Assembly (NCBI GenBank): GCA_015233895.1
Contig: JADFXG010000001.1
Span: 124,001-188,000 of the forward strand
From: Nitrospirota bacterium
GTDB taxonomy: Bacteria > Nitrospirota > Thermodesulfovibrionia > Thermodesulfovibrionales > Magnetobacteriaceae
DNA length: 64,000 nt
Direction: 5' to 3'
Shown here: piece by piece, positions 1 through 64,000 of the stretch
Layout of the letters: each line of letters opens with the position of its first letter
Position numbering within the stretch: position 1 is the first letter of the stretch
Made by a program: the position numbers and the translations under genes
Notes under the pieces: model-generated
What the model was told of the DNA's origin: nothing
The model's input: only the letters and a program-made list of their open reading frames with translations
Database searches by the model: none

Positions 1-2
1 AT

Positions 3-1322
3 TTAGACGCATCCAGCTCACAAGTCGCCGCTTTTGGCACACTCTATGGCAATGGACTAAAGCACCTTCTTGCCAATTTGCTCTATAACCCTCAGATAAC
101 ACATATCTTAATTTGCGGACGGGATACCGGAGGGTCGTTGCAGCAACTGTTGAGCTTTTTTAATAAAGGTGTGGAAAAAGAAATTCAACTTGGCATTACA
201 AGTAACAGGATTATCGGCACATCCAGATTTTTGCCTGAGGCGTTAACTCCTGAGTTATTTAAGAATCCTCCCAATTTAACCTATATAGGAAAGGAGAGCG
301 ACGCTGAATTTAAAATAAAACTGATGGCTTTCTTTGATAATCTTCCGTCAGGATTAAATATGGCAGAGGCTGAGAGAGTAGAAATAGATTTACCAGAAAT
401 TACTCCCTCGTATTTTCCTTCTAATCAGCGCAGTCATATAATTATAAAAAACACTCCGCTTGAAGCGTGGAAAGAGTTGATCTTTTGTCTGGATCGTTTT
501 GGGCGCATGACAGAGCTTAAGCCTGACAAGCGCCGCAAAGAGCTGCAAAACGTAAAGGTAATAGTAGAAAATCCGATAGAGGAGAACAACGAGCGTTTAA
601 AGCCGTTTGGATTTTCTATCGAAGAGCTCCATGACTATCAGAGCACAGTCATGAGCGATATTGTAGAGGGGGATTATGGCTATGGCAACAGAATCAGGGA
701 TTATTTTGATGTGGATGCTCTGATTGTCTGTATAGAAAAACTAAAGAGAAACCGGCAGGACAGGCGTTCTTTTATAGTGCTATGGGATTCAAGGACAGAC
801 CTGACCGACACATGGCGCTCCTCTCCTTGTTTAGCTACAATTTTTCTCCGGGTGTTTGATGATAAACTGACACTTTCGGCAACTTTCAGAGTCCATAACG
901 CATTGGATGCGTGGCTCAAAAATTTCTATGCTCTTATGGCTATTCAAAAGCATGTCGCACAACAGACAGGGATACAAGCAGGAGCTATAACTATAATCAG
1001 CCACTCCATAAGCATAAATCCCGATGAGGGGTATGAAAAGCTCCAGATGATTGTCCGTGAGCACAGCGGTAATTTTAAGTTTGAGGCCGACCCAAACGGG
1101 CAGTTCAGATTTAAAATTGAGGATGGGCAAATTGTTGCAGAGCATATCTATAATGGAGAGAAACTCACTGAATACAGGAGTAAAAAAGCCGAGCGGATAC
1201 AGTATGAGATAAAACGCGACAGGGCAATCTCAGACATAGGCCACGCTATTTTTGTAGGCAGACAACTTGCTAAGGCTGAGCGGTGCTTAAAAACCGGTGA
1301 GGCATTTACTGAAGAATTGTAA
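3..1322 (+). CDS. Thymidylate synthase-like protein with MtrA-like N-terminal domain, 5' partial
   Basis: The reading frame is open from the first complete codon (position 3), so the true start lies upstream; the TTG at 78 is only the first possible initiator inside the window. The N-terminal part (about the first 80 visible residues, with THILICGRDTGGS) resembles the DUF4346/MtrA-like domain. The C-terminal half resembles ThyA: D-R-R-S-F near 780, then SSPCLATIFLRV with the candidate catalytic Cys, RVHNALDAWLKN, and SHSISINP. ThyA enzymes methylate dUMP using methylenetetrahydrofolate. The Cys is followed by Leu rather than the usual His of the PCH motif, so substrate or activity could differ from standard ThyA. 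Similar MtrA-ThyA fusions are known in archaea and some bacteria. The assignment rests on motifs only. Confidence 0.72.
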   Translation, partial: LDASSSQVAAFGTLYGNGLKHLLANLLYNPQITHILICGRDTGGSLQQLLSFFNKGVEKEIQLGITSNRIIGTSRFLPEALTPELFKNPPNLTYIGKESDAEFKIKLMAFFDNLPSGLNMAEAERVEIDLPEITPSYFPSNQRSHIIIKNTPLEAWKELIFCLDRFGRMTELKPDKRRKELQNVKVIVENPIEENNERLKPFGFSIEELHDYQSTVMSDIVEGDYGYGNRIRDYFDVDALIVCIEKLKRNRQDRRSFIVLWDSRTDLTDTWRSSPCLATIFLRVFDDKLTLSATFRVHNALDAWLKNFYALMAIQKHVAQQTGIQAGAITIISHSISINPDEGYEKLQMIVREHSGNFKFEADPNGQFRFKIEDGQIVAEHIYNGEKLTEYRSKKAERIQYEIKRDRAISDIGHAIFVGRQLAKAERCLKTGEAFTEEL

Positions 1323-1456
1323 CGCTCTAATTATGTTTCTTGTATGTCTTTAAAAACAAACGAATAATCACTGACAACATCTGCAATAAGATTTATAAAT
1401 CTATGTTATACTTAATAAATAATTTGAGTAACAGATTGTTGAATGCAGGAGCGTAA

Positions 1457-2560
1457 ATGATTATTACTAAACTTGAATATAGTGAAAACGTTTTTGGCAG
1501 ACAATGGAAATTAAAAAGTACTGATCTGAGTATGCACAATTTAATTATCGGCCTTAACGCTACAGGTAAGACCAGATCCTTGAACGCTATATTGGATTTG
1601 AGATTATGTATCATGAAATCAATCATTTACAGTAGCTTTATGAAAAATTCGCAACGATCATGGGATATTGAATTTTTAGATACTCAAATTACGCCACCAG
1701 TTAAATATGTTTATAAATTGATATTATCAGAAATACAAGTAGAACTTGAGGAATTTAAAAATGATGAACGTGTGTTAATAAAAAGAGAAAAAGATAACGG
1801 TCAGATATTTTCTGAAAGCACAAAAAAAATGATAGATTTCTCACCTCCTGAAAAAGAGTTAACGGTAAACGTGCGTCGTGATAAAAAAGAATTTCCTTTT
1901 CTGGAAAAATTGTGGTCATGGGCAGATGAATTTCGTTCCTTAAACTTTACACAGTTTAGCCCGCATTTTGTTATGTATAAAGACACGCTTGAGAGATTTA
2001 ATCAGGACTTGGTAATAGCATCTTTAGAACTTATTTTAAATATTAAGAGAATGGATGCCCTTATAGCTGACTTTACAAACATTGGTTATCCCATCAAAAA
2101 TATTGAAGTTATCAAAATTCCAAATGGAGACTCTTTTATAAACGTTAATGAGGAAAGTTTAGGGTTTAATACTTCTCAGGGTTATATGTCGCAGGGTATG
2201 CTTCGGGCACTTTCAACAATTATCATAGTTGAAGCATTTTTGATAAGGAACACACCATATACCCTTGTAATAGACGATATTGGGGAGGGTTTGGATTTTG
2301 AAAGGTCTTCTAAGCTTACGAAACTTATTATGGGAAAACTCAAGGATACGAAAATACAGCTAATTGCAGCATCCAATGACAGATTTTTAATAAATGCCGT
2401 GGATATTACTTCGTTGAACATACTGGAAAGAACCGGACATACAGTTGAGTCTTATAATTATTTCAATAATAAAGAAATGTTTGATGAGTTTTCACTTACC
2501 GGTTTAAATAACTTTGATCTTCTTACCGGGAAAATGTACAAAGAATGGGATAATAATTGA
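1457..2560 (+). CDS. AAA15/OLD-type ABC ATPase, possible defence ATPase
   Basis: This 367-residue ATPase has a Walker A motif G-L-N-A-T-G-K-T at residues 31-38. A late Walker B-like stretch TLVIDDIGEGLDFE is followed by IQLIAASNDRF (switch-like region). SQGYMSQGMLRAL probably stands in for the ABC signature. Length and layout match single-polypeptide SMC-like ATPases of the AAA15/AAA21 (OLD/RloA/AbiEii-neighbour) group. The start is supported by an AGGAG six bases upstream. The stop overlaps the next start by four bases (TTGA at 2557-2560), so the two products are probably made together. ATPase + TOPRIM-like pairs of this type are common in phage-defence systems (PARIS, AbiL and OLD-like modules). 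Defence function here is inference; no phage or integrase genes are seen nearby. Confidence 0.75.
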   Translation: MIITKLEYSENVFGRQWKLKSTDLSMHNLIIGLNATGKTRSLNAILDLRLCIMKSIIYSSFMKNSQRSWDIEFLDTQITPPVKYVYKLILSEIQVELEEFKNDERVLIKREKDNGQIFSESTKKMIDFSPPEKELTVNVRRDKKEFPFLEKLWSWADEFRSLNFTQFSPHFVMYKDTLERFNQDLVIASLELILNIKRMDALIADFTNIGYPIKNIEVIKIPNGDSFINVNEESLGFNTSQGYMSQGMLRALSTIIIVEAFLIRNTPYTLVIDDIGEGLDFERSSKLTKLIMGKLKDTKIQLIAASNDRFLINAVDITSLNILERTGHTVESYNYFNNKEMFDEFSLTGLNNFDLLTGKMYKEWDNN

Positions 2561-3276
2561 AAAAAATAGCTTTTTTTGTCGAGGGACAAACTGAAGCGAT
2601 TTTTCTTGAAAATTTTTTGTTAGCTTATATGGGTTATCATAATTTAGAACTAGAACGATGCAAGTATATAGGTCAATATCTCACAAAAGTTACTATGCTA
2701 GAAAATCCAAATGCAATTTATGAAGTTCTAATCTATGATGTAAGCGGTGATAGTAGCGTTGCATCAAAAATTAAAGAAAGAGCAGAGTCTATGATTAAAG
2801 TCAATGGATACGACTATATCATCGGTCTTCATGATCTATATCATATAAAAATAAATGAGGAAAAAATAAAAAAAGAAGAAAAGAAGAAAGTTATAGGAGC
2901 TTTTAGAAAGTTATTCAAAAACAAGGATTATTATGAAAGAATAATCCTTGTACTTGCAATAATGGAAATAGAGGCATGGTTTCTGATGGATTCTAAGATG
3001 TTTTGTAAAATTGAGAGTTTGCTAACCCATAACTTTATCAAAAAAGAATTGGGATATGATTTAATCAACGATAATCCTGAATCTTACCCTCATCCTACAA
3101 AAATTATTGATAAAATCTATCATTTATGCGGCAAAAGTTATGACAAACACAAAGATGACTCGTACAAAATAGCCTATAATTTGGACTATACTGATCTATG
3201 TCTAAACGGCGAGTATAGAAACAAAGTAGAAAGCTGGAGGTACTTCTTAGATTGCATCAATTTGGTTTTTGAATAA
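2557..3276 (+). CDS. DUF4276-like (TOPRIM-like) protein paired with the ATPase
   Basis: A 239-residue protein beginning at TTG, coupled to the upstream ATPase by a four-base overlap. The N-terminus KKIAFFVEGQTEAIFLENF carries the 'vEG.TE..fl' signature of TOPRIM-like DUF4276 proteins. The middle has YDYIIGLHDLYH, and VLAIMEIEAWFLMD matches the family's 'EIEAW.laD' motif. The conserved acidic residues (E in EGQTE, the D's, E in EIEAW) are the likely metal ligands of a nuclease-type TOPRIM fold. In related systems the ATPase senses a trigger and licenses the TOPRIM partner. A 13-base direct repeat (TTTTGAATAAGAA twice, 3268-3293) spans the stop codon. The specific system could not be named from sequence alone. 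Confidence 0.68.
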   Translation: MKKIAFFVEGQTEAIFLENFLLAYMGYHNLELERCKYIGQYLTKVTMLENPNAIYEVLIYDVSGDSSVASKIKERAESMIKVNGYDYIIGLHDLYHIKINEEKIKKEEKKKVIGAFRKLFKNKDYYERIILVLAIMEIEAWFLMDSKMFCKIESLLTHNFIKKELGYDLINDNPESYPHPTKIIDKIYHLCGKSYDKHKDDSYKIAYNLDYTDLCLNGEYRNKVESWRYFLDCINLVFE

Positions 3277-3331
3277 GAATTTTGAATAAGAAATTATTAT
3301 ACCGGACACAGCCTTTCCGGAATTCCCCCTC

Positions 3332-5005
3332 CTACACCACTATCTTAAACTCACACCAGCCATCAATGTTTCTTACCGAAATAGCGCCTTTCATACTCTT
3401 TTCCACTATGAGTTTTGTGATGTATAAACCGAGTCCTGTCCCTCTAGACTTATCTTTGGTTGTAAAATATGGGTCAAAAATTCTACCGATAATGTCCTCA
3501 CGCACTCCGCCTCCGTTGTCAGTGATAGTGATAACTACTTTGCCATCGGACGTATCTTTGTATGAGTTAATCTTAACAATACGCGTTGAGACATGTCTTT
3601 GATCAAAAACATCCCTGACGTTAGACAGTATGTTCAGTATTACCTGGGCAAACTCGCTGGGTACCACGTTCAGAGTCAGCCCATCATCAATTTCCTTCTC
3701 AATAATAATATCTTTTACCTCAAAATACACATTTGTAATTGACAATGCACTCTCTATCACATCTTTAATCCTGAGTACCTCTTTTTGCTGATTGCTAAGA
3801 TAAAAATCTTTGAAGCCATCTATCGTATTTGAAAGCGCCACTAGCTCTGACATAACATCTGTAATACTTTTATCCAGATAGCCTTCATTTAATTCATTAC
3901 ACATGTAAGCGTCCCGTATATCCTGCACTAAAAGGCCAATTGCAGCAAGGGGCTGTCTCCACTGATGAGCAATGTTTACCAGCAGCTCTCCCATTGCCAT
4001 GTGACGGGACTGTTCATACATCAGCTGGTCTTTTAACCTGTTTTTTTCTATCTCCTCAGCCACCCTGTTCTCAAGATTGATAGTGAACTGCTTTAGCGCC
4101 TCCTCTATACGTATTCGCTCTGTGATGTCTCTTGATATTATACAAAACACATCTCGGCCCTTATAGGTAAAAAAACCTATGCTCAACTCAACGGAAAACA
4201 CTGTTCCATCCTTATGTCTGTGCAAGATGTTGGTCACTCTCTGGCGTGATGTAGTTTTTGCCTTTTTTGCTATTGCAAATGATTTTTCAGGTTCCGCTGA
4301 TATAATGGTTACACTTGCGCCTTTCATCTCCTCCCTGCTGTAACCATACAGATTACACCACGCATCATTTGAATCAATAAACTCATATGTTTCAGCGTCA
4401 CAAAGAAATATAGCGTCATTTTCATGCGTAAACAGTAACCTGTACTTCTCTTCACTGTCTCTGAGGTCTCTTTCCATTGACTCCAACGTTTTTTTCTTTG
4501 CCAGTCCTGTTTCACCAATAAGCATGGCAAGACGCAGCAGGAAATCAACTATCATTTTTACATATTCCTCAGTAAATACCGGGACCTTTGAAAGCGCCTC
4601 AAGATACTCATCCTTATTAAAACCACACTCCTCAGCTTGTCTGATAAAGTATTGTTCATTTGGCGGCTCAAAAAGGAACTGTCCTGTAAAGAGATTTCCC
4701 ATATGCGCGCCGTCAATAATTATAGGCACTGCAACATCCACAAGGCCATTTTTGCATCTGCAAACGTTGTATTGCTCTTTTGCATTTACTTTCTCAGCAA
4801 GGATAAAATCACTCTCTTTGCATCTTACCTCAGTTATGGGGTTTACACGATGAAATTTAGTACAGATCTGTTGCCAGCCGCTTGCAGTAAGTATATTACC
4901 GTCTATATCTAAAATTACAGTATGTGTTCCCGTAAGTCTGGTAAAACTTGCAGAGAGTTCCTGCAATTCCTTAATGTCGAAAATTTCTGATAGCTTGTAG
5001 GTCAT
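3332..5005 (-). CDS. PocR-PAS sensor histidine kinase (HWRQPL type)
   Basis: I place the start at 5005 (MTYKLSEIFDIKEL), the normal beginning of a PocR domain. The open frame extends to 5041, but the extra residues come from a dispersed repeat. Domains in order: PocR sensory domain (about 1-170, with Cys-rich QICTKFHRV...CRCKNGL that may bind a ligand or metal), a coiled linker, PAS (about 190-310), a DHp region with MGELLVNIAHQWRQPLAAI (His phosphoacceptor) and a HATPase domain (DNGGGVREDIIGRIFDPYFTT, GTGLGL). No transmembrane segment is seen, so it should be cytosolic. No response regulator is adjacent. The kinase core is closely similar to that of the kinase at 23197-25485, suggesting duplication. 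Confidence 0.85.
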   Translation of the reverse strand: MTYKLSEIFDIKELQELSASFTRLTGTHTVILDIDGNILTASGWQQICTKFHRVNPITEVRCKESDFILAEKVNAKEQYNVCRCKNGLVDVAVPIIIDGAHMGNLFTGQFLFEPPNEQYFIRQAEECGFNKDEYLEALSKVPVFTEEYVKMIVDFLLRLAMLIGETGLAKKKTLESMERDLRDSEEKYRLLFTHENDAIFLCDAETYEFIDSNDAWCNLYGYSREEMKGASVTIISAEPEKSFAIAKKAKTTSRQRVTNILHRHKDGTVFSVELSIGFFTYKGRDVFCIISRDITERIRIEEALKQFTINLENRVAEEIEKNRLKDQLMYEQSRHMAMGELLVNIAHQWRQPLAAIGLLVQDIRDAYMCNELNEGYLDKSITDVMSELVALSNTIDGFKDFYLSNQQKEVLRIKDVIESALSITNVYFEVKDIIIEKEIDDGLTLNVVPSEFAQVILNILSNVRDVFDQRHVSTRIVKINSYKDTSDGKVVITITDNGGGVREDIIGRIFDPYFTTKDKSRGTGLGLYITKLIVEKSMKGAISVRNIDGWCEFKIVV

Positions 5006-5010
5006 AAGTA

Positions 5011-5093
5011 GATTAAAATACGGATAAGCACGGATGAACACAGATTATGGTTTTTCAATTTTTATCTGCTCTTATCTGTGTCCATCTGAGGTT
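5011..5093. repeat. Inverted pair of dispersed 'ATCTGTGTTCATCTGTG'-type repeats
   Basis: Read on the minus strand, 5011-5047 has the pattern ATCTGTGTTCATCCGTG followed by CTTATCCG. Read on the plus strand, 5062-5093 has ATCTGCTCTTATCTGTG followed by TCCATCTGAGG. The two arms align without gaps as an imperfect inverted repeat around a short AT-rich centre. The pattern is like the 'atccgtg/atctgtg' intergenic repeats I recognise from many bacterial genomes. It lies between bacteriohemerythrin and the PocR kinase and donates the spurious N-terminal extension of the kinase frame. Confidence 0.6.
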
Positions 5094-5117
5094 AATTTCC
5101 TCTCCCTTTAGCGACTA

Positions 5118-5525
5118 TTACTTGATACCTTTCTCATTTAAAAACGCCGAGTACTGTTTGTCTGTGCCAACGATGTGTTTGGTAAGCCAGTCTTTCAGGA
5201 AATTCATAAGTAACAGATCAACCATAGCACGGCCGGCTTTAAACTGAGCATCAAAACTTATCACCTTTTGTGTTAAATCATCATGCTCCTGTTTGTGGGC
5301 AACTGTCTGTGGATAACCATGGGCAGCAAACAGTCTCTCCTCATTACCAAAGTGATACTTTGTGTACTCTATCAGTTCGGTTAATACCGCCCCAAGTACA
5401 TCCTTGCCTTTTCTAGCCGTTACAGCATCAAACAGGTCATTAATCAAAGATATCAGTTTCTTGTGTTGATCATCCAGCTCCTTTACACGCACACTTAAAT
5501 TGTCATTCCACGTAATTAGTGACAT
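5118..5525 (-). CDS. Bacteriohemerythrin
   Basis: A 135-residue single-domain hemerythrin, the usual family length. It binds O2 at a di-iron centre and serves in oxygen sensing, storage or detoxification in microaerophiles and anaerobes. The iron ligands can be read in order: WNDNLSV..., DDQHKKL (His), YHFGNEE (His and Glu), HKQEHDD (two His) and WLTKHIVGTD (His and Asp). An AGGGGG stands upstream of the ATG on the minus strand. It sits next to a PocR kinase without overlap, so a functional link is only possible. Confidence 0.95.
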   Translation of the reverse strand: MSLITWNDNLSVRVKELDDQHKKLISLINDLFDAVTARKGKDVLGAVLTELIEYTKYHFGNEERLFAAHGYPQTVAHKQEHDDLTQKVISFDAQFKAGRAMVDLLLMNFLKDWLTKHIVGTDKQYSAFLNEKGIK

Positions 5526-5638
5526 ATGTTTAAATCCCCCTGCATTTAATTGTGCAATCGATTTTCATTTTACTTTTCACCCATAAAACATATTATACAT
5601 AAAATAATGGAAAATGAACAGATTTTGAAAAAGAAACG

Positions 5639-7339
5639 TCAAAACCTTCCCGATCGTATAATGGAGATAATAAGCCATATCCCCAGAAAAAAGGATATTA
5701 TAAAGCCCAAAGTCCCAATTGCAGGCATATCAAAAACCTTAGCTCCTATCCCTGACATTGTTAATATGGCTGAGCTCATTATGATTGAAGCTGTCACAAT
5801 GCTAAAAGAAAGACGGTTGGTCGAACGGTCGAAATCCCGGATAAGACGCTCTACGCCGATTATGTTAAACTTCACAATGAACTCATTATTTATCATTTTT
5901 CTAATCAGTACCCGCAGTTTCTTAGGGGTATCAATAAGGGAATCGGCCAGATCCGAGAGGTTTTTCCCAACTTTAGCATACATCTTCTTAGGGCCGTACT
6001 TTTTCCTGATAAGCATGGTTGTGTATGGGGCTGAGGCCGTGATAAAGTTAAAATCCTTATCTATTTCCCTCACTATGCTATCTACCATGAGCATACACTT
6101 ATCTATTAATAAGAGCGAGGACGGAATTTTAAGTTTGTGCTTAAGGGAAAGTTTGGTTATAGTGTCAAGGTACTCGGCAAAATTAATCTCAGCAAGTGCA
6201 GTGTCATAAAGAGGTATGAGAATTTCCATCATATCGTTTAGAAATTCCTTTCTGAACCTGTCTATGTCCACCTCTTCTGTGACCATCCCTAAGGATATAA
6301 ACTCATCAATCAGACTCTCAAAATCCTTGTTGACGATGGCTATAAGAATTCCTGCAATGCTTTCCATGACATCAGGAGTAAGCCACGCCGCCATGCCATA
6401 ATCCACTATGCCTATTATGCCGTCATCAACAATAAAAAGATTTCCTGGATGTGGGTCAGCATGAAAAAAACCATCCTCTAGAATCATCTTAAAGTAGGCA
6501 TTAACAAGATTTTCCGCTATCTCGCCTTTATCTAACCCAAGCCTTTCCATTGACTTTACATCGTTTATCCTTATACCCTCAATCCGTTCAAGCACAATAA
6601 CTCTCTCTGATGTATAGGCAGGATAGAGTATCGGGATTTTTATGCTCTCAACTTTTTTAAAATTCCTCGCAAAGCGTTGTACGTTCTTAGCTTCCTCCAT
6701 AAAATTCAGTTCTTTTTTTATGGTTTTTGCAAACTCCTCAACTATCCCCACAGGGTTAAATATCTCAGCCCCTGGGATATACCTAAGCATCATGGAGGCC
6801 AGAAGCCGCATGATATTTATGTCGGTCTCTATGGTTTGGCGAATGTTTGGCCTCTGTACCTTAACCACAACCTTTGTGCCGTCATTGAGCACTGCCTTAT
6901 GTACTTGAGCAACTGAGGCCGCTGCAATTGGAGTTCTATCTATTTTAGCAAATATTTGATCAATTGGCAGATGTAGATCTGCCTCTATTGTCTCCTTTAC
7001 ACCTTCAAACGGAAATGGCGGCACTTCATCCTGCAGCTTTGCAAACTCGGCAGCAAATTTCTCTGTTATCAGGTCCGGGCGTGAGGACAGTATCTGAGCA
7101 AGTTTTATAAATGACGGCCCAAGGTCAGAAAACGCCCGCCTCAGCCGCTCTGCTATTGTCGTTTCTATTATTTCAACCTGGGTAAAAATTTTCAACCGCT
7201 TTCTAAAAGGTATCAAACGGCTTAAGTTAAGTTGCTCAATAAACTGTCCAAACCCATGCTTTGCAAGAATGTTCAGAATCTGAGTTATTCTGTTTATATT
7301 TTTGTAGGTTTTAGTGAGTTTCAGGATTTCAGAAAACAT
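5639..7339 (-). CDS. UbiB/ABC1 (ADCK) family atypical kinase
   Basis: A 566-residue ABC1-family protein. Visible motifs: FIKLAQILSSRPDLI (the KxGQ motif with Gly replaced by Ala), IAAASVAQVHKA (Ala-rich loop), VVVKVQRP (catalytic Lys), FFHADPHPGN (catalytic loop) and IVDYGMA (metal-binding, in place of DFG). Two hydrophobic segments close the protein (about residues 500-560), as in membrane-attached UbiB. UbiB-type proteins support quinone biosynthesis or lipid handling through ATPase activity. The phasin-like gene 18 bases upstream on the same strand suggests co-transcription. The KLAQ variant is unusual and is noted as a finding. Confidence 0.9.
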   Translation of the reverse strand: MFSEILKLTKTYKNINRITQILNILAKHGFGQFIEQLNLSRLIPFRKRLKIFTQVEIIETTIAERLRRAFSDLGPSFIKLAQILSSRPDLITEKFAAEFAKLQDEVPPFPFEGVKETIEADLHLPIDQIFAKIDRTPIAAASVAQVHKAVLNDGTKVVVKVQRPNIRQTIETDINIMRLLASMMLRYIPGAEIFNPVGIVEEFAKTIKKELNFMEEAKNVQRFARNFKKVESIKIPILYPAYTSERVIVLERIEGIRINDVKSMERLGLDKGEIAENLVNAYFKMILEDGFFHADPHPGNLFIVDDGIIGIVDYGMAAWLTPDVMESIAGILIAIVNKDFESLIDEFISLGMVTEEVDIDRFRKEFLNDMMEILIPLYDTALAEINFAEYLDTITKLSLKHKLKIPSSLLLIDKCMLMVDSIVREIDKDFNFITASAPYTTMLIRKKYGPKKMYAKVGKNLSDLADSLIDTPKKLRVLIRKMINNEFIVKFNIIGVERLIRDFDRSTNRLSFSIVTASIIMSSAILTMSGIGAKVFDMPAIGTLGFIISFFLGIWLIISIIRSGRF

Positions 7340-7357
7340 TTGCTGAGTTATATTCCT

Positions 7358-7681
7358 TTAGTGCTTCTCATCATCTGTATTTTTCGTGCCTTCAAGCGCA
7401 CTGACACGAGCTGAAAGTGAATTCACTTTTTTAGTTAACTTTTCAATATCATCCTTTTTGGCAAGGTTCATTTTCTCTAAGACCGAACTTATTGTCTCTG
7501 ACAGATTTGAAGAGAATTCGCTGCCGGTCTTACCAAGTTTTTCTGACCACTCTTTGACCATTTTCATGCCCTGGGATTCACTCAGTTCCCCCTTCTTTAC
7601 CAAATCCTCAACAAAATTCCTCACCATCTCCTGAGCGCCAAGCGCTGCCATTGCAAACTCTTTCAGAGTATCAAATACCAT
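7358..7681 (-). CDS. Phasin-like / PhaF-type coiled-coil protein
   Basis: A 107-residue, lysine- and glutamate-rich helical protein. The N-terminal segment (FAMAALGAQEMVRNFVEDLV) is followed by KKGELSESQG and a C-terminal coiled coil ending in KKDDIEKLTKKVNSLSARV. This matches short polyhydroxyalkanoate-granule-associated or 'phasin superfamily' proteins, often encoded beside ABC1 kinases. It has no transmembrane helix or signal peptide. A GGAGGAT lies just upstream of the start. It is probably transcribed with the UbiB-family kinase that follows. No PHA synthase is in the window, so a storage-granule role is unproven; it could act as a membrane or kinase cofactor. Confidence 0.75.
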   Translation of the reverse strand: MVFDTLKEFAMAALGAQEMVRNFVEDLVKKGELSESQGMKMVKEWSEKLGKTGSEFSSNLSETISSVLEKMNLAKKDDIEKLTKKVNSLSARVSALEGTKNTDDEKH

Positions 7682-7748
7682 CGTCGGATCCTCCTTTATT
7701 TTTCATGATACTCTAACATAAAAGGAGTTATAATAGGGAAGAATTTTT

Positions 7749-9158
7749 TTACTTTTTCCCCCATATTTCCACTGTGCGTTTTCCGTCATTAAATGTGAGT
7801 ACCATGGTTTTTTTGTGGGTAAGCATTAAATAATTCGTAAACTCAGCATCACCTAACTGTATCATGTTTCCGTTAAACCACAAAACGTAGGGGATATCCT
7901 CCATTTTGTAGTTAAACGGGTTGCCAAAGTCACCGCTTTTATATGTAACATGGTAGCCCTCCTGCATATTTGGCGGGTAGAGATTGCAATAGTAATTAAA
8001 CTCCGGAGCATTTACTACAAGAGCTGGAGACCTTTGTGGTACAATTGTATTTATTTTCTTAGCAATGAGGAGAGTTTCTTTTTTGTCCTTGACGCTTAAG
8101 GCATAGACAAGGGGTACGTAGATGGCAACAGACACTGGCCCCATAAGTGCCAGGATAAGGAAAGCAGCCGCTACTTTTCTAAGTTTATCCTGAAACTGCC
8201 CGTTAAAAAAGAATTGTTTGGCTGTATAAACCAAAAGTATTAAAGCATAGGGTAAGCACAATTGAAAATAGTGCGCATATGTTCTGAAATAAAGCGGAAC
8301 AATATGAAAAAGGCAAAGAAAAGAGAAAATTAGCAAATAAAAATCAAATGTTTTCATTAACATAACTGCCGACAGAATCAATACGCCTATAATCCATAAC
8401 CCTCTGACACTGAAAATACCTGAGAGCATATTTAATAATCCTGCCTTTACATATCCCTGGCCGCTTAACTGTGAAACAAATGATCTAACATCAAGATTAA
8501 GAAAATGAACCACCAACAAAGCGGCTGAAAGAAATCCTGCAATAAATAAAAGCCCCCTTAGCAGTCCGCCTCTTATTTCAAATGTTTCCTGTTTTATGAA
8601 AAGCATCGCTGACAAAGCAGGGAGTGCCAAAAACCCATACTGTTTAGACATGACAGCAAGCAACAGACACACACCTGAGGCAAAAGCGCCAGCCATGGTT
8701 GGATTAAGCAGTAAAAAAACAGCGGAAAGAGTGAAAAAATTAACAAACGGTTCTATCACAAACCATGGCCCGTCATAAGCCAAATAAAAAAATAAAAACA
8801 CAATGCCGCAAAACACACTAACAGCCATACTTTTGAATAACCTCTTTGCTATTAAAGACAACATAAGAGCCGAGGCCATCTCAACAATAAAGAGAGCAAA
8901 TTTGTAGAGTACATCACCTCCGCCAAAAAATTTCTTAAAAAATAAAAAATAAAAATAGATAGCAGGAGGATAATGCACCTTAATATCCACATAAGGCCTT
9001 AGCCCGTCACTAATTCTTTCCATAGTTGACAGGTAGTCGCCACCATCGGGGTTGATGGGAAAAAGAAAGATTATTCTAATCCATGAAAAAGCCAGAAATA
9101 CAGTGACGAGAGCCAAAGTTACGATAAATAACCGGCGTAGATTCCTTTTGTGCACCAT
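7749..9158 (-). CDS. Polytopic membrane glycosyltransferase (GT39/PMT-like, GT-C fold)
   Basis: A 469-residue protein with about ten to eleven hydrophobic segments and a short soluble C-terminus. The first external loop carries INPDGGDYLSTMERI and VDIKVHYPPAIYFY; the acidic residues and the 'HYPP' turn are typical of GT-C enzymes (PMT/ArnT-like) that move sugars from lipid carriers to acceptors on the outer face of the inner membrane. The acceptor cannot be read from sequence. The next gene on this strand, phasin-like, begins 68 bases beyond its stop. The upstream region is shared with the divergent secreted-protein operon. Confidence 0.72.
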   Translation of the reverse strand: MVHKRNLRRLFIVTLALVTVFLAFSWIRIIFLFPINPDGGDYLSTMERISDGLRPYVDIKVHYPPAIYFYFLFFKKFFGGGDVLYKFALFIVEMASALMLSLIAKRLFKSMAVSVFCGIVFLFFYLAYDGPWFVIEPFVNFFTLSAVFLLLNPTMAGAFASGVCLLLAVMSKQYGFLALPALSAMLFIKQETFEIRGGLLRGLLFIAGFLSAALLVVHFLNLDVRSFVSQLSGQGYVKAGLLNMLSGIFSVRGLWIIGVLILSAVMLMKTFDFYLLIFSFLCLFHIVPLYFRTYAHYFQLCLPYALILLVYTAKQFFFNGQFQDKLRKVAAAFLILALMGPVSVAIYVPLVYALSVKDKKETLLIAKKINTIVPQRSPALVVNAPEFNYYCNLYPPNMQEGYHVTYKSGDFGNPFNYKMEDIPYVLWFNGNMIQLGDAEFTNYLMLTHKKTMVLTFNDGKRTVEIWGKK

Positions 9159-9304
9159 CCGCTGGATACTAACATATTTTAGGAGTATTTTGAAAAAGAA
9201 TGATTCCTCTGCACCTTGTTCTCACTATTGCATCACTATTTTCAATGGGACTTGGTCGCTCTGATTTCAAAACTATATGAAAATATAATAATTATAAATA
9301 TAAC

Positions 9305-9333
9305 TTGACATTTAATTTTTTTAGACTTACTAT
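9305..9333 (+). promoter_or_regulatory. Sigma70-type promoter for the secreted-protein pair
   Basis: A perfect -35 TTGACA (9305-9310), a 17-base spacer and -10 TACTAT (9328-9333). Initiation near 9340 would give a leader of about 75 bases to the ATG at 9415. A run of AT-rich sequence (9270-9303) sits just upstream, like an UP element. Confidence 0.75.
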
Positions 9334-9414
9334 GGAGTTTATGTTACGTGCTTAATAGTTTTTTTTGGCAGTGTTAATGCGTGTGTTGTGATTAAAAAAT
9401 AAGGAGAAACGCTG

Positions 9415-10470
9415 ATGAAAACAATAATACCAATAAGCAAAATCTTTTCTTGCCTTTCTGTTTTCCTGTTTATGTGCTTAGTTGTTATACCTTATGGTGA
9501 AGCATCTAATGTTTATGACGGTACATGGACAGGCATAGCTACAAGTTCCAGCAACAGCGGTGATGGTGGAAATTTCATTTTTTCTGTAAGCAGCGATATT
9601 ATGAATTCTATCACAATGTTAGTTGGCTTTAGGATATCAGGCACAAGTTGCTTTACAATACAAGCCGTCCCAAATACTACTAATTTGACAACAGATGTAA
9701 GTTCCGGCAGCTTTACCGTAAATGCTAACAATAACGAAATGACATTCACAGGCACGTTTTCCGGCGCCACTTTAGCCTCCGGCACGTGGACCGGCTCATC
9801 TAACGCTAATATGTGTAATGTATCGTCATCAGGTACATGGACTGCTACAAAAGGTGGTACCTCAGCTTCAAGCTCAACCACCACAACGACTGCATTATCA
9901 CACAGCACTACCACAACGACTGCATTATCACACAGCACCACCACAACGACTGCATTATCACACAGCACCACCACAACGACTGCCACAACTACAGCTGGCA
10001 CCACCACAGCCTTAACCACAACAGGCGGCTCTAACAATATCAAATACACAATCCCCTACCTTCACACAGACACAAATAACGTGATTTATTGTGTGGCAAG
10101 TAATATGACATCATCCTCTCAGACAGGTTATGTGATGGTAATGGCTAACAATGTTGGCACTATACTCACACCATCATATGAAAGCACTACATTTTCACTT
10201 TCAGGTAAAACATCATCCATGTTGACATTTTCCGGACACACGCTAACTGCTGGTTCCACACCAATAAGTTTGCTTGTTAACACAGGGGGTTCATCCAGTC
10301 AAACAGCGATGTATTCAGCAAGACTAACATTTAGTTCCAATGATACTACAACAAAGTGTAAAACAATGGGTTTGGCGTGTTTTCAGGGAACCACTTCACC
10401 TAAACGTAACGTTTTAGGGATAATGTGCGACGATAACACAACTTACACAGGCACTGTACTTGCCCATTAA
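9415..10470 (+). CDS. Secreted Thr/Ser-rich repeat protein
   Basis: A 351-residue protein with a clear signal peptide (MKTIIPISKIFSCLSVFLFMCLVVIPYGEA, cut after about residue 30; split here as KIFSCLSVFLFMCLVV core). An N-terminal beta-rich domain (YDGTWTGIATSSS...) contains paired Cys and resembles small secreted lipocalin-like or adhesin modules. A Thr-rich linker follows, built from HSTTTTTALS repeats (about residues 156-190). The C-terminal domain (IPYLHTDTNNVIYCV ... CFQGTTSPKRNVLGI) is homologous to the next gene product. AAGGAG stands seven bases before the ATG. The linker looks like an O-glycosylation or spacer region. Function is unknown; surface or extracellular location is inferred. 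Confidence 0.7.
   Translation: MKTIIPISKIFSCLSVFLFMCLVVIPYGEASNVYDGTWTGIATSSSNSGDGGNFIFSVSSDIMNSITMLVGFRISGTSCFTIQAVPNTTNLTTDVSSGSFTVNANNNEMTFTGTFSGATLASGTWTGSSNANMCNVSSSGTWTATKGGTSASSSTTTTTALSHSTTTTTALSHSTTTTTALSHSTTTTTATTTAGTTTALTTTGGSNNIKYTIPYLHTDTNNVIYCVASNMTSSSQTGYVMVMANNVGTILTPSYESTTFSLSGKTSSMLTFSGHTLTAGSTPISLLVNTGGSSSQTAMYSARLTFSSNDTTTKCKTMGLACFQGTTSPKRNVLGIMCDDNTTYTGTVLAH
9881..9982 (+). repeat. 30-bp tandem repeat in the Thr-rich linker
   Basis: Three nearly perfect 30-base units begin at 9881, 9911 and 9941, with a partial fourth at 9971. Each starts CCACAACGACTGCATTATCA and encodes a ten-residue TTTTTALSHS-type unit. The identity at the DNA level indicates recent expansion, so copy number may vary between strains. 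Confidence 0.9.
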
Positions 10471-10495
10471 TTTTAAATAAAAGGAGATGATAAAA

Positions 10496-10987
10496 ATGAG
10501 AAAGTTAATAACATACACGATGATGGCAATACTGATAACGGTAGTTATTAGTATATCAACAGGCAATAAATCTGAGGCTGGTTCAGCAACGTATTACATG
10601 CCGTATCTTCACACAAATGCAGGTAATGTTGTTTACTGTGTTATCGGAAATGTATCTTCAAATGCACTGACAGGCACGTTTTCAACAATGACGACAGAGA
10701 CCGGCACTGCTACTCAAACAGCGGGCACAAGTTTCAGCATAGCAGCAAACACAACGCAAATGATTACATTTTCGGGAACCACTATAACAACAGGCTCCTC
10801 AACAATTACCATATCAGACGTAACTAGCGGCAGCTATAGCGGTAAGCTAAGTTTTACAGGGACGGCAACATCAACAAACGTGGCTTGTACCGATATTCCG
10901 ATGAGCTGTTTTCAGGGTACAACAAATCCCAAACGTAACTTAGCAGGACACACGTGTGATGACGGCACAAGCACTTTAGCTTATTAA
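10496..10987 (+). CDS. Secreted single-domain paralogue of the upstream protein
   Basis: I choose ATG 10496 (MRKLITYTMMAIL), which has AAGGAG at a good distance. The in-frame ATG at 10487 touches the ribosome binding site. The product is about 163 residues with a signal peptide ending near NKSEA. Its body aligns with the C-terminal domain of the preceding protein: YYMPYLHTNAGNVVYCV, MITFSGTTI, and the shared CFQGTTNPKRNLAGHTCDD. Four conserved Cys probably form two disulfides. The pair (26 bases apart) forms an operon. The family was not recognised; an extracellular adhesin, pilin-like or matrix role is possible but unsupported. Confidence 0.75.
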   Translation: MRKLITYTMMAILITVVISISTGNKSEAGSATYYMPYLHTNAGNVVYCVIGNVSSNALTGTFSTMTTETGTATQTAGTSFSIAANTTQMITFSGTTITTGSSTITISDVTSGSYSGKLSFTGTATSTNVACTDIPMSCFQGTTNPKRNLAGHTCDDGTSTLAY

Positions 10988-10995
10988 TACCCTTA

Positions 10996-12171
10996 TCAAA
11001 TAATCTTTCTAATACGCTCAACGGCCTCATTTATTCGCGATACCGGCACAGTGAGGGCAAAGCGTATATATCCCTCTGCGCTTTCTCCAAAGCCATTTCC
11101 CGGAGTTGCCATCACAGCGGCTTTCTCAAGAAGGTACTCGGAAAATGTCTCCGATGTAAATCCCTCCGGCACTATACTCCACAGATAAAACGTCGCATCT
11201 GGTTTATTTGCAGTAAGTCCGATTGACGCCAGTCCGTCATATAGAGCATCGCGTCTTGACTGATACGTGTCTCTTATGGCACTTAGCGCCGAGTCATCCG
11301 TCTCAAGAGCACAGATGGCTGCCTCCTGTATTGCCTGAAACACGCCGGAGTCAAGGTTGGTTTTAATTTTACCAAGACCAAAGATAACATCCTTATTGCC
11401 AACAGCAAACCCCACACGCCAGCCCGTCATATTGTATGTCTTAGAGAGCGAGTGAAACTCTATACCGACGTCTTTCGCTCCGTCCACCTCAAGAAAACTC
11501 AGCGGTTTATTCCCATCATAGTAGATTTCACTATAGGCTGCATCGTGGCATATGATGATGTTATATTTATACGCAAAGTCTATGGCATCACCAAAAAACT
11601 CGCGGCTTGCGCAGGCACTTGTAGGGTTATTCGGATAATTTAAAAACATAAGCTTTGCACGCTTATATATTTCCTCCGGTATCTGGCTGAAATCCGGCCT
11701 GAAATCATTTTCAGCACGAAGAGGCATAAAATATGGAAAACCTCCGGCAAAAAGCGTTCCTATTGAATACACTGGATACCCTGGCGATGGACACAACACA
11801 ACATCTCCGGGATTAACAAACGCAAAAGGTATATGCCCTATCCCCTCTTTTGAGCCAATCAGAGACAGCACCTCGTTTTCTGGTCTTATATTTGCCTGAA
11901 ACCGCCTGCCATACCAGTCTGCCACTGCCTTACGAAACGAAAACATCCCCTCGTATGAGGGATAACGATGATGGGCAGGGTTTTCAGCAGCCCTTTGAAG
12001 TGCCGCCACTATGTGCGCCGGGGTGGGAATATCGGGGTCTCCAATGCTTAAGTCTATCAGGTCATCCCCACGTTTGAGAGCCTCTCGTTTTAATTTGTCT
12101 ATACGCTCAAATAGGTATGGCGGCAGGTTTTTAACTCTGTCTGCCATATGCACGGTAATTGCCGTCTTCAT
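10996..12171 (-). CDS. dapL: LL-diaminopimelate aminotransferase (PLP class I)
   Basis: A 391-residue fold-type I aminotransferase. DapL converts tetrahydrodipicolinate directly to LL-diaminopimelate for lysine and peptidoglycan synthesis. Family signatures: PPYLFERIDKLKREA near the N-terminus, DLSIGDPDIPTP, HRYPSYEG, LNYPNNPTSA (substrate and cofactor contacts), and the PLP lysine in HSLSKTYNMTGWRVGF. The arginine that binds the alpha-carboxylate lies in YIRFALTVP. A GGAGGG lies eight bases upstream of the ATG. DapL is found in plants, cyanobacteria, chlamydiae, Nitrospirota and some others. A related alanine or aspartate aminotransferase is the main alternative. Confidence 0.85.
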   Translation of the reverse strand: MKTAITVHMADRVKNLPPYLFERIDKLKREALKRGDDLIDLSIGDPDIPTPAHIVAALQRAAENPAHHRYPSYEGMFSFRKAVADWYGRRFQANIRPENEVLSLIGSKEGIGHIPFAFVNPGDVVLCPSPGYPVYSIGTLFAGGFPYFMPLRAENDFRPDFSQIPEEIYKRAKLMFLNYPNNPTSACASREFFGDAIDFAYKYNIIICHDAAYSEIYYDGNKPLSFLEVDGAKDVGIEFHSLSKTYNMTGWRVGFAVGNKDVIFGLGKIKTNLDSGVFQAIQEAAICALETDDSALSAIRDTYQSRRDALYDGLASIGLTANKPDATFYLWSIVPEGFTSETFSEYLLEKAAVMATPGNGFGESAEGYIRFALTVPVSRINEAVERIRKII

Positions 12172-12255
12172 ATTATGCCCTCCGTGGTCTTTAGTAGTCT
12201 AATAGTAACCAACAAATTGTTGCTGCTGGCGATATTATACAAAAAACCATACAAT

Positions 12256-13311
12256 TCACACAATAATACCACCGCCTATAACTTGCTCCCCAATATAGAA
12301 AACAGCACTCTGCCCCCTGGCCGGCGCCCACTGAGGCTCTTCAAATGCCACGGTTATTCCGCCATCATTGTTTTTAGATAAGTCTCCGGTAACGGCTTTC
12401 ATAGTTGAACGAAATTTAACCTTAACCCTTATAGGAAACTCTATTCTGTCAGCAATTAACATGTTAACATCCGATACACTTATTTCCTGCTTCATTACAT
12501 ATTTTCTGGGACCCAGAACTAACACATTATTGTGCACATCTATATCAACCACATAAAGCGGAACACCACCGGCCACCCCTGTTGCTCTTCTCTGGCCTAA
12601 CGTGTAGGCATAAAGCCCCTCGTGCACACCAAGAGTTTTACCGTCAATGTCAACTATTTTGCCGCCTGAATTTCCTTGCGGGCCAATATAGTCTTTTATA
12701 AATTTGCGGTAGTTACCGCCCTCAGTAAAGCAAATATCCTGGCTTTCAGCTCTGTGTGCCGATGCAAAATTAAGATTTATGGCAACCTCCCGCACAGTCT
12801 CTTTTGTTAAGTTGCCAAGAGGAAAAATGATATTTTTTAACATATCACGCTCTAAAACATACAAAAAATACGATTGATCCTTTTTACCGTCAACACCGGC
12901 TTTCAGTGTGTTATTTTCAGTTTGTGCATAGTGTCCGGTTGAAATATAATCAATCCCCAGACGCTCTGCCTCTGCCATCAGTATTGGAAACTTTATGTGC
13001 TTATTGCATAGGATACATGGATTTGGGGTTAACCCCTTTCTGTAATCTGAAATGAACGGCTCTATCACCTTTTCAATAAAAATATCCCTGACGTCAATTT
13101 CCCTGTGTTTTATGCCCAAAGCTCCTGAGGTTAATGAAGCATCGACAATTGAATCCAACGAACAACACGCCGCATGGCCGCTCCTTTGACGTGTCTCCCA
13201 AAGAATAAAACTCACCCCATGCACCTCAAACCCACGCTCCCTGAGCAGATACGCCGCCACGGAGGAATCCACCCCCCCGCTCATTCCTATGATTACTGAT
13301 TGTTGGTTCAA
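12256..13311 (-). CDS. mnmA: tRNA-specific 2-thiouridylase MnmA
   Basis: A 351-residue enzyme that thiolates U34 of tRNA-Lys, -Glu and -Gln using ATP and persulfide sulfur. PP-loop motif GMSGGVDSSVAAYLL at residues 9-23; the catalytic Cys pair lies in NPCILCNKHIKF and ESQDICFTEGG; GQRRATG near the centre is also family-specific. The start is TTG (13311), which gives the usual N-terminus NQQSVIIGMSGG; no ATG lies in a better position. It follows a 228-base hairpin-rich gap on the same strand as the hydrolase. Confidence 0.95.
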   Translation of the reverse strand: MNQQSVIIGMSGGVDSSVAAYLLRERGFEVHGVSFILWETRQRSGHAACCSLDSIVDASLTSGALGIKHREIDVRDIFIEKVIEPFISDYRKGLTPNPCILCNKHIKFPILMAEAERLGIDYISTGHYAQTENNTLKAGVDGKKDQSYFLYVLERDMLKNIIFPLGNLTKETVREVAINLNFASAHRAESQDICFTEGGNYRKFIKDYIGPQGNSGGKIVDIDGKTLGVHEGLYAYTLGQRRATGVAGGVPLYVVDIDVHNNVLVLGPRKYVMKQEISVSDVNMLIADRIEFPIRVKVKFRSTMKAVTGDLSKNNDGGITVAFEEPQWAPARGQSAVFYIGEQVIGGGIIV

Positions 13312-13320
13312 ATGAGATTT

Positions 13321-13494
13321 AAGGGAGGACGCTGTCCTCCCTTAGACCCTCCTGCAAGGGGACTTGTCCCCTTGACCCCTTCTTTCCAATGTTTTGTTGG
13401 TATTAGCTTATAATTAGTTACAATTTCCATTTTCTAAAGATTTTTTAACCGGCGTACCGCCGCTTAAAAAGTTTCAATGCGAGCTTCGCCCGCA
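13321..13494. repeat. Cluster of four intergenic hairpins (REP-like)
   Basis: Perfect hairpin one: AAGGGAGGAC-GCT-GTCCTCCCTT (13321-13343). Perfect hairpin two: CAAGGGGAC-TT-GTCCCCTTG (13355-13374). A third palindrome (about 13435-13470) pairs GGCG with CGCC inside flanking T- and A-runs. A fourth is TGCGAGC-TTC-GCCCGCA (13478-13494) with one mismatch. The gap lies between the hydrolase stop and the mnmA start on the same strand. None of the hairpins is followed by a convincing T tract, so they look like dispersed palindromes or processing signals rather than terminators. Confidence 0.75.
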
Positions 13495-13539
13495 AATTAA
13501 AACAAATATTTCATGCCATAACCGTATCCGTCAACCTCT

Positions 13540-14436
13540 TCAATACTTGTGAATTTCAAGCAGATATTTGAGAATTTGCCCCTTATGGTTAAGATTATCC
13601 GGTATCCAGTGGTATGAGTTAAGTTTATTGGCATCGTAAATTATATTAATTGGATTGTCATTGCAGCGGCTCCACAGAGCCATACCCGCTGTTGCTGCGT
13701 TTAGAAGCTCAACCGCATGGCCTTTAAATGTTCCCTGCATATGCTCGTTTTCTGCCTGATACCTGAAATATCCGCACTTAATTTGCCCAATAAAACGTAT
13801 CGCCTCACGCTCTGTCCAAAAAGAGTCATTGGAGGACGGATAATCTTTTAGCGGTTTATGGGTATCGTTTTTTGTTATGTTTATCCGGTTTGAAGGCCCC
13901 TCCCAATCAAATAAATATTTGACCATACAGTTTTTTGGTGGAAATTCCGCAAGCATTCCCGTTGCTATGGTTATCCCTATGGAAAAAGAGAGAATTCCGA
14001 TGTCCTTTGAGTCAACATAAGCAAGCATTGAAAGGTAGCCAACAACCTGCGATAACTCCTCCCTGTGCTTAGGCCCCCAAAAATCCTCTGTGCCTCCGGT
14101 TTTACCCCGCCCCAGAGGGTCATAATGTAGCACAACAAATCCTAAGGAGGCTACGTCCTCTGCTGTTACCTCAGTGCTGCCATCGTAATCTGTTCCGCAA
14201 CTGCCGCCCCCCGGAACAATCACAACTGCAGGATATTTCACGCCGTCTAAAGGTCTGTGCACATGTGCATAAACTCGATATGAAGCTCCGCCGCCTGCAG
14301 GATTAATCTCTATCCATACCTGCTCAAACCCTGTCTTTAACGGCTCTCTTTGTAAAAACTCCGATGGAAACGCTAACCCTTCTGAGCCGGGTAAAAAACC
14401 GGCAATCAGACGGGCAATAAAATCAAAGGCACGCAC
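13540..14436 (-). CDS. Alpha/beta hydrolase
   Basis: A 298-residue soluble hydrolase. YPAVVIVPGGGSCGTDY provides the oxyanion-hole region. VVLHYDPLGRGKTGG is the typical second loop. The nucleophile elbow reads G-I-L-S-F-S-I-G, with Ser in place of the first Gly of GxSxG. A C-terminal His (SYHWIPDNLNH) could complete the triad. The family includes esterases and dipeptidyl-peptidase-like enzymes; the substrate cannot be told. The N-terminal stretch MRAFDFIARLIAGF is amphipathic and no signal peptide is evident. The response regulator gene lies 20 bases upstream, so the hydrolase may belong to the kinase/regulator operon. Confidence 0.78.
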   Translation of the reverse strand: MRAFDFIARLIAGFLPGSEGLAFPSEFLQREPLKTGFEQVWIEINPAGGGASYRVYAHVHRPLDGVKYPAVVIVPGGGSCGTDYDGSTEVTAEDVASLGFVVLHYDPLGRGKTGGTEDFWGPKHREELSQVVGYLSMLAYVDSKDIGILSFSIGITIATGMLAEFPPKNCMVKYLFDWEGPSNRINITKNDTHKPLKDYPSSNDSFWTEREAIRFIGQIKCGYFRYQAENEHMQGTFKGHAVELLNAATAGMALWSRCNDNPINIIYDANKLNSYHWIPDNLNHKGQILKYLLEIHKY

Positions 14437-14456
14437 CAGTGTCCCTTATGCCGCAC

Positions 14457-14858
14457 CTATTCGGTGGTAAAACCGTAGTTTCTAAGCAGTGATTGCAGCT
14501 TTTTTGTGTCAATTGGTTTTGTAAGATAATCGTTACAGCCGCCGCGGTAATATGCATCAAGTACGTCTTTGGCTGAGTCAAGGGCAGTAGTCATTACTAT
14601 TTTAACTTCATCGTTGGGAGTAATTCCCATTGCTTTTTCTTTGTCGCGAATGTTTTTTAATGCCTTTAATCCGTCCATTTCCGGCATCATGATGTCAAGG
14701 CAAATAAGGTCATAGGCTTGTCCCTCATCCATTGCAAGCATAAAAGCCTCAACAGCCTCTGCCCCATTTACAGTAACGTCCACATCCCCAAACGGGGTCA
14801 AAAAATGCTGCAATAGTGTGCGGCTTGTAAAGTCATCCTCTGCTATCAGTATTCTCAT
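14457..14858 (-). CDS. CheY-like single-domain response regulator
   Basis: A 133-residue receiver with no output domain. Acidic pocket ILIAEDD near the N-terminus; phosphoacceptor Asp in DLICLDIMMPEMDG; TTA switch residue in VMTTAL; Lys in DYLTKPID. The start is set by AAGGAGG nine bases upstream of the ATG. It begins 34 bases after the hybrid kinase stop, so it is the likely partner accepting phosphate from the kinase's Hpt domain and passing it to an unknown target. Confidence 0.92.
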   Translation of the reverse strand: MRILIAEDDFTSRTLLQHFLTPFGDVDVTVNGAEAVEAFMLAMDEGQAYDLICLDIMMPEMDGLKALKNIRDKEKAMGITPNDEVKIVMTTALDSAKDVLDAYYRGGCNDYLTKPIDTKKLQSLLRNYGFTTE

Positions 14859-14892
14859 TTTGTCATGCCTCCTTTTATGTTATCCTCTAATC

Positions 14893-17292
14893 TTATGCCT
14901 GTTTTCCTGACGCATACTCTTTCACCGCGGCTATTAACACATCCATCTCCGATTCCATTTTTGGATAAATTGTACGTATCTTTTCCAAATCAGGTTTTCT
15001 TGCTGCCAACTCCATCCTCAAAGCCTCATTTCTTACAAATGAGCCCCCTATGTTTGCCGACATCCCTTTTATAGTATGCGCCTGTGCTTCAATTGCATGA
15101 ACATCATCGCTTTTAAGGAGGTCCTTGAGTTTTTTAATCTGTCGCGGTGCATCCTCTAAGAAAGCCCCGCAGAGTTTTCTTAACAGTTCCTCGTCGCCGT
15201 CAAATCTGGAAAGTGTTTCCTCTATGTCAAACACAATAAGTTTCGGTTTTTGTGCCCTGGCAGCATCCAACTCAATCGCTGAGTGCTCAGCGGAGTCAAC
15301 CGGAGCATACCTTGCAATTATTTCGTAAAGAGCACCAGCTGCAATAGGTTTAGATATAAAGTCGTTCATTCCGGCCTCGATGCACCTCTCTCTGTCGCCT
15401 TTCATAGCATGTGCTGTCATGGCTATTATCGTTATTTCCTTGTTGATGTTTTTATCTTTGCCGCTTCGTATTATGCCGGTAGCTTCAAAGCCATCCATCT
15501 CCGGCATTTGGACATCCATAAATACAAGGTCAAAGCTCTCTCTGCCCAACCTCTCCAAGGCCTCTTTGCCAGTCATTGCGGTTACTACCGAATGGCCTTT
15601 CTTTCTCAATAATCTCACTGCCAGTTCACGATTTACGATGTTGTCCTCGGCAAGAAGTATTTTGAGGCTCTTGTGTTTTTCCGAATCAGTGGCCGTTTTA
15701 GCAGCAGCAGAGTCGTTCACTGAGCCGTTAAGGACAATGCACATTGTACCGGCAAACGTTTGATATTTAGCAGGCATTGGAAGAGTTACCAAAACGCCTG
15801 ATTGCCGGCATCTTGCAGCAAATCCCGGTGAGGCTCCGTAATTCAGCATTACTATTTCAGGGTCAGGTTGGCGGTTTTCAGATTTTATATCCAGCACAGC
15901 GCTAAAACCGTCTGCATCCTTTAACTCAGATGAAATTATTGCAACTGCTATCTGAGTACCTGAGGCTGCAGCTTGTTTATAGGCATCTTCAATTTCAGAG
16001 GCGCTCTCTGCCTCATAAACGCTAAATCCGCACCACTTTGACATATTAACTAAAACCTGTCTGCTTAATTCATCTGAGTCTGCCACTATTATGGATTTAC
16101 CGGAAAAGATTTTTGCCAGACTGGGTTTAAGCTCCACCCCTCTGTCTGTTAAGGCATGGCATTGGATAGTGAAATTAAAAGTGGTACCAACGTTAACAGT
16201 ACTGCTTACTGTTATATCCCCTCCCATTAAAACAATGAGTTTTTTTGTTATAGTGAGGCCCAGTCCGGTGCCGCCGTATTTTCTTGCCGTTGAGCGGTCA
16301 GCCTGTGTGAAACTGTCAAAAATAGCGCCTTCTCTGCCCTTTGGTATTCCTATCCCGGTATCGGTTATTGTGAAATGAAGCGTAACGGTGCCATCCAGAG
16401 CTGCGCCCTTAGAGAGTTTAAGAGTGACAGAGCCTTTTTCTGTAAATTTTATAGCGTTACCGCAGATGTTTATAATTATCTGCCGCAGCCTTGCAGGGTC
16501 ACCCATTACCATGACAGGGACATCCGGCTCTATAATGCAGTGAAGCTTTATGCCTTTTTTCTGAAACTGTACAAGAAGCGGGTCGAGGGATGATTCCACT
16601 GCGTCATAAAGATTAAACTCCATACTGTCAAGCTCAAACTTTCCGGCCTCCATCTTAGAGTAATCCAGCACACTGTTCAATAAGTGAAGCAGGGAGTGAG
16701 CAGAATCTCTGACCATTTCCAGATTCCTTCTTTGCTCAGAGGACAGTTCTGTTTCCAAAGTAAGCTCAGTCATTCCGATTATGCCGTTCATAGGGGTTCT
16801 AAGCTCATGGCTGATACTGGCTATGAAATCGCTCTTTGCAACATTGGCAGCCTCTGCAGTCTCTTTATCTGTCCTCAGTTGTGCCTCAACCTGCTTTCTT
16901 GCAGTTATGTCAAATGAAACCAACAGATAGGATGTCAGGTTCCCGTAAGAATCATAGAGATGATTAGTTTTTGAAGCCAGCACGATATAAGAGCCATCAT
17001 TTTTTCTGAACCGATACTCTAACGGGGTGTGGTGCAGTGCATTTTCCCCTGCAATTTGCATACATGTATTTATATCATCAGGGTGAATATAGGCCATGAT
17101 GTCGGTGTTTAAGAGGGCGTCGACGGAATAACCTGTATTTAAAGCAAATGAGTTATTGGCAAAAATAATCCGCCAATTGGTATCAATCTCAAGCACAAAA
17201 TCGTGCATATTTTCAACGAGGTTGCGGTATTTATCACCGGTTCCTGCATGAGAGCTAATCATACCTCCTTGTGCTGCCACAACATTATCCAT
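14893..17292 (-). CDS. Hybrid sensor histidine kinase PAS-HisKA-HATPase-REC-REC-Hpt
   Basis: I place the start at 17292 (MDNVVAAQ). A second option is 17262 (MISSHAG), which has AAGGAGG directly in front. The longer open frame up to 17388 begins with an implausible Cys/Arg-rich sequence. Domains in order: PAS (about 15-135, with FRKNDGSYIVLAS), HisKA with ASISHELRTPMNGI, HATPase (TDTGIGIP, YGGTGLGL), a first receiver lacking the phosphoacceptor Asp (AIISSELKDADG has Ser at that place), a second, intact receiver (DLVFMDVQMPEMDG) and Hpt (AHTIKGMSANIG). No transmembrane segment is seen, so it is soluble. It is designed for a His-Asp-His-Asp relay ending in the CheY-like protein encoded just downstream. 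Confidence 0.88.
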   Translation of the reverse strand: MDNVVAAQGGMISSHAGTGDKYRNLVENMHDFVLEIDTNWRIIFANNSFALNTGYSVDALLNTDIMAYIHPDDINTCMQIAGENALHHTPLEYRFRKNDGSYIVLASKTNHLYDSYGNLTSYLLVSFDITARKQVEAQLRTDKETAEAANVAKSDFIASISHELRTPMNGIIGMTELTLETELSSEQRRNLEMVRDSAHSLLHLLNSVLDYSKMEAGKFELDSMEFNLYDAVESSLDPLLVQFQKKGIKLHCIIEPDVPVMVMGDPARLRQIIINICGNAIKFTEKGSVTLKLSKGAALDGTVTLHFTITDTGIGIPKGREGAIFDSFTQADRSTARKYGGTGLGLTITKKLIVLMGGDITVSSTVNVGTTFNFTIQCHALTDRGVELKPSLAKIFSGKSIIVADSDELSRQVLVNMSKWCGFSVYEAESASEIEDAYKQAAASGTQIAVAIISSELKDADGFSAVLDIKSENRQPDPEIVMLNYGASPGFAARCRQSGVLVTLPMPAKYQTFAGTMCIVLNGSVNDSAAAKTATDSEKHKSLKILLAEDNIVNRELAVRLLRKKGHSVVTAMTGKEALERLGRESFDLVFMDVQMPEMDGFEATGIIRSGKDKNINKEITIIAMTAHAMKGDRERCIEAGMNDFISKPIAAGALYEIIARYAPVDSAEHSAIELDAARAQKPKLIVFDIEETLSRFDGDEELLRKLCGAFLEDAPRQIKKLKDLLKSDDVHAIEAQAHTIKGMSANIGGSFVRNEALRMELAARKPDLEKIRTIYPKMESEMDVLIAAVKEYASGKQA

Positions 17293-17474
17293 TCCTATAT
17301 ACCTGCACAAACCGTCCTTTCGCCCACACAAACAATACCGCCGGTTTAAGTTAATCACAAAGCGTCTGCCTAACGACAGACACAACATAAAGCAATCCCA
17401 CTGTATTTTAGCATTTTTTTAGTGTTTATTTAAACTAAAAAGTTTATTTGCATATTTTTATAAATTGTGATAAC

Positions 17475-17798
17475 ATGAGAGAAGGTATGGCGGTAGACAT
17501 AGCTACTAAGGCTGCAACAGACAGCACACTTATCGGATTTCTGACTGACAAGGAGTTTTCAATTCCGCTTGCGCAGATGTTGCTCTTTGTAATAGCAAAT
17601 TCGGTTTGTCTCCTTTTAGGAAAATTTCGTCTGGGCCTTGTTGTGACGTATATGTTTGTTTTTTTCTGGGGATATATCTACAAGCGGGAGTTCCTTATTG
17701 CTACTTTTGAAAAGACCGAGTGGGGGGTGCCTCTTTACGCTTTCTTTGGCACGTTCATCCTCATTATGGGCACAATCGGCTTACTTAAAAAAGACTAA
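17475..17798 (+). CDS. Small inner-membrane protein, unknown
   Basis: About 107 residues from ATG 17475 (MREGMAVDIA); ATG 17487 is equally possible because neither has a clean ribosome binding site. Three hydrophobic segments are visible: MLLFVIANSVCLLLG, LGLVVTYMFVFFWGY and FFGTFILIMGTIGLL. The loops carry charged residues (GKFR, YKREFL, EKTEW). I do not recognise the family. It is a single gene between the divergent hybrid kinase and the convergent YkgJ-type gene, ending in front of a MITE-like repeat. Confidence 0.6.
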   Translation: MREGMAVDIATKAATDSTLIGFLTDKEFSIPLAQMLLFVIANSVCLLLGKFRLGLVVTYMFVFFWGYIYKREFLIATFEKTEWGVPLYAFFGTFILIMGTIGLLKKD

Positions 17799-17834
17799 AA
17801 CCAATGCGCTTCTTATAATAGCAAAATAACGACT

Positions 17835-17960
17835 CGTTCCGATTTTAATTCAGAAGTATAACGAGGCGGCAAGGAGCAAGCGACAAAGACGTACTTTTTG
17901 TACGTTGAGGAGCTTGTAACGAAGTCAACAAAGTTAGACGATTGAATTAGAATCGGAATC
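17835..17960. mobile_element. MITE-like inverted-repeat element
   Basis: An element of about 125 bases without coding capacity. Its ends are inverted copies: CGTTCCGATTTTAATTCAG at the left, and the complement of ATTGAATTAGAATCGGAATC at the right. The centre contains a perfect ACGTAC-TTTTT-GTACGT hairpin (17889-17905) and purine-rich arms. The right end supplies the stop-codon neighbourhood of the YkgJ-type gene. An internally deleted copy with the same two ends lies at 29855-29893, which shows the sequence is repeated in this genome. Confidence 0.65.
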
Positions 17961-18630
17961 AGATATTAACCAGAGTAAAGAACCCCCCTTCTTCAGTTTC
18001 AACTTTATAGCCGTACATAATTATGGTTTCGTTCAGGGGACGACCCAAAAGAAGGTTCATGTAGTCATTGGGCACACCCATCTTATCGGAAAGCATATGG
18101 CGAATTGTCATATCGTAACTTAGGATGTCAAACACTTCATTAACAACGTCCTTTCCTGAGCGAATCTCTTCAAAAAGGTTGTTTAGTACGCTGTAGGAAC
18201 ATTTCATTTCGTGTGTTTCAACAATATCCATGAGAGCAGGGTTAGATTGTAAAAGCGTTTCACGGGTCATCTTTTCCTCAGCAAACACGCTGAGAAATTT
18301 CTCTGTATTCCAACACTCAAACGCCTGGCACTGAGCAGGGCGTTTTTCGTAAATCCGGCAGGAGACATCATCTATGTTAAAAAAAATACATTCTCTGCTG
18401 TCCGGTTTTTCTTTTATTTTAATCAGCTCCTCATCAATAGTGATAAACTCGTCGTCAACATTATTATAGACAAGCTCACCGCTTCTGATAGTGTAGATGT
18501 CTTTGTAGTTGAGAGTTCCTTCCATTAAGAGCACCTGATCAATAACATGCAGCGTGGGAGAGCCCTTTGTGCAGCAGTCGCCGCATCTTTTGCATTCGGT
18601 TTGTTCAGTGCCTGGGGTTATTATTTCCAT
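17959..18630 (-). CDS. YkgJ-family Cys-cluster protein (putative Zn/Fe-S chelating)
   Basis: A 223-residue protein with the signature C-x2-C-x2-C-C at the N-terminus (ECKRCGDCCTKGSPTLH). Later Cys lie in SRECIFFN, VSCRIYEKRPAQCQAF and FECWN, in the usual spacing of the YkgJ/UPF0153 family. These proteins are thought to bind zinc or an Fe-S cluster; their reaction is not settled. The C-terminal half is family-variable. The stop codon overlaps the edge of the MITE-like element, suggesting that the element landed at the gene end and may have replaced the last residues. Confidence 0.85.
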   Translation of the reverse strand: MEIITPGTEQTECKRCGDCCTKGSPTLHVIDQVLLMEGTLNYKDIYTIRSGELVYNNVDDEFITIDEELIKIKEKPDSRECIFFNIDDVSCRIYEKRPAQCQAFECWNTEKFLSVFAEEKMTRETLLQSNPALMDIVETHEMKCSYSVLNNLFEEIRSGKDVVNEVFDILSYDMTIRHMLSDKMGVPNDYMNLLLGRPLNETIIMYGYKVETEEGGFFTLVNI

Positions 18631-18670
18631 CTTTCAATTCTCCTTTAGAATTTTAAAAATATTGCTTTTG

Positions 18671-18834
18671 TAGTTAACTCAGCTACTAAAAACATGGATT
18701 CCTGCCTTCGCAGGAATGACAGAAAAAAGCGAAATGACATGTAGCCCCTCATTTGTCATCCCGCACTTGATGCGGGATCCAGTCATTTTCTCTACATCCG
18801 TAAACGTCATAAAGTCTTCTAACTGAGTTAACTT
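18671..18834. repeat. Composite REP element flanked by GTTAACTCAG inverted repeats
   Basis: Two strong hairpins sit inside a 10-base perfect inverted repeat (GTTAACTCAG at 18673-18682, CTGAGTTAAC at 18823-18832). Hairpin one: ATTCCTGC-CTTC-GCAGGAAT (18698-18717). Hairpin two: ATCCCGCA-CTTGA-TGCGGGAT (18758-18778). Both hairpin sequences are of the 'gtcat-cctgcgaaggcagg / gtcat-cccgc...gcggg' type found widely as dispersed palindromes. The region lies upstream of smpB and of the minus-strand YkgJ-type gene. Confidence 0.75.
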
Positions 18835-18910
18835 AATAAGCATTATAAAGAATTTATTATATCAGAATAATTAAACTAAATGTCAGCAATTAAGTTAAAG
18901 CGTAAAAATG

Positions 18911-18919
18911 TGGTATAAT
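18911..18919 (+). promoter_or_regulatory. Extended -10 promoter of smpB
   Basis: TGGTATAAT fits the extended -10 consensus TGnTATAAT. A weak TAAGTT stands 17 bases upstream of the hexamer. Transcription would begin about 18925-18927, which is at the smpB ATG (18926), so the message may be leaderless or nearly so. Confidence 0.55.
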
Positions 18920-18925
18920 AAAGAG

Positions 18926-19363
18926 ATGAAACTGGCGGCTCAAAATAAGAAGGCGTACCATGACTACACGATAGAGGAAACTCTGGAGGCCGGAGTTAGT
19001 TTAAAGGGCACGGAGGTAAAGGCTATACGTGAGGGCAGAATTAACTTACGGGACAGCTATGTGATAATAAAAGACAGTGAGGCATTCATGCTTAATTGCC
19101 ACATAAGCCCTTACAGCCACGGTAACATAATGAACCACGAGCCGCTTAGAACACGGAAACTGCTTTTTCACATAAAGGAAATACTAAAGTTAGTGGGTAA
19201 AACGGCACAGCGGGGGTATTCGCTGATTCCGCTTAAGGTGTATTTTAAGGGGCCTTACGTGAAGGTTGAGGTGGGGCTGGCTAAGGGCAAGAAAGAGTAT
19301 GAAAAGCGGGAGAAAATCAAGGAGCGTGATATAAAAAGAGAGATGGACAGAGAGATGAGTTAG
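18926..19363 (+). CDS. smpB: SsrA-binding protein SmpB
   Basis: SmpB carries tmRNA to stalled ribosomes in trans-translation. I start at ATG 18926 (MKLAAQNKKAYHDYTIEE), giving 145 residues; the ATG at 18908 overlaps the -10 element. Signatures: EAGVSLKGTEVKAIREG, NLRDSYV, FMLNCHISPYSHGN, and LIPLKVYFKGPYVKVEVGLAKGKK (split here as LIPLKVYFKG and VEVGLAKGKKEYEKRE). The basic C-terminal tail (KERDIKREMDREM) is the part that enters the mRNA channel. The tmRNA gene begins 15 bases after the stop, so both partners are adjacent. Confidence 0.97.
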   Translation: MKLAAQNKKAYHDYTIEETLEAGVSLKGTEVKAIREGRINLRDSYVIIKDSEAFMLNCHISPYSHGNIMNHEPLRTRKLLFHIKEILKLVGKTAQRGYSLIPLKVYFKGPYVKVEVGLAKGKKEYEKREKIKERDIKREMDREMS

Positions 19364-19377
19364 GAATCGCACATAAT

Positions 19378-19724
19378 GGGGGCGTATGGATTCGACGGGG
19401 GTTATGAGGCTTAGGCAGCATGTCGTGTTTCCGCGGTCACGTAAAAAAGCGGAAAAACTTACAAAAGCCAACGACGAACTGGCACTTGCCGCTTAAATAA
19501 AGCGGCACGCAACCCCGGAGAGGTCTGCTATCTGTGGGTATGCGTCATAAAGCGGGCTGGCGTCTGATGAGGTCCCTGCATCGGACGTAAGATCAAAGGG
19601 AATACGGGTACGGTGAGCCTGTCTGTTGGCGCTTAAGTACCCGAGAACTAAAAGACAGACTAAGCATGTAGCGGCTTAAGAGTAGTACTTTCGGACGCGG
19701 GTTCGATTCCCGCCGCCTCCACCA
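19378..19724 (+). ncRNA. ssrA: tmRNA (SsrA)
   Basis: A 347-base tmRNA. The 5' end GGGGGCGTATGGATTCGAC and 3' end GGTTCGATTCCCGCCGCCTC plus CACCA form the tRNA-Ala-like acceptor and T arms; the 5' GGGGGCG pairs with CGCCUCC, and CCA is encoded. The tag reading frame runs through GCC AAC GAC GAA CTG GCA CTT GCC GCT TAA (19467-19496) and encodes ANDELALAA, ending in the LAA degron recognised by ClpXP-type proteases. It is a one-piece (non-permuted) form. No clear terminator follows before the convergent DUF169 gene. Confidence 0.97.
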
Positions 19725-19725
19725 A

Positions 19726-20505
19726 CTACGGTTTCTTTGCTTTAACGCTTATTATAAGCGGACAGTTTTTACAAACATCGGCCCCGGGAAATATATCTCC
19801 GGGTCTTGTTACTGAAGCACTGCCGGATAGTTTTTTTCTTTCTAAAAGTCTTTGAGTTACCCGCTCTATGTGTCCGCCGGGAATCATAACGTTTATCTCA
19901 CCTCGTTCGGTCTTTCCTGAGTTATAACTTCCACTGCACGCTGTCAACATGTTTAACGTGTTTTCATTGTAGGAAAATACGCTCCCTCCGCACGCCGATG
20001 AATTCATCGTAAGAGACGGCCTTAACGGATGGACATCCATAGCGGCCATATAATCCACAACCAGATGGTACGCCTGCATATTGTCACAATAAAAGTGCAC
20101 AACATCCGGTGCAAAGTAGCAATCTGAAAGAGGTGAAACGACAAAAGCTTTCAACTCTAAATAAGGTAACCGTGACTTTGTTTTTAGAAATCTTTCAGCT
20201 TGCTCCATATCCCTTGTGTATTTAAGATGAGCTTTGACCTCAGCTTCATCCAGCGGTTTCCATCCAAACATGAATTGCGCACTTGCACAACCCAAAGTCT
20301 CTTTTGTTCCCAATACTGTCTGCCCTTTCATTCTGGGACCAATTTCAAACTGGCAAAATGTTATGGGATGAACCGGTACGTGGTAAGTGGCATTGTTTTT
20401 AAAATCATCAAGCTCGGTATCGTTAAAAATAAATTTCACGGCTATCGGATAGTGCATAAGTCTGAGCTCATCCATCAGAATGTGCTGTATTTCTCTGTTA
20501 TCCAT
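19726..20505 (-). CDS. DUF169 family protein
   Basis: I start at ATG 20505 (MDNREIQHILMDELRL), which has AGGAGGG at a good distance; the open frame upstream to 20637 overlaps the neighbouring gene and is not needed. The 259-residue product matches DUF169: LRLMHYPIAVKFIF near the start, ITFCQFEIG, TLGCASAQFMFGW, ACGGSVFSYN, MIPGGHIERV and a closing DVCKNCPLI. Several conserved Cys suggest metal or cofactor binding. The family is common in anaerobes and methanogens and has no agreed function. It begins 14 bases after the stop of the TPR membrane protein, so the two are likely co-transcribed. Confidence 0.85.
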   Translation of the reverse strand: MDNREIQHILMDELRLMHYPIAVKFIFNDTELDDFKNNATYHVPVHPITFCQFEIGPRMKGQTVLGTKETLGCASAQFMFGWKPLDEAEVKAHLKYTRDMEQAERFLKTKSRLPYLELKAFVVSPLSDCYFAPDVVHFYCDNMQAYHLVVDYMAAMDVHPLRPSLTMNSSACGGSVFSYNENTLNMLTACSGSYNSGKTERGEINVMIPGGHIERVTQRLLERKKLSGSASVTRPGDIFPGADVCKNCPLIISVKAKKP

Positions 20506-20518
20506 AAATAAATCCCTC

Positions 20519-22120
20519 CTATTGTATTTTATCGTGTTGTTTCTCTTTAATCTGTGAGTCGGCAAGCGCTTTAAGTGCCTCTTTATCTGTGGGGTTATCT
20601 TTTGTGTACCCGGTGAGGAAATAAACAGCCCGCTCATGCTGGTTAATCTTTATCAGGGCAAGTGCGATTTGTTTGTCTCTGTCTTTTAAAAAATATGTTG
20701 AGATTAAAAGGTGTACCTGTGCCTCATCCACCCTGCCTTTTTTCATCAATGCAAGGTACATGGAATAGTTAATGTTTTTACTTGTCGGCATGATATTTAA
20801 CCCTTTGGAAAATGCCGCTATTGCCTCATCCGTTTGGCCGTGGTCCATAAGGTCTAACCCATAATTGTTGTAAGCTACGAAATTATAGGGTGATACCTCT
20901 ATTGCGTGTTTATACAAACTGTGGGAGTTTTTCCACGTAGCAGCCTGAAAGCAGGTCATTACGGAGAAAGTTGACAGAGAAAGAATTATTACCGAAATAA
21001 AAAAATACTCAGACTTTGGAAATCGCACTACTATATCCTTAACTCCAAAGCTAAGCATAATGTAAATTCCTGTCATCGGGATGTATGTATATCTGTCAGA
21101 CATAGGGGCAAGTCCGATTTGTACAATCTGAATAACAGGAACCAGTGTTCCCACATAAAAAAGCCAGCCTGTAATCAGATATGGATACCGGCGGGCTTTC
21201 AAAAGCGCAAACACCGTAATCAGTATCAAAACCAGTGTTTTTAAGATAATGGGATAGCCCATAGCTTTAGCGGCGTATGGATAAATGACTGCAAGGTGAA
21301 CCGGATAAACCAGCTCAATTAAATATTGCATATACGAATTTACAGAGTTTAAAATCCTAAAACCTAAAGGTAAAATATTAACATCAGCGGTCACACCGGC
21401 ATCGTGCTGAAGTTTAAAGGTCACAATTGAAGACAAAACTGTAAGAATAAGAAACGGTATTTTTTCTGCTGCTATTTTTTGCCATCGGACGGTGTTTAAT
21501 CTTCTAAGCGGCCAGAAATCAAGCAATAAGATAACAAACGGCAGAGTCACTGCCATAGGTTTAGACATCAGGGCAAGGATAAAAAAAAGTAGAGACGCAA
21601 AATAAAAATTCCGTTCCTGTCCATATTTTACGTAACAAATTAAGCTTAGAAACCAAAACATGGCACAAAGGAGATTTTTCCTTTCAGATATCCATGCGAC
21701 AGTTTCCACCCCCAGAGGATGCAGAGCAAACAGAGCGGCAACGCCTGCCGATAAAAAAATATCCCCCTTTGTCATTAGCTTAAACAGCCAAAACAGCAAA
21801 CACACATTTAGCAAATGAACTGTCAGGTTTGTAAAATGATGGCCTCCCGGATTGTTTTTGCCAAACACAGAGATGTCTGTCATATGGGAGACCCATGTAA
21901 GAGGAAACCAATTTGAATCATAACCGGCACTAAGTGCCCACAAGATGCCCTTAAAGGTCAGTCCGTCAGCTATATGTGGATTTTCCATAACATACCTGAA
22001 ATCATCGTAGCTTACAAAATCAAAGTGTAGAACCTGAATATAAACGCACGCAGTTAATGTGACAATGACAAAAAGTGCCTTGACACTATCCCCGCTATTG
22101 ATATTGGCTGGTTGCAACAT
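20519..22120 (-). CDS. Polytopic membrane protein with C-terminal TPR repeats (TMTC-like glycosyltransferase)
   Basis: A 533-residue protein. The first two thirds hold about ten to eleven hydrophobic segments with GT-C features: FDFVSYDDFRYVMENPHIA in the first external loop (paired Asp), SNWFPLTWVSHMTD, GGHHFTNLTVHLLN and HPLGVETVAWISERKNLL. All are typical of bacterial proteins related to TMTC O-mannosyltransferases (DUF1736-like). The C-terminal third contains TPR units (YNNYGLDLMDHGQTDEAIAAF). The enzyme probably transfers a sugar from a polyprenyl carrier to a protein or glycan. The start overlaps the promoter side of the divergent solute-binding-protein operon. Confidence 0.78.
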   Translation of the reverse strand: MLQPANINSGDSVKALFVIVTLTACVYIQVLHFDFVSYDDFRYVMENPHIADGLTFKGILWALSAGYDSNWFPLTWVSHMTDISVFGKNNPGGHHFTNLTVHLLNVCLLFWLFKLMTKGDIFLSAGVAALFALHPLGVETVAWISERKNLLCAMFWFLSLICYVKYGQERNFYFASLLFFILALMSKPMAVTLPFVILLLDFWPLRRLNTVRWQKIAAEKIPFLILTVLSSIVTFKLQHDAGVTADVNILPLGFRILNSVNSYMQYLIELVYPVHLAVIYPYAAKAMGYPIILKTLVLILITVFALLKARRYPYLITGWLFYVGTLVPVIQIVQIGLAPMSDRYTYIPMTGIYIMLSFGVKDIVVRFPKSEYFFISVIILSLSTFSVMTCFQAATWKNSHSLYKHAIEVSPYNFVAYNNYGLDLMDHGQTDEAIAAFSKGLNIMPTSKNINYSMYLALMKKGRVDEAQVHLLISTYFLKDRDKQIALALIKINQHERAVYFLTGYTKDNPTDKEALKALADSQIKEKQHDKIQ

Positions 22121-22162
22121 ATAGTATATATCCCTGCATTTATGCTATTCTATCATAACAAG

Positions 22163-23200
22163 ATGTATAAAAACCTCTGTAAATACCAAGCCCTTATCGT
22201 CCCTGAGGGCAGGCTAAACTGCCGTAACAAGATAGCCGGCATTTTCAGGTTAGCGTTCTTGTGTGTACTTTTCCTTATCTTGCTATGGGGATGTACCAGG
22301 GACACTCAGCCTTTAAGAGTAGGTACTAACGTATGGCCCGGGTATGAACCGCTTTATTTAGCCAGGGAGTTAAAGTATTTTGATAACAACATATTGCTTG
22401 TTGAGTATTCCTCAGCCTCAGATGTAATCAGAGGCTTTCGCTATAATGCAATAGATGCGGCGGCACTAACCATGGATGAGGCTTTACTGCTGATTAAGGA
22501 TGGATATGATATAACAGTTGTCCTTGCAATGGACATTTCATCCGGAGGAGATGTCATTTTAGGCAGAAGTGGATTAAATAAGCTCTCAGACATTAAGGGG
22601 AAACGCGTTGGTGTTGAAAAGACTGCGCTTGGTTCATATTTCTTTGCAATTGCACTGGAGACTGTTGGATTAAAACCTTCGGACACCATACCAGTCAACA
22701 TGGAGGTTGACAGGCACGAAACAGCCCTTAAAACCGGGATTGTGGATGCTGTTGTGACATTTGAGCCAGTGAGAATAAAGTTAATTGCCGCAGGCGCAAA
22801 TGTACTTTTTGACAGCTCTCAGGTTTACGGAGCTATTGTAGATGTACTTGTAGTGCATAATGACTATCTGAGAAAGACTCCCAATAATGTAAATACACTG
22901 AATGCTTTACTTGAAGGGTGGTTTAAATCTCTTGACTATGTGCATAGCAATCCTCAAAATGCATATAAGATAATGGCGGAAAGAGAGGGTATCTCAAAAG
23001 ATGAGTTCGTTACGGCACTGAAAGGGCTGCATATTCCTGACATAAAGGAAAACCGTACGATGCTATGCGGCATAAAACCAACACTTCTTTTGACAACTAA
23101 CCAAATGAAGAGATTTATGATTGCCAATGATTTACTCCAAAAAGATTTCAATGTAAATAGCATTTTTGACAAATGCCAGATAAACGCCCTGAAAAGATGA
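22163..23200 (+). CDS. Periplasmic solute-binding lipoprotein (NMT1/SsuA/TauA-like)
   Basis: I start at ATG 22163 (MYKNLCKYQ); upstream candidates overlap the divergent gene. The N-terminus ends in a lipobox, LILLWGC, after a hydrophobic core, so the protein is likely anchored through a lipidated Cys. The body is an ABC-type binding protein: LRVGTNVWPGYEPLYLARE, SASDVIRGFRYNAIDAAALT, LSDIKGKRVGVEKTALGSY and DAVVTFEPVRIKLIAAGA. These are motifs of nitrate/sulfonate/thiamine-precursor binders. No permease or ATPase is encoded nearby; instead the stop overlaps the start of a membrane histidine kinase. It is therefore more likely a sensor subunit than a transport component. Confidence 0.85.
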   Translation: MYKNLCKYQALIVPEGRLNCRNKIAGIFRLAFLCVLFLILLWGCTRDTQPLRVGTNVWPGYEPLYLARELKYFDNNILLVEYSSASDVIRGFRYNAIDAAALTMDEALLLIKDGYDITVVLAMDISSGGDVILGRSGLNKLSDIKGKRVGVEKTALGSYFFAIALETVGLKPSDTIPVNMEVDRHETALKTGIVDAVVTFEPVRIKLIAAGANVLFDSSQVYGAIVDVLVVHNDYLRKTPNNVNTLNALLEGWFKSLDYVHSNPQNAYKIMAEREGISKDEFVTALKGLHIPDIKENRTMLCGIKPTLLLTTNQMKRFMIANDLLQKDFNVNSIFDKCQINALKR

Positions 23201-25485
23201 CAACCGGAATTAAAAACATTACAACTGCCAACAAATACCCGTTTGTGTTGTCTCTGCGCTTTATAATCCCGCTTATATTGGTGCTGATGACAATGTTAAG
23301 TTTCCTTTATATCAATTATTTAGAAAGGCAGAGAGCTTTAACACGAATTCAGGAAAACAGCCTGAGAGAAATTACGGAACTTGCTATTTATCTACAGAAT
23401 ATACTGGAACATCTAATAAAAGAAAATCGCATAGATCTCGTTCAGGAACAAATAGGATTGCTTGGCTCAAATATCAAATTACGGCTGGTATTGTTAGCGG
23501 ACGAAAATGATAATATTATTGCATCAAGCCAGCGCAAATGGAATGGCCATAATATTGACGAGGTCTTCTCTTCTAATTTGACCGGCGATGAAAAGCTGAA
23601 TATCTTAAGTGGTGTGGAAACTACAAGGTCACATAGAAAGTCTAACGTCATAAAATCCGCTTATGACGCTTCTTTATATGCCCTATACCCTATATATTCC
23701 TCAATATTAGGGGAACAACTCCATCATGTAAGTGTCTGTGTTTTGTATATAGAGTATGATTTATCCAGACAAACATACAATTCAAACAGAAGGATATTTC
23801 TAAGTGATTTAAACTACCTGATTTTCTTTGCCATCGCATATATCCTTCTTGGCTCCGTAATACATCTGCTTATAACACGCAGGTTAATCAAGCTGGCTTC
23901 TGTTGTTAAAAAGTTCGCAAGTGGAGAGATGACAGTAAGAGCAGGTACTGACGGAAAAGACGAAATAACGAATCTCGCCTTCGGTTTAAACACAATGCTT
24001 AACAAAATTATAGCAGCACAGTCTGATTTACAGAAATCAAAAGATGAGCTGCTCGATATTTTAGAAAGTATCAGCGACGGGTTCTTCACCCTGAACAGGG
24101 AGTGGCGTTATACCTACTTAAATACAAATGCTGGGAGGATGGTAAAGCGTAATTCCAAAGACCTCATTGGCAAAATCATTACTGAGGAATTCCCTGAAAT
24201 CGTTGACACTCCTTATTACCGGTTATACGATAACGTTATGAAAACTGGTGAAGTAACACACTTTGAATACTATTACCCGTTGCTTGAAAGATGGTATGAA
24301 GGAACTGTATATCCTTATACAGATGGCATCTCTGTTTATTTCCAGGATGTTACTGAACGTAAGAGGTTAGAGGAACAGGATAAGACAATTCTTCGTACTT
24401 CTTTAGACGGTTTTATAATATTTAATGCCGAAGGAGGATTTATAGAGACAAATGACGCATTTTGCAACATGACGGGTTACACATCCGAGGATTTGCTGAA
24501 TATGAGTTTATCGGACATAGAAGCATCTGAAAGCCCTGAGGAAACCCGGCTCCATATACAACAAATTAGCGATGTCGGCTCTGATAAATTTGAAACCAAA
24601 CACAAAACAAAGGATGGCAGAATCATTGACGTTGAAGTGAGCATAAATTTCATAAGGAATAGCGGGCTTATCTTTGCATTTCTACGTGATATCACAAAGA
24701 GAAAGAATATGGAAATGCAACTCAACGAACTTAACAAAAACCTGCAAAGAAGGGTAACTGAAGAGGTGGAGGAAAACAGGTGGAAGGATCAAGTTATGTT
24801 TGAACAGTCCCGCCATATAGCCATGGGAGAACTACTGGTAAATATAGCTCATCACTGGAGACAACCTCTGAATGCCATCTCAGTTATAGCACAGGAAATC
24901 AGGGATGCAAAAATGTTTGACGATTTAACTGACGAATATCTCGATAGTAATGTAAATATGATTATGGTAGAGCTGCAGTTGTTATCGGACACGATTGACA
25001 ACTTTAAGAGTTTCTATCATGTGGAAAAAGAAAAGAAACAATTCAGCATAGCCGGAGCGGTAGAAAAAAGCCTGTCTTTAATGGAGGGATATTTTAAAAA
25101 TCGTCAAATCAAAATTGAAATAGATGTTAAGAATGATGTTATGGTTGAAGGGTATCCAAACGAGTTTTCCAGAGCTATACTATCCATCCTGAACAACACA
25201 AAGGATATATTCGAGGAAAGAGCAATTGAAAATGGACACATAAAGATAAAACTAAAAGAAGATGGCGAGGTTGGTAAGGTAATGTTATGTATATCGGATA
25301 ATGGTGGCGGAATAAGAGATGATATAATAGGTAAAATATTCGACCCTTATTTTACTACAAAACATAAGGCACGCGGTATCGGGCTTGGACTTTACATAGC
25401 AAAGTCTGTAATTGAGATGAACATGTCGGGCTCTATAAGAGCACAAAATACAGAAGAAGGTTTGGAGGTTATAATCGAGTTATGA
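23197..25485 (+). CDS. Membrane sensor histidine kinase (extracytoplasmic domain-HAMP-PAS-PAS-HWRQPL kinase)
   Basis: I start at ATG 23197 (MTTGIKNITT), because it forms an ATGA overlap with the upstream stop, as the downstream pair also does. A longer start at 23173 is possible. Layout of the 762-residue product: TM1 (FIIPLILVLMTMLSFLYI), an extracytoplasmic domain of about 165 residues, TM2 (LIFFAIAYILLGSVIHLLI), HAMP, two PAS domains (SDGFFTLNREWRYTYLN; DGFIIFNAEGGFIETND), then DHp with MGELLVNIAHHWRQPLNAI and HATPase (DNGGGIRDDIIGKIFDPYFT). The outer domain probably contacts the binding lipoprotein. The kinase core is a paralogue of that at 3332-5005. Confidence 0.9.
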   Translation: MTTGIKNITTANKYPFVLSLRFIIPLILVLMTMLSFLYINYLERQRALTRIQENSLREITELAIYLQNILEHLIKENRIDLVQEQIGLLGSNIKLRLVLLADENDNIIASSQRKWNGHNIDEVFSSNLTGDEKLNILSGVETTRSHRKSNVIKSAYDASLYALYPIYSSILGEQLHHVSVCVLYIEYDLSRQTYNSNRRIFLSDLNYLIFFAIAYILLGSVIHLLITRRLIKLASVVKKFASGEMTVRAGTDGKDEITNLAFGLNTMLNKIIAAQSDLQKSKDELLDILESISDGFFTLNREWRYTYLNTNAGRMVKRNSKDLIGKIITEEFPEIVDTPYYRLYDNVMKTGEVTHFEYYYPLLERWYEGTVYPYTDGISVYFQDVTERKRLEEQDKTILRTSLDGFIIFNAEGGFIETNDAFCNMTGYTSEDLLNMSLSDIEASESPEETRLHIQQISDVGSDKFETKHKTKDGRIIDVEVSINFIRNSGLIFAFLRDITKRKNMEMQLNELNKNLQRRVTEEVEENRWKDQVMFEQSRHIAMGELLVNIAHHWRQPLNAISVIAQEIRDAKMFDDLTDEYLDSNVNMIMVELQLLSDTIDNFKSFYHVEKEKKQFSIAGAVEKSLSLMEGYFKNRQIKIEIDVKNDVMVEGYPNEFSRAILSILNNTKDIFEERAIENGHIKIKLKEDGEVGKVMLCISDNGGGIRDDIIGKIFDPYFTTKHKARGIGLGLYIAKSVIEMNMSGSIRAQNTEEGLEVIIEL

Positions 25486-25865
25486 CAAAAGAAAGAGAAG
25501 AGAGATTAAAAGACATAAGTGTTCTCTACGTAGAGGATGATGCTATAGTTAGAATCATTATAGCGAAATTCATGCGCAGACGGTGTAAAGCTGTATTTGA
25601 AGCTGAAAACGGCAAGGTAGGTGTAGAACTTTATAAACAACATGAGGTAGATATTGTAGTTACAGATTTAGAAATGCCTGTGATGAATGGCTTTGAAATG
25701 ATAGGACACATACTTAAAATAGAGAGGGAACAGCCGATAATAATCACCACAGGCTATAACGACGATGAGCATACAGTTATCGAGGCGTGTAAACATATAA
25801 TTAAACCGATAGATGAGGAGAAATTACTTAATGCTATTATTGATTGTGTAGAAAGAAGCAGGTAA
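25482..25865 (+). CDS. CheY-like response regulator
   Basis: A 127-residue single receiver overlapping the kinase stop by ATGA. Motifs: VLYVEDDAIVR (acidic pair), DIVVTDLEMPVMNG (phosphoacceptor Asp), ITTGY (switch Thr) and HIIKPID (Lys). It has no DNA-binding or enzymatic output, so the signal must pass to another protein. With the binding protein and kinase it forms a three-gene sensory operon, probably ending here because the next gene has its own -10 element. Confidence 0.93.
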   Translation: MTKEREERLKDISVLYVEDDAIVRIIIAKFMRRRCKAVFEAENGKVGVELYKQHEVDIVVTDLEMPVMNGFEMIGHILKIEREQPIIITTGYNDDEHTVIEACKHIIKPIDEEKLLNAIIDCVERSR

Positions 25866-25981
25866 GTTATAGCTCGGCTTCAGCCGGCGTTAAACTGATA
25901 TTGCAGCTATAGTGGTATTCGTTGTTCTTTGACGAATCCCTGGACAATATCTGAATTACCCTGCAACAAAAAGTCCCTTTA

Positions 25982-25990
25982 TGCTATAAT
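25982..25990 (+). promoter_or_regulatory. Extended -10 promoter of the cNMP-binding gene
   Basis: TGCTATAAT matches TGnTATAAT exactly. Initiation near 25997 would leave a leader of about 36 bases before the TTG start at 26033. No strong -35 is seen. Confidence 0.5.
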
Positions 25991-26032
25991 TCAATATATA
26001 TTTAACCGCACACACACGGGGGTAGTTTAGTT

Positions 26033-26902
26033 TTGGAAACAGAGGCTTTTTTTGGGACATATTTAGTCAAAAGAAACCTGATAACTGAGAAAGATATGCT
26101 GGATGCACTTAAGTATCAGAGTCAGGAGACCCCGTCTTTTATAGACATGGCAACGAGGCTTTCCTTTCTTAGCATGAAAGATGTGTATGAAATACTTAAC
26201 TATCACGCCATGTCTGATTATTCATTTGAGGAAATTGCTCAAAAAAAAGGCTTTCTTACCGCTAAGCAGGTTGAAATAATAACCACAGAGAGGGAAAAGC
26301 TAAGGCCGCCTATCGGTGAAATCCTTGTTTTACAGAATAAGATTCAAAAGGACGTGATGCCAAGGGAACTTGACAAGTATCACGATATAAAATCCCGGTA
26401 CCACGATATAAGTGAGATGTTAAAAAGTGTAAAGATGTTTCATGACATTCCTGAACATATTTTAGAAACGCTTGCTTACATTGGCGAAAAAGTCACATGC
26501 AGGCCGTATGACCGTATAGTGGCTCAGAATGAAGAGGCAGATTGCTTCTATGCAGTGATCTCAGGTTCGCTTAAGGTAAGCAAAAACTCACCTGATAGCC
26601 CTGACAATGAATTATTCCTCTACAAAATAACCAAAAATGACGTCTTTGGCGTTTCCGCAATATTTGAATCACAACGGCGCATGGCAAACGTAACCTGTGA
26701 GGAGTTGGCCACACTTCTGAAATTCGAGAGAGAGCAATTCCTTCAATTTCTGAAAGATTACCCCAAAGCCTCCTATCACATTCTTATGTTTATAATAAGG
26801 CGGTTGCTTTACCGTCTTTATGCCACATCAGACGAACTTGCCATGCAGCAGAGCAATGTGCATGGACAGGAGACAGACAGCACTTTGAATGATGTGGTGT
26901 AG
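26033..26902 (+). CDS. Cyclic nucleotide-binding domain protein
   Basis: A 289-residue protein starting at TTG (METEAFFGTYLVKRNL). The N-terminal half is helical and resembles the pilus/secretion-type 'LI..kDm..AL..Q' modules (LVKRNLITEKDMLDALKYQ, then KGFLTAKQVEIITTE) seen before many Nitrospirota and deltaproteobacterial regulators. The C-terminal half (about 140-260) is a cNMP-binding fold: MFHDIPEHILETLA, ADCFYAVISGSLKVS, KNDVFGVSAIFESQRRMANV and ELATLLKFEREQF. The phosphate-binding cassette lacks the canonical Glu-Arg pair in full form, so ligand identity is uncertain. There is no HTH, so it is not a CRP-type DNA-binding protein. A sensor or allosteric adaptor role is inferred. Confidence 0.78.
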   Translation: METEAFFGTYLVKRNLITEKDMLDALKYQSQETPSFIDMATRLSFLSMKDVYEILNYHAMSDYSFEEIAQKKGFLTAKQVEIITTEREKLRPPIGEILVLQNKIQKDVMPRELDKYHDIKSRYHDISEMLKSVKMFHDIPEHILETLAYIGEKVTCRPYDRIVAQNEEADCFYAVISGSLKVSKNSPDSPDNELFLYKITKNDVFGVSAIFESQRRMANVTCEELATLLKFEREQFLQFLKDYPKASYHILMFIIRRLLYRLYATSDELAMQQSNVHGQETDSTLNDVV

Positions 26903-26964
26903 TGTCAAATTGTTCTGATTTGTAGCAATACTGTATCCTCAGGTTTTTCGCTCTTTTACGCTTG

Positions 26965-26979
26965 CAGGCAAACTGCCTG
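26965..26979 (-). promoter_or_regulatory. SECIS-like hairpin for the C-terminal Sec codon
   Basis: On the minus strand CAGGCA-GTT-TGCCTG is a perfect six-pair stem with a three-base loop beginning in G. It starts after the TAG stop, and its loop lies 23 bases beyond the second TGA, inside the accepted bacterial window. It could also be an ordinary palindrome, but position and loop base fit. Confidence 0.6.
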
Positions 26980-26987
26980 GCCTTAAT

Positions 26988-27203
26988 CTACACACCTCAG
27001 GTGCCGCCATAGCCAACTGTAACATTACCGTCCTCCAGAATTACCGGAACTATCCTCCGCCCACCGGAATAACTTAGCATCTCATCCATTTTGTCCCCAT
27101 CACGGGCTACGTCAAAGAATACGGCATTGCCTCCATAAGCCGACCTGGCTTTTTCCGTGTAGGGTCAACCGGCTTTCCCGTATATAACTACATCTTTTTT
27201 CAT
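26988..27203 (-). CDS. Glutaredoxin-like selenoprotein (UXX-star type) with two in-frame TGA (Sec) codons
   Basis: From ATG 27203 the frame reads M-K-K-D-V-V-I-Y-G-K-A-G, then TGA (27167-27165), then P-Y-T-E-K-A-R-S-A-Y-G-G-N. It continues through FFDVARDGDKMDEMLSYS, GGRRIVPVILEDG and NVTVGYGGT to a second TGA (26999-26997), then G-V and TAG. The fold signature is glutaredoxin: beta strand VVIYGKAG, active site U-P-Y-T in place of C-P-Y-T/C, and the cis-Pro motif IVPVIL. Read through both TGAs it gives 71 residues. The C-terminal U-G-V-stop fits the 'Uxx-star' selenoprotein families as I understand them. Each TGA is followed by a fitting hairpin (separate entries). AGGGGG stands 11 bases upstream of the ATG. 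It is divergent from the diguanylate cyclase gene. If no Sec machinery exists in the genome it would instead be a broken gene; the intact frame and hairpins argue against that. Confidence 0.85.
27137..27151 (-). promoter_or_regulatory. Bacterial SECIS-like hairpin for the active-site Sec codon
   Basis: On the minus strand AAGCC-AGGTC-GGCTT forms a perfect five-pair stem with a five-base loop. The loop begins 18 bases after the first TGA and has G at its second and third positions. Bacterial SECIS elements need a G among the first loop bases at roughly this distance for SelB binding. The hairpin lies within coding sequence, as usual. Confidence 0.75.
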
Positions 27204-27270
27204 TTTTTTGAAGTCCCCCTTTTCTTTGTGCTGGACATATATTACCAATATAACATATTATAAAGGACTT

Positions 27271-28269
27271 ATGAGCGTGCATAGGAAAACTAAAGGAGAT
27301 TTAACCAGAGAGCTTGATGAGCTTAAGGACAAGGTGTCTTATTTTGAGGAAAAGGCTCATAAGTGTAAGGAGTGTGAGGCTAACCTTAAGGAGACTGAGA
27401 CCAGGTTTATGTTAATGGCCGATTCAGCGCCAGTTTTTATATGGATGTCTGAGGCTGACGGTAAACGCAATTATTTTAACAAAGTGTGGCTTGATTATAC
27501 AGGAAGAACGATAGACGAGGAATCCGGCAATAACTGGATTAAAAACATTCACCCGGAGGACAGAGAGAAATTTGAAGAGATTTATAACAAGCATGTGGAG
27601 CTGAAAGAAGCCTATAAGGTAGAGTACCGTTTAAGACGAAAAGACGGTATTTACCGCTGGATACTTGAAACAGGCACCCCTCGTCATTGTATGAACAATG
27701 AGTTTAACGGCTTTATAGGCTCAGCTGTCGGTATAACGGAAAGAAAGGAGGCCGAGGATCGCCTTCACTACATCGCTCATCACGATATGCTTACCGGATT
27801 GCCAAACAGGATGCTTTTCTTTGACCGTCTCAATAATTTCATAGAACAGGCTAAACGGTATAACTACATGCTGGCGCTGCTTTTTCTTGATCTTAACCGC
27901 TTTAAAGCTGTAAATGACCTCTATGGCCATCACATTGGAGATATGCTTCTTAAGGAGACTGCCCTTCGCCTCAACGATTGCATCAGAAAGTCAGACACTT
28001 TGGCACGTATGGGCGGAGATGAGTTCAATATCATACTGTCACGAATAGCTGGCAAGAAGGACCCCAGATCTGTCGCTTTAAAAATCATAGAGTCCCTTAC
28101 AAAACCATTTCTTATCGAGGGGTATGAGTGCTCTGTGGGAACCAGCATTGGTATCAGCATTTATCCGCTTAACGCCTCAGAGGCTACTATGTTAATAAAA
28201 AAGGCTGACGAGGCCATGTATAAGGCTAAAGAGAAGAAGACCAGTTCTTTTGAATTCTGCACCGTGTAA
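27271..28269 (+). CDS. PAS-GGDEF diguanylate cyclase
   Basis: I start at ATG 27271 (MSVHRKTKGDLTREL), with AAGGA five bases upstream; the frame is open from 27208 but without a ribosome binding site. The 332-residue product has a short coiled coil, a PAS domain (about 50-165, ADSAPVFIWMSEADG, YRLRRKDGIYRWILETG) and a GGDEF domain (HHDMLTGLPNR, LFLDLNRFKAVND, ARMGGDEF). RKSD stands five residues before GGDEF and fits the inhibitory c-di-GMP site RxxD. It makes c-di-GMP from two GTP and is likely feedback-controlled. No transmembrane region is seen. It is divergent from the selenoprotein gene, with about 67 bases between starts. Confidence 0.92.
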   Translation: MSVHRKTKGDLTRELDELKDKVSYFEEKAHKCKECEANLKETETRFMLMADSAPVFIWMSEADGKRNYFNKVWLDYTGRTIDEESGNNWIKNIHPEDREKFEEIYNKHVELKEAYKVEYRLRRKDGIYRWILETGTPRHCMNNEFNGFIGSAVGITERKEAEDRLHYIAHHDMLTGLPNRMLFFDRLNNFIEQAKRYNYMLALLFLDLNRFKAVNDLYGHHIGDMLLKETALRLNDCIRKSDTLARMGGDEFNIILSRIAGKKDPRSVALKIIESLTKPFLIEGYECSVGTSIGISIYPLNASEATMLIKKADEAMYKAKEKKTSSFEFCTV

Positions 28270-28429
28270 GACCTTTTCAACCTGCTGCTAAAACCTTTAA
28301 ACACCTCATGTTGACATCTTAATGCTCTGTGTTGGTATGTGGTACATTTCCTTTTAATTGGTATAAGTGCTTGATTTATTTATGTGTATTTGTTAGTATA
28401 ATTTAGCTTTTGCTTTGAAGGAGGGCCTT

Positions 28430-29836
28430 ATGAAAAAACATCTATGGTCTTTAATTGCTTTTGTGTGTCTGATACTTTTAACAGTAGCCTCAGCAACAGA
28501 GGGGGCAAACAGGGGTGTGGCAATTAAAATTAAAAATGAAAGCGGAAAAGAGGTGACTCTCTACGGCGAAAGCCATGCTCTTGTAATCGGTGTTTCAGCG
28601 TACCAGGCTGGCTGGCCAAAATTGCCGGGGGTTGTTAATGACGTAGAGGTTGTCAAAAAGCTTTTAACACGCCAGGGTTTTGAAGTCGTTACCGTTTTAA
28701 ATCCCAACAAGGACAAGCTTCTAAAGGCATATGATGATTTCATTCAAAATTATGGTTCAAATCCTGACAACAGATTGTTATTTTATTATGCAGGACATGG
28801 GTTTACGGAACATAAGTCTTATGGCGGCGACATTGGATACATAGTTCCTGCAGATGCACCTGTACCAGAGAAAGATAAGGCTGCTTTTGCTGCAAAGGCC
28901 ATTGATATGCAGCAAATAGAATCTTTTGCTAAAAGAATTGACGCTAAACATGCGTTGTTTCTCTTTGACAGTTGTTTTTCAGGCTCTATTTTTGATATGA
29001 CACGTGCTGTGCCTGAAAGTATTTCTTATAAGGCCTCAAGGCCTGTGCGTCAATTTATCACCTCAGGGGCAGCAGATGAGCCTGTGCCGGATAAGAGTAT
29101 CTTTTTGGAGCAATTTAAGGCGGCTTTAGAGGGAGCTGCCGCTGATAAAGATGGCTATGTAACCGGCACGGCATTGGGTGAGTATTTGCAAAACACCGTC
29201 ACTAATTACTCTAAGGGTACACAACATCCCCAATACGGTAAAATAAGAGATTCTAAATTAGACAAAGGCGATTTTGTTTTCAAAGTGAAAGATGCGGTGG
29301 CTGTTGCCACAACGCCGGCCATCAGCGATTCACAGCCAGCACCGGCTGAAAATGCGAGATTCGAACCCGATGGCTCAAAGCAGCAACAAAGCGAACCTGA
29401 AGTTGACTCAACACCGGATGAGGAGGCAACATTCAATCCGGATGGCTTAAAGCAACAACAAAGCGAACCTGATGGCTCTAAAGCATGGTGGGCAAGTAAT
29501 CTTAGAGAGATGAAAAGATCATTCATTGAGCTTAAGTCATACTTAGAGACAGAATCAAATGTTGATAAGAAAATAGTTGCAATCAACAGATTTAAAGATA
29601 CTTTTCCAAAAGATAATCCCTATTCAACAGAAGATAATGCAATTATAATGGAGATCAATAAAATACTTGAAAGATTAAAAAATAATAAAACAAATTATAA
29701 TATCGCCGATGAAAACAGGCCAAAACCTGAACCTGTGCAAAGACCGGAGGATACGCCCCCGGCAGATGTGCCGCAATCTATTGGGAATGCCTTAAAAGGG
29801 TTTTTTGGTATTTTCACTAATCCAAATGCGAGATAA
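28430..29836 (+). CDS. Secreted caspase-like (peptidase C14) protein
   Basis: I start at ATG 28430 (MKKHLWSLIAFVCLILL), with GGAGG at the right distance. A signal peptide ends near TEGA. The caspase-like domain (about 30-260) starts ALVIGVSAYQ and has PGVVNDVEVVKKLL. It carries the His of FYYAGHGFTEH and the Cys of LFLFDSCFSGS, the catalytic dyad of clan CD metacaspase-like peptidases. After it comes a linker with a duplicated FEPDGSKQQQSEP / FNPDGLKQQQSEP unit and a helical C-terminal region. These bacterial proteases usually act on peptides after basic or other P1 residues and often have regulatory partners; none is visible here. Periplasmic or external location is inferred from the signal. 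Confidence 0.85.
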   Translation: MKKHLWSLIAFVCLILLTVASATEGANRGVAIKIKNESGKEVTLYGESHALVIGVSAYQAGWPKLPGVVNDVEVVKKLLTRQGFEVVTVLNPNKDKLLKAYDDFIQNYGSNPDNRLLFYYAGHGFTEHKSYGGDIGYIVPADAPVPEKDKAAFAAKAIDMQQIESFAKRIDAKHALFLFDSCFSGSIFDMTRAVPESISYKASRPVRQFITSGAADEPVPDKSIFLEQFKAALEGAAADKDGYVTGTALGEYLQNTVTNYSKGTQHPQYGKIRDSKLDKGDFVFKVKDAVAVATTPAISDSQPAPAENARFEPDGSKQQQSEPEVDSTPDEEATFNPDGLKQQQSEPDGSKAWWASNLREMKRSFIELKSYLETESNVDKKIVAINRFKDTFPKDNPYSTEDNAIIMEINKILERLKNNKTNYNIADENRPKPEPVQRPEDTPPADVPQSIGNALKGFFGIFTNPNAR

Positions 29837-29854
29837 ATTTTTTAAAACAGATCT

Positions 29855-29893
29855 ACTTCTGATTTTAATTCAGATGAATTAGAATTGGAACAA
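29855..29893. mobile_element. Internally deleted copy of the MITE-like element
   Basis: CTTCTGATTTTAATTCAG is followed directly by ATGAATTAGAATTGGAACAA. These are the left and right ends of the element at 17835-17960 joined with loss of the centre. It lies just upstream of trpA and comes close to its ribosome binding site, so it may influence its expression. Confidence 0.6.
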
Positions 29894-29903
29894 GAGGAGC
29901 AAA

Positions 29904-30686
29904 GTGGAACAGAAAACAAGAATTAGCCGGAGATTTGAGGCCATTTTAAGGGAAGGGAAAAAAGCGTTTATCCCTTACATAATGGCAGGGTGCCCATCTA
30001 TAGAAAAGACAGAGGAGTGGGTATTAAACTTCTCCCGGCTTGGATGCGACATTGTGGAGTTGGGAGTACCTTTTTCAGACCCTCTTGCCGATGGCCCGGC
30101 AATTCAGGCTGCTGCTGATATTGCCCTTAAAAACGGGGTTACTCTCAGAAGAGTTCTGTCTCTTGTTGCCGGTTTGCGCAAGAAAACTGACATAGCAATC
30201 ATTCTTATGACGTACTTTAACCCAGTGTTTAAGTACGGGATGGAGCACTTTATACTTGATGCTGTGCAAAGTGGTGTCGATGGCGTAATAGTTCCTGACT
30301 TGCCCCCTGACGAGGAACCTGGCTTTAGGGGTCTGGCTTTGAAAAATAACCTTGATACTATATATCTCCTTGCTCCAACCTCTACAGAAGACAGAATCCA
30401 GCTTGTCGCTGAGGCCTCCCGCGGGTTCATATACTACGTGTCCCTGACAGGCATTACCGGCTCAACCATTACCATAAGTGCTGAGCTTAAGGGTATGGTT
30501 GAAAAGATAAAGAGAATTTCCGGTAAACCCGTAGCCGTTGGGTTTGGGATAAAGTCTCCGGAGGATGCCTCTGAGATAGCTGCTCATGCAGATGGCGTAA
30601 TTATTGGCAGCTCTATAGTGTCAACTATGCTTAATGACGAAAAAGCTCTCACAGATTATATAATTAGTCTGAGAAAGGCTATATAG
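29904..30686 (+). CDS. trpA: Tryptophan synthase alpha subunit
   Basis: A 260-residue TIM-barrel enzyme that cleaves indole-3-glycerol phosphate to indole and glyceraldehyde-3-phosphate for the beta subunit. Signatures: ILREGKKAFIPYIMAGCP, DIVELGVPFSDPLADGP (catalytic Glu and Asp), LMTYFNPVFKYG, GVIVPDLPPDE and TGITGSTI. The phosphate-binding VGFGIKSPEDA and IIGSSIV come near the end. The start is GTG 29904 with GAGGAG upstream. No other trp genes are in view; it is followed 14 bases later by accD and overlapping folC. This matches a common trpA-accD-folC order in several phyla. Confidence 0.95.
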   Translation: MEQKTRISRRFEAILREGKKAFIPYIMAGCPSIEKTEEWVLNFSRLGCDIVELGVPFSDPLADGPAIQAAADIALKNGVTLRRVLSLVAGLRKKTDIAIILMTYFNPVFKYGMEHFILDAVQSGVDGVIVPDLPPDEEPGFRGLALKNNLDTIYLLAPTSTEDRIQLVAEASRGFIYYVSLTGITGSTITISAELKGMVEKIKRISGKPVAVGFGIKSPEDASEIAAHADGVIIGSSIVSTMLNDEKALTDYIISLRKAI

Positions 30687-30699
30687 GAGACCTGCTGAC

Positions 30700-31557
30700 T
30701 TGCCATGGTTTAAGAAACCCATAGATACACAAACACACAGAAAAGTGAAAATTCCTGAGGGATTGTGGGTTAAGTGTACGCTTTGTAAGGAGATAATCTA
30801 CCGCAAGGAATTTGAAAAGAACCTTAAAATCTGTCCCAAGTGTAACTATCATTTCCGGATAGGAGCCAGAGAAAGAATAGCGCTGACAGCAGATAGTAAC
30901 AGTTTTGAGGAGATGGACGCGCATCTCAGTCCGGACGACCCGCTTGAGTTTAAAGACACTGTTGCATATTTGGGACGGATAGAGGCCAGCAAAAAGAAAA
31001 GCAGCCTTAAAGAGGCAGTAGTTACCGGCAAGGCTGCTATAAACCGTCAGCCTGTGGTACTGGCCATAATGGATTTCTCCTTTATGGGCGGCAGTATGGG
31101 CTCTGTGGTAGGAGAAAAAATCGTAAGAGCTGCTGAACGCTCTGTCACTGAAAGGGTACCACTGATTGTGTTTACATCATCGGGTGGGGCACGGATGCAG
31201 GAGGGGATTTACTCTCTTATGCAAATGGCTAAGGTAAGTTCAACCATAGCCGCCTTAAAGGAGGAGTTAATACCTTACATCACGGTTTTGACAGATCCCA
31301 CCTTTGGCGGAGTAAGCGCAAGTTTCGCGATGCTTGGCGATATAATTATAGCCGAACCAAGAAGTCTTATAGGTTTTGCCGGAACAAGGGTAATACAGCA
31401 AACCATTAACCGCCAGTTGCCGGAGGATTTTCAACAGGCAGAGTTTCTGCTTAAAAAAGGATTGATTGATATGGTTGTCCACAGAAGAGAGTTAAAGAGC
31501 ACTCTTTCCAATATTATCCGCATTCTGACCTCAAATATGCCTGATGTACTACGCTGA
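30700..31557 (+). CDS. accD: Acetyl-CoA carboxylase carboxyltransferase beta subunit
   Basis: A 285-residue AccD beginning at TTG 30700 (MPWFKKPIDTQTHRKV), with AGGAG upstream. The four-Cys zinc ribbon lies at about residues 27-49 (CTLCKEI ... ICPKC). The crotonase-like core has GGSMGSVVGEKI, VFTSSGGARMQEG, DPTFGGVSASFAMLGDI and IGFAGTRVIQQT. Together with AccA (not in view) it transfers CO2 from biotin to acetyl-CoA, making malonyl-CoA for fatty acids. Its end overlaps the folC start by 14 bases. Confidence 0.96.
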   Translation: MPWFKKPIDTQTHRKVKIPEGLWVKCTLCKEIIYRKEFEKNLKICPKCNYHFRIGARERIALTADSNSFEEMDAHLSPDDPLEFKDTVAYLGRIEASKKKSSLKEAVVTGKAAINRQPVVLAIMDFSFMGGSMGSVVGEKIVRAAERSVTERVPLIVFTSSGGARMQEGIYSLMQMAKVSSTIAALKEELIPYITVLTDPTFGGVSASFAMLGDIIIAEPRSLIGFAGTRVIQQTINRQLPEDFQQAEFLLKKGLIDMVVHRRELKSTLSNIIRILTSNMPDVLR

Positions 31558-32890
31558 GGCAATCAGTTACCTGTACTCACTCCAAAAGTACGGAATTAAA
31601 TTAGGCCTTCAAAACATTGGATGGATTTGTGCTCTTTTAGATAACCCTGAAACTGCCCTAAACACCATTCATATTGCAGGCACAAACGGTAAAGGCACCA
31701 CGGCAAAAGCCATGCAGAGTATTCTTTCCGCATCGGGTTATAAAACCGGTCTTTTTGTCTCACCCCACATGGTTAGATTTAACGAGCGGATAACAATTGA
31801 CGGCTCTGAGATTTCTGAAGATGATGTTGTAAACCTTACCGGTGAAATCTTAGAGGCTCTCAAAGAGCGGCCTGACATACAGCCCACGTTCTTTGAATTT
31901 GTAACTGCTATGGCTTTTCTTTATTTTAGAAATATGGGGTGTGACTGGGCTGTTTTAGAAACCGGTATGGGAGGACGTTTTGACTCAACCAATGTTGTAA
32001 CCCCGGCAGTTTCTATAATAACAACAATCGGTGAGGATCATAAGCAGTTTTTAGGGGATACGATAGAGAAAATAGCATTTGAAAAAGCAGGGATAATTAA
32101 AACCGGTGTGCCGGTTATCGTCCTGCCGCAAAGAACTGAGGCATTAGCCGTGATTAAAAATGTGTGCAGCGAAAAACAAAGCCCGATGTATATCTACGGA
32201 GAGGGTTTTGATGTAAAATCTGTTAAATGCACACCAGATGGAACCATTTTTGATTACCACGGCAAAAGTGCAATAGATGCGCTATCTATACCGGTAGTTG
32301 GCGCTCATCAGGCGGCAAACGTAAGCTCTGCCGTAAGAGCGTGGGAACTTATAATAGAAAGCGGCAAAATCAGCGGCAGCGAGGAGTTACTCAGAAGCTC
32401 ACTTAAGCAAATGACATGGCATGGCCGGTGTGAGCTAACGATAATTAAAGGCATCCATTTTCTGTTTGACGGAGCACATAATCCTGAGGCTCTAACAATG
32501 CTCTCTGAGACAATTTGTCGGGTATATTTAAAGAGTGGAAACCCTAACTCATCATATGGCCGGATAATTTTAGTTTTTGCCGCAATGTCTGACAAAGACT
32601 GCAGCCGGATGGTTAACGAGATAGTACCTGCTGCGGATGAGGTCATATTTACCGCACTTTCTTATGGCAGGGCTGAAAAACCGGAGAGTTTACTGTCTGA
32701 GGTTAAATGGAAATTCACGGATAAAAGCTTTCACATAGCAACAACGGTTGCTGATGCGCTTAAGAAAGCGATAAATCTGTATAACCCCGGCACATTAATA
32801 GTTGTGGCCGGCTCGTTTTATCTACTGGGAGAGGCTAAGGAAATCCTCGGTGAAAAATCGGTTTTGCGGAGCCTTTCTGAGTCTGTATAA
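31544..32890 (+). CDS. folC: Dihydrofolate synthase / folylpolyglutamate synthase
   Basis: A 448-residue Mur-ligase-type enzyme. It joins glutamate to dihydropteroate and to folates. Motifs: HIAGTNGKGTTAKAMQSIL (P-loop), FVSPHMVRFNERI, CDWAVLETGMGGRFDSTNV, ITTIGEDHKQFLG, EKAGIIKTGVPV, WHGRCELTIIKG and LFDGAHNPEAL. The start (MYYAEAISYLYSLQKYGI) overlaps accD. The 3' end of the gene, from 32871 on, recurs at 33712, as reported among the findings. No terminator follows directly. Confidence 0.94.
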   Translation: MYYAEAISYLYSLQKYGIKLGLQNIGWICALLDNPETALNTIHIAGTNGKGTTAKAMQSILSASGYKTGLFVSPHMVRFNERITIDGSEISEDDVVNLTGEILEALKERPDIQPTFFEFVTAMAFLYFRNMGCDWAVLETGMGGRFDSTNVVTPAVSIITTIGEDHKQFLGDTIEKIAFEKAGIIKTGVPVIVLPQRTEALAVIKNVCSEKQSPMYIYGEGFDVKSVKCTPDGTIFDYHGKSAIDALSIPVVGAHQAANVSSAVRAWELIIESGKISGSEELLRSSLKQMTWHGRCELTIIKGIHFLFDGAHNPEALTMLSETICRVYLKSGNPNSSYGRIILVFAAMSDKDCSRMVNEIVPAADEVIFTALSYGRAEKPESLLSEVKWKFTDKSFHIATTVADALKKAINLYNPGTLIVVAGSFYLLGEAKEILGEKSVLRSLSESV

Positions 32891-32907
32891 GCTTTTTTCT
32901 CTTGACA
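32871..32907 (+). repeat. Copy A of a repeated folC-tail/promoter segment
   Basis: GCCTTTCTGAGTCTGTATAA, the last codons of folC, then GC, nine bases and TTGACA. Copy B at 33712-33748 has the same words and the same spacing, with one change inside the first 22 bases. Confidence 0.75.
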
Positions 32908-32930
32908 ACGGATAGGGAATATGTTAATTT
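32902..32930 (+). promoter_or_regulatory. Candidate promoter for the small-gene pair after folC
   Basis: TTGACA (32902-32907), a 17-base spacer and TAATTT (32925-32930). The -35 is perfect and the -10 is weak. The -35 belongs to the segment shared with 33712-33748. Confidence 0.5.
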
Positions 32931-33005
32931 AACCATAGAAGTTGGTATAAAATGCACATTATTCTTTGGTGGCAGAGTGTACGAATTATAGAAAGAGAGG
33001 GCAGA

Positions 33006-33221
33006 ATGGGACTACTCAAAGACATTAAAGAGCCTGAGGGCTTTGGCAAGTCACTGGAGAGCGTAAAAGAGTATTATGCAAAAGCTCAAAAAAAGTGGGA
33101 CGAGACTGATTTAAACGATGGTGTGCGTTCAGAGGAGGAGCTTATTGGGATGGTGGACGAAAATTGGGAAAAACCGTTTGACCTTCGTATATTAATCGAA
33201 GCGTCCAAGACATTTGATTAG
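33006..33221 (+). CDS. Small soluble protein, unknown
   Basis: A 71-residue protein from ATG 33006 (MGLLKDIKEPEGFGKSLE), with AGAGAGGG upstream; the open frame reaches back to 32952 without a ribosome binding site. It is acidic and mostly helical, with KEYYAKAQKKWDETD and EELIGMVDENW and many charged residues. It has no signal peptide, membrane segment or Cys. The family was not recognised. It is 13 bases in front of the next small gene and probably co-transcribed with it. Confidence 0.55.
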   Translation: MGLLKDIKEPEGFGKSLESVKEYYAKAQKKWDETDLNDGVRSEEELIGMVDENWEKPFDLRILIEASKTFD

Positions 33222-33234
33222 TACTTGAGTTGAA

Positions 33235-33681
33235 ATGGATATTAAAAATCTTAGTTATTGGTATAAACGTTATACTGAGATTATAATAGATTTGGCTGTC
33301 GCCGCCGGATTCTGCGATGACATAATGATTTCTGAAAAGGCGTTCACCTCAGCATTTTTAGAGGCACAAAAAGATATAAAGATACTCAGTTACAGACGTA
33401 AAGTAAAAAAGGGAATTTCTCATGGTAAAATAGCCGGTATATTTTCCTTTCGGTTTATCAGATGGCAAATTGTTTATTTACCTGCGGGCTTGTTAGGCAA
33501 CTCTTTGGCTTTAAAACTCAATTATATTGCCGGACTGGCTTTTGGGTTAAAAATGCTTGGTATTAACATAAGCACTGTTCCCAATCACTTGATTTCTGAA
33601 CTTGAATATATAATGATGAGAAGACATATTAATCAGGAATTAATAGGCATTTGTTTTGAAATGATGTTAGCGAAAAATTAA
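33235..33681 (+). CDS. Conserved-looking hypothetical protein
   Basis: A 148-residue basic, helical protein (MDIKNLSYWYKRYTEIII). The middle has SYRRKVKKGISHGKIAGIF and a hydrophobic stretch, SLALKLNYIAGLAFGLKMLG. It has two Cys and no clear signal peptide. The codon use looks like that of the neighbours. I do not recognise a domain. It is followed by the duplicated folC-tail segment and the promoter of the CZB gene. Confidence 0.5.
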   Translation: MDIKNLSYWYKRYTEIIIDLAVAAGFCDDIMISEKAFTSAFLEAQKDIKILSYRRKVKKGISHGKIAGIFSFRFIRWQIVYLPAGLLGNSLALKLNYIAGLAFGLKMLGINISTVPNHLISELEYIMMRRHINQELIGICFEMMLAKN

Positions 33682-33711
33682 CCGGCAAAATATTAAAGAT
33701 AACACCTGAGT

Positions 33712-33748
33712 GCCTTTCTGAGTCTGTTTAAGCATTGTGTTGTTGACA
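33712..33748 (+). repeat. Copy B of the folC-tail/promoter segment
   Basis: GCCTTTCTGAGTCTGTTTAA then GC, nine bases and TTGACA, matching copy A (32871-32907) in order and spacing. Here the first part is non-coding, so copy B is the derived one. Confidence 0.75.
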
Positions 33749-33771
33749 ATCACCAATAAATCCTGTAGTAT
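33743..33771 (+). promoter_or_regulatory. Sigma70-type promoter of the CZB gene
   Basis: TTGACA (33743-33748), a 17-base spacer and TAGTAT (33766-33771). A leader of about 65 bases, very AT-rich (33780-33820), follows before the ATG at 33842. Confidence 0.65.
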
Positions 33772-33841
33772 ATCACAATGTGATTATATATTTATAATTA
33801 TAATGTATATAAATCAATTAAACCAAAGGCGGATTTGACAG

Positions 33842-34282
33842 ATGATAGATATTATGATAGCACGGTTAAAGCATGTGGAATGGGCATATCAGCTTGAGTT
33901 AGCTCTGAAAAAGAAAGATATAATATTTGACATAGGCTCGTATGACCAGTGTGAATTAGGCCAGTGGCTGTATAGTGAGGCAATAAAGCTGTATGCAGAT
34001 GTCCCTGAAATTGATTTACTTGAGAGCAGCCATAAGATGTTCCATCTGGCAGCGGAAAGAGTAGTTAAGTGGCATAATGCTCCCAGAATCAGCACACGAT
34101 TGGATGCGCAGGCTCAAATAGATTTTGAAGAGGCACAGAGAATGAGTAAAGATATAATTTATTCAATTACAATGCTTGAATTCAGGCTGTTGAAAAAGTA
34201 TAAAGACAGCAATGCCCCTGACGATTTAAAAAACATGATCTTACATCCGTTAAAAACTTTAAACAGTATCTTGAAAAAATAG
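33842..34282 (+). CDS. Stand-alone CZB (chemoreceptor zinc-binding) domain protein
   Basis: A 146-residue helical protein. The zinc ligands of the CZB family can be seen: His in LKHVEWAYQLE, Cys in QCELGQWLYSE, and His in SSHKMFHLAAERV (the 3H/1C site). CZB domains are normally attached to chemoreceptors or diguanylate cyclases and sense zinc or oxidants. Here the domain stands alone with its own promoter. The C-terminal helices (FEEAQRMSKDIIYSITMLEF) probably complete the bundle. It may act in trans on one of the signalling proteins in the window; that is inference. Confidence 0.82.
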   Translation: MIDIMIARLKHVEWAYQLELALKKKDIIFDIGSYDQCELGQWLYSEAIKLYADVPEIDLLESSHKMFHLAAERVVKWHNAPRISTRLDAQAQIDFEEAQRMSKDIIYSITMLEFRLLKKYKDSNAPDDLKNMILHPLKTLNSILKK

Positions 34283-34396
34283 GTTAAATCAAACCAATTT
34301 CAGCCACAGTCCTTTTTGCCCTGACCAAAAAATTTTTGATTGATAAAAACAAAAAATATGTTGAAACTTTATGTAAATATATGTTAAAGTGTGTCG

Positions 34397-34425
34397 TTTA
34401 GATAAGGACTTTAGTAGAGTATAAT
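34397..34425 (+). promoter_or_regulatory. Promoter of ppdK
   Basis: TTTAGA (34397-34402), a 17-base spacer and a perfect TATAAT (34420-34425). The leader is about 25 bases, with GGAGGA before the ATG at 34458. Confidence 0.6.
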
Positions 34426-34457
34426 CAGTACCAAAAATAAGTAGGAGGATTAAGTGT

Positions 34458-37112
34458 ATGGCAAAGAAGTGGGTTTATTTCTTTGGTGATGGTAAGGCTG
34501 ACGGGGACGGTTCTATGAAGGACCTTCTCGGCGGTAAAGGAGCCGGTCTTTCTGAGATGACCAAGCTCGGTATTCCAGTGCCCCCTGGGTTTACAATAAC
34601 CACGGAGGCTTGTAACGAGTATTTTGTAAACGGCGCCAAGTACCCTGATGGGATGTGGGATCAGGCGATGGAGGACCTTAAGAAGGTCGAAGCAATTATG
34701 AACCTGAAGTTTGGCGATCCTGAAAGGCCGCTTCTGGTCTCGGTGCGCTCCGGTGCTAAGTTTTCTATGCCCGGCATGATGGACACTGTTTTGAATCTCG
34801 GTCTTTCAGATGCCACAATCACAGGCGTTATAGCAAGAAGTGGTAACGAGAAGTTTGCCTATGACGCTTACAGACGTTTTATCACAATGTTTGCTTCAAT
34901 AGTTATGGGTGTTGACAGGATGAAGTTTGAGCACGTTCTGGATGAGGCAAAAGACAAGGCAAAAGTAAAGTACGATGCTGACCTAAACGTAGAGCAGTTG
35001 AAAGAGCTCGTGGTTAAGTTTAAGGCCCTTTATAAAAAGGAAACCAAACAGGACTTTCCTCAGGATGCCATGGATCAGATGAAAGCAGCTATTAACGCAG
35101 TGTTTGACTCATGGAACGGCGAGCGCGCAAAGACCTACAGAAAACTCAACGGAATTCCCGATGATCTCGGTACCGCTGTTAACATCTGTACGATGGTATT
35201 TGGTAACATGGGTAACACATCCGGTACCGGAGTTGCATTTACAAGAAATCCCTCCACCGGTGAGAATAAGTTTTACGGTGAGTGTCTGATTAACGCTCAG
35301 GGCGAGGACGTTGTGGCAGGTATTCGTACCCCTATGCCGGTCAGCGATCTTAGCAAAGACATGCCGGATGCGTACAATCACCTCATGGATATTTACAAAA
35401 AACTGGAGCTGCACTACAATGATATGCTTGATCTGGAGTTTACAATTGAAGACAAAAAGCTCTTCATGCTTCAGGTAAGAGTAGGTAAGAGAACGGCAGC
35501 AGCAGCCTTAAAGATTGCCATGGATTTAGTAGAAGAGGGTAAAATCAGCAAGGAAACGGCAGTGCAAAGAGTAGAACCTCCGCAGCTTGACCAATTCCTG
35601 CATCCAATGATAGACCCTAAGGCAAAACTCAATAAAGTAGCTAAGGGACTTCCAGCCTCACCCGGAGCAGCAGTAGGAAAGATAGTGTTTACCGCTCAGG
35701 ACGCTGAGGCATGGGCAGAAAAGAAAGAGAAAGTCATACTGGTCAGACTTGAAACATCCCCCGAGGACATCGGTGGAATGCACGCAGCCCAGGGAATTCT
35801 GACAGCCCGCGGCGGTATGACCTCACACGCAGCAGTTGTTGCAAGAGGTATGGGTAAACCTTGTGTGGCAGGATGCGGTGACCTCGTAATAGATTCTAAG
35901 AAAAAGACCCTCAACATAAAAGACAACAGCTTAAAAGAGGGTGATATGTTAACTATAAATGGTTCCACCGGTGAAATCATTATCGGTGATACTAAGCTTA
36001 TCGAACCTGCAATAACTGGCGATTTTGCTAAGTTTATGGGCTGGGTGGATGAGTGCAGAACGATGGGCGTAAGAGCCAATGCCGACACGCCGCATGATGC
36101 AGAGGTAGCTATTAAGTTTGGAGCCGAGGGAATCGGTCTTTGCAGAACAGAGCACATGTTCTTTGAAGAGGACAGAATCAAGGCCGTGCGTGAGATGATT
36201 CTTGCCGACGACGAAGAGGGCAGACGCAAGGCACTTAAGAAAATTCTCCCTATGCAGAAGAAAGATTTCAAGGGAATCTTCAAAGTAATGAAGGGCAAAC
36301 CGGTTACAATCAGGCTTCTTGACCCGCCGCTTCATGAGTTCCTCCCACACACAAAGAAAGAGATCGATGGACTTGCAAAGGAGATGGGAGTGTCTGCTGC
36401 CAAACTTAATGAAAGAAATGAGGCACTTCATGAGTTTAACCCGATGCTTGGACACAGAGGTTGCCGTTTGGGTGTAACATATCCTGAGATGTATGAGATT
36501 CAGGTGCAGGCAATTATGGAGGCCGCATGTGAGCTTAAGAAAGAAGGCCAGGATGTAATTCCAGAGATAATGATTCCACTGGTAGCAGTACCTGAGGAAT
36601 TTAAGAGACTAAAAGAGATGACCATAAAGACCTGCGATGCAGTTATGGAAAAGGCAAAATTGAAAGTGGATTACTTAATCGGAACGATGATTGAGCTTCC
36701 ACGCGCAGCCCTTGTAGCCGATAAGATAGCAGAAGATGCTGAGTTCTTCTCATTTGGCACCAATGACCTTACCCAAACCACCTTCGGATTAAGCCGTGAT
36801 GATGCCGGACGCTTCTTACCATTTTATGTAGATAAGAAGGTGCTTCCCGATGATCCGTTTGTAACTATAGACATCGGCGGAGTTGGCCAGCTGGTAAAGA
36901 TGGGTATTGAAAAGGGACGTTCCACCAAACCCAAACTCAAAGTAGGTATTTGCGGCGAGCATGGCGGAGAGGCAAGATCAGTTGAGTTTTGCTTTAACGT
37001 AGGAATGGACTATGTAAGCTGCTCTCCTTACAGACTGCCGCTGGCAAGACTAGCAGCAGCACAAGCAGCACTCAAGAAAAAGGCAGGAAAAGCAGCCTCA
37101 ACTACTGCTTAA
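34458..37112 (+). CDS. ppdK: Pyruvate, phosphate dikinase
   Basis: An 884-residue enzyme of the usual length. It interconverts pyruvate + ATP + Pi and PEP + AMP + PPi, in gluconeogenesis or PPi-linked glycolysis. The nucleotide-binding N-terminus has LLGGKGAGLSEMTKLGIPVPPG (here in two pieces: LLGGKGAGLSEM, GIPVPPGF) and VSVRSGAKFSMPGMMDTVLN. The swivelling domain carries the catalytic His in RGGMTSHAAVVARGMGKP. The PEP-binding barrel has GLCRTEHMFF, RLLDPPLHEFLP and the catalytic Cys in VGICGEHGGE. It is a monocistronic unit with its own promoter and a strong terminator. Confidence 0.97.
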   Translation: MAKKWVYFFGDGKADGDGSMKDLLGGKGAGLSEMTKLGIPVPPGFTITTEACNEYFVNGAKYPDGMWDQAMEDLKKVEAIMNLKFGDPERPLLVSVRSGAKFSMPGMMDTVLNLGLSDATITGVIARSGNEKFAYDAYRRFITMFASIVMGVDRMKFEHVLDEAKDKAKVKYDADLNVEQLKELVVKFKALYKKETKQDFPQDAMDQMKAAINAVFDSWNGERAKTYRKLNGIPDDLGTAVNICTMVFGNMGNTSGTGVAFTRNPSTGENKFYGECLINAQGEDVVAGIRTPMPVSDLSKDMPDAYNHLMDIYKKLELHYNDMLDLEFTIEDKKLFMLQVRVGKRTAAAALKIAMDLVEEGKISKETAVQRVEPPQLDQFLHPMIDPKAKLNKVAKGLPASPGAAVGKIVFTAQDAEAWAEKKEKVILVRLETSPEDIGGMHAAQGILTARGGMTSHAAVVARGMGKPCVAGCGDLVIDSKKKTLNIKDNSLKEGDMLTINGSTGEIIIGDTKLIEPAITGDFAKFMGWVDECRTMGVRANADTPHDAEVAIKFGAEGIGLCRTEHMFFEEDRIKAVREMILADDEEGRRKALKKILPMQKKDFKGIFKVMKGKPVTIRLLDPPLHEFLPHTKKEIDGLAKEMGVSAAKLNERNEALHEFNPMLGHRGCRLGVTYPEMYEIQVQAIMEAACELKKEGQDVIPEIMIPLVAVPEEFKRLKEMTIKTCDAVMEKAKLKVDYLIGTMIELPRAALVADKIAEDAEFFSFGTNDLTQTTFGLSRDDAGRFLPFYVDKKVLPDDPFVTIDIGGVGQLVKMGIEKGRSTKPKLKVGICGEHGGEARSVEFCFNVGMDYVSCSPYRLPLARLAAAQAALKKKAGKAASTTA

Positions 37113-37135
37113 CCGGTTAACTGTTATATGTTTGT

Positions 37136-37171
37136 AAAAAGGGGGAGGGAATATAACCCTCCCCCTTTTTT
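37136..37171 (+). terminator. Rho-independent terminator of ppdK
   Basis: GGGGGAGGG (37141-37149), a loop of seven bases, CCCTCCCCC (37157-37165) and six T's. The flanking A-run also pairs with the T-run, so it could work in both directions. Confidence 0.95.
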
Positions 37172-37226
37172 ATTTGTACCGGCATCAGGTATAATAATAA
37201 ATGATACCGAGTTGTCAGAGGTGAAA

Positions 37227-37361
37227 ATGGCCGATGAGATTAGCATCTGCACGGTGTGTGCATGGCGGGAGCACTGTAATAAGAAGTTTTCCATAAGTGG
37301 TAAAGATATCCGGTGCGTGGATTTTACAAGGGACCTTTCAATAAAGGAAACAAAAAAGTGA
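37227..37361 (+). CDS. Small Cys-containing protein, unknown
   Basis: A 44-residue protein from ATG 37227 (MADEISICTVCAWREHC) with GAGG upstream. The frame opens earlier through the terminator, which cannot be coding. Four Cys lie in the order C-x2-C-x5-C ... C (ICTVCAWREHC, RCVDF), fit to bind a metal. The remainder is FSISGKDIRC and a basic tail. I do not know the family name. Very short proteins of this shape occur next to housekeeping genes in related bacteria, but this is only an impression. It lies between the ppdK terminator and the GT2 remnant. Confidence 0.6.
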   Translation: MADEISICTVCAWREHCNKKFSISGKDIRCVDFTRDLSIKETKK

Positions 37362-37508
37362 ATTAAACATCTGATTCTTCCTTTTACAAATATTGTAGAA
37401 AAGATAATTGGGTTTTCTTTTTAGCATTGTTACCTCCGATCTGGGGGTCCAGTCTGTTTTATCTGCGGGTTTTCAATTTACTCATCTTGCTGCTTATTGT
37501 TATTATAT

Positions 37509-37604
37509 ATGGTGAATCCGCTGGTATCAACAATAATACCGGCATATAACAGGGGAGAGCTTCTCAGGGAGACTATCGTAGATGATTACATTAGCGTTTA
37601 CTGA
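37509..37604 (+). pseudogene. Remnant of a family 2 glycosyltransferase N-terminus
   Basis: Within the 319-base gap before purD, an ATG frame reads NPLVSTIIPAYNRGELLRET and then IVDDYISVY followed by a stop. The first part is the canonical opening of GT2 enzymes (VSxIIPxYNR...LLxxTI). The VDD could be what is left of the later VVDDGS motif after an internal deletion. Nothing recognisable follows. The rest of the gap (37362-37508, 37605-37680) is AT-rich with no clear feature. Confidence 0.55.
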
Positions 37605-37680
37605 CTCGGATGACTTACGGAAATCTTGAGTTAATAAATAATTTAAAAGATAATTTGATAAACCGGGCATGGAGGAAATA

Positions 37681-38961
37681 ATGAAGATATTGGTAATAGG
37701 CAGCGGCGGACGTGAACACGCTATAATATGGGCTTTAAAAAAGAGCAAACGAGTGGATAAAGTTTATTGCTGTCCCGGTAATGCAGGCATAGCCGCTATG
37801 GCCGATTGTGTTGACATAGAGGTTGAGAATGTAAATGGACTTATAGATTTCGTAAAATATGAGTGGATAGACTGCACGATAGTGGGCCCGGAGGTGCCGC
37901 TTTGTGCCGGCATTGTGGATTCATTTGAAAAAGAGGGTTTAAAGATATTTGGGCCAAATCGTATGGCTGCAGAGCTTGAATGTTCTAAGGCCTTCTCTAA
38001 GGATTTCATGAGACGTTACGGGATTCCCACAGCCGATTACAAAGTGTTTTCATCAAACATATTCGCAGAGGAATATGTGCGCATCAAGGGCGCTCCGATT
38101 GTAGTTAAGGCCGATGGGCTTGCCGCAGGTAAAGGGGTTATAGTAGCTGGCAGCACAGATGACGCTATTGCTGCCATCAGATTAATCATGAAAGACAGGG
38201 CATTTGGCAATGCCGGAGATAAAGTAATAATAGAGGATTGCATTGAGGGCGAGGAGGCATCTTTTATGGCCTTTACGGATGGGAAAACGATAATTCCCAT
38301 GGTCTCATCTCAGGATCATAAGCGCATCTTTGATAACGATCTCGGGCCAAACACCGGAGGCATGGGTGCTTACAGTCCGGCTACGGTTATAACTCCGGAG
38401 ATAGAACAAATTGTCATGGAAAAAGTCATGAAACCAGTAATCCACAACCTTGCCAAAGAGGGTATTAAATACAAAGGAATTCTCTATGCCGGCCTTATGA
38501 TTAAAGATGGAAAACCGTACGTGCTTGAGTTTAACTGCCGTCTTGGCGACCCTGAAACTCAGGCGGTCCTCATGCGGCTTGAGTCGGAACTAATTGACAT
38601 CATATTTGGGGTGATTGAGGGTAATCTGGATAAAGTAAAAGTTGAGTGGTCAACCCGTCACTCTGTTACAGTGGTGTTAGCCTCAGGTGGGTATCCAGGA
38701 AAATTTGAAAAGGATAAGCCAATCTCAGGACTTGATAAAGTAAAGGCTCTCAAAGATGTTGTTGTCTTTCATGCCGGCACAGGATATAAGGACAATTCAA
38801 TAGTTACTTCAGGTGGTAGAGTTTGTGCTGTGAGCGCACTAGGCAGAAACATTAAAGATGCACTTGAAAAAGCCTACTCAGCTATTAAACTGATACACTT
38901 TGACAATATGCACTACAGAAAGGACATTGCACACAGAGCTGTCACACTCAAGCCGGAATGA
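37681..38961 (+). CDS. purD: Phosphoribosylamine-glycine ligase
   Basis: A 426-residue ATP-grasp enzyme for step two of purine synthesis. The start is ATG 37681 (MKILVIGSGGREHAI), with GGAGG five bases before it; the ATG at 37669 overlaps that site. Motifs: GPEVPLCAGIVD, RYGIPTADYKVF, PIVVKADGLAAGKGV, EEASFMAFTDG, QDHKRIFDNDLGPNTGGMGAYSP and EFNCRLGDPETQAVL. A short overlap of frames with the kinase region downstream is not real, because the kinase starts later. Confidence 0.97.
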   Translation: MKILVIGSGGREHAIIWALKKSKRVDKVYCCPGNAGIAAMADCVDIEVENVNGLIDFVKYEWIDCTIVGPEVPLCAGIVDSFEKEGLKIFGPNRMAAELECSKAFSKDFMRRYGIPTADYKVFSSNIFAEEYVRIKGAPIVVKADGLAAGKGVIVAGSTDDAIAAIRLIMKDRAFGNAGDKVIIEDCIEGEEASFMAFTDGKTIIPMVSSQDHKRIFDNDLGPNTGGMGAYSPATVITPEIEQIVMEKVMKPVIHNLAKEGIKYKGILYAGLMIKDGKPYVLEFNCRLGDPETQAVLMRLESELIDIIFGVIEGNLDKVKVEWSTRHSVTVVLASGGYPGKFEKDKPISGLDKVKALKDVVVFHAGTGYKDNSIVTSGGRVCAVSALGRNIKDALEKAYSAIKLIHFDNMHYRKDIAHRAVTLKPE

Positions 38962-39012
38962 GTTTTTATCCAACTGTTCCAACATAAGGAAATCTCTTCT
39001 AAAGACACATTA

Positions 39013-39021
39013 TGTTATAAT
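39013..39021 (+). promoter_or_regulatory. Extended -10 promoter of the Ser/Thr kinase gene
   Basis: TGTTATAAT (39013-39021) fits TGnTATAAT. Initiation near 39028 would leave only about seven bases before the ATG at 39035. Confidence 0.5.
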
Positions 39022-39034
39022 TAAAACTGTTTAT

Positions 39035-40432
39035 ATGAAAAAATTTAACCTGTTATACGACTCCACAATTGCCATGACAAAGATTGGCAGGTACCGGATA
39101 CTACATGAGCTTGGACAGGGAGCCATGGGGTTAGTTTACCGGGGAGTGGATACGATTATTGACAGGGTAGTTGCCATCAAAACTATCAAAATAGGGAAAG
39201 CCATAACGAATGTTAATTTAAAGGATATGCTTGGCCTGTTTTATCAGGAGGTAAGAATAGCCGGGAAATTATCCCATCCCAATATAGCAACCATCTTTGA
39301 TGTCGGAGAGTACAATGATATTCACTACTTTGTAATGGAGTATGTGGACGGGGTGAATCTTAAAAGCATAATATTGGAAAAGGCATCGTTTAGACTTATA
39401 GAGAAGGTTGGATTATTAATTCAGATAGCTAATGCCCTTCATTATGCGCATCAAAGAGGTGTAATTCACAGAGATATAAAGCCTGCTAACATTATGATTG
39501 TCTCAGACGATAAAAGAGCAGTGCGGGATTATCAGGTTAAGATTATGGACTTTGGTATTGCTATGCTCTCATCCACAGGCACTGCAATAGGCAGGCAATC
39601 TTCTGACAGAATTCTGGGAACTCCCTCTTATATGTCACCTGAGCAGATTTCAGGGCTGGAGCTTGACAGACAAACCGATATATTCTCATTAGCCTGTCTT
39701 GCGTATGAGTTTCTTACGGGTAAAAAACCCTTCTCGGCTCCAACGCTTCCGGAGCTCTTTCAGAAAATTAAAACCACCACCCCTAAGCCCCCACACGTTA
39801 TTGAGCCAACCATCCCCGAGGACCTTAGCAAGTGTATATTAAAGGGCCTCGAAAAAAACAAAGACTCAAGATACCAGTCCGCAGGTGAATTTGCCGATGA
39901 ACTTGAGATTTTTCATAATCGGGAGGAGCTGCTGGAGACTCAAAAACTGGACATATCTAAGGAATATGCCGACAAGGAATTCCTGCAAAGCCTTAAAAGA
40001 AACTATGCTTTTTTTTCTGATTTCTCAATAGATGAGCTTAACAAAATTTACAACATCAGCCTTAAAGTTTCATATAAAAAGGGAGATGTGATTTTTAAAG
40101 AAAACACCATAGGCAGTAAGATGTTTATAATCATCTCGGGGCAGGTAAAAATCACTAAACAATTTGATGACTCAGGCACCGAAACCATACTAAATGTGCT
40201 AAAGCTTGGCGAGTGTTTTGGGGAGATGTCTATCATATCAGCAGCTCCGAGGTTTGCGGCAGCCGTGGCGGAGACTGATTGCAGCCTTATTGCAATCAAC
40301 GAGGTAATACTTAGAACCTCAGAGCCCAGGCTCTGTCTTAAGCTCTATAAGAATTTGGCTATAATTCTCACAGAAAAACTCAAAAAGAGCGACGCTAAAG
40401 TCAATGCGCTTTTGGCACGGTTAAAAAACTAA
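39035..40432 (+). CDS. Ser/Thr protein kinase fused to a cyclic nucleotide-binding domain
   Basis: I start at ATG 39035 (MKKFNLLYDSTIAMTKIG), just behind an extended -10; ATG 39074 (MTKIGRYRIL) is the alternative. The kinase domain (about 17-285) is complete: GQGAMGLVY, VAIKTIK, HPNIATIFDVGEY, HRDIKPANIM, KIMDFGIAM, TPSYMSPEQ and DIFSLACLAYEFLTGKKPF. The C-terminal domain (about 325-460) is a cNMP-binding fold: KKGDVIFKENTIGSKMFII, GECFGEMSIIS and RFAAAVAETDCSLIAIN. The E-M-S...R phosphate-cassette pattern is nearly intact, so cAMP or cGMP control is plausible. There is no transmembrane segment, unlike most bacterial PASTA kinases. The order is the reverse of eukaryotic cGMP-dependent kinase. 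Confidence 0.92.
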   Translation: MKKFNLLYDSTIAMTKIGRYRILHELGQGAMGLVYRGVDTIIDRVVAIKTIKIGKAITNVNLKDMLGLFYQEVRIAGKLSHPNIATIFDVGEYNDIHYFVMEYVDGVNLKSIILEKASFRLIEKVGLLIQIANALHYAHQRGVIHRDIKPANIMIVSDDKRAVRDYQVKIMDFGIAMLSSTGTAIGRQSSDRILGTPSYMSPEQISGLELDRQTDIFSLACLAYEFLTGKKPFSAPTLPELFQKIKTTTPKPPHVIEPTIPEDLSKCILKGLEKNKDSRYQSAGEFADELEIFHNREELLETQKLDISKEYADKEFLQSLKRNYAFFSDFSIDELNKIYNISLKVSYKKGDVIFKENTIGSKMFIIISGQVKITKQFDDSGTETILNVLKLGECFGEMSIISAAPRFAAAVAETDCSLIAINEVILRTSEPRLCLKLYKNLAIILTEKLKKSDAKVNALLARLKN

Positions 40433-40443
40433 ACTTCCTTTTT

Positions 40444-40623
40444 TTAATGAGCATAATATGCAAATAATTTATAAATCTCACGTGATATATCATCACTTCT
40501 TGATAAAAACAACTGCATCAAATTAACTAATGAAAAAACAATTGCCAACAATGAGAACATATAAGCTCTACTGAATGATAATTTAGTAAATATTAAGTTT
40601 ATATGCTCTTTAGGTTGTAACAT
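40444..40623 (-). CDS. Small membrane protein, doubtful
   Basis: A possible 59-residue product from ATG 40623 (MLQPKEHINLIFTKLSFS), with GAGA eight bases upstream. One hydrophobic segment, AYMFSLLAIVFSLVNLMQLF, is followed by a charged tail. The frame extends up to 40743 with a Cys/Phe-rich, improbable sequence. There is no homology I recognise. The stretch 40433-40784 otherwise shows nothing clear, so this is the only candidate in it. Confidence 0.3.
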   Translation of the reverse strand: MLQPKEHINLIFTKLSFSRAYMFSLLAIVFSLVNLMQLFLSRSDDISREIYKLFAYYAH

Positions 40624-40784
40624 ATCTATTCTCTTTAAATAAAAACTGCAAAAGAAGCATACTCTAAAATTTAATAAACACCTACTTTCCGACTCATAAA
40701 AAGCACAACCTTTTTCATAGAAGAACTTAAATCGTCCAGGCATTAATGAAGCTCCCCTTAGCTATCTTTTAATCTACTAATCTT

Positions 40785-41636
40785 TCAATCTTTCAGTATA
40801 AAAGGGGTTGGCATAAAGGTGACTATGAAAATAAGAAGTGAGAGGACTGCAATTTTTTTTCTTGAGGGATCAAGCGGCACATCTGAAAAATAAACAGGAG
40901 GGTGATGTATACCTAGCATAACCATTAAGAAAGCCCACATAAGCCACCCCTCCCAATAAAAAACACCTATACAAGCTAATGTTGCCACTATAAGTTTAGA
41001 CGACCACTTGTGCCCGACATCTGTCACTGCGTATGCAATGTGGCCGCCATCAAGCTGTCCGACAGGCAACAGGTTTAACGAGGTTACAAAAAGGCCAATC
41101 CAACCTGCAAATGCCACTGAGTTTAACATTATGTCCTGTCCGGCTGGAGGTGTGCCAAGTATGAGTTTTGATAAAAACGAAAACAATAAGGAATCGCCAA
41201 GAGTAATCCCATGACTGCCTGCAGTTTCCACAATTTTTGAGCCCATAAGTCCAATAATTGTGGCCGCTACGGAAAATACAAACCCGATTACCGGCCCAGA
41301 GGCTCCGATGTCAAGAAGAGCTGTGCGCGTTTGTATGGGTGATTTCATCTTTATAAATGCTCCAAACGTGCCAAATATGGATGGTGCCGGGATGAAGTAC
41401 GGAAGCGTTGCCTGTGTGTTATGCTTAACCGAGGATACATAGTGGCCAAGCTCATGCGAAAGAAGTATCCCCAAAAGAGTTAAGGCAAACGGCAGCCCCT
41501 CATAAAACCTCTCTGGTGATTTCAGCGGGTCTATCCCCTTTTGAAACATACCGGCAACTATCGTTGACAAAAGCGTAAGAAAAAAAAGTATCACATGCAG
41601 AGGCGTTATTTTTTGCACATGGGCAGCTGCTCTCAT
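40785..41636 (-). CDS. Site-2 protease family (M50) membrane metallopeptidase
   Basis: A 283-residue membrane protein with about six to seven hydrophobic segments. The zinc site is ILLSHELGHYVSSVKHN (HExxH), completed by GQLDGGHIAYAV (the LDG motif), typical of intramembrane site-2 proteases. YFIPAPSIFGTFGAFIKMKSP lies between them. Such enzymes cut membrane-anchored regulators or clear peptides. No PDZ domain is seen. It is the last gene of a minus-strand run beginning at hsp20/lon and lies 14 bases after rimO. Confidence 0.9.
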   Translation of the reverse strand: MRAAAHVQKITPLHVILFFLTLLSTIVAGMFQKGIDPLKSPERFYEGLPFALTLLGILLSHELGHYVSSVKHNTQATLPYFIPAPSIFGTFGAFIKMKSPIQTRTALLDIGASGPVIGFVFSVAATIIGLMGSKIVETAGSHGITLGDSLLFSFLSKLILGTPPAGQDIMLNSVAFAGWIGLFVTSLNLLPVGQLDGGHIAYAVTDVGHKWSSKLIVATLACIGVFYWEGWLMWAFLMVMLGIHHPPVYFSDVPLDPSRKKIAVLSLLIFIVTFMPTPFILKD

Positions 41637-41649
41637 AATCTATACCTTA

Positions 41650-42948
41650 CTAATCATGAATTTTTCCCATTAAATCATACTCACTGGCATCGGTTATTGT
41701 TACATTTATAAAATTTGATAAAATGTCTGTATCAACTTTTTCAGAACCATGTAACTCTATAATAACATTTCCATCTATTTCAGGAGCATGTCTTTGCAGC
41801 CGTCCTATAAGGATGCCCTCTCCTGCCTCGTCAATTAATGTGGGGTAAGTGCCGCCGATTAACTTAAGATTTTTCTCATAAGATATCTTTGCCTGAAGCA
41901 TCATTATATCATCAATGCGTTTTTTCATGGTTTTTTCGGATACCTTCTTTGCCATGTTAAATGACCGTGTACCCTCCTCATCAGAATACGAAAACACACC
42001 TACGTGATCAAATTGCGCTTCATTGACAAAAGACATAAGTGCGCTAAAATCACGATAGGTCTCACCGGGGTGCCCTACGATGAAGGTTGTCCGAAAAACA
42101 GCGTCAGGAATCTCTGAGCGAATTTTTTCGATGAGTTTTAAGTGCTGCCCACTGTCTCCGCTGCGTCCCATAGCTTTAAGAATCCGCCCCTCAGAGTGTT
42201 GAAACGGAATGTCAAAATATTTCAACACTTTCTCCTCATCCCTCACACACGCTATAAGTTCATCGTTTATAGAGGCCGGATAAAGATACAGAAGGCGTAT
42301 CCAAAAATCACCGCTTAGTGCCGCAACTTTTCTTATCAAATCGCTAAGCGATGAACCTGTGTCAGAGCCATACGATGTAAGGTCTTGTGCAACAAAAATT
42401 AACTCTTTCTTTCCGGCCTCTGTTTGCGCTTTGGCTTTTTGTACAATTTCCTCTGTTGGAAAACTTCTGAAGCCTCCCCTTATTGAGGGTATCACACAGA
42501 ATGAGCATTTGCGGTTACATCCCTCGGCTGCTTTTAAATAGGCATAAGGTAAACGGGAGATGTTTCGTGGTTTCTCTTTAGTTAATCTCTCTTTGGCCAG
42601 TATTTCCTTAAAATAGCCGGCAATTTCCTCTTCTTTTCCCACACCCCATATTGCGTCTATCTCTGGGATTTCAGCCATCAATTCATACTTATACCTTTGA
42701 GCGAGACAGCCAAAGACGAGAATTTTTTTGCCACTAGCCTTTTCTGCCGTCAGTGAGAGAATTTCGTTTATGGACTCCTGTTTGGCACTTTCGATAAATC
42801 CGCAGGTGTTGATAATTACAAAAGAGGCATCCTTAACTGAGCTTACCGTCTGTATGCCTTGTTTGTGAAGGAGGCTCTCCAGATTTTCAGAATCCACCTT
42901 GTTTTTTGGACAGCCCAGAGTGACTATTAAGGCAGCAGGAGCAGACAT
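41650..42948 (-). CDS. rimO: Ribosomal protein S12 methylthiotransferase RimO
   Basis: A 432-residue radical SAM enzyme that methylthiolates Asp of ribosomal protein S12. The N-terminal UPF0004 domain has ALIVTLGCPKNKVDSE, INTCGFIESAKQES and LVFGCLAQRY (three Cys for the auxiliary cluster). The radical SAM site is EGCNRKCSFCVIPSIRG (C-x3-C-x2-C). A TRAM domain (PTLIDEAGEGILIGR) closes the protein. GCPKNKVDSE separates RimO from MiaB. It lies four bases after the DUF2062 stop. Confidence 0.95.
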   Translation of the reverse strand: MSAPAALIVTLGCPKNKVDSENLESLLHKQGIQTVSSVKDASFVIINTCGFIESAKQESINEILSLTAEKASGKKILVFGCLAQRYKYELMAEIPEIDAIWGVGKEEEIAGYFKEILAKERLTKEKPRNISRLPYAYLKAAEGCNRKCSFCVIPSIRGGFRSFPTEEIVQKAKAQTEAGKKELIFVAQDLTSYGSDTGSSLSDLIRKVAALSGDFWIRLLYLYPASINDELIACVRDEEKVLKYFDIPFQHSEGRILKAMGRSGDSGQHLKLIEKIRSEIPDAVFRTTFIVGHPGETYRDFSALMSFVNEAQFDHVGVFSYSDEEGTRSFNMAKKVSEKTMKKRIDDIMMLQAKISYEKNLKLIGGTYPTLIDEAGEGILIGRLQRHAPEIDGNVIIELHGSEKVDTDILSNFINVTITDASEYDLMGKIHD

Positions 42949-42951
42949 CCT

Positions 42952-43428
42952 TTATTTGTCATCAGGCAGCAAGTTTGCCTCAACCGGTTTAGATTTAGCT
43001 CTGAGTTTAAGTATGTGATATAAAATGGCATAACTAATAAATCCGACAAGCACAGACAATACCGTGTTGCCTATAATAAACGGCCAAAGAAGCGACTCAA
43101 GCGTGTTTTCAATATTTGAGAGCGTTAAGCCTTTAAGATTAAAATCAGAAATAGAGGCAGTGCTGCCGGTTATTTTTATCCCAAACCACGTGCCAAAGGT
43201 GTATATGGGAACTATTGTTACAGGATTTGACAGATACACGCCTGTTATTAAAGATGCCTTATTAAGCTTGAACGCCCATGCAGCTATTAGGCCTAAAACG
43301 GTGTGAATACCATAAAGAGGAGAAAATCCGATAAAGGCTCCGACCCCAAAAGACAGCGCTATCAGAAACGGTGAATCATTAAGCCCTATAAGCTGTTTGC
43401 AAGCGTTTTTAATTTTTAAAATGATCAT
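42952..43428 (-). CDS. DUF2062 family membrane protein
   Basis: About 158 residues from ATG 43428 (MIILKIKNACKQLIGL), with AAGGA upstream; an earlier ATG (43455) would deepen the overlap with thiL. Motifs of DUF2062: SPFLIALSFGVGAFIGFSPL, GIHTVLGLIAAWAFKLNK and YLSNPVTIVPIYTFGTWFG. Three or four membrane segments are expected. The family has no assigned function; some members are fused to glycosyltransferases. It overlaps the thiL end by 20 bases, so translation is coupled. Confidence 0.88.
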   Translation of the reverse strand: MIILKIKNACKQLIGLNDSPFLIALSFGVGAFIGFSPLYGIHTVLGLIAAWAFKLNKASLITGVYLSNPVTIVPIYTFGTWFGIKITGSTASISDFNLKGLTLSNIENTLESLLWPFIIGNTVLSVLVGFISYAILYHILKLRAKSKPVEANLLPDDK

Positions 43429-44407
43429 ATCCACAGTCCTTAAGCTCTGTTTCACTGCTATTCTGTGTTACAATGATAACGCTGTCGCCTTGTACAATCT
43501 CTCCGATATACACCGCATCCGTAACACTGTCACAAGAGGAGCTGGTAAAAAGCAGCTCGTAGTCCTCACCTCCGCACAGGCATAAGTCAAGAGGATTAAG
43601 ATCAAGGTATCTGCACAAAGCTGTCATTTCAACGGATATGGGCAGATTTTTTTCATAGATACGAGAGCCAACACCGCTTTCACCGCAAAGCCGCCTTAAA
43701 TCCATAGCAAGTCCGTCGCTTATATCCATCATAGAGCTTATATGCTCAGTTGAGGGGAGCTGTTTGACGGCTGGCATGAGGTGTCTGTTAATGAGTGGTT
43801 TTAAAATGTTCCAGGACAGAGGGAAATCATCTATAGTCTCAGAATTTTCTATGCGCACAACCTTTCCTAATTTCCTTAAGGCATGTAATCCAGCAGCTGA
43901 ATCACCAAGGGAACCGGTAACATATACCCTGTCGCCGGGTTTTGCTCCGTTTCTCATGACAGGAGTTTTTTCTGAAACTCCTATTATGGTTGCACTGAGA
44001 GCCAATCCGGAGCGGGACGATGTTACATCTCCGCCAACCAGTGCGGCGTTATAAATATCCAGAGCACTTCTCATACCACTTAAAAACTCCTCTATGTTCG
44101 TAGAAACAGCCGATTGCGGGGGAATTGACAGTGACAACAGCATATACAGAGGACGTGCCCCCATAGCATATATATCACTTACGTTTACACTTACCAGTTT
44201 ATATCCAACCTGATACAATGAACAGTATGTAAGGTCAAAATGAACACCCTCCATCAGAGCATCCGTAGTAACGACAAGGCAACCATCCGGCGGTTTTAGC
44301 ACTGCGGCATCATCCCCTATCCCTGCAACGAGTCCGTCAACCGGTTTAAAGAAACTCTCTCTGATATGCTTAACTAAAGACAACTCGCCCATGCCGGATG
44401 TTTCCAT
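43409..44407 (-). CDS. thiL: Thiamine-monophosphate kinase
   Basis: A 332-residue enzyme making thiamine diphosphate from thiamine phosphate. Motifs: GIGDDAAVLKPPDG (Mg/ATP-binding Asp pair), VVTTDALMEGVHFDLTYCS, VNVSDIYAMGARPLY, LVGGDVTSSRSGLALSATI, MMDISDGLAMDLRRLC and LCGGEDYELLFTS. It starts 10 bases after lon on the same strand. There are no other thiamine genes nearby. Confidence 0.95.
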   Translation of the reverse strand: METSGMGELSLVKHIRESFFKPVDGLVAGIGDDAAVLKPPDGCLVVTTDALMEGVHFDLTYCSLYQVGYKLVSVNVSDIYAMGARPLYMLLSLSIPPQSAVSTNIEEFLSGMRSALDIYNAALVGGDVTSSRSGLALSATIIGVSEKTPVMRNGAKPGDRVYVTGSLGDSAAGLHALRKLGKVVRIENSETIDDFPLSWNILKPLINRHLMPAVKQLPSTEHISSMMDISDGLAMDLRRLCGESGVGSRIYEKNLPISVEMTALCRYLDLNPLDLCLCGGEDYELLFTSSSCDSVTDAVYIGEIVQGDSVIIVTQNSSETELKDCGYDHFKN

Positions 44408-44417
44408 GACGGCAGAG

Positions 44418-46787
44418 TTATACGGCAGCCGGTCTTTTTAAAGCAACTTCAAGGACATTGTCCATGGTCTCACTGAGTATAAACTCCATGTCTTTTCGGA
44501 TGTACTTAGGAATGTCGTCGAGATCCTTTTGGTTTCGGTTTGGTATTATGATTTTCCTGATGCCATGCCGCTTTGCCGCCAGAGTTTTCTCTTTAAGACC
44601 GCCAATCGGTAAAACTGTTCCTCTTAGAGTTACCTCGCCTGTCATGGCAATGCTTTTGTGTATTGGGACTCCGATAAGCGCTGAGGCAACAGCGGTTGTT
44701 ATGGTAATCCCTGCTGAGGGGCCGTCTTTAGGAATAGCGCCAGCCGGTACATGGATATGAATATCTTTTTCGGAAAACAGATCTTCGTTAATGCCGAGTT
44801 CCTTAGCGCGGGAGCGAACGTAGGAAAGAGCGGCATGTGCTGATTCTTTCATAACATCACCAAGCTGTCCTGTGATGGTAAGGTTACCCTTACCCTTCAT
44901 GGTTGTAGCCTCAACGTATATGATGTCTCCGCCGCTTTCTGTCCATGCAAGCCCGGTAGCCACGCCTACCTCGTCCTTTTTCATCTCCTCTTCAGGCAGA
45001 AACCTTGGTGCACCGAGATACTTTGTGAGGCTGCTGTTGGTTATTAGAAACTTCCTGCGCTTACCCTCGGCTATATGTTTAGCTACCTTACGGCATAGCT
45101 TCGCTATAGTGCGTTCCAGATTTCTTACCCCTGCCTCCCGTGTGTACTGTGTAATGAGAAGATTCAGGGCGGTATTGGAAATTCTCAGCACGCCTTTTGT
45201 AAGACCATGCTCCTGATACTGCTTGGGGATAAGATAGTTTTTAGCAATACCTATTTTTTCCTCAGCCGTGTAACCGGAAAGACTGATGATTTCCATTCTG
45301 TCTCTAAGGGGTCCGGGTATTGTGTCTGCTATGTTACCCGTTGTTATGAACATGACTTTGGTAAGATCAAAGGCAACCGCTATATAATGGTCAACAAAGG
45401 AGTTATTCTGCTCCGGGTCAAGCACCTCAAGAAGTGCCGATGAGGGGTCTCCTCTGAAATCCGTACCAATTTTATCTACCTCATCTAACATAAACACCGG
45501 ATTATTGGTTCCAGCCTGCTTGATTCCCTGTATGATTCTACCCGGCAGTGCGCCTACATAGGTTCTTCTGTGGCCTCTGATTTCTGCCTCATCACGCACC
45601 CCGCCAAGCGACATACGGACAAATTCTTTACCAAGCGCTCTTGCTATTGACTTACCCAGTGAGGTCTTTCCTACGCCTGGGGGGCCTATAAAACAAAGAA
45701 TCGGGCCCTTCATCTTTGGATTTAACTTTCTTACGCTAAGATATTCTAAGATTCGGTCCTTTATTTTTTCCAGATCGTAGTGATCCTCATTAAGTACCTT
45801 TCGTGCTGTTTTTATGTTAAGGTTATCTTTTGTGGACTTTGACCACGGAAGCTCGACAAGCCAGTCAAGGTATGTTCTTACTGTTGCAGCCTCGGCACTG
45901 TCCGGGTGCATTTTTTCAAGGCGTTTAAGCTGTTTTTCAGCCTCTTTTTGTACCTTTTCAGGCATCTTTGCCTCTTCGATTTTCTTTCTGAACTCGCGGA
46001 TTTCCTCCATTTTTTCGTCTATATCGCCAAGCTCTTTTTGTATTGCCTTAAGCTGCTCTCTGAGGAAATATTCACGCTGTGTCTTGTCTATCTCTCCGCG
46101 TGCCTCAGTCTGGATTTTCTGCTGCACTATGAGAAGCTCAATTTCACGGTTAAGCAGCTCACTCACTCTCTTTAGCCGTTCAACCTGATCCTCTATCTCA
46201 AGAATATGCTGAGCCTGATCGGTCTTTAACCCTATGTTTGAGGCGACTAAATCGGCAAGTCTGCCCGGGTCGTCAAGGTTTTCTATGACTATCATAATAT
46301 CAGGAAGAATTGTCTTACCAAAAGACAGGGCCTTTTCTATTTGTTCCTTAACTGACCTTATAAGAGCCTCGACTTCTAAGGACAGAACGTCAGGCTTTTT
46401 CTCTTCTATTTTTTGTATGTGGGCAATAAAGATATTATCCTTTTCATGTATGTCGGAACATCTGGCCTTTGTTATTCCCTGAACCAGTATTTTGACGCGA
46501 CCGTCGGGCAGCTTCAGCATCCTCATGATGAGTCCAACGGTGCCCGTGTGGTAGAGTTCATCTATGGATGGGTTTTCGGTATTAAGGTCTTTTTGAGTGA
46601 GCAACATTATCATCCTGTTTGTGCTTAAAGATGAATCTATAGAACTGATTGATTTTTCACGTCCAACAAACAATGGGATTATCATATAAGGAAACACAAC
46701 TATGTCTCGAACAGGAAGCACTGGTAACACATCGGGAATTTCAAGTTCTTTTTCATCTATTTTTTTATCAGCTTCACCCATTTTCAT
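44418..46787 (-). CDS. lon: ATP-dependent protease Lon
   Basis: A 789-residue LonA. The N-terminal substrate domain starts PDVLPVLPVRDIVVFPYMI. The ATPase has FIGPPGVGKTSLGKSIARAL and VFMLDEVDKIGTDFRGDP. The C-terminal peptidase has PAGAIPKDGPSAGITI (catalytic Ser) and the Lys of IGGLKEKTLAAKR. It degrades damaged and regulatory proteins in the cytosol. The start is overlapped by the hsp20 stop by 14 bases, so a small heat-shock protein and a protease are made from one transcript. A stress-responsive promoter would be expected upstream of hsp20; I see no CIRCE element. Confidence 0.97.
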   Translation of the reverse strand: MKMGEADKKIDEKELEIPDVLPVLPVRDIVVFPYMIIPLFVGREKSISSIDSSLSTNRMIMLLTQKDLNTENPSIDELYHTGTVGLIMRMLKLPDGRVKILVQGITKARCSDIHEKDNIFIAHIQKIEEKKPDVLSLEVEALIRSVKEQIEKALSFGKTILPDIMIVIENLDDPGRLADLVASNIGLKTDQAQHILEIEDQVERLKRVSELLNREIELLIVQQKIQTEARGEIDKTQREYFLREQLKAIQKELGDIDEKMEEIREFRKKIEEAKMPEKVQKEAEKQLKRLEKMHPDSAEAATVRTYLDWLVELPWSKSTKDNLNIKTARKVLNEDHYDLEKIKDRILEYLSVRKLNPKMKGPILCFIGPPGVGKTSLGKSIARALGKEFVRMSLGGVRDEAEIRGHRRTYVGALPGRIIQGIKQAGTNNPVFMLDEVDKIGTDFRGDPSSALLEVLDPEQNNSFVDHYIAVAFDLTKVMFITTGNIADTIPGPLRDRMEIISLSGYTAEEKIGIAKNYLIPKQYQEHGLTKGVLRISNTALNLLITQYTREAGVRNLERTIAKLCRKVAKHIAEGKRRKFLITNSSLTKYLGAPRFLPEEEMKKDEVGVATGLAWTESGGDIIYVEATTMKGKGNLTITGQLGDVMKESAHAALSYVRSRAKELGINEDLFSEKDIHIHVPAGAIPKDGPSAGITITTAVASALIGVPIHKSIAMTGEVTLRGTVLPIGGLKEKTLAAKRHGIRKIIIPNRNQKDLDDIPKYIRKDMEFILSETMDNVLEVALKRPAAV

Positions 46788-47175
46788 CTCCTATTGTCGC
46801 TCTTTCAATTGTAATTGTTATAACTCTGTCTCTGGATTTTTCAAAAGTAAGTTTTATAACCCCTTTAAAATAAACGGCCTTACCTGAGGCGACATTCACC
46901 CTGATTGGTAGCTTTACCATACGTTTAAAGTGGTCATAACATCGTTCCATGCAAAAAAAACGGCTTCCCTCAGCATTTGTTGTCTTACATTTGTCCCCTT
47001 CGATAACCACAACATCGTCGCAAACTCTTATGCTGAGAGCCTCTAAAACAATCCCCGGCGCATCCACTTCAAACACGAGCAGATCATCGGTCTCGTATAT
47101 GTCCATAAGAGGCATTGCCCTTGCAGCATCAGTGCTATAAAACACACACTCTTTAACATTCATTGTTTGTGGCAT
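46774..47175 (-). CDS. Small heat-shock protein, Hsp20/alpha-crystallin family
   Basis: A 133-residue protein. The alpha-crystallin domain runs from MDIYETDDLLVFEVDAPG through LSIRVCDDVVVIEG to the typical RFFCMERCYDHFKRMVKLP and GVIKLTFEK. The N- and C-terminal arms are short, and the C-terminal I-x-I anchor appears as ITITI. It holds unfolding proteins; placed in front of lon it probably supplies substrates. AGAGAG lies upstream of the start. Confidence 0.9.
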   Translation of the reverse strand: MPQTMNVKECVFYSTDAARAMPLMDIYETDDLLVFEVDAPGIVLEALSIRVCDDVVVIEGDKCKTTNAEGSRFFCMERCYDHFKRMVKLPIRVNVASGKAVYFKGVIKLTFEKSRDRVITITIERATIGDENG

Positions 47176-47260
47176 ACTTTCTCTCTGTTTTTTTAGTAAT
47201 CAACTGTTAAAACACATCTATCAAACAATATTATAACATTCACAGGTAAAAAAGTAAATA

Positions 47261-49375
47261 CTAAATGACACCCAGGTTTGCCTTATAAAGTCTGACATTT
47301 GGGAAATTGTTGTAGATTTCCTCAAAGAGGTTTTTATCGAAAGCCCCAAGGATAAACATTTTGTTGAAGTTTGACTGATAGGTATCCTCGTCCATGAGAA
47401 GCATGTACAGGACGGTTTGGCCTGACTTTATTATTTCAAGGTATTGGCCGTAGGGATTATTTATGAAAGTTTGAGTGTCCTTTATTTCACCGTTATCTAC
47501 CGTGAGTATGGATTTAAGCGGGATGTTGCCATTGAGAATTCCGGTTGAGCTCTCCAGTGTGATCTCTTTAAGAAATTTAACCGGTTTTTTATATTCACGG
47601 GTTTTAGCATCGAAATCCCAGTTGCCTATGTTGCTTACGGCATTAAATGTGTAAATCATATCGTTTGAAAAAAGAACATACACATTGTCTCCGTTTAAAC
47701 CCCCGGTAAAGTTTATGGCTTTCTGTATTTTTTCTTTAGCATTTTTGTTTTCATTGACCTTATTTTTTGAAGCCACACGGTCTATGTAACTGAGAATACT
47801 GTAAAGCTCTTTTTGGCTTGTAACCGTTAACCCTCTTGCCGTAAAGTAAGTGATTTCCTGGGTTGTAGGGCCAGGGTCATGGTATGTCTTAAGACCGATA
47901 CTCTGGAGGGCATACCCAGTGTCCCACCATGTAAACATCTTAGAATCGGCTGGTACGATTTTTTTTATCTCATTAAATCCCTTGTATATTTTGGCGTTAA
48001 TTAATACAAATGGACTGTATGAATAAGCTGATGAAAAATCGGCAGCAAAAAAAATAGCAAATATTAAAATGTAAACTACTATTTCTTTTTTTAATTTAAT
48101 TTTTTCAATCAGATTTTTAAAAGGAGCTACAGACAGCATTAGCAGGTAGCCTAAACCAGCTCCTGCAAACGGTGGCAGGTACATGGCAAGGCGAATTTCA
48201 CTTTTAAAGGAAAGAAGCCCGATTAAAAACACTGGCAGAAGCATAAATGCTGCTCTGAAGTTCAGGATTATAAAAACGAAAAATCCTAAAATTCCAATCA
48301 GCGGCAGCCATGATTTGCTATAAAAAATCGTGGACATAACCACTTGAGGCGTATAGTGTTTTGTCTCTCTTGTAAAACTCTCGCGCCCGGGAAAACTGTC
48401 CCCTGCTTTCATAGTTTCTACCGAGGAGACCTCTGTAAATCTGTGTGTAAAAAACAGGAGTTTTTCCAGCTCAGGCTTCAATACACTAAAACTCAACGTA
48501 AATACGATTAGAAAAAGCCCTGCTGAAATTAATCGCATTAACAGTTCCCACTTCTGAGCGTCTCTGTAACGGTAAAGCAAAAAGCCAATAACGATTACAA
48601 TAAAAACCACTACTAAAAGCAGAGTATCGCTTAACGGCAGCAATGCCTCATTTAGAAAGGAAAACGAAAAACACAGTAAACACGAAACAAGGATATGTTT
48701 ATACTTTACCCTGTGAAAAACAAGCGAAATAACCAAAACGGCAAGATAGATAAAAGTGAACCCTCTGTGTCCCTGATACCACCAATCAAAAAAAGACAAT
48801 GCAGCACCGGTAAAAGCGGAGTAAAGATAGCTCTGTTTATGAGTTTTAGCTGCAGACGATTTTAAAATAAAAAATGAGACAAGAAATGGGAAAAATAAAT
48901 TTAATAAATCTGTGTCAAATCTGCCGATAGCAGTTCTTTCAAAATATATCTTACCAAACGTGCCAAAGACAGAGGCCGAAATAGCCACACCAGGATGTCC
49001 GGTTTTATAAAAAAATAACGACAGCGGAATTATAAAGAGTCCTGAAAGAAAAAACACCGTGTAAAAAGCAGCCCTTGTGGTATTGTTTCCAAAAAGCCCT
49101 GAAAGCTTAACTGCTATGACGCTGATAAGCGGGCTTTTAAGTGCCGGAGTTCCTTGTTCGTACTCATGGGCATTAATAATCCAGTCGTAGGCGTCAACTG
49201 TTGACATCATGGGGGTGCTGCCGTAAAAGAACAGATCCTGCTGCATTTTCCACTTAGCCATTGCATGGTACCTGACAAATACAGAAAGAAACAGACACAA
49301 CAATACAACCGCACCAAAAATAATTTTCCCTGTTGATATTTTCGTTGCAGCCTCAGGGCTGTTATCCTCTGTCAT
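47261..49375 (-). CDS. STT3/PglB-like oligosaccharyltransferase
   Basis: A 704-residue membrane protein with about 12-13 hydrophobic segments followed by a soluble C-terminal domain. Three OST landmarks are visible. The first is the acidic pair in the first external loop (STVDAYDWIINAHEY). The second is GRFDTDLLNLFFP, corresponding to the DxD/E region of PglB. The third is FTWWDTGYALQSIG, corresponding to the WWDYG acceptor-binding motif with Thr for Tyr. YHDPGPTTQEI follows, as in PglB-like proteins. OSTs transfer lipid-linked glycans to Asn in N-x-S/T sequons on the periplasmic side. It overlaps the GT-C partner upstream by four bases. Acceptor and glycan are unknown. Confidence 0.82.
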   Translation of the reverse strand: MTEDNSPEAATKISTGKIIFGAVVLLCLFLSVFVRYHAMAKWKMQQDLFFYGSTPMMSTVDAYDWIINAHEYEQGTPALKSPLISVIAVKLSGLFGNNTTRAAFYTVFFLSGLFIIPLSLFFYKTGHPGVAISASVFGTFGKIYFERTAIGRFDTDLLNLFFPFLVSFFILKSSAAKTHKQSYLYSAFTGAALSFFDWWYQGHRGFTFIYLAVLVISLVFHRVKYKHILVSCLLCFSFSFLNEALLPLSDTLLLVVVFIVIVIGFLLYRYRDAQKWELLMRLISAGLFLIVFTLSFSVLKPELEKLLFFTHRFTEVSSVETMKAGDSFPGRESFTRETKHYTPQVVMSTIFYSKSWLPLIGILGFFVFIILNFRAAFMLLPVFLIGLLSFKSEIRLAMYLPPFAGAGLGYLLMLSVAPFKNLIEKIKLKKEIVVYILIFAIFFAADFSSAYSYSPFVLINAKIYKGFNEIKKIVPADSKMFTWWDTGYALQSIGLKTYHDPGPTTQEITYFTARGLTVTSQKELYSILSYIDRVASKNKVNENKNAKEKIQKAINFTGGLNGDNVYVLFSNDMIYTFNAVSNIGNWDFDAKTREYKKPVKFLKEITLESSTGILNGNIPLKSILTVDNGEIKDTQTFINNPYGQYLEIIKSGQTVLYMLLMDEDTYQSNFNKMFILGAFDKNLFEEIYNNFPNVRLYKANLGVI

Positions 49376-50946
49376 GGACTCACCTCGTTGTATTTCATAA
49401 CGTAAATACAGTACCTTTCATCGCCAATTATGCCGTTAGCAAATGCCTTTATAAATACTATATCGTTTCGTTTCATTTGTTGTCTTGTAAGTGGGCTGTT
49501 TAACACAAGCAGGATATTGCTTTTCCTCAGTTTCATAAATTTTTCTATTTCTTTTAACACGCCATCACTGTCAGTATAGAGACGCTTATTGTTTGAAATG
49601 ACGTAAGTGCCATAGCGCCCCGTTACTGGATAAAACATACTTTCACCAAGATAAACTGCAACAGAGGTGGTTTGGTAGTCGGCATCAGCTGCCATGGGTA
49701 ATAAGTCAAGGTTGTTGGCTTTTATGAAATTAGCAGTATCTTTGGCATCTGTAAACGGATACATGGCAGATATTGTTATTGCTACTAAGGCGGCAAATAT
49801 ATGGATTGTTATAAAAAAATTTAACCATACGTTTTTTTTCCCCTCAAAAAACAAACAAAACTTGTTTAAAAAAGGTACTTTAAATGCAACAGGCCTGTAA
49901 TAATAAGTGAGCCACAGAGAGCAGATAAAAATCATAAAAAGGTGTCCTCTGTGTCTTATCAAGCTCCCATATAAAAGATCACTAAAAGCCATAATAGCAG
50001 CATTTCCTGTTATGAAAAAAAAAGCGGCAACCGGACGTCTGATAACCATAAAAAAAGTAACAGACAAAAAAATTGCCCCAACTGCAACTCTCGTAAAAAA
50101 CAGCACTAAAGGGTTTTTGGATATATAGCCGATTATATTACCGCACCAGAAGTTTTGTTTAAACATAGGTATCGGGAAATACACATTGTAAACATTTGCA
50201 ATCTGATTGAGGAGGCGCATGAAATCATACGTTGGGTCACCAGTCAAAAATTCTGGTTTTTTGAGATACAGGGAATCAGGCGGTGGCAGCATTTGATATA
50301 TTGAAAAAAGAAGTCCAGAGATGAAAATAAGGGCACTTAGTGTAAAAATTAGCCATGTTTTAGTATCTTTTTGCTTGTTAAGCAAAAATTCAAAACACAG
50401 AGTCAGAGCAAACACAATTGCTACAACAGATGCGTAGGCATTTGTCTGGCACATTAAAAATAGCACAACTGACAGTAATATGTAGTTTCTCCTGCCTTCA
50501 ACAGGTCTTATCATATAGGCAAAAATAAAAAACAACAATACTCCCATTGAATAATTTCTGCTTATGACGGCATACTCAAAAAAAGTAAAATATCCAAAAA
50601 TAAAGAAAATGCTCTGCCATTTTTTAAAAGGAGCATACTTTAAAAACACAAAAGCAGCAGCCGTGGCAATGCACAGGTGAGCCATCTGCATAGAAGCCAT
50701 GTTGTTAGTAAGTTTGGTAAGCAGATAGACTATAAAAACCCAAAGTCTTGGATGTCCCTCATACCTGTAGTTATAAAAAAGCTCAGATAAAGAGGTGCTT
50801 TCCTTTGCTATTGCCCACGGTCCTAACTCATCTCTCCACATTACGTGGTTAAGCAGATTTATCAGGGTAACAACGAAATAGACACAGATAGCAATGTAAA
50901 GAGCCGTATCAGGCTTTTTTAATATCCCTTTTATTTTATCCGGCAT
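49372..50946 (-). CDS. Polytopic membrane glycosyltransferase-like protein
   Basis: A 524-residue protein with about 10-11 hydrophobic segments. The first external loop has LLNHVMWRDELGPWAIAKE with an acidic pair, then NYRYEGHPRLWVFIVYLL, typical of GT-C proteins of the GT39/GT83 kind. A soluble tail begins near KANNLDLLPMAADADY. Its stop overlaps the start of the OST-like gene, so both are expected to act in one pathway, for example as a donor-assembly enzyme and transferase. The specific sugar is unknown. Confidence 0.72.
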   Translation of the reverse strand: MPDKIKGILKKPDTALYIAICVYFVVTLINLLNHVMWRDELGPWAIAKESTSLSELFYNYRYEGHPRLWVFIVYLLTKLTNNMASMQMAHLCIATAAAFVFLKYAPFKKWQSIFFIFGYFTFFEYAVISRNYSMGVLLFFIFAYMIRPVEGRRNYILLSVVLFLMCQTNAYASVVAIVFALTLCFEFLLNKQKDTKTWLIFTLSALIFISGLLFSIYQMLPPPDSLYLKKPEFLTGDPTYDFMRLLNQIANVYNVYFPIPMFKQNFWCGNIIGYISKNPLVLFFTRVAVGAIFLSVTFFMVIRRPVAAFFFITGNAAIMAFSDLLYGSLIRHRGHLFMIFICSLWLTYYYRPVAFKVPFLNKFCLFFEGKKNVWLNFFITIHIFAALVAITISAMYPFTDAKDTANFIKANNLDLLPMAADADYQTTSVAVYLGESMFYPVTGRYGTYVISNNKRLYTDSDGVLKEIEKFMKLRKSNILLVLNSPLTRQQMKRNDIVFIKAFANGIIGDERYCIYVMKYNEVSP

Positions 50947-51022
50947 CCGTCAGGTATCCCCCAAATATGTTCACTAAAAACATTGACATTTAGTATAATA
51001 CACATGTTTTAGAATTGGAAAG

Positions 51023-52837
51023 ATGGTAAAAGAATCGGCACCCTGGAAAGGGATAATCAAGTCTTTAGGACTCGTATTTGGAGATATTGGTACAAGTCCA
51101 ATTTACACACTGACCGTAATCCTCCTGCTTATTGAGCCAACACAGGACAACATAACCGGTGTTTTGTCGCTGATTGTGTGGACACTGATTGTGCTCGTGA
51201 CGATAGAGTACGCGTGGCTTGCAATGTCTTTGGGTAAAAAGGGAGAGGGTGGAACTGTTGTGCTTAAAGAGCTGTTGACTCCTTTGTTAAAAAATGTCTG
51301 GAGCGCACGGCTGGTATCCACTCTTTCGATTGTTGGCATATCGCTGCTGATTGGGGATGGGGTCATAACGCCTGCTATAAGCATTCTTAGTGCAGTAGAG
51401 GGTGCAAGGTTGATTCCGGGATGGGAGAATTTAACCACTAATGAGATACTGATAGCGGCGGGGATAATTGCCATAGTGCTGTTTTTATTTCAGAGAAAGG
51501 GGACTGAGAAAGTGGCAAGCGCCTTTGGGCCTATTATGGTCATTTGGTTTTTATGTCTTAGCGTTTCAGGTGTGTTCTCATTTCTGGAATTTCCACATGT
51601 GTTAAATGCAGTGAATCCGTACTATGGGTTGAAGTTCTTGTTTAACAAGGGGTTAAGCGGTTTTTTTATCTTATCTGAGGTAACTCTTTGTGCTACAGGA
51701 GGCGAGGCTCTCTATGCCGACATGGGACATCTTGGCAGGAAACCTATAGTGAGGGCATGGTACTTTGTTTTCATAGCGCTTATCTTAAATTACCTTGGGC
51801 AGGGTGCTTATGTGATAAAACATCCTGCGGCTAAGAATGTGCTTTTTGAAATGATGTTTCATCAGGCGCAGTTCCTATATGTGCCGTTTTTGATTCTTAG
51901 CATAATGGCAACTGTAATAGCCTCTCAGGCTATGATTAGCGGTATGTTTTCGATAGTTTATCAGGGCATCACCACACGGGTTATGCCGATGTTTAAGGTG
52001 GATTACACATCCGAGAAGCTGCGCTCTCAGATATATATAGGGTTCGTTAACTGGTTTTTGCTGATTTCAGTGCTGTTTATAATGAACAGATTCAGGGAAT
52101 CAAGTAATCTTGCCGCTGCGTACGGTCTTGCTGTTACGGGAACTATGTCACTTACAGGGTTTTTCATGACATGGATTTTCTTTCTGAAAAAACAGTACAT
52201 TCGATCGTCTTTTTCTTGTGCTGTTTTCATAGTGGATCTGATATTTTTTCTTTCCAACATGTTTAAAATTCCGCATGGAGGATACTGGTCTGTAATCATT
52301 GCTTCTATCCCGTTATCAATAATACTCATATATACGGCAGGGCAAAAGAGATTATACAAGAGCTTAAAGCCAGTTCCTCTGGCCGATTTTTTGCCTGAAT
52401 ACACAGAAATCTACAGAACTCTGAACAAGATACGAGGTACGGTCTTATATTTTGCGAGGGATATGCAGTTGATACCTCCGTATGTGGTAAGTACAATGTT
52501 TACAGCCAACATAATTTACGAGGACAATGTCATTGTATCCATCCGTGTAACGGATGAGCCTTTTGGTGTAAGGGGCTGGCCGGAGACGGAGGCTGCCCCA
52601 GGGCTAAGAGCATTTAAAATAGAGATAGGCTACATGGAGGTTATTGATGTGGAGTCAATATTGAACATAAACAGTATTTATGAAAAGACCATATTTTATG
52701 GTGTGGAGGATATAGCCACAAGGAATTTTATATGGCAAATTTTTTCAATAATAAAACGGCTTACTCCGGCCTTTGTTCAGTTCTATGCCCTGCCTTCTCA
52801 TAAACTCCGTGGAGTTGTCACAAGAATTGATATGTAG
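51023..52837 (+). CDS. kup: Kup-type potassium uptake transporter
   Basis: A 604-residue K+/H+ symporter with about 12 membrane segments and a cytosolic C-terminal domain. Signatures at the N-terminus: GLVFGDIGTSPIYTL, MSLGKKGEGGTVVLKELL and LLIGDGVITPAISILSAVEG; later come TLCATGGEALYADMGHLG and SQAMISGMFSI. The C-terminal domain has PPYVVSTMFTANIIYEDNVI. A candidate promoter (TTCACT, 18 bases, TATAAT) ends near 51000. It is a lone gene between the divergent OST pair and the GWA-repeat genes. Confidence 0.95.
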   Translation: MVKESAPWKGIIKSLGLVFGDIGTSPIYTLTVILLLIEPTQDNITGVLSLIVWTLIVLVTIEYAWLAMSLGKKGEGGTVVLKELLTPLLKNVWSARLVSTLSIVGISLLIGDGVITPAISILSAVEGARLIPGWENLTTNEILIAAGIIAIVLFLFQRKGTEKVASAFGPIMVIWFLCLSVSGVFSFLEFPHVLNAVNPYYGLKFLFNKGLSGFFILSEVTLCATGGEALYADMGHLGRKPIVRAWYFVFIALILNYLGQGAYVIKHPAAKNVLFEMMFHQAQFLYVPFLILSIMATVIASQAMISGMFSIVYQGITTRVMPMFKVDYTSEKLRSQIYIGFVNWFLLISVLFIMNRFRESSNLAAAYGLAVTGTMSLTGFFMTWIFFLKKQYIRSSFSCAVFIVDLIFFLSNMFKIPHGGYWSVIIASIPLSIILIYTAGQKRLYKSLKPVPLADFLPEYTEIYRTLNKIRGTVLYFARDMQLIPPYVVSTMFTANIIYEDNVIVSIRVTDEPFGVRGWPETEAAPGLRAFKIEIGYMEVIDVESILNINSIYEKTIFYGVEDIATRNFIWQIFSIIKRLTPAFVQFYALPSHKLRGVVTRIDM

Positions 52838-52897
52838 AGTTTATAGTTGTGTTTGACAACATCGGAACATACGTTATAAAATAACATAACATGGTTT

Positions 52898-53554
52898 GTG
52901 GAAAAGTTGCTTTTTATGTCATATGAAGAGAAAGATTATGAGGGTTACGTTGAGAGCTTTGACGAAACCGGACTTGCAGGCTGGGCTTATAATAAAAAGT
53001 GTCCGGATACACCCGTTGATGTTGAACTCTATGACCTGTCAACTCAAACACACCTAACCATTACCGCTGATTTGTATAGAAAGGATCTTGAAGATACAGG
53101 CATTGGTAATGGCTCTCATGCGTTTAGATGTGATTTTCCTGCTATTATGGCTGATGATGAACATCACACAATCTCTGTAAAGATTTCTAATTCCGATTTC
53201 TTTTTGCAAAATAGTCCTTTTGAAATTTATATCCCTGCCGAGTATGACGGCTATATTGATGGTTTTGATGAACGCGGGTTTACAGGGTGGGCATACGATA
53301 AAAGAAATCCTGATACCTCTGTTGAGGTTGAAATATATGATGTAACAACTCAGGCACTTATTAGTACCATGACAGCCGGTACATATCGAAAGGATCTTGA
53401 GGAGACAGGAATGGGTAATGGTTGTCACGCATTTAGGTTTGACTATCCGTCACTTATAATGGACAATAAAAACCATACTATATCTGTGAAGATTTCTAAT
53501 ACCGATTTCTTTCTGGATAATAGCCCTTTCACAGTTTCTTTGCCTGCAGTTTAA
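52898..53554 (+). CDS. Two-module GWA-repeat protein without radical SAM domain
   Basis: A 218-residue protein with two copies of a roughly 100-residue module: YEGYVESFDETGLAGWAY ... GNGSHAFRCDFP, and YDGYIDGFDERGFTGWAY ... GNGCHAFRFDYP. Each module opens with GY(V/I), holds GWAY-x4-PD-x-x-V-x-(V/I)-x-(I/L)-YD, RKDLE and HAF, and ends with HTISVKISN. It is predicted to be a beta-sandwich. The same modules are fused to radical SAM domains in the next two genes. Start GTG 52898 or ATG 52916; neither has a good ribosome binding site. There is no signal peptide. It may be a free adaptor or a decayed or truncated paralogue. Confidence 0.7.
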   Translation: MEKLLFMSYEEKDYEGYVESFDETGLAGWAYNKKCPDTPVDVELYDLSTQTHLTITADLYRKDLEDTGIGNGSHAFRCDFPAIMADDEHHTISVKISNSDFFLQNSPFEIYIPAEYDGYIDGFDERGFTGWAYDKRNPDTSVEVEIYDVTTQALISTMTAGTYRKDLEETGMGNGCHAFRFDYPSLIMDNKNHTISVKISNTDFFLDNSPFTVSLPAV

Positions 53555-53620
53555 TCGGGCTTGCATCGTTGCAGCCTTGACAAAACGGGCATATACGTGG
53601 CTAAATATAAGTAGAGACGC

Positions 53621-55501
53621 ATGATGTGGAAGAGATTTAAGAATATCTATAAGGGAAAGAATAAAGGTTTTGAAGGATATGTTGAAACCATTGACACAGC
53701 CGGATTTTCAGGATGGGCATATGATAAGAAGACTCCGGATTCTCCTGTTGAGATAGAGATTTATGATTCATTCAATCACATAAGCACAATTAAAGCTGAT
53801 ACGTATAGAAAGGATCTTGAGAAGGCAGGCAAAGGCAATGGGCGTCATGCATTTAGTTTCAAATTCCCGCTTCAACTTTTAGACAATACAAATCATGATA
53901 TATCTGTAAAGATTTCTAACACGGATTACCTTTTAAATAACACATCATTTACAATAAACATACCGATAGACTCAGATGGAAATAATGTTTGTGAAGGCTA
54001 TGTTGAGGGTGTTGACAAAGAAGGGTTTTCTGGATGGGCGTATTATCGCGGGAATCCTGACACTCCTGTTGACATAGAAATTTATGATTCCTCCAATCAC
54101 ATAAGCACAATTAAGGCTGATACTTACAGACAGGATCTTGAAAAGACAGGCAAAGGTAATGGACGTCACGCATTTAGTTTCAAATTCCCACTTCAACTTA
54201 TAGATAATAGAAATCATGATATATCTGTAAAGATTTCCAACACGAATTACTTTTTAAATAATAGCCCTTTTACTATAAACATACCTGTTGATTCTGAGGA
54301 AAACGATGTTTTTGAAGGCTATGTCGAGGCCGTTGAAATAAGCGAGTTTTCCGGGTGGGCGTACAATAAGAAGACTCCTGACACTCCTGTTGACATAGAA
54401 ATTTATGATTCCTCCACTCTCATCAGCACAATTAAGGCTGATGCATATAGAAGGGATCTTGAGAAAGCAGAAATTGGCAACGGGTGTCATGGGTTTAGGT
54501 TTAAATTCCCACCGCATTTTGTAGATAAAAAAAATCATGATATATCTGTAAAGATTGCTAACACGGATTACTTATTAAAAAACAGCCCTTTTACAATATA
54601 CATACCTACAGATATTGATTTTATATCTATTGACATCACCAATAACTGTAACCTGAGGTGTCCTTTTTGTCTTGTTGATCGTACAGGTTTAATAAATACA
54701 GATTTTATGTCGCTTGAAACTTTTAAAAAAGCAATAACGTTTTTGCCGTACCTGCCTGTAGCTTCATTTTATTTATCATGTCTTCACGAACCAACGCTTC
54801 ATCCTGATTTAGCAAAATTTTTAGAAATTATACCGCTGCAGTGGCGTAACAGGGTTTTTTTTACAACAAACTTAGCAGCTAACCTCTCTGATGACATTCT
54901 TATAGCTATGAGCAAAAGCAGTATCCATCACATTAATATTTCAGTAGATACGCTAAACCCAACGTTATATCCAAAACTAAGAAAAGGTGGTATTTATAAA
55001 AGATTCATGAATAACATTGAGCGCTTAACAGCTATTTTTTCAAAAGAACCTCTCGCCCCGGAACTTCACTTTATAACTGTTGCCTTAAAATCAAACATGA
55101 GTGAAATCCCTTATATTGTGGCTCAATGTGCAAATAAATATCTATCCGTATCGCATGAAGTAAGGTATCCTTTTAATGTAAGCAGCATAGATGATACGTG
55201 GCGGAAAGAAAATTTCATAACTGAGGCAACCGATTGGGATATTATTGAAAAATCGCTGAAAGATACCAGAGCTAACTATGTTTTATGCCGTCCGGCAGAT
55301 AACTATTATGATACTTTTGCCTCATCAGTTGATTATTACGAAACAGGGCAGCATCATATGAAAGCAACACCTCCTGAAAAGCCTATACAGTTGAGGATTG
55401 ATTATAAGGGTGATATCAGAGTTTTAACCAGAGAAGAATATTTCTATGTAAACATACATATACTTAATAATCCTATGAAGCTCTTTACTGCTTTCCAATG
55501 A
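53621..55501 (+). CDS. Radical SAM protein with three N-terminal GWA repeats
   Basis: A 626-residue protein. Modules of 107, 107 and 103 residues begin at 53669, 53990 and 54311 (FEGYVETID..., CEGYVEGVD..., FEGYVEAVE...). From 54620 comes a radical SAM domain: FISIDITNNCNLRCPFCLV (C-x3-C-x2-C), FYLSCLHEPTLHPDLAKFLE (the GGEPxL-like position reads LHEPTL) and FFTTNLAANLSDDIL. HHINISVDTLNPTLYPKLRK follows. The C-terminus ends IQLRIDYKGDIRVLTREEYF, which resembles the end of SPASM domains but has lost the Cys. It probably modifies a peptide or sugar substrate recognised by the repeats. The exact reaction is unknown. The nearest relatives are rSAM/SPASM-type maturases of glycan regions. Confidence 0.78.
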   Translation: MMWKRFKNIYKGKNKGFEGYVETIDTAGFSGWAYDKKTPDSPVEIEIYDSFNHISTIKADTYRKDLEKAGKGNGRHAFSFKFPLQLLDNTNHDISVKISNTDYLLNNTSFTINIPIDSDGNNVCEGYVEGVDKEGFSGWAYYRGNPDTPVDIEIYDSSNHISTIKADTYRQDLEKTGKGNGRHAFSFKFPLQLIDNRNHDISVKISNTNYFLNNSPFTINIPVDSEENDVFEGYVEAVEISEFSGWAYNKKTPDTPVDIEIYDSSTLISTIKADAYRRDLEKAEIGNGCHGFRFKFPPHFVDKKNHDISVKIANTDYLLKNSPFTIYIPTDIDFISIDITNNCNLRCPFCLVDRTGLINTDFMSLETFKKAITFLPYLPVASFYLSCLHEPTLHPDLAKFLEIIPLQWRNRVFFTTNLAANLSDDILIAMSKSSIHHINISVDTLNPTLYPKLRKGGIYKRFMNNIERLTAIFSKEPLAPELHFITVALKSNMSEIPYIVAQCANKYLSVSHEVRYPFNVSSIDDTWRKENFITEATDWDIIEKSLKDTRANYVLCRPADNYYDTFASSVDYYETGQHHMKATPPEKPIQLRIDYKGDIRVLTREEYFYVNIHILNNPMKLFTAFQ

Positions 55502-55569
55502 CTCTCTGATGCAGAATCAGTATAGCATGACAGGATCATGTCGTATGAAACACAGGGCGAAGTGACATA

Positions 55570-57732
55570 ATGCCGCATGAAATAAAAAATTATGAAGGGC
55601 GTATTGAACGCTGTGATAAAACCGGATTTTCCGGGTGGGCTTATGACAAAAAAAATCCCGATACCCCTGTTGATATTGAAATCGCTGATTCATCAACTCA
55701 AACACTTGTCGGTACTGTTACAGCGGACATCTATAGAAAAGACCTTAAGGATGCAGGGATAGGCAATGGCTGCCATGCGTTTAGATTTGATTTACCAGAT
55801 TATATGGCAGATGGGAAAGAGCACACGATAACTGCAAAGATTGTTAATACTGATTTCTTTCTTAGTGCCAATTTTTTAACTGTCAATATACCTGTAGAAA
55901 TTGAGTATGAAGGGTATATTGAGTTCTTTGACAAAACAGGGTTTTCCGGGTGGGCATATAGCAAGAAAACTCCGGATGCATCTGTTGATATTGAAATCTA
56001 TGATGCAGCAACTCAAACACTTATTGATACAGTTACGGCAGACATATATAGAAAGGACCTTGAAGATGCAGGCATAGGCAATGGCTGCCATGCGTTTAGA
56101 TTTGATTTGCCAGATTATATGGCAGATGGTAAAGAGCACACGATAACAGCAAAGATTGTTAATACTGATTTCTTTCTTAGTGCCAATTTTTTAACAGTCA
56201 ATATACCTATAGAAATTGAGTATGAAGGGTATATTGAAGTCTTTGACAAAACCGGGTTTTCCGGCTGGGCTTATAGCAAAAAAAATCCTGATACCCCTGT
56301 TGATATTGAAATCTATGATTCATCAACTCAAACACTTATTGATACAGTTACAGCAGACACATATAGAAAAGACCTTGAAGAGTCGGGCATTGGCAATGGT
56401 TGCCATGCGTTTAGATTTGATTTCCCCGACCATTTGGCAGATGGTAACGAGCACACGATAACAGCAAAGATTGTTAATACTGATTTCTTTCTTAGTGCCA
56501 ATTTTTTAACAGTCAATATACCTGTAGAAATTGAGTATGAAGGGTATATTGAAGGCTTTGACAAAACCGGGTTTTCCGGCTGGGCTTATAACAAAAAAAA
56601 TCCTGACACTCCTGTTGATATTGAAATCTATGATTCATCAACTCAAACACATATAGGTACAGTTCCGGCAGACACATACAGGAAAGATCTTGAAGAGTCG
56701 GGCATTGGCAATGGCTGCCATGCGTTTCATTTCTTTTTCCCTGAATATATGGCAGATAACAAAACTCATACGATATCTGTAAAAATTCGTAATACTGACT
56801 ACATTTTAAAAGATAGTCCTTTTAGTATCGGCATGAATATGGATATAGAGTTTATAACAGCTGACATCACTGATAACTGTAATCTGAGATGCCCTTTTTG
56901 CCCAGTCACTCATAAAGGGTTAATGGATAACGGTTTTATGACAATTGAAACTTTTACAAAAGTAATATCGTTTCTGCCATACCTGCCCGCTGCCTCATTT
57001 TATTTATCATCTCTTTATGAGCCTACACTTCATCCTGAGCTGGCAAAGTTTTTGGAACTTATCCCTCTGCAATTGCGCAAGAGAGTGTTGTTTACAACAA
57101 ACTTAGCTGCTAATCTATCGGATAACATTCTTGTCGCTATGAGTAAAAGCGGCATTCACCATATTAACATTTTGGCAGATACGCTTAATCCATCCTTGTA
57201 TCCTAAATTAAGAAAAGGCGGTATCTTTGACAGATTCATCAATAACCTGGAGCGTTTAGCATCGTTATTTTCTCAACAGCCTCGTGCTCCAGAACTCCAC
57301 TACATAACCGTAGCTTTAAAATCAAACATGGGCGAAACACCTGACATTGTAACTCAATGTGCTAAAAAGTACGCAGGCGTATTTCATGAAATAAGGTATC
57401 CTTTTAATGTAACCGGCATAGATTCTCAGTGGAAAAAAGACAATTTCATAACAGATCAGGCAGATTGGGATACTCTTGAAAAATCATTGAAAGACACCGG
57501 TGTCAGTTATGTTATACACCGCCCGCCTGAAAACTATTACGGCAAAATTGTCTCATCGGCAGATTGTTGTGAAGCAAGACAGCCTCAGACGCTGACGTTA
57601 CCGCCTGGAAAACCTATACAGTTGAGGATTGACTATAAAGGAACTATCAGAATTCTAAACAGAGAAGATGATTTTCATGTAAATGTTAATTTGCTGGATA
57701 ATCCGGTAACACTTGTCAGCACTTTCTTCTGA
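55570..57732 (+). CDS. Radical SAM protein with four N-terminal GWA repeats
   Basis: A 720-residue paralogue of the preceding protein. Four modules of exactly 105 residues begin at 55591, 55906, 56221 and 56536; then a radical SAM domain follows from 56851: FITADITDNCNLRCPFCPV (C-x3-C-x2-C), FYLSSLYEPTLHPELAKFLE, LFTTNLAANLSDNIL and HHINILADTLNPSLYPKLRK. Again the SPASM-like end (IQLRIDYKGTIRILNRED) lacks Cys. The four modules are far more alike to each other than to those of the neighbour, so they expanded recently. No signal peptide is seen, so the protein is expected in the cytosol. The start ATG 55570 has only a weak purine-rich site upstream. Confidence 0.78.
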   Translation: MPHEIKNYEGRIERCDKTGFSGWAYDKKNPDTPVDIEIADSSTQTLVGTVTADIYRKDLKDAGIGNGCHAFRFDLPDYMADGKEHTITAKIVNTDFFLSANFLTVNIPVEIEYEGYIEFFDKTGFSGWAYSKKTPDASVDIEIYDAATQTLIDTVTADIYRKDLEDAGIGNGCHAFRFDLPDYMADGKEHTITAKIVNTDFFLSANFLTVNIPIEIEYEGYIEVFDKTGFSGWAYSKKNPDTPVDIEIYDSSTQTLIDTVTADTYRKDLEESGIGNGCHAFRFDFPDHLADGNEHTITAKIVNTDFFLSANFLTVNIPVEIEYEGYIEGFDKTGFSGWAYNKKNPDTPVDIEIYDSSTQTHIGTVPADTYRKDLEESGIGNGCHAFHFFFPEYMADNKTHTISVKIRNTDYILKDSPFSIGMNMDIEFITADITDNCNLRCPFCPVTHKGLMDNGFMTIETFTKVISFLPYLPAASFYLSSLYEPTLHPELAKFLELIPLQLRKRVLFTTNLAANLSDNILVAMSKSGIHHINILADTLNPSLYPKLRKGGIFDRFINNLERLASLFSQQPRAPELHYITVALKSNMGETPDIVTQCAKKYAGVFHEIRYPFNVTGIDSQWKKDNFITDQADWDTLEKSLKDTGVSYVIHRPPENYYGKIVSSADCCEARQPQTLTLPPGKPIQLRIDYKGTIRILNREDDFHVNVNLLDNPVTLVSTFF
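55591..56850 (+). repeat. Four 315-bp tandem DNA repeats
   Basis: Exact 315-base periodicity (starts 55591, 55906, 56221, 56536). Long stretches are identical between units, for example around CTTAGTGCCAATTTTTTAAC, found at about 55861, 56176 and 56491. It lies wholly within the 720-residue gene and keeps the frame. Confidence 0.92.
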
Positions 57733-57772
57733 TACCAAGCCGCATTCAATCGCCTGCCATATTAATTAGAAC

Positions 57773-57848
<76 letters not shown>

Positions 57849-58069
57849 ATTACCATGCTTAAAATCTACGCAGGTAGAGTTTAACTATTTTGCCAGGTTA
57901 TTGTCAACTTAATAAATTTACGACAATCAAAAAAAAATTACTCAACTTTTTTATTAGTGTAATACAAAGCATTATTACCACGAGTTAAACTAAAAGAACA
58001 ATTTTTTTAAATTCATCTTTATAGTTATTTGTAAAAACCACTCAGAAAATAGTATCTTAAAATCACTGT

Positions 58070-59572
58070 ATGAACACACCTGAGCACGGGAATGACCTTT
58101 TACGTGGTGAGCAAGACTCTGTCAGTCTGATTGCAAGGAATTATTTTTTTATTTTTATAGCACGTATCCTTAGAATCGGCACCGGTATGCTATTGCTGTT
58201 TGGCCTTGCACGGGTTCTTACGGTAGTGGATTTCGGTAACTTTGTCTTTGTTGTAAGCCTTACGGCAAGTGTGATGAGCATAGCTTTCTATGGAGTTGGG
58301 CAGGCACTTGTGCGCGAGGTGTCACAAAACAGGGATAAAGCCTCTCTTTATATTGGGATAGCACTTAAAGTCAGGGTCTGGCTGGCTGTCGCTTCATTTA
58401 CCTCCGTAATCGCTATTGCCATTGTTATGAAGGTAGAGAAACTTATTCTTATCGCTATTATCATATCGGCTGTTGCTGAAATATTCAGGGCTTTTTCAGA
58501 TCTCTCTAAAGACGTATTCAGAGCATACGAGAAAATGCAATACGAAATGGTTCTTACAACCGTTTACTCCGCCGTATTGCTTGTTATCGTAATCGCTATT
58601 GTTTATTTCAAGAGCGGATTTATGCCTGTTGTTATTGCAATTTTAGCGGCTCAGGTTGTACAGTTTATATTAAGCATCCGGATTATGTTAAAGAAATTTG
58701 TAGTTCCCGCTAAAGTGTTTCCAATGGCCGACCTCAGGATATTTCTCAAAGACGCTTTCAGTCTGGGGCTTGGCGTACTGTTTGTGCAGATTATTGGCCG
58801 GATGCCAGCTTTGCTTCTGAAATACTTAAAGGGGGCTGAGGAGGTTGCTTTTTTTGAAACTGCTCACGGCATTATTATTCAGACGCTGGTTCTTAGCGAG
58901 GTGCTGATGACTGTGTTTTTACCGCGATTTTCTTTTTTAGCCGCTTTACAAGACAGAGACAGAATTAAGGATATTGGTAGCAAATTTTTTAAGATACTCC
59001 TTGTGTTTTCATTGAATGTTTCAATACTGTTTTTTGTCTTTTCAAGGGAAACCATGGGGATACTCTATGGGCACAAGTATGATTCATCGTGGATGATTTT
59101 AAGGGTCATATCTTATTCAGTAGTGTTTCTATTTTTAGCTAATTTTGCCCATCTGTTCTTTATTTCCTTAAAGATGCAAAAGCAGTTTATACTTTGTAAT
59201 TTAATTTCCCTCATACTGATAGCCATTTTGCTTGTCGCTTTGGTTCCTGTATATGGGTACAGGGGGGCTGCCCTTGCCTCTTTAACAGCATATTTTTCAA
59301 ATTTCCTTGTTTCTCTTTTTGTATTAAATAAGTCCGTGTTAAGGCTTCCCGTCTTTGCTGTGGTGAAAGCCATGGCGTACTCTGCCGTGTCGGTTTGTGC
59401 CGGGATTTTGATAAAGGACTATAATGTTTACATTGCAGCCATAACAACTGAGGTGATGTTTTTAGGATTGGCAGTTTGGGGAGGTATTTTTGCGATAAGT
59501 GAGAAAGTTTATATTATGGATATACTGAGGAGAGTGAAAGTTCGAGAAAGGGGGGTTTTTCAACAACCATGA
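58070..59572 (+). CDS. Polysaccharide flippase (Wzx/MOP superfamily)
   Basis: A 500-residue membrane protein with about 12-14 hydrophobic segments. N-terminus: ARNYFFIFIARILRIGTGML, then FGLARVLTVVDFGNFVFV, typical of oligosaccharide-lipid flippases. FRAFSDLSKDVFRAYEKMQYE and FFETAHGIIIQTLVLSEVLM occur at the usual places. It moves undecaprenyl-linked sugars across the inner membrane. It overlaps the acyltransferase gene by four bases. It is likely part of a surface-glycan or glycolipid pathway with the next genes. Confidence 0.85.
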   Translation: MNTPEHGNDLLRGEQDSVSLIARNYFFIFIARILRIGTGMLLLFGLARVLTVVDFGNFVFVVSLTASVMSIAFYGVGQALVREVSQNRDKASLYIGIALKVRVWLAVASFTSVIAIAIVMKVEKLILIAIIISAVAEIFRAFSDLSKDVFRAYEKMQYEMVLTTVYSAVLLVIVIAIVYFKSGFMPVVIAILAAQVVQFILSIRIMLKKFVVPAKVFPMADLRIFLKDAFSLGLGVLFVQIIGRMPALLLKYLKGAEEVAFFETAHGIIIQTLVLSEVLMTVFLPRFSFLAALQDRDRIKDIGSKFFKILLVFSLNVSILFFVFSRETMGILYGHKYDSSWMILRVISYSVVFLFLANFAHLFFISLKMQKQFILCNLISLILIAILLVALVPVYGYRGAALASLTAYFSNFLVSLFVLNKSVLRLPVFAVVKAMAYSAVSVCAGILIKDYNVYIAAITTEVMFLGLAVWGGIFAISEKVYIMDILRRVKVRERGVFQQP

Positions 59573-60546
59573 GTCTTAAAGTTGAGCTGATAAAAGATAT
59601 TTTCAGGTTTATTTACTATTATCCGTTTAGGTACCTTGTCGGGCTCTTTCCATTTTCGCTTTCATACCGCCTGATTAAAGCCCTTGGGAGTATTGGCTTT
59701 AACATTGACAAAAAGAAGGAGTTTGCCTATTCTAAAGAACTTCAAAGGCTTTTTCCGAGTAAAAAAGCAGAGGAAATCCGCTACCTTGCAAAGGAGACTT
59801 TACTGAATTTTCTGCAAAATGAGATAGAAACCCTGATGTTTCCTAAAATTAACAAAGACAACATAGACTGGTTTATAAAGTATGACGGACTTGAGAATCT
59901 GGATGAGGCGTTAAAACAGCAAAGGGGAGTTATCCTGCTTTTTGCGCACTTTGGGGCAAACCAGATGGTGATGCCTGCAATCGGATATAAAGGATACAAG
60001 ATGAGCCAGTTGGGAGCGCCCGCCACTGTGTGGAATGACAAAAACGATGTATCTTATATAAAAAAGAAGAACATGGAAATCAAATGGCGGCACGAACAAA
60101 CTCTTCCCGTGACCCATATTAACGTGTTTGGATCTCTTAAGGAGGCATTCCTGTGTTTAAAGAGAAATGAAATCCTTGGGGTGGCACTTGATGGCGGGGG
60201 CGGTAAGGAGTGGGTGGAGGTAGAGTTTTTTGGCAAGAAGGCGCTTTATTCAACCGGTGCCATAGATATAGCTCTCAGGACTGGAGCAGTAATTCTGCCT
60301 GTCTTTATGGTTAGAGGGCAGGACAGCCGCCACAAGATGATTATAGAAAGCCCTCTTGTATGCCCAGAGGGAGCTGATAAAACAGAAACAATAACAAACT
60401 ACACAGCCGCTTTTGTTAACCGGCTGCAGTCTTATGTGGCAAGATACCCGTGGCATTACATATACTATCTTGCATGGCGCAACAAAATAGCCTTAAACGG
60501 TGACGATGTGCCGTATTTTAAAAATAACACTTTAAACGTGTGTTAG
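59569..60546 (+). CDS. LpxL/HtrB-like lysophospholipid acyltransferase
   Basis: A 325-residue protein of the lipid A acyltransferase family. Motifs: LLNFLQNEIETLMFP, RGVILLFAHFGANQMVMPAI, LGVALDGGGGKEWVEVEFFGK, ALYSTGAIDIALRTGAVILPVFMV and WHYIYYLAWRNK. The catalytic H-x4-D/E motif appears as HFGANQ, with Gln where an acidic residue is usual. The GGG loop after LD is expanded. It either uses another acid or has altered activity. Coupled to the flippase (ATGA-type overlap). It may acylate a glycolipid or lipoprotein rather than lipid A. Confidence 0.8.
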   Translation: MSLKVELIKDIFRFIYYYPFRYLVGLFPFSLSYRLIKALGSIGFNIDKKKEFAYSKELQRLFPSKKAEEIRYLAKETLLNFLQNEIETLMFPKINKDNIDWFIKYDGLENLDEALKQQRGVILLFAHFGANQMVMPAIGYKGYKMSQLGAPATVWNDKNDVSYIKKKNMEIKWRHEQTLPVTHINVFGSLKEAFLCLKRNEILGVALDGGGGKEWVEVEFFGKKALYSTGAIDIALRTGAVILPVFMVRGQDSRHKMIIESPLVCPEGADKTETITNYTAAFVNRLQSYVARYPWHYIYYLAWRNKIALNGDDVPYFKNNTLNVC

Positions 60547-60573
60547 CTTGTAAGGCAAAAGGGGTAACACAAA

Positions 60574-62094
60574 ATGAGAATATTACTGATTAAACCGCCG
60601 TACTCAAGATTAAAAGGGGTTGGGCAATCACCGTATTTTCCACTGGGACTTGGCTACATAGCATCATTGCTAAGGGAAAACGGTTACGAGGCGGTTATAT
60701 ATCATGCCGAAAATCCAAAAAGTAAAGCTGAGTGCGTTTTTCCGGATGCTGATATGACTTTTAATTTTCGCTCTAAGAGTTACCACCGCTACCTGGAAAT
60801 ATTAAAAGATGACACTCACTTTGTCTGGGCTGAGGTCAGACAGACTCTCAAAGATTACAGGCCTGACATGGTTGGCATATCACTTTTGTCGGTAGAGGTT
60901 GGTTCAGCTCTAAAGATAAGTCAGCTTGTTAAAGAGTACAATCCCAGTTGCTATGTCCTTTGGGGGGGGTTGCATCCGAGCTTTATGGCCGATGAGAGTT
61001 TAATGTTGCCAGAGGTTGATTTCGTAATCAGGGGTGAGGGTGAATATCCCACTCTTGAGCTTTGCAGAGCACTGGAGGGGCATACACCCTTAAGCTCTGT
61101 TGAGAGTCTTTCGTTTAAGGAAAATGGAAAGATTATCCATAACCCTGTGCGCATGGCAGTGGAAAATGTGGACGATATCCCGTTTCCTGCCCGTGATGCG
61201 GTACTGTATCCTGAGACATTTGATTTCAAATCGCTGGGCAGTATGATTGTTTCACGGGGTTGTCCTTTTAGGTGCACATTTTGTTCGTCAAGAAATTTCT
61301 GGGATAAAAAGGTGCGAATGAGAAGCCCAGGCAATGTTATTAAGGAAATACAACTGCTTAAGGAGACCTATGGCACTAACTTTATAATGTTTTGGGATGA
61401 CTCCTTTACTATCAACAGAACTGTCATAGAAAAGTACTGTAAATCACTCATAGAGTCTAAGGTAAACGTAAGCTGGAAAACTGCTACGCGGGCGGATTTG
61501 ATAGATGAGCCGCTTCTTGAACTGATGACAAAGTCAGGGTGTGTGAAACTTGAAATAGGGGTGGAAAGCGGAAGCGACCGAATAAAAAAGATAATCTCTA
61601 AGGATGTTTCAAACGAACAGATAAAAAAAGCGTTTTCACTTATCTCTAAAAAAGGGATAGGGGTTGGCGGTTTTTTTATGGCCGGATTCCCGGATGAAAC
61701 ACTGGAGGACCTTGCAGAGACCTTTAAGCTTATGCAGGAACTTAAGGCCGGGGAGCTTGCCTTTAATATTTTTGACCCTATGCCGGGAAGCACAGAGTAT
61801 GAAAAGTGTATAGCGGAGGGACTCGTTCCAAAAAATCCGGATTGGACAAATTTCCCCTTTTGGCCTGACGCCTATTATGTTAAAAATATTAAAAGAGAGG
61901 ATTTTGACAACTATGTCAACATGATAGCCAGATGGCTTTACGATTATAATAACAAATTTGCGACAAAGCTTAAACGAAGCAGACACCTTATTCTTTACTT
62001 GCTGAAAAATGACCCGCTGTTTTTAATAAGTAAAGTTTTTAAGTACCTGACAAGGCGTAAAAAGGTTCATACGGCAGGTGTTACGGGTAGCTGA
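60574..62094 (+). CDS. B12-binding-domain radical SAM protein
   Basis: A 506-residue protein with an N-terminal cobalamin-binding-like domain (ILLIKPPYSRLKGVGQSPYFPLGLGYIASLL split here as LIKPPYSRL and YFPLGLGYIASLL; LWGGLHPSF). A radical SAM domain follows with SRGCPFRCTFCSSRNFW (C-x3-C-x2-C). Further motifs: FWDDSFTINRTVIEKYCKSL, KLEIGVESGSDRIKKIISK and GGFFMAGFPDETLEDLAET. The BchE/hopanoid-type family does methylations or cyclisations, often on lipids or natural products. It has no DxHxxG cobalamin ligand that I can see, as in many of its relatives. It sits in the same operon as the flippase and acyltransferase, 27 bases behind. Confidence 0.88.
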   Translation: MRILLIKPPYSRLKGVGQSPYFPLGLGYIASLLRENGYEAVIYHAENPKSKAECVFPDADMTFNFRSKSYHRYLEILKDDTHFVWAEVRQTLKDYRPDMVGISLLSVEVGSALKISQLVKEYNPSCYVLWGGLHPSFMADESLMLPEVDFVIRGEGEYPTLELCRALEGHTPLSSVESLSFKENGKIIHNPVRMAVENVDDIPFPARDAVLYPETFDFKSLGSMIVSRGCPFRCTFCSSRNFWDKKVRMRSPGNVIKEIQLLKETYGTNFIMFWDDSFTINRTVIEKYCKSLIESKVNVSWKTATRADLIDEPLLELMTKSGCVKLEIGVESGSDRIKKIISKDVSNEQIKKAFSLISKKGIGVGGFFMAGFPDETLEDLAETFKLMQELKAGELAFNIFDPMPGSTEYEKCIAEGLVPKNPDWTNFPFWPDAYYVKNIKREDFDNYVNMIARWLYDYNNKFATKLKRSRHLILYLLKNDPLFLISKVFKYLTRRKKVHTAGVTGS

Positions 62095-62107
62095 CAGTGG
62101 CTGACAG

Positions 62108-64000
62108 ATGACAGCAGTAATTTTTATTTGTCTTTCAACACTGCTGGGATTGGCAATTGAGAGATCCTTTGGTTTTTCCAAAAACTTCTGGATAAAGCTC
62201 TCATTTGCCATAATCATCGGGAATTTATTTTCAACCTGGGGCGTGTACATTTTATCGGCATTTGTTGGTTTCAATATGATATCAGTGCTGAGTGTTGGCG
62301 TTATTCTGTTGTTCCTTGCAGTGCGTTTTATGAGTGTTTCCTCATTTAAAAACCCGGAGTTAACTATGTCACACGTGCAGGCATACCTGTGTATGGTATT
62401 TATGCCGTTTTTCATTTTTGGCATGTGGGAAAGAGCTGATGGCAGTGTCATGTTTATAGGAAATTATAACGATATGGCTTATCACATGTCGATGATTTCC
62501 TCATTTGTAGAAAAAATGGATTTCCCGCCTGCAAATCTGCAATCAGCCGGAGATGCGTTAAGATACCACTATCTGGTTAACTTTAACTCAGCAATACTAG
62601 TGCGTTGCGGAATGACTTTGTTATACTCTGTGATTATTCCTCAGATTCTGTATAGTTTTGCTCTTGTTAACATTCTGTATCATTTCTGTAAAACCCTGCT
62701 TAAGACAGAAACTGAGGTTTTCTTTTCCTCAACGTTAATAATTATGGGGCACACAGGGGTTTTTAATATGCTGTTTGCTCTTATTGGGTTTCCTGTCACT
62801 CATACCCAGCTTAAACTCTCTTCCTGGATGAGTATCCGAGAGGAGATGCTGAGGCCGTTTTATAATTTTCTGGATGTAATTATAAACCTGTTTCACCCTC
62901 AAAGACCGTTTTTGTTTGGGTTTCCTCTGGCACTGATCATACTGTCTGCCGCCAGCAAGGAACTGATTAAAGAAGATGATGCCGATTATGATAATCTCTT
63001 TATGATTTCACTGTTTACAGGGCTTCTGCCTCTTTTTCATATTCATAGTTTCTTTATAGTCTGTCCGATTATCGTGATAATGTTTTTGTATATGTGTAAA
63101 GATAAAAAAAGAGCATTCATATCGTTATCCCCGCTTTTATTAGGGGTGTTTCAGATAGTTTTTTTGTTTTCAGGTTTAAAACCCTCATATTATGCCGGAT
63201 TTGACGTTCATAAACTTGGAGGCGGGCTGAATGAGATAAAACCGCTTAATTCAGAAATTATCGCAAGATTAATATTTTGGATAAGAGCTGGTGGTGCCGT
63301 CCTAACCACAGGGCTTTTATCGGTATTTTTATATTTCAGAAGGTATAAGGAATCCTCAATAGCAATGGGCAGAAAAAATATTTTTCTCATTGTTTCTCTG
63401 GCTGTCACGTTTTCATTTTTTGTATTGATAAACTTTTATCGTTTTAGCCCTGCGTGGGGAGACAGTAATAAGTTTTTCTTTTACTTTGATGTGATACTAT
63501 CACTTTTTTCCGGATTTCAATTGAGCAATATGTTTAAACAGGGAAACATTGTTAAAAAATCTGTGGCGGTGTTAATTATAATGGTTATGGCAGTGCTGCC
63601 TTTTTCAACTGAGTTCCACATTATTTTTACAAAACCAAAGAGTGTGTTGTTCAGTGCAGGGGACAGAGTTACGGCAAGGTGGATAAAAGCCAATACAGCT
63701 AAGGATTCAATTTTTTTAACAAGCAACAGTGTAATACATTTTGTCCCCTCCATGGGGGCTCGTGCAGTTGTTGACGGAGCATATAATTGGGAGGTAGGAT
63801 ATGACAAACCTGGCAAGCAGGACGATGTTGGAAAGATTTATTTAACAGGAGACCCTGAACTTATAAAAAAATACAATATATCGTATATTTTAGTCAGCCC
63901 CTATGAACTTAACTCACTCAGTGTACAGTATGACAAACTTGCACGGTATAGGTTAGTGTATGATGCAAATGTTGATGGGCATAGCTTTAAAATATATGAT
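62108..64000 (+). CDS. Large polytopic membrane protein, 3' end outside window
   Basis: The frame from ATG 62108 (MTAVIFICLSTLLGLAIE) stays open to the last codon of the window (631 codons); the C-terminus is missing. About 12-14 hydrophobic segments are followed by a soluble tail beginning near RVTARWIKAN. YNDMAYHMSMISSFV, DALRYHYLVNFNSAIL and FHPQRPFLFGFPLALI are recognisable features of large bacterial membrane proteins with GT-C-like topology. The soluble part ends ...YELNSLSVQYDKLARY and VDGHSFKIYD. Probably a glycosyltransferase that uses a polyprenyl-linked sugar. It lies 13 bases after the B12-type radical SAM gene. Confidence 0.65.
   Translation, partial: MTAVIFICLSTLLGLAIERSFGFSKNFWIKLSFAIIIGNLFSTWGVYILSAFVGFNMISVLSVGVILLFLAVRFMSVSSFKNPELTMSHVQAYLCMVFMPFFIFGMWERADGSVMFIGNYNDMAYHMSMISSFVEKMDFPPANLQSAGDALRYHYLVNFNSAILVRCGMTLLYSVIIPQILYSFALVNILYHFCKTLLKTETEVFFSSTLIIMGHTGVFNMLFALIGFPVTHTQLKLSSWMSIREEMLRPFYNFLDVIINLFHPQRPFLFGFPLALIILSAASKELIKEDDADYDNLFMISLFTGLLPLFHIHSFFIVCPIIVIMFLYMCKDKKRAFISLSPLLLGVFQIVFLFSGLKPSYYAGFDVHKLGGGLNEIKPLNSEIIARLIFWIRAGGAVLTTGLLSVFLYFRRYKESSIAMGRKNIFLIVSLAVTFSFFVLINFYRFSPAWGDSNKFFFYFDVILSLFSGFQLSNMFKQGNIVKKSVAVLIIMVMAVLPFSTEFHIIFTKPKSVLFSAGDRVTARWIKANTAKDSIFLTSNSVIHFVPSMGARAVVDGAYNWEVGYDKPGKQDDVGKIYLTGDPELIKKYNISYILVSPYELNSLSVQYDKLARYRLVYDANVDGHSFKIYD

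Follow-up and report, generated by a model that had tools for sequence, protein, structure and literature searches.

A short glutaredoxin-fold gene with two in-frame TGA codons, a probable double selenoprotein of UXX-star family 1, in a Nitrospirota bacterium

The DNA analysed here (the window) is a stretch of 64,000 nucleotides from a Nitrospirota bacterium (GenBank assembly GCA_015233895.1, contig JADFXG010000001.1, positions 124,001 to 188,000), and all the coordinates given below refer to it. On the minus strand, from 27203 to 26988, it carries a gene whose reading frame contains two TGA codons and whose product is a protein of 71 residues with a glutaredoxin fold. The ordinary listing of open reading frames contains none of at least 60 amino acids over 26988-27203 on this strand, and the gene is missed by ordinary gene finding because its two putative selenocysteine (Sec) codons look like stops. 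The features of the locus are the following:

26988..27203, minus strand: coding sequence of 71 amino acids with two putative Sec codons (translation with TGA as U; 102.4 bits against NF041114, cut-off 72)
27203-27201, minus strand: start codon ATG (sequence)
26990-26988, minus strand: stop codon TAG (sequence)
27165..27167, minus strand: TGA of Sec13, at the N-terminal active-site position of glutaredoxins, GKAGUPYT (sequence; TGA in most homologues)
26997..26999, minus strand: TGA of Sec69, the UXX-star Sec, U-G-V-stop (sequence; TGA in all homologues read at the C-terminus)
27214..27220, minus strand: probable ribosome-binding site, AGGGGGA, 10 nt upstream of the ATG (read from the sequence)
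27137..27151, minus strand: candidate hairpin SECIS1, AAGCC-AGGUC-GGCUU, loop 18 nt after the Sec13 TGA (sequence and hairpin comparison)
26965..26979, minus strand: candidate hairpin SECIS2, CAGGC-AGUUU-GCCUG, loop 22 nt after the Sec69 TGA and wholly beyond the TAG (sequence and hairpin comparison)

With TGA read as U, the product is MKKDVVIYGKAGUPYTEKARSAYGGNAVFFDVARDGDKMDEMLSYSGGRRIVPVILEDGNVTVGYGGTUGV, and its C-terminal codons, TGA GGT GTG TAG (26999-26988), form a Sec-X-X-stop end. A preliminary description of the locus had proposed an ATG-started minus-strand frame with TGA at the glutaredoxin active-site position (U-P-Y-T), and our coordinates and translation agree with it. The Sec at position 13 stands, but the count of a single Sec does not, as a second TGA (26999-26997) lies inside the same interval and had gone unnamed.

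The protein matches the model NF041114.2, 'UXX-star selenoprotein family 1', over positions 1-70 of 70, with E = 1.1e-29 and a score of 102.4 bits against the curated cut-off of 72, so that the earlier assignment of the translated frame to the UXX-star selenoproteins is borne out by this search. The other UXX-star models score 46-78 bits on the same protein; families 2 and 3 (NF041211, NF047338) and the HUGP/GUXX-star fusion (NF045501) have a similar domain and give 46-49 bits, below their cut-offs, and only the last third of the fusion model, which has 236 positions, matches the 71-residue protein. The wider UXX-star model detects no further member in the genome, where the next match scores 22.3 bits. 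The glutaredoxin-like body that had been read from the letters is likewise recovered, both by the structural matches reported below and by the glutaredoxin domain PF00462, whose score of 28.6 bits is just over the gathering value of 22.9; TIGR02181 (glutaredoxin 3), at 27.5 bits, does not reach its cut-off of 90. In a review of 2026 the same family appears as 'Distant Grx-like protein 1', with the motif UxxT and 2 Sec residues (PMC13188914). The gene is like family 1 (NF041114) in its full-length match, in the Sec of UxxT, in having 2 Sec and in the U-X-X-stop end, and nothing of substance differs; the family and its Sec positions are already catalogued (NCBIfam; PMC13188914), and the Nitrospirota gene is an added member. 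The locus had also been called hidden, which is right for six-frame calling of open reading frames but not otherwise, since NCBIfam holds a curated model of exactly this family. With a whole gene containing two recoded stops in 71 codons, it makes a clean case of an annotation blind spot. No function of UXX-star family 1 is shown in the literature within our reach.

A family-1 member over the cut-off occurs in 22 of 60 relatives and in 61 of the 396 genomes of the phylum (about 15%), in both sets nearly always with two TGAs. All homologues read as far as the C-terminus have TGA at codon 69. The single TGA listed for L039 and L042 is due to a profile match that ends before this codon, both codons being TGA in the sequence itself. 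Codon 13 is usually TGA, with Cys in four homologues that retain the TGA at 69 (L053, L054, L059 and L084) and TAA in one copy (L063). A sequencing error at 27165-27167, which had been considered beforehand, is very unlikely, as TGA stands at the equivalent codon in other genomes, the same genus included. Judged by dN against dS in the comparison with L038 (0.087 and 0.439), the gene is under purifying selection; against L032 the values are 0.292 and 2.07, and L040, the nearest relative, has diverged too little to be informative (dN 0.032, dS 0.021).

Two of the homologous loci deserve a separate mention. In the copy with TAA at the Sec13 codon (L063 / L085, G359:C63), the Sec69 TGA and SECIS2 are intact, and the TAA may be due to assembly error or to decay; genome G359 also has a second, weaker match on C55, with two TGAs. 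A distant relative from an Actinomycetes MAG (L054, 6001-6201) has an N-terminal CPYC and TGA only in GGSUGM-TGA, a pattern that combines a classic dithiol glutaredoxin site with a C-terminal Sec.

The genes for the Sec machinery were searched in the assembly, which comprises 3.7 Mb in 65 contigs and is listed as 100% complete. selB (362.5 bits), selA (605.2 bits) and selD (315.4 bits) are all over their cut-offs, and the tRNA-Sec (selC), with anticodon UCA, scores 70.7 bits; thus the absence of selA, selB, selC and selD, which the preliminary description had named as counter-evidence, did not arise. Moreover, selD has an in-frame TGA of its own in VRAAGUVSKLG, which we take to be the usual Sec position of SelD. 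In the same genome gshB was not detected, and neither was GCS2 (PF04107), the only type of glutamate-cysteine ligase through which gshA was looked for.

The published bacterial SECIS model has a loop of 3-9 nt, a stem of 4-16 bp, G in the first two loop positions, 16-37 nt from UGA to loop and an MFE of −7.5 kcal/mol or lower (PMC13188914). Both hairpins fall within the ranges for loop, stem, G position and spacing, with 5 bp, 5-nt loops (AGGUC and AGUUU) and distances of 18 and 22 nt, respectively. The hairpin with a loop G that had been placed 18 bases after the TGA was found as described, its loop starting 18 nt and its stem 13 nt after that codon; the account of the SECIS elements was correct in this part, and missed the second one past the stop codon. 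The MFE of SECIS2, −9.0 to −9.7 kcal/mol, lies below the published threshold, and that of SECIS1 is −6.0 kcal/mol as a minimal hairpin and −8.7 with flanks, a value that depends on the stretch folded. Compared with shuffles, the folding energy is not significant for either hairpin (z = 0.65 and 0.07), so that the hairpin evidence rests on comparison and not on energy; with z near zero, folding energy was discarded as evidence for SECIS.

With one hairpin taken per sequence, the best among those with G at the second loop position, SECIS2 had a stem of at least 5 pairs in 38 of 42 distinct sequences, and 236 of 252 cells were paired, compared with a mean of 182.5 (sd 4.2) and a highest value of 198 in 2,000 swaps of the 3′ arms between sequences, a control that does not allow for this selection. 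The random-window control does allow for it, and there the observed median score was reached by 0.7% of windows. At equivalent positions the stem has pairs of the types C-G, U-A, G-C, A-U and G-U, with many two-sided base changes. Because SECIS2 lies outside the coding sequence, its conservation is independent of that of the protein. SECIS1 has 5 pairs in 26 of 39 sequences, and some homologues are without a clear hairpin there; it overlaps conserved codons and, taken alone, is weak. A synonymous-codon bias at the SECIS1 loop was also considered and rejected, since AGG is dominant there but elsewhere in the gene too.

DUF466 of epsilonproteobacteria offers a precedent for a C-terminal Sec with a stop codon after it and a SECIS to serve it; it shares with our gene the C-terminal Sec and the SECIS past the stop and is a different protein from UXX-star family 1 (PMC4607533). 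We also observed that, in several homologues (L024, L042, L053, L054, L063, L068, L070-L073 and L078), the frame ends two codons past Sec69 with another TGA, the first UGA being Sec and the UGA 9 nt on presumably the stop. In these, the SECIS loop is 16-22 nt from the first UGA and about 7-13 nt from the second; the latter distance is shorter than the published 16-37 nt, which may explain the choice between Sec and stop. These homologues offer a small model for the reading of UGA as Sec and of a UGA nine bases on as a stop.

An AlphaFold2 model, built with Cys in place of Sec, has a pLDDT of 92.4; among PDB structures it is matched best by glutaredoxins (Z about 9, with residues 1-67 in the alignment). 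Glutaredoxin 3 and cGrx2 (3grx, 4tr0, 4tr1) have in common with it the fold (residues 2-67), the position of the nucleophile and the cis-Pro; by contrast, our protein has UPYT for their CPYC, no last helix and an extra C-terminal Sec, and its chain presumably ends where glutaredoxins begin their last helix. The DSSP strings give isolated two-residue strands at 51-52, just before cis-Pro53, and at 69-70 (Sec69-Gly70), and a second model led by the orthologue L067 (pLDDT 82.1) has matching strands at 50-51 and 68-69; the two differ in lead sequence, but their alignments share members. In ordinary glutaredoxins, the cysteine of glutathione binds beside the strand leading into the cis-Pro.

As far as it can be judged from the sequence, the gene almost certainly encodes a double selenoprotein of UXX-star family 1. 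We suggest that SelB carrying Sec-tRNA would bind the small hairpin after each UGA, that Sec would be inserted at residues 13 and 69, and that translation would stop at the UAG two codons past the second UGA. The nucleophile would be Sec13, where helix 1 begins. The secondary-structure strings of the Cys-for-Sec models suggest that the tail Sec69-Gly-Val folds back beside the strand leading into cis-Pro53, i.e., at the site for the glutathione cysteine in ordinary glutaredoxins. Since neither gshB nor GCS2 was found in the genome, the tail is proposed to take the place of glutathione: Sec69 would act as a built-in glutathione and resolve the selenenylated Sec13 as an intramolecular diselenide, and the Sec13-Sec69 diselenide would then be reduced by a thioredoxin-type partner. 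The product would most likely be a glutathione-independent reductase. That the Sec-Gly-Val tail is an intramolecular mimic of glutathione, occupying the groove next to the cis-Pro strand and closing the Sec13-Sec69 diselenide, and that the protein is a glutathione-free glutaredoxin in organisms making no glutathione, is a possible but rather tentative reading; the proposal as a whole, double selenoprotein and tail mechanism together, stands a little below an even chance. The anatomy of the protein suggests a direct mechanism that can be tested.

The main alternative, which we consider less likely, is that the double selenoprotein does not cycle through a diselenide and that its two Sec jointly coordinate a soft metal or metalloid. 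According to the review of 2026, the Sec of UXX-star families may coordinate metals or interact with substrates as yet unknown (PMC13188914). A pair of soft ligands close together would fit such a role, and Sec69 varies less than Sec13; however, the motifs GKxGUPYT and VPVI are of the redox type, no metal-handling gene adjoins the selenoprotein gene and no neighbour is widely common to the family. Less probable still is that the protein is a Sec glutaredoxin working with an external low-molecular-weight thiol and that Sec69 is an accessory. The fold, the PF00462 score above its cut-off and the existence of Sec glutaredoxins (PMC13188914) agree with it, whereas the failure to find gshB and GCS2 in the genome and the distance of the TIGR02181 score from its cut-off speak against it; moreover, the TGA at position 69 is kept even in homologues with Cys at position 13, and therefore Sec69 does not look accessory. 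Finally, that TGA is a true stop in a pseudogene or chance frame, the short peptide not being made, is highly improbable: the TAA at codon 13 of one homologue (L063) and hairpin energies no better than those of shuffles would fit, but two TGAs occur at matching codons in dozens of genomes across the phylum, with Cys at the matching codon in others, the Sec machinery is complete, SECIS2 is conserved outside the coding region, and on the strength of the homologues both a chance frame and a sequencing error were rejected.

Returning to the locus, the selenoprotein gene has as neighbours PAS/GGDEF, cNMP-binding, response regulator, histidine kinase and caspase-domain genes, and the family loci contain no widely conserved neighbour pointing to a substrate. 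The divergent PAS/GGDEF-like gene, or one related to it, is present at seven loci (at most 6 genomes); its conservation is only partial, and for this reason the gene neighbourhood was dismissed as a guide to function. In the window, this divergent PAS/GGDEF gene lies at 27208-28269 on the plus strand, and the TTG listed as its start is 5 bp away from the ATG of the selenoprotein gene; a later in-frame ATG (MSVHRKTKGD) seems the more likely start and would leave space for a shared promoter region. Near the selenoprotein gene, at 28415-29836 on the plus strand, there is also a gene for a caspase-domain (Peptidase_C14) protein with a repeated FxPDGxKQQQSEP tail.
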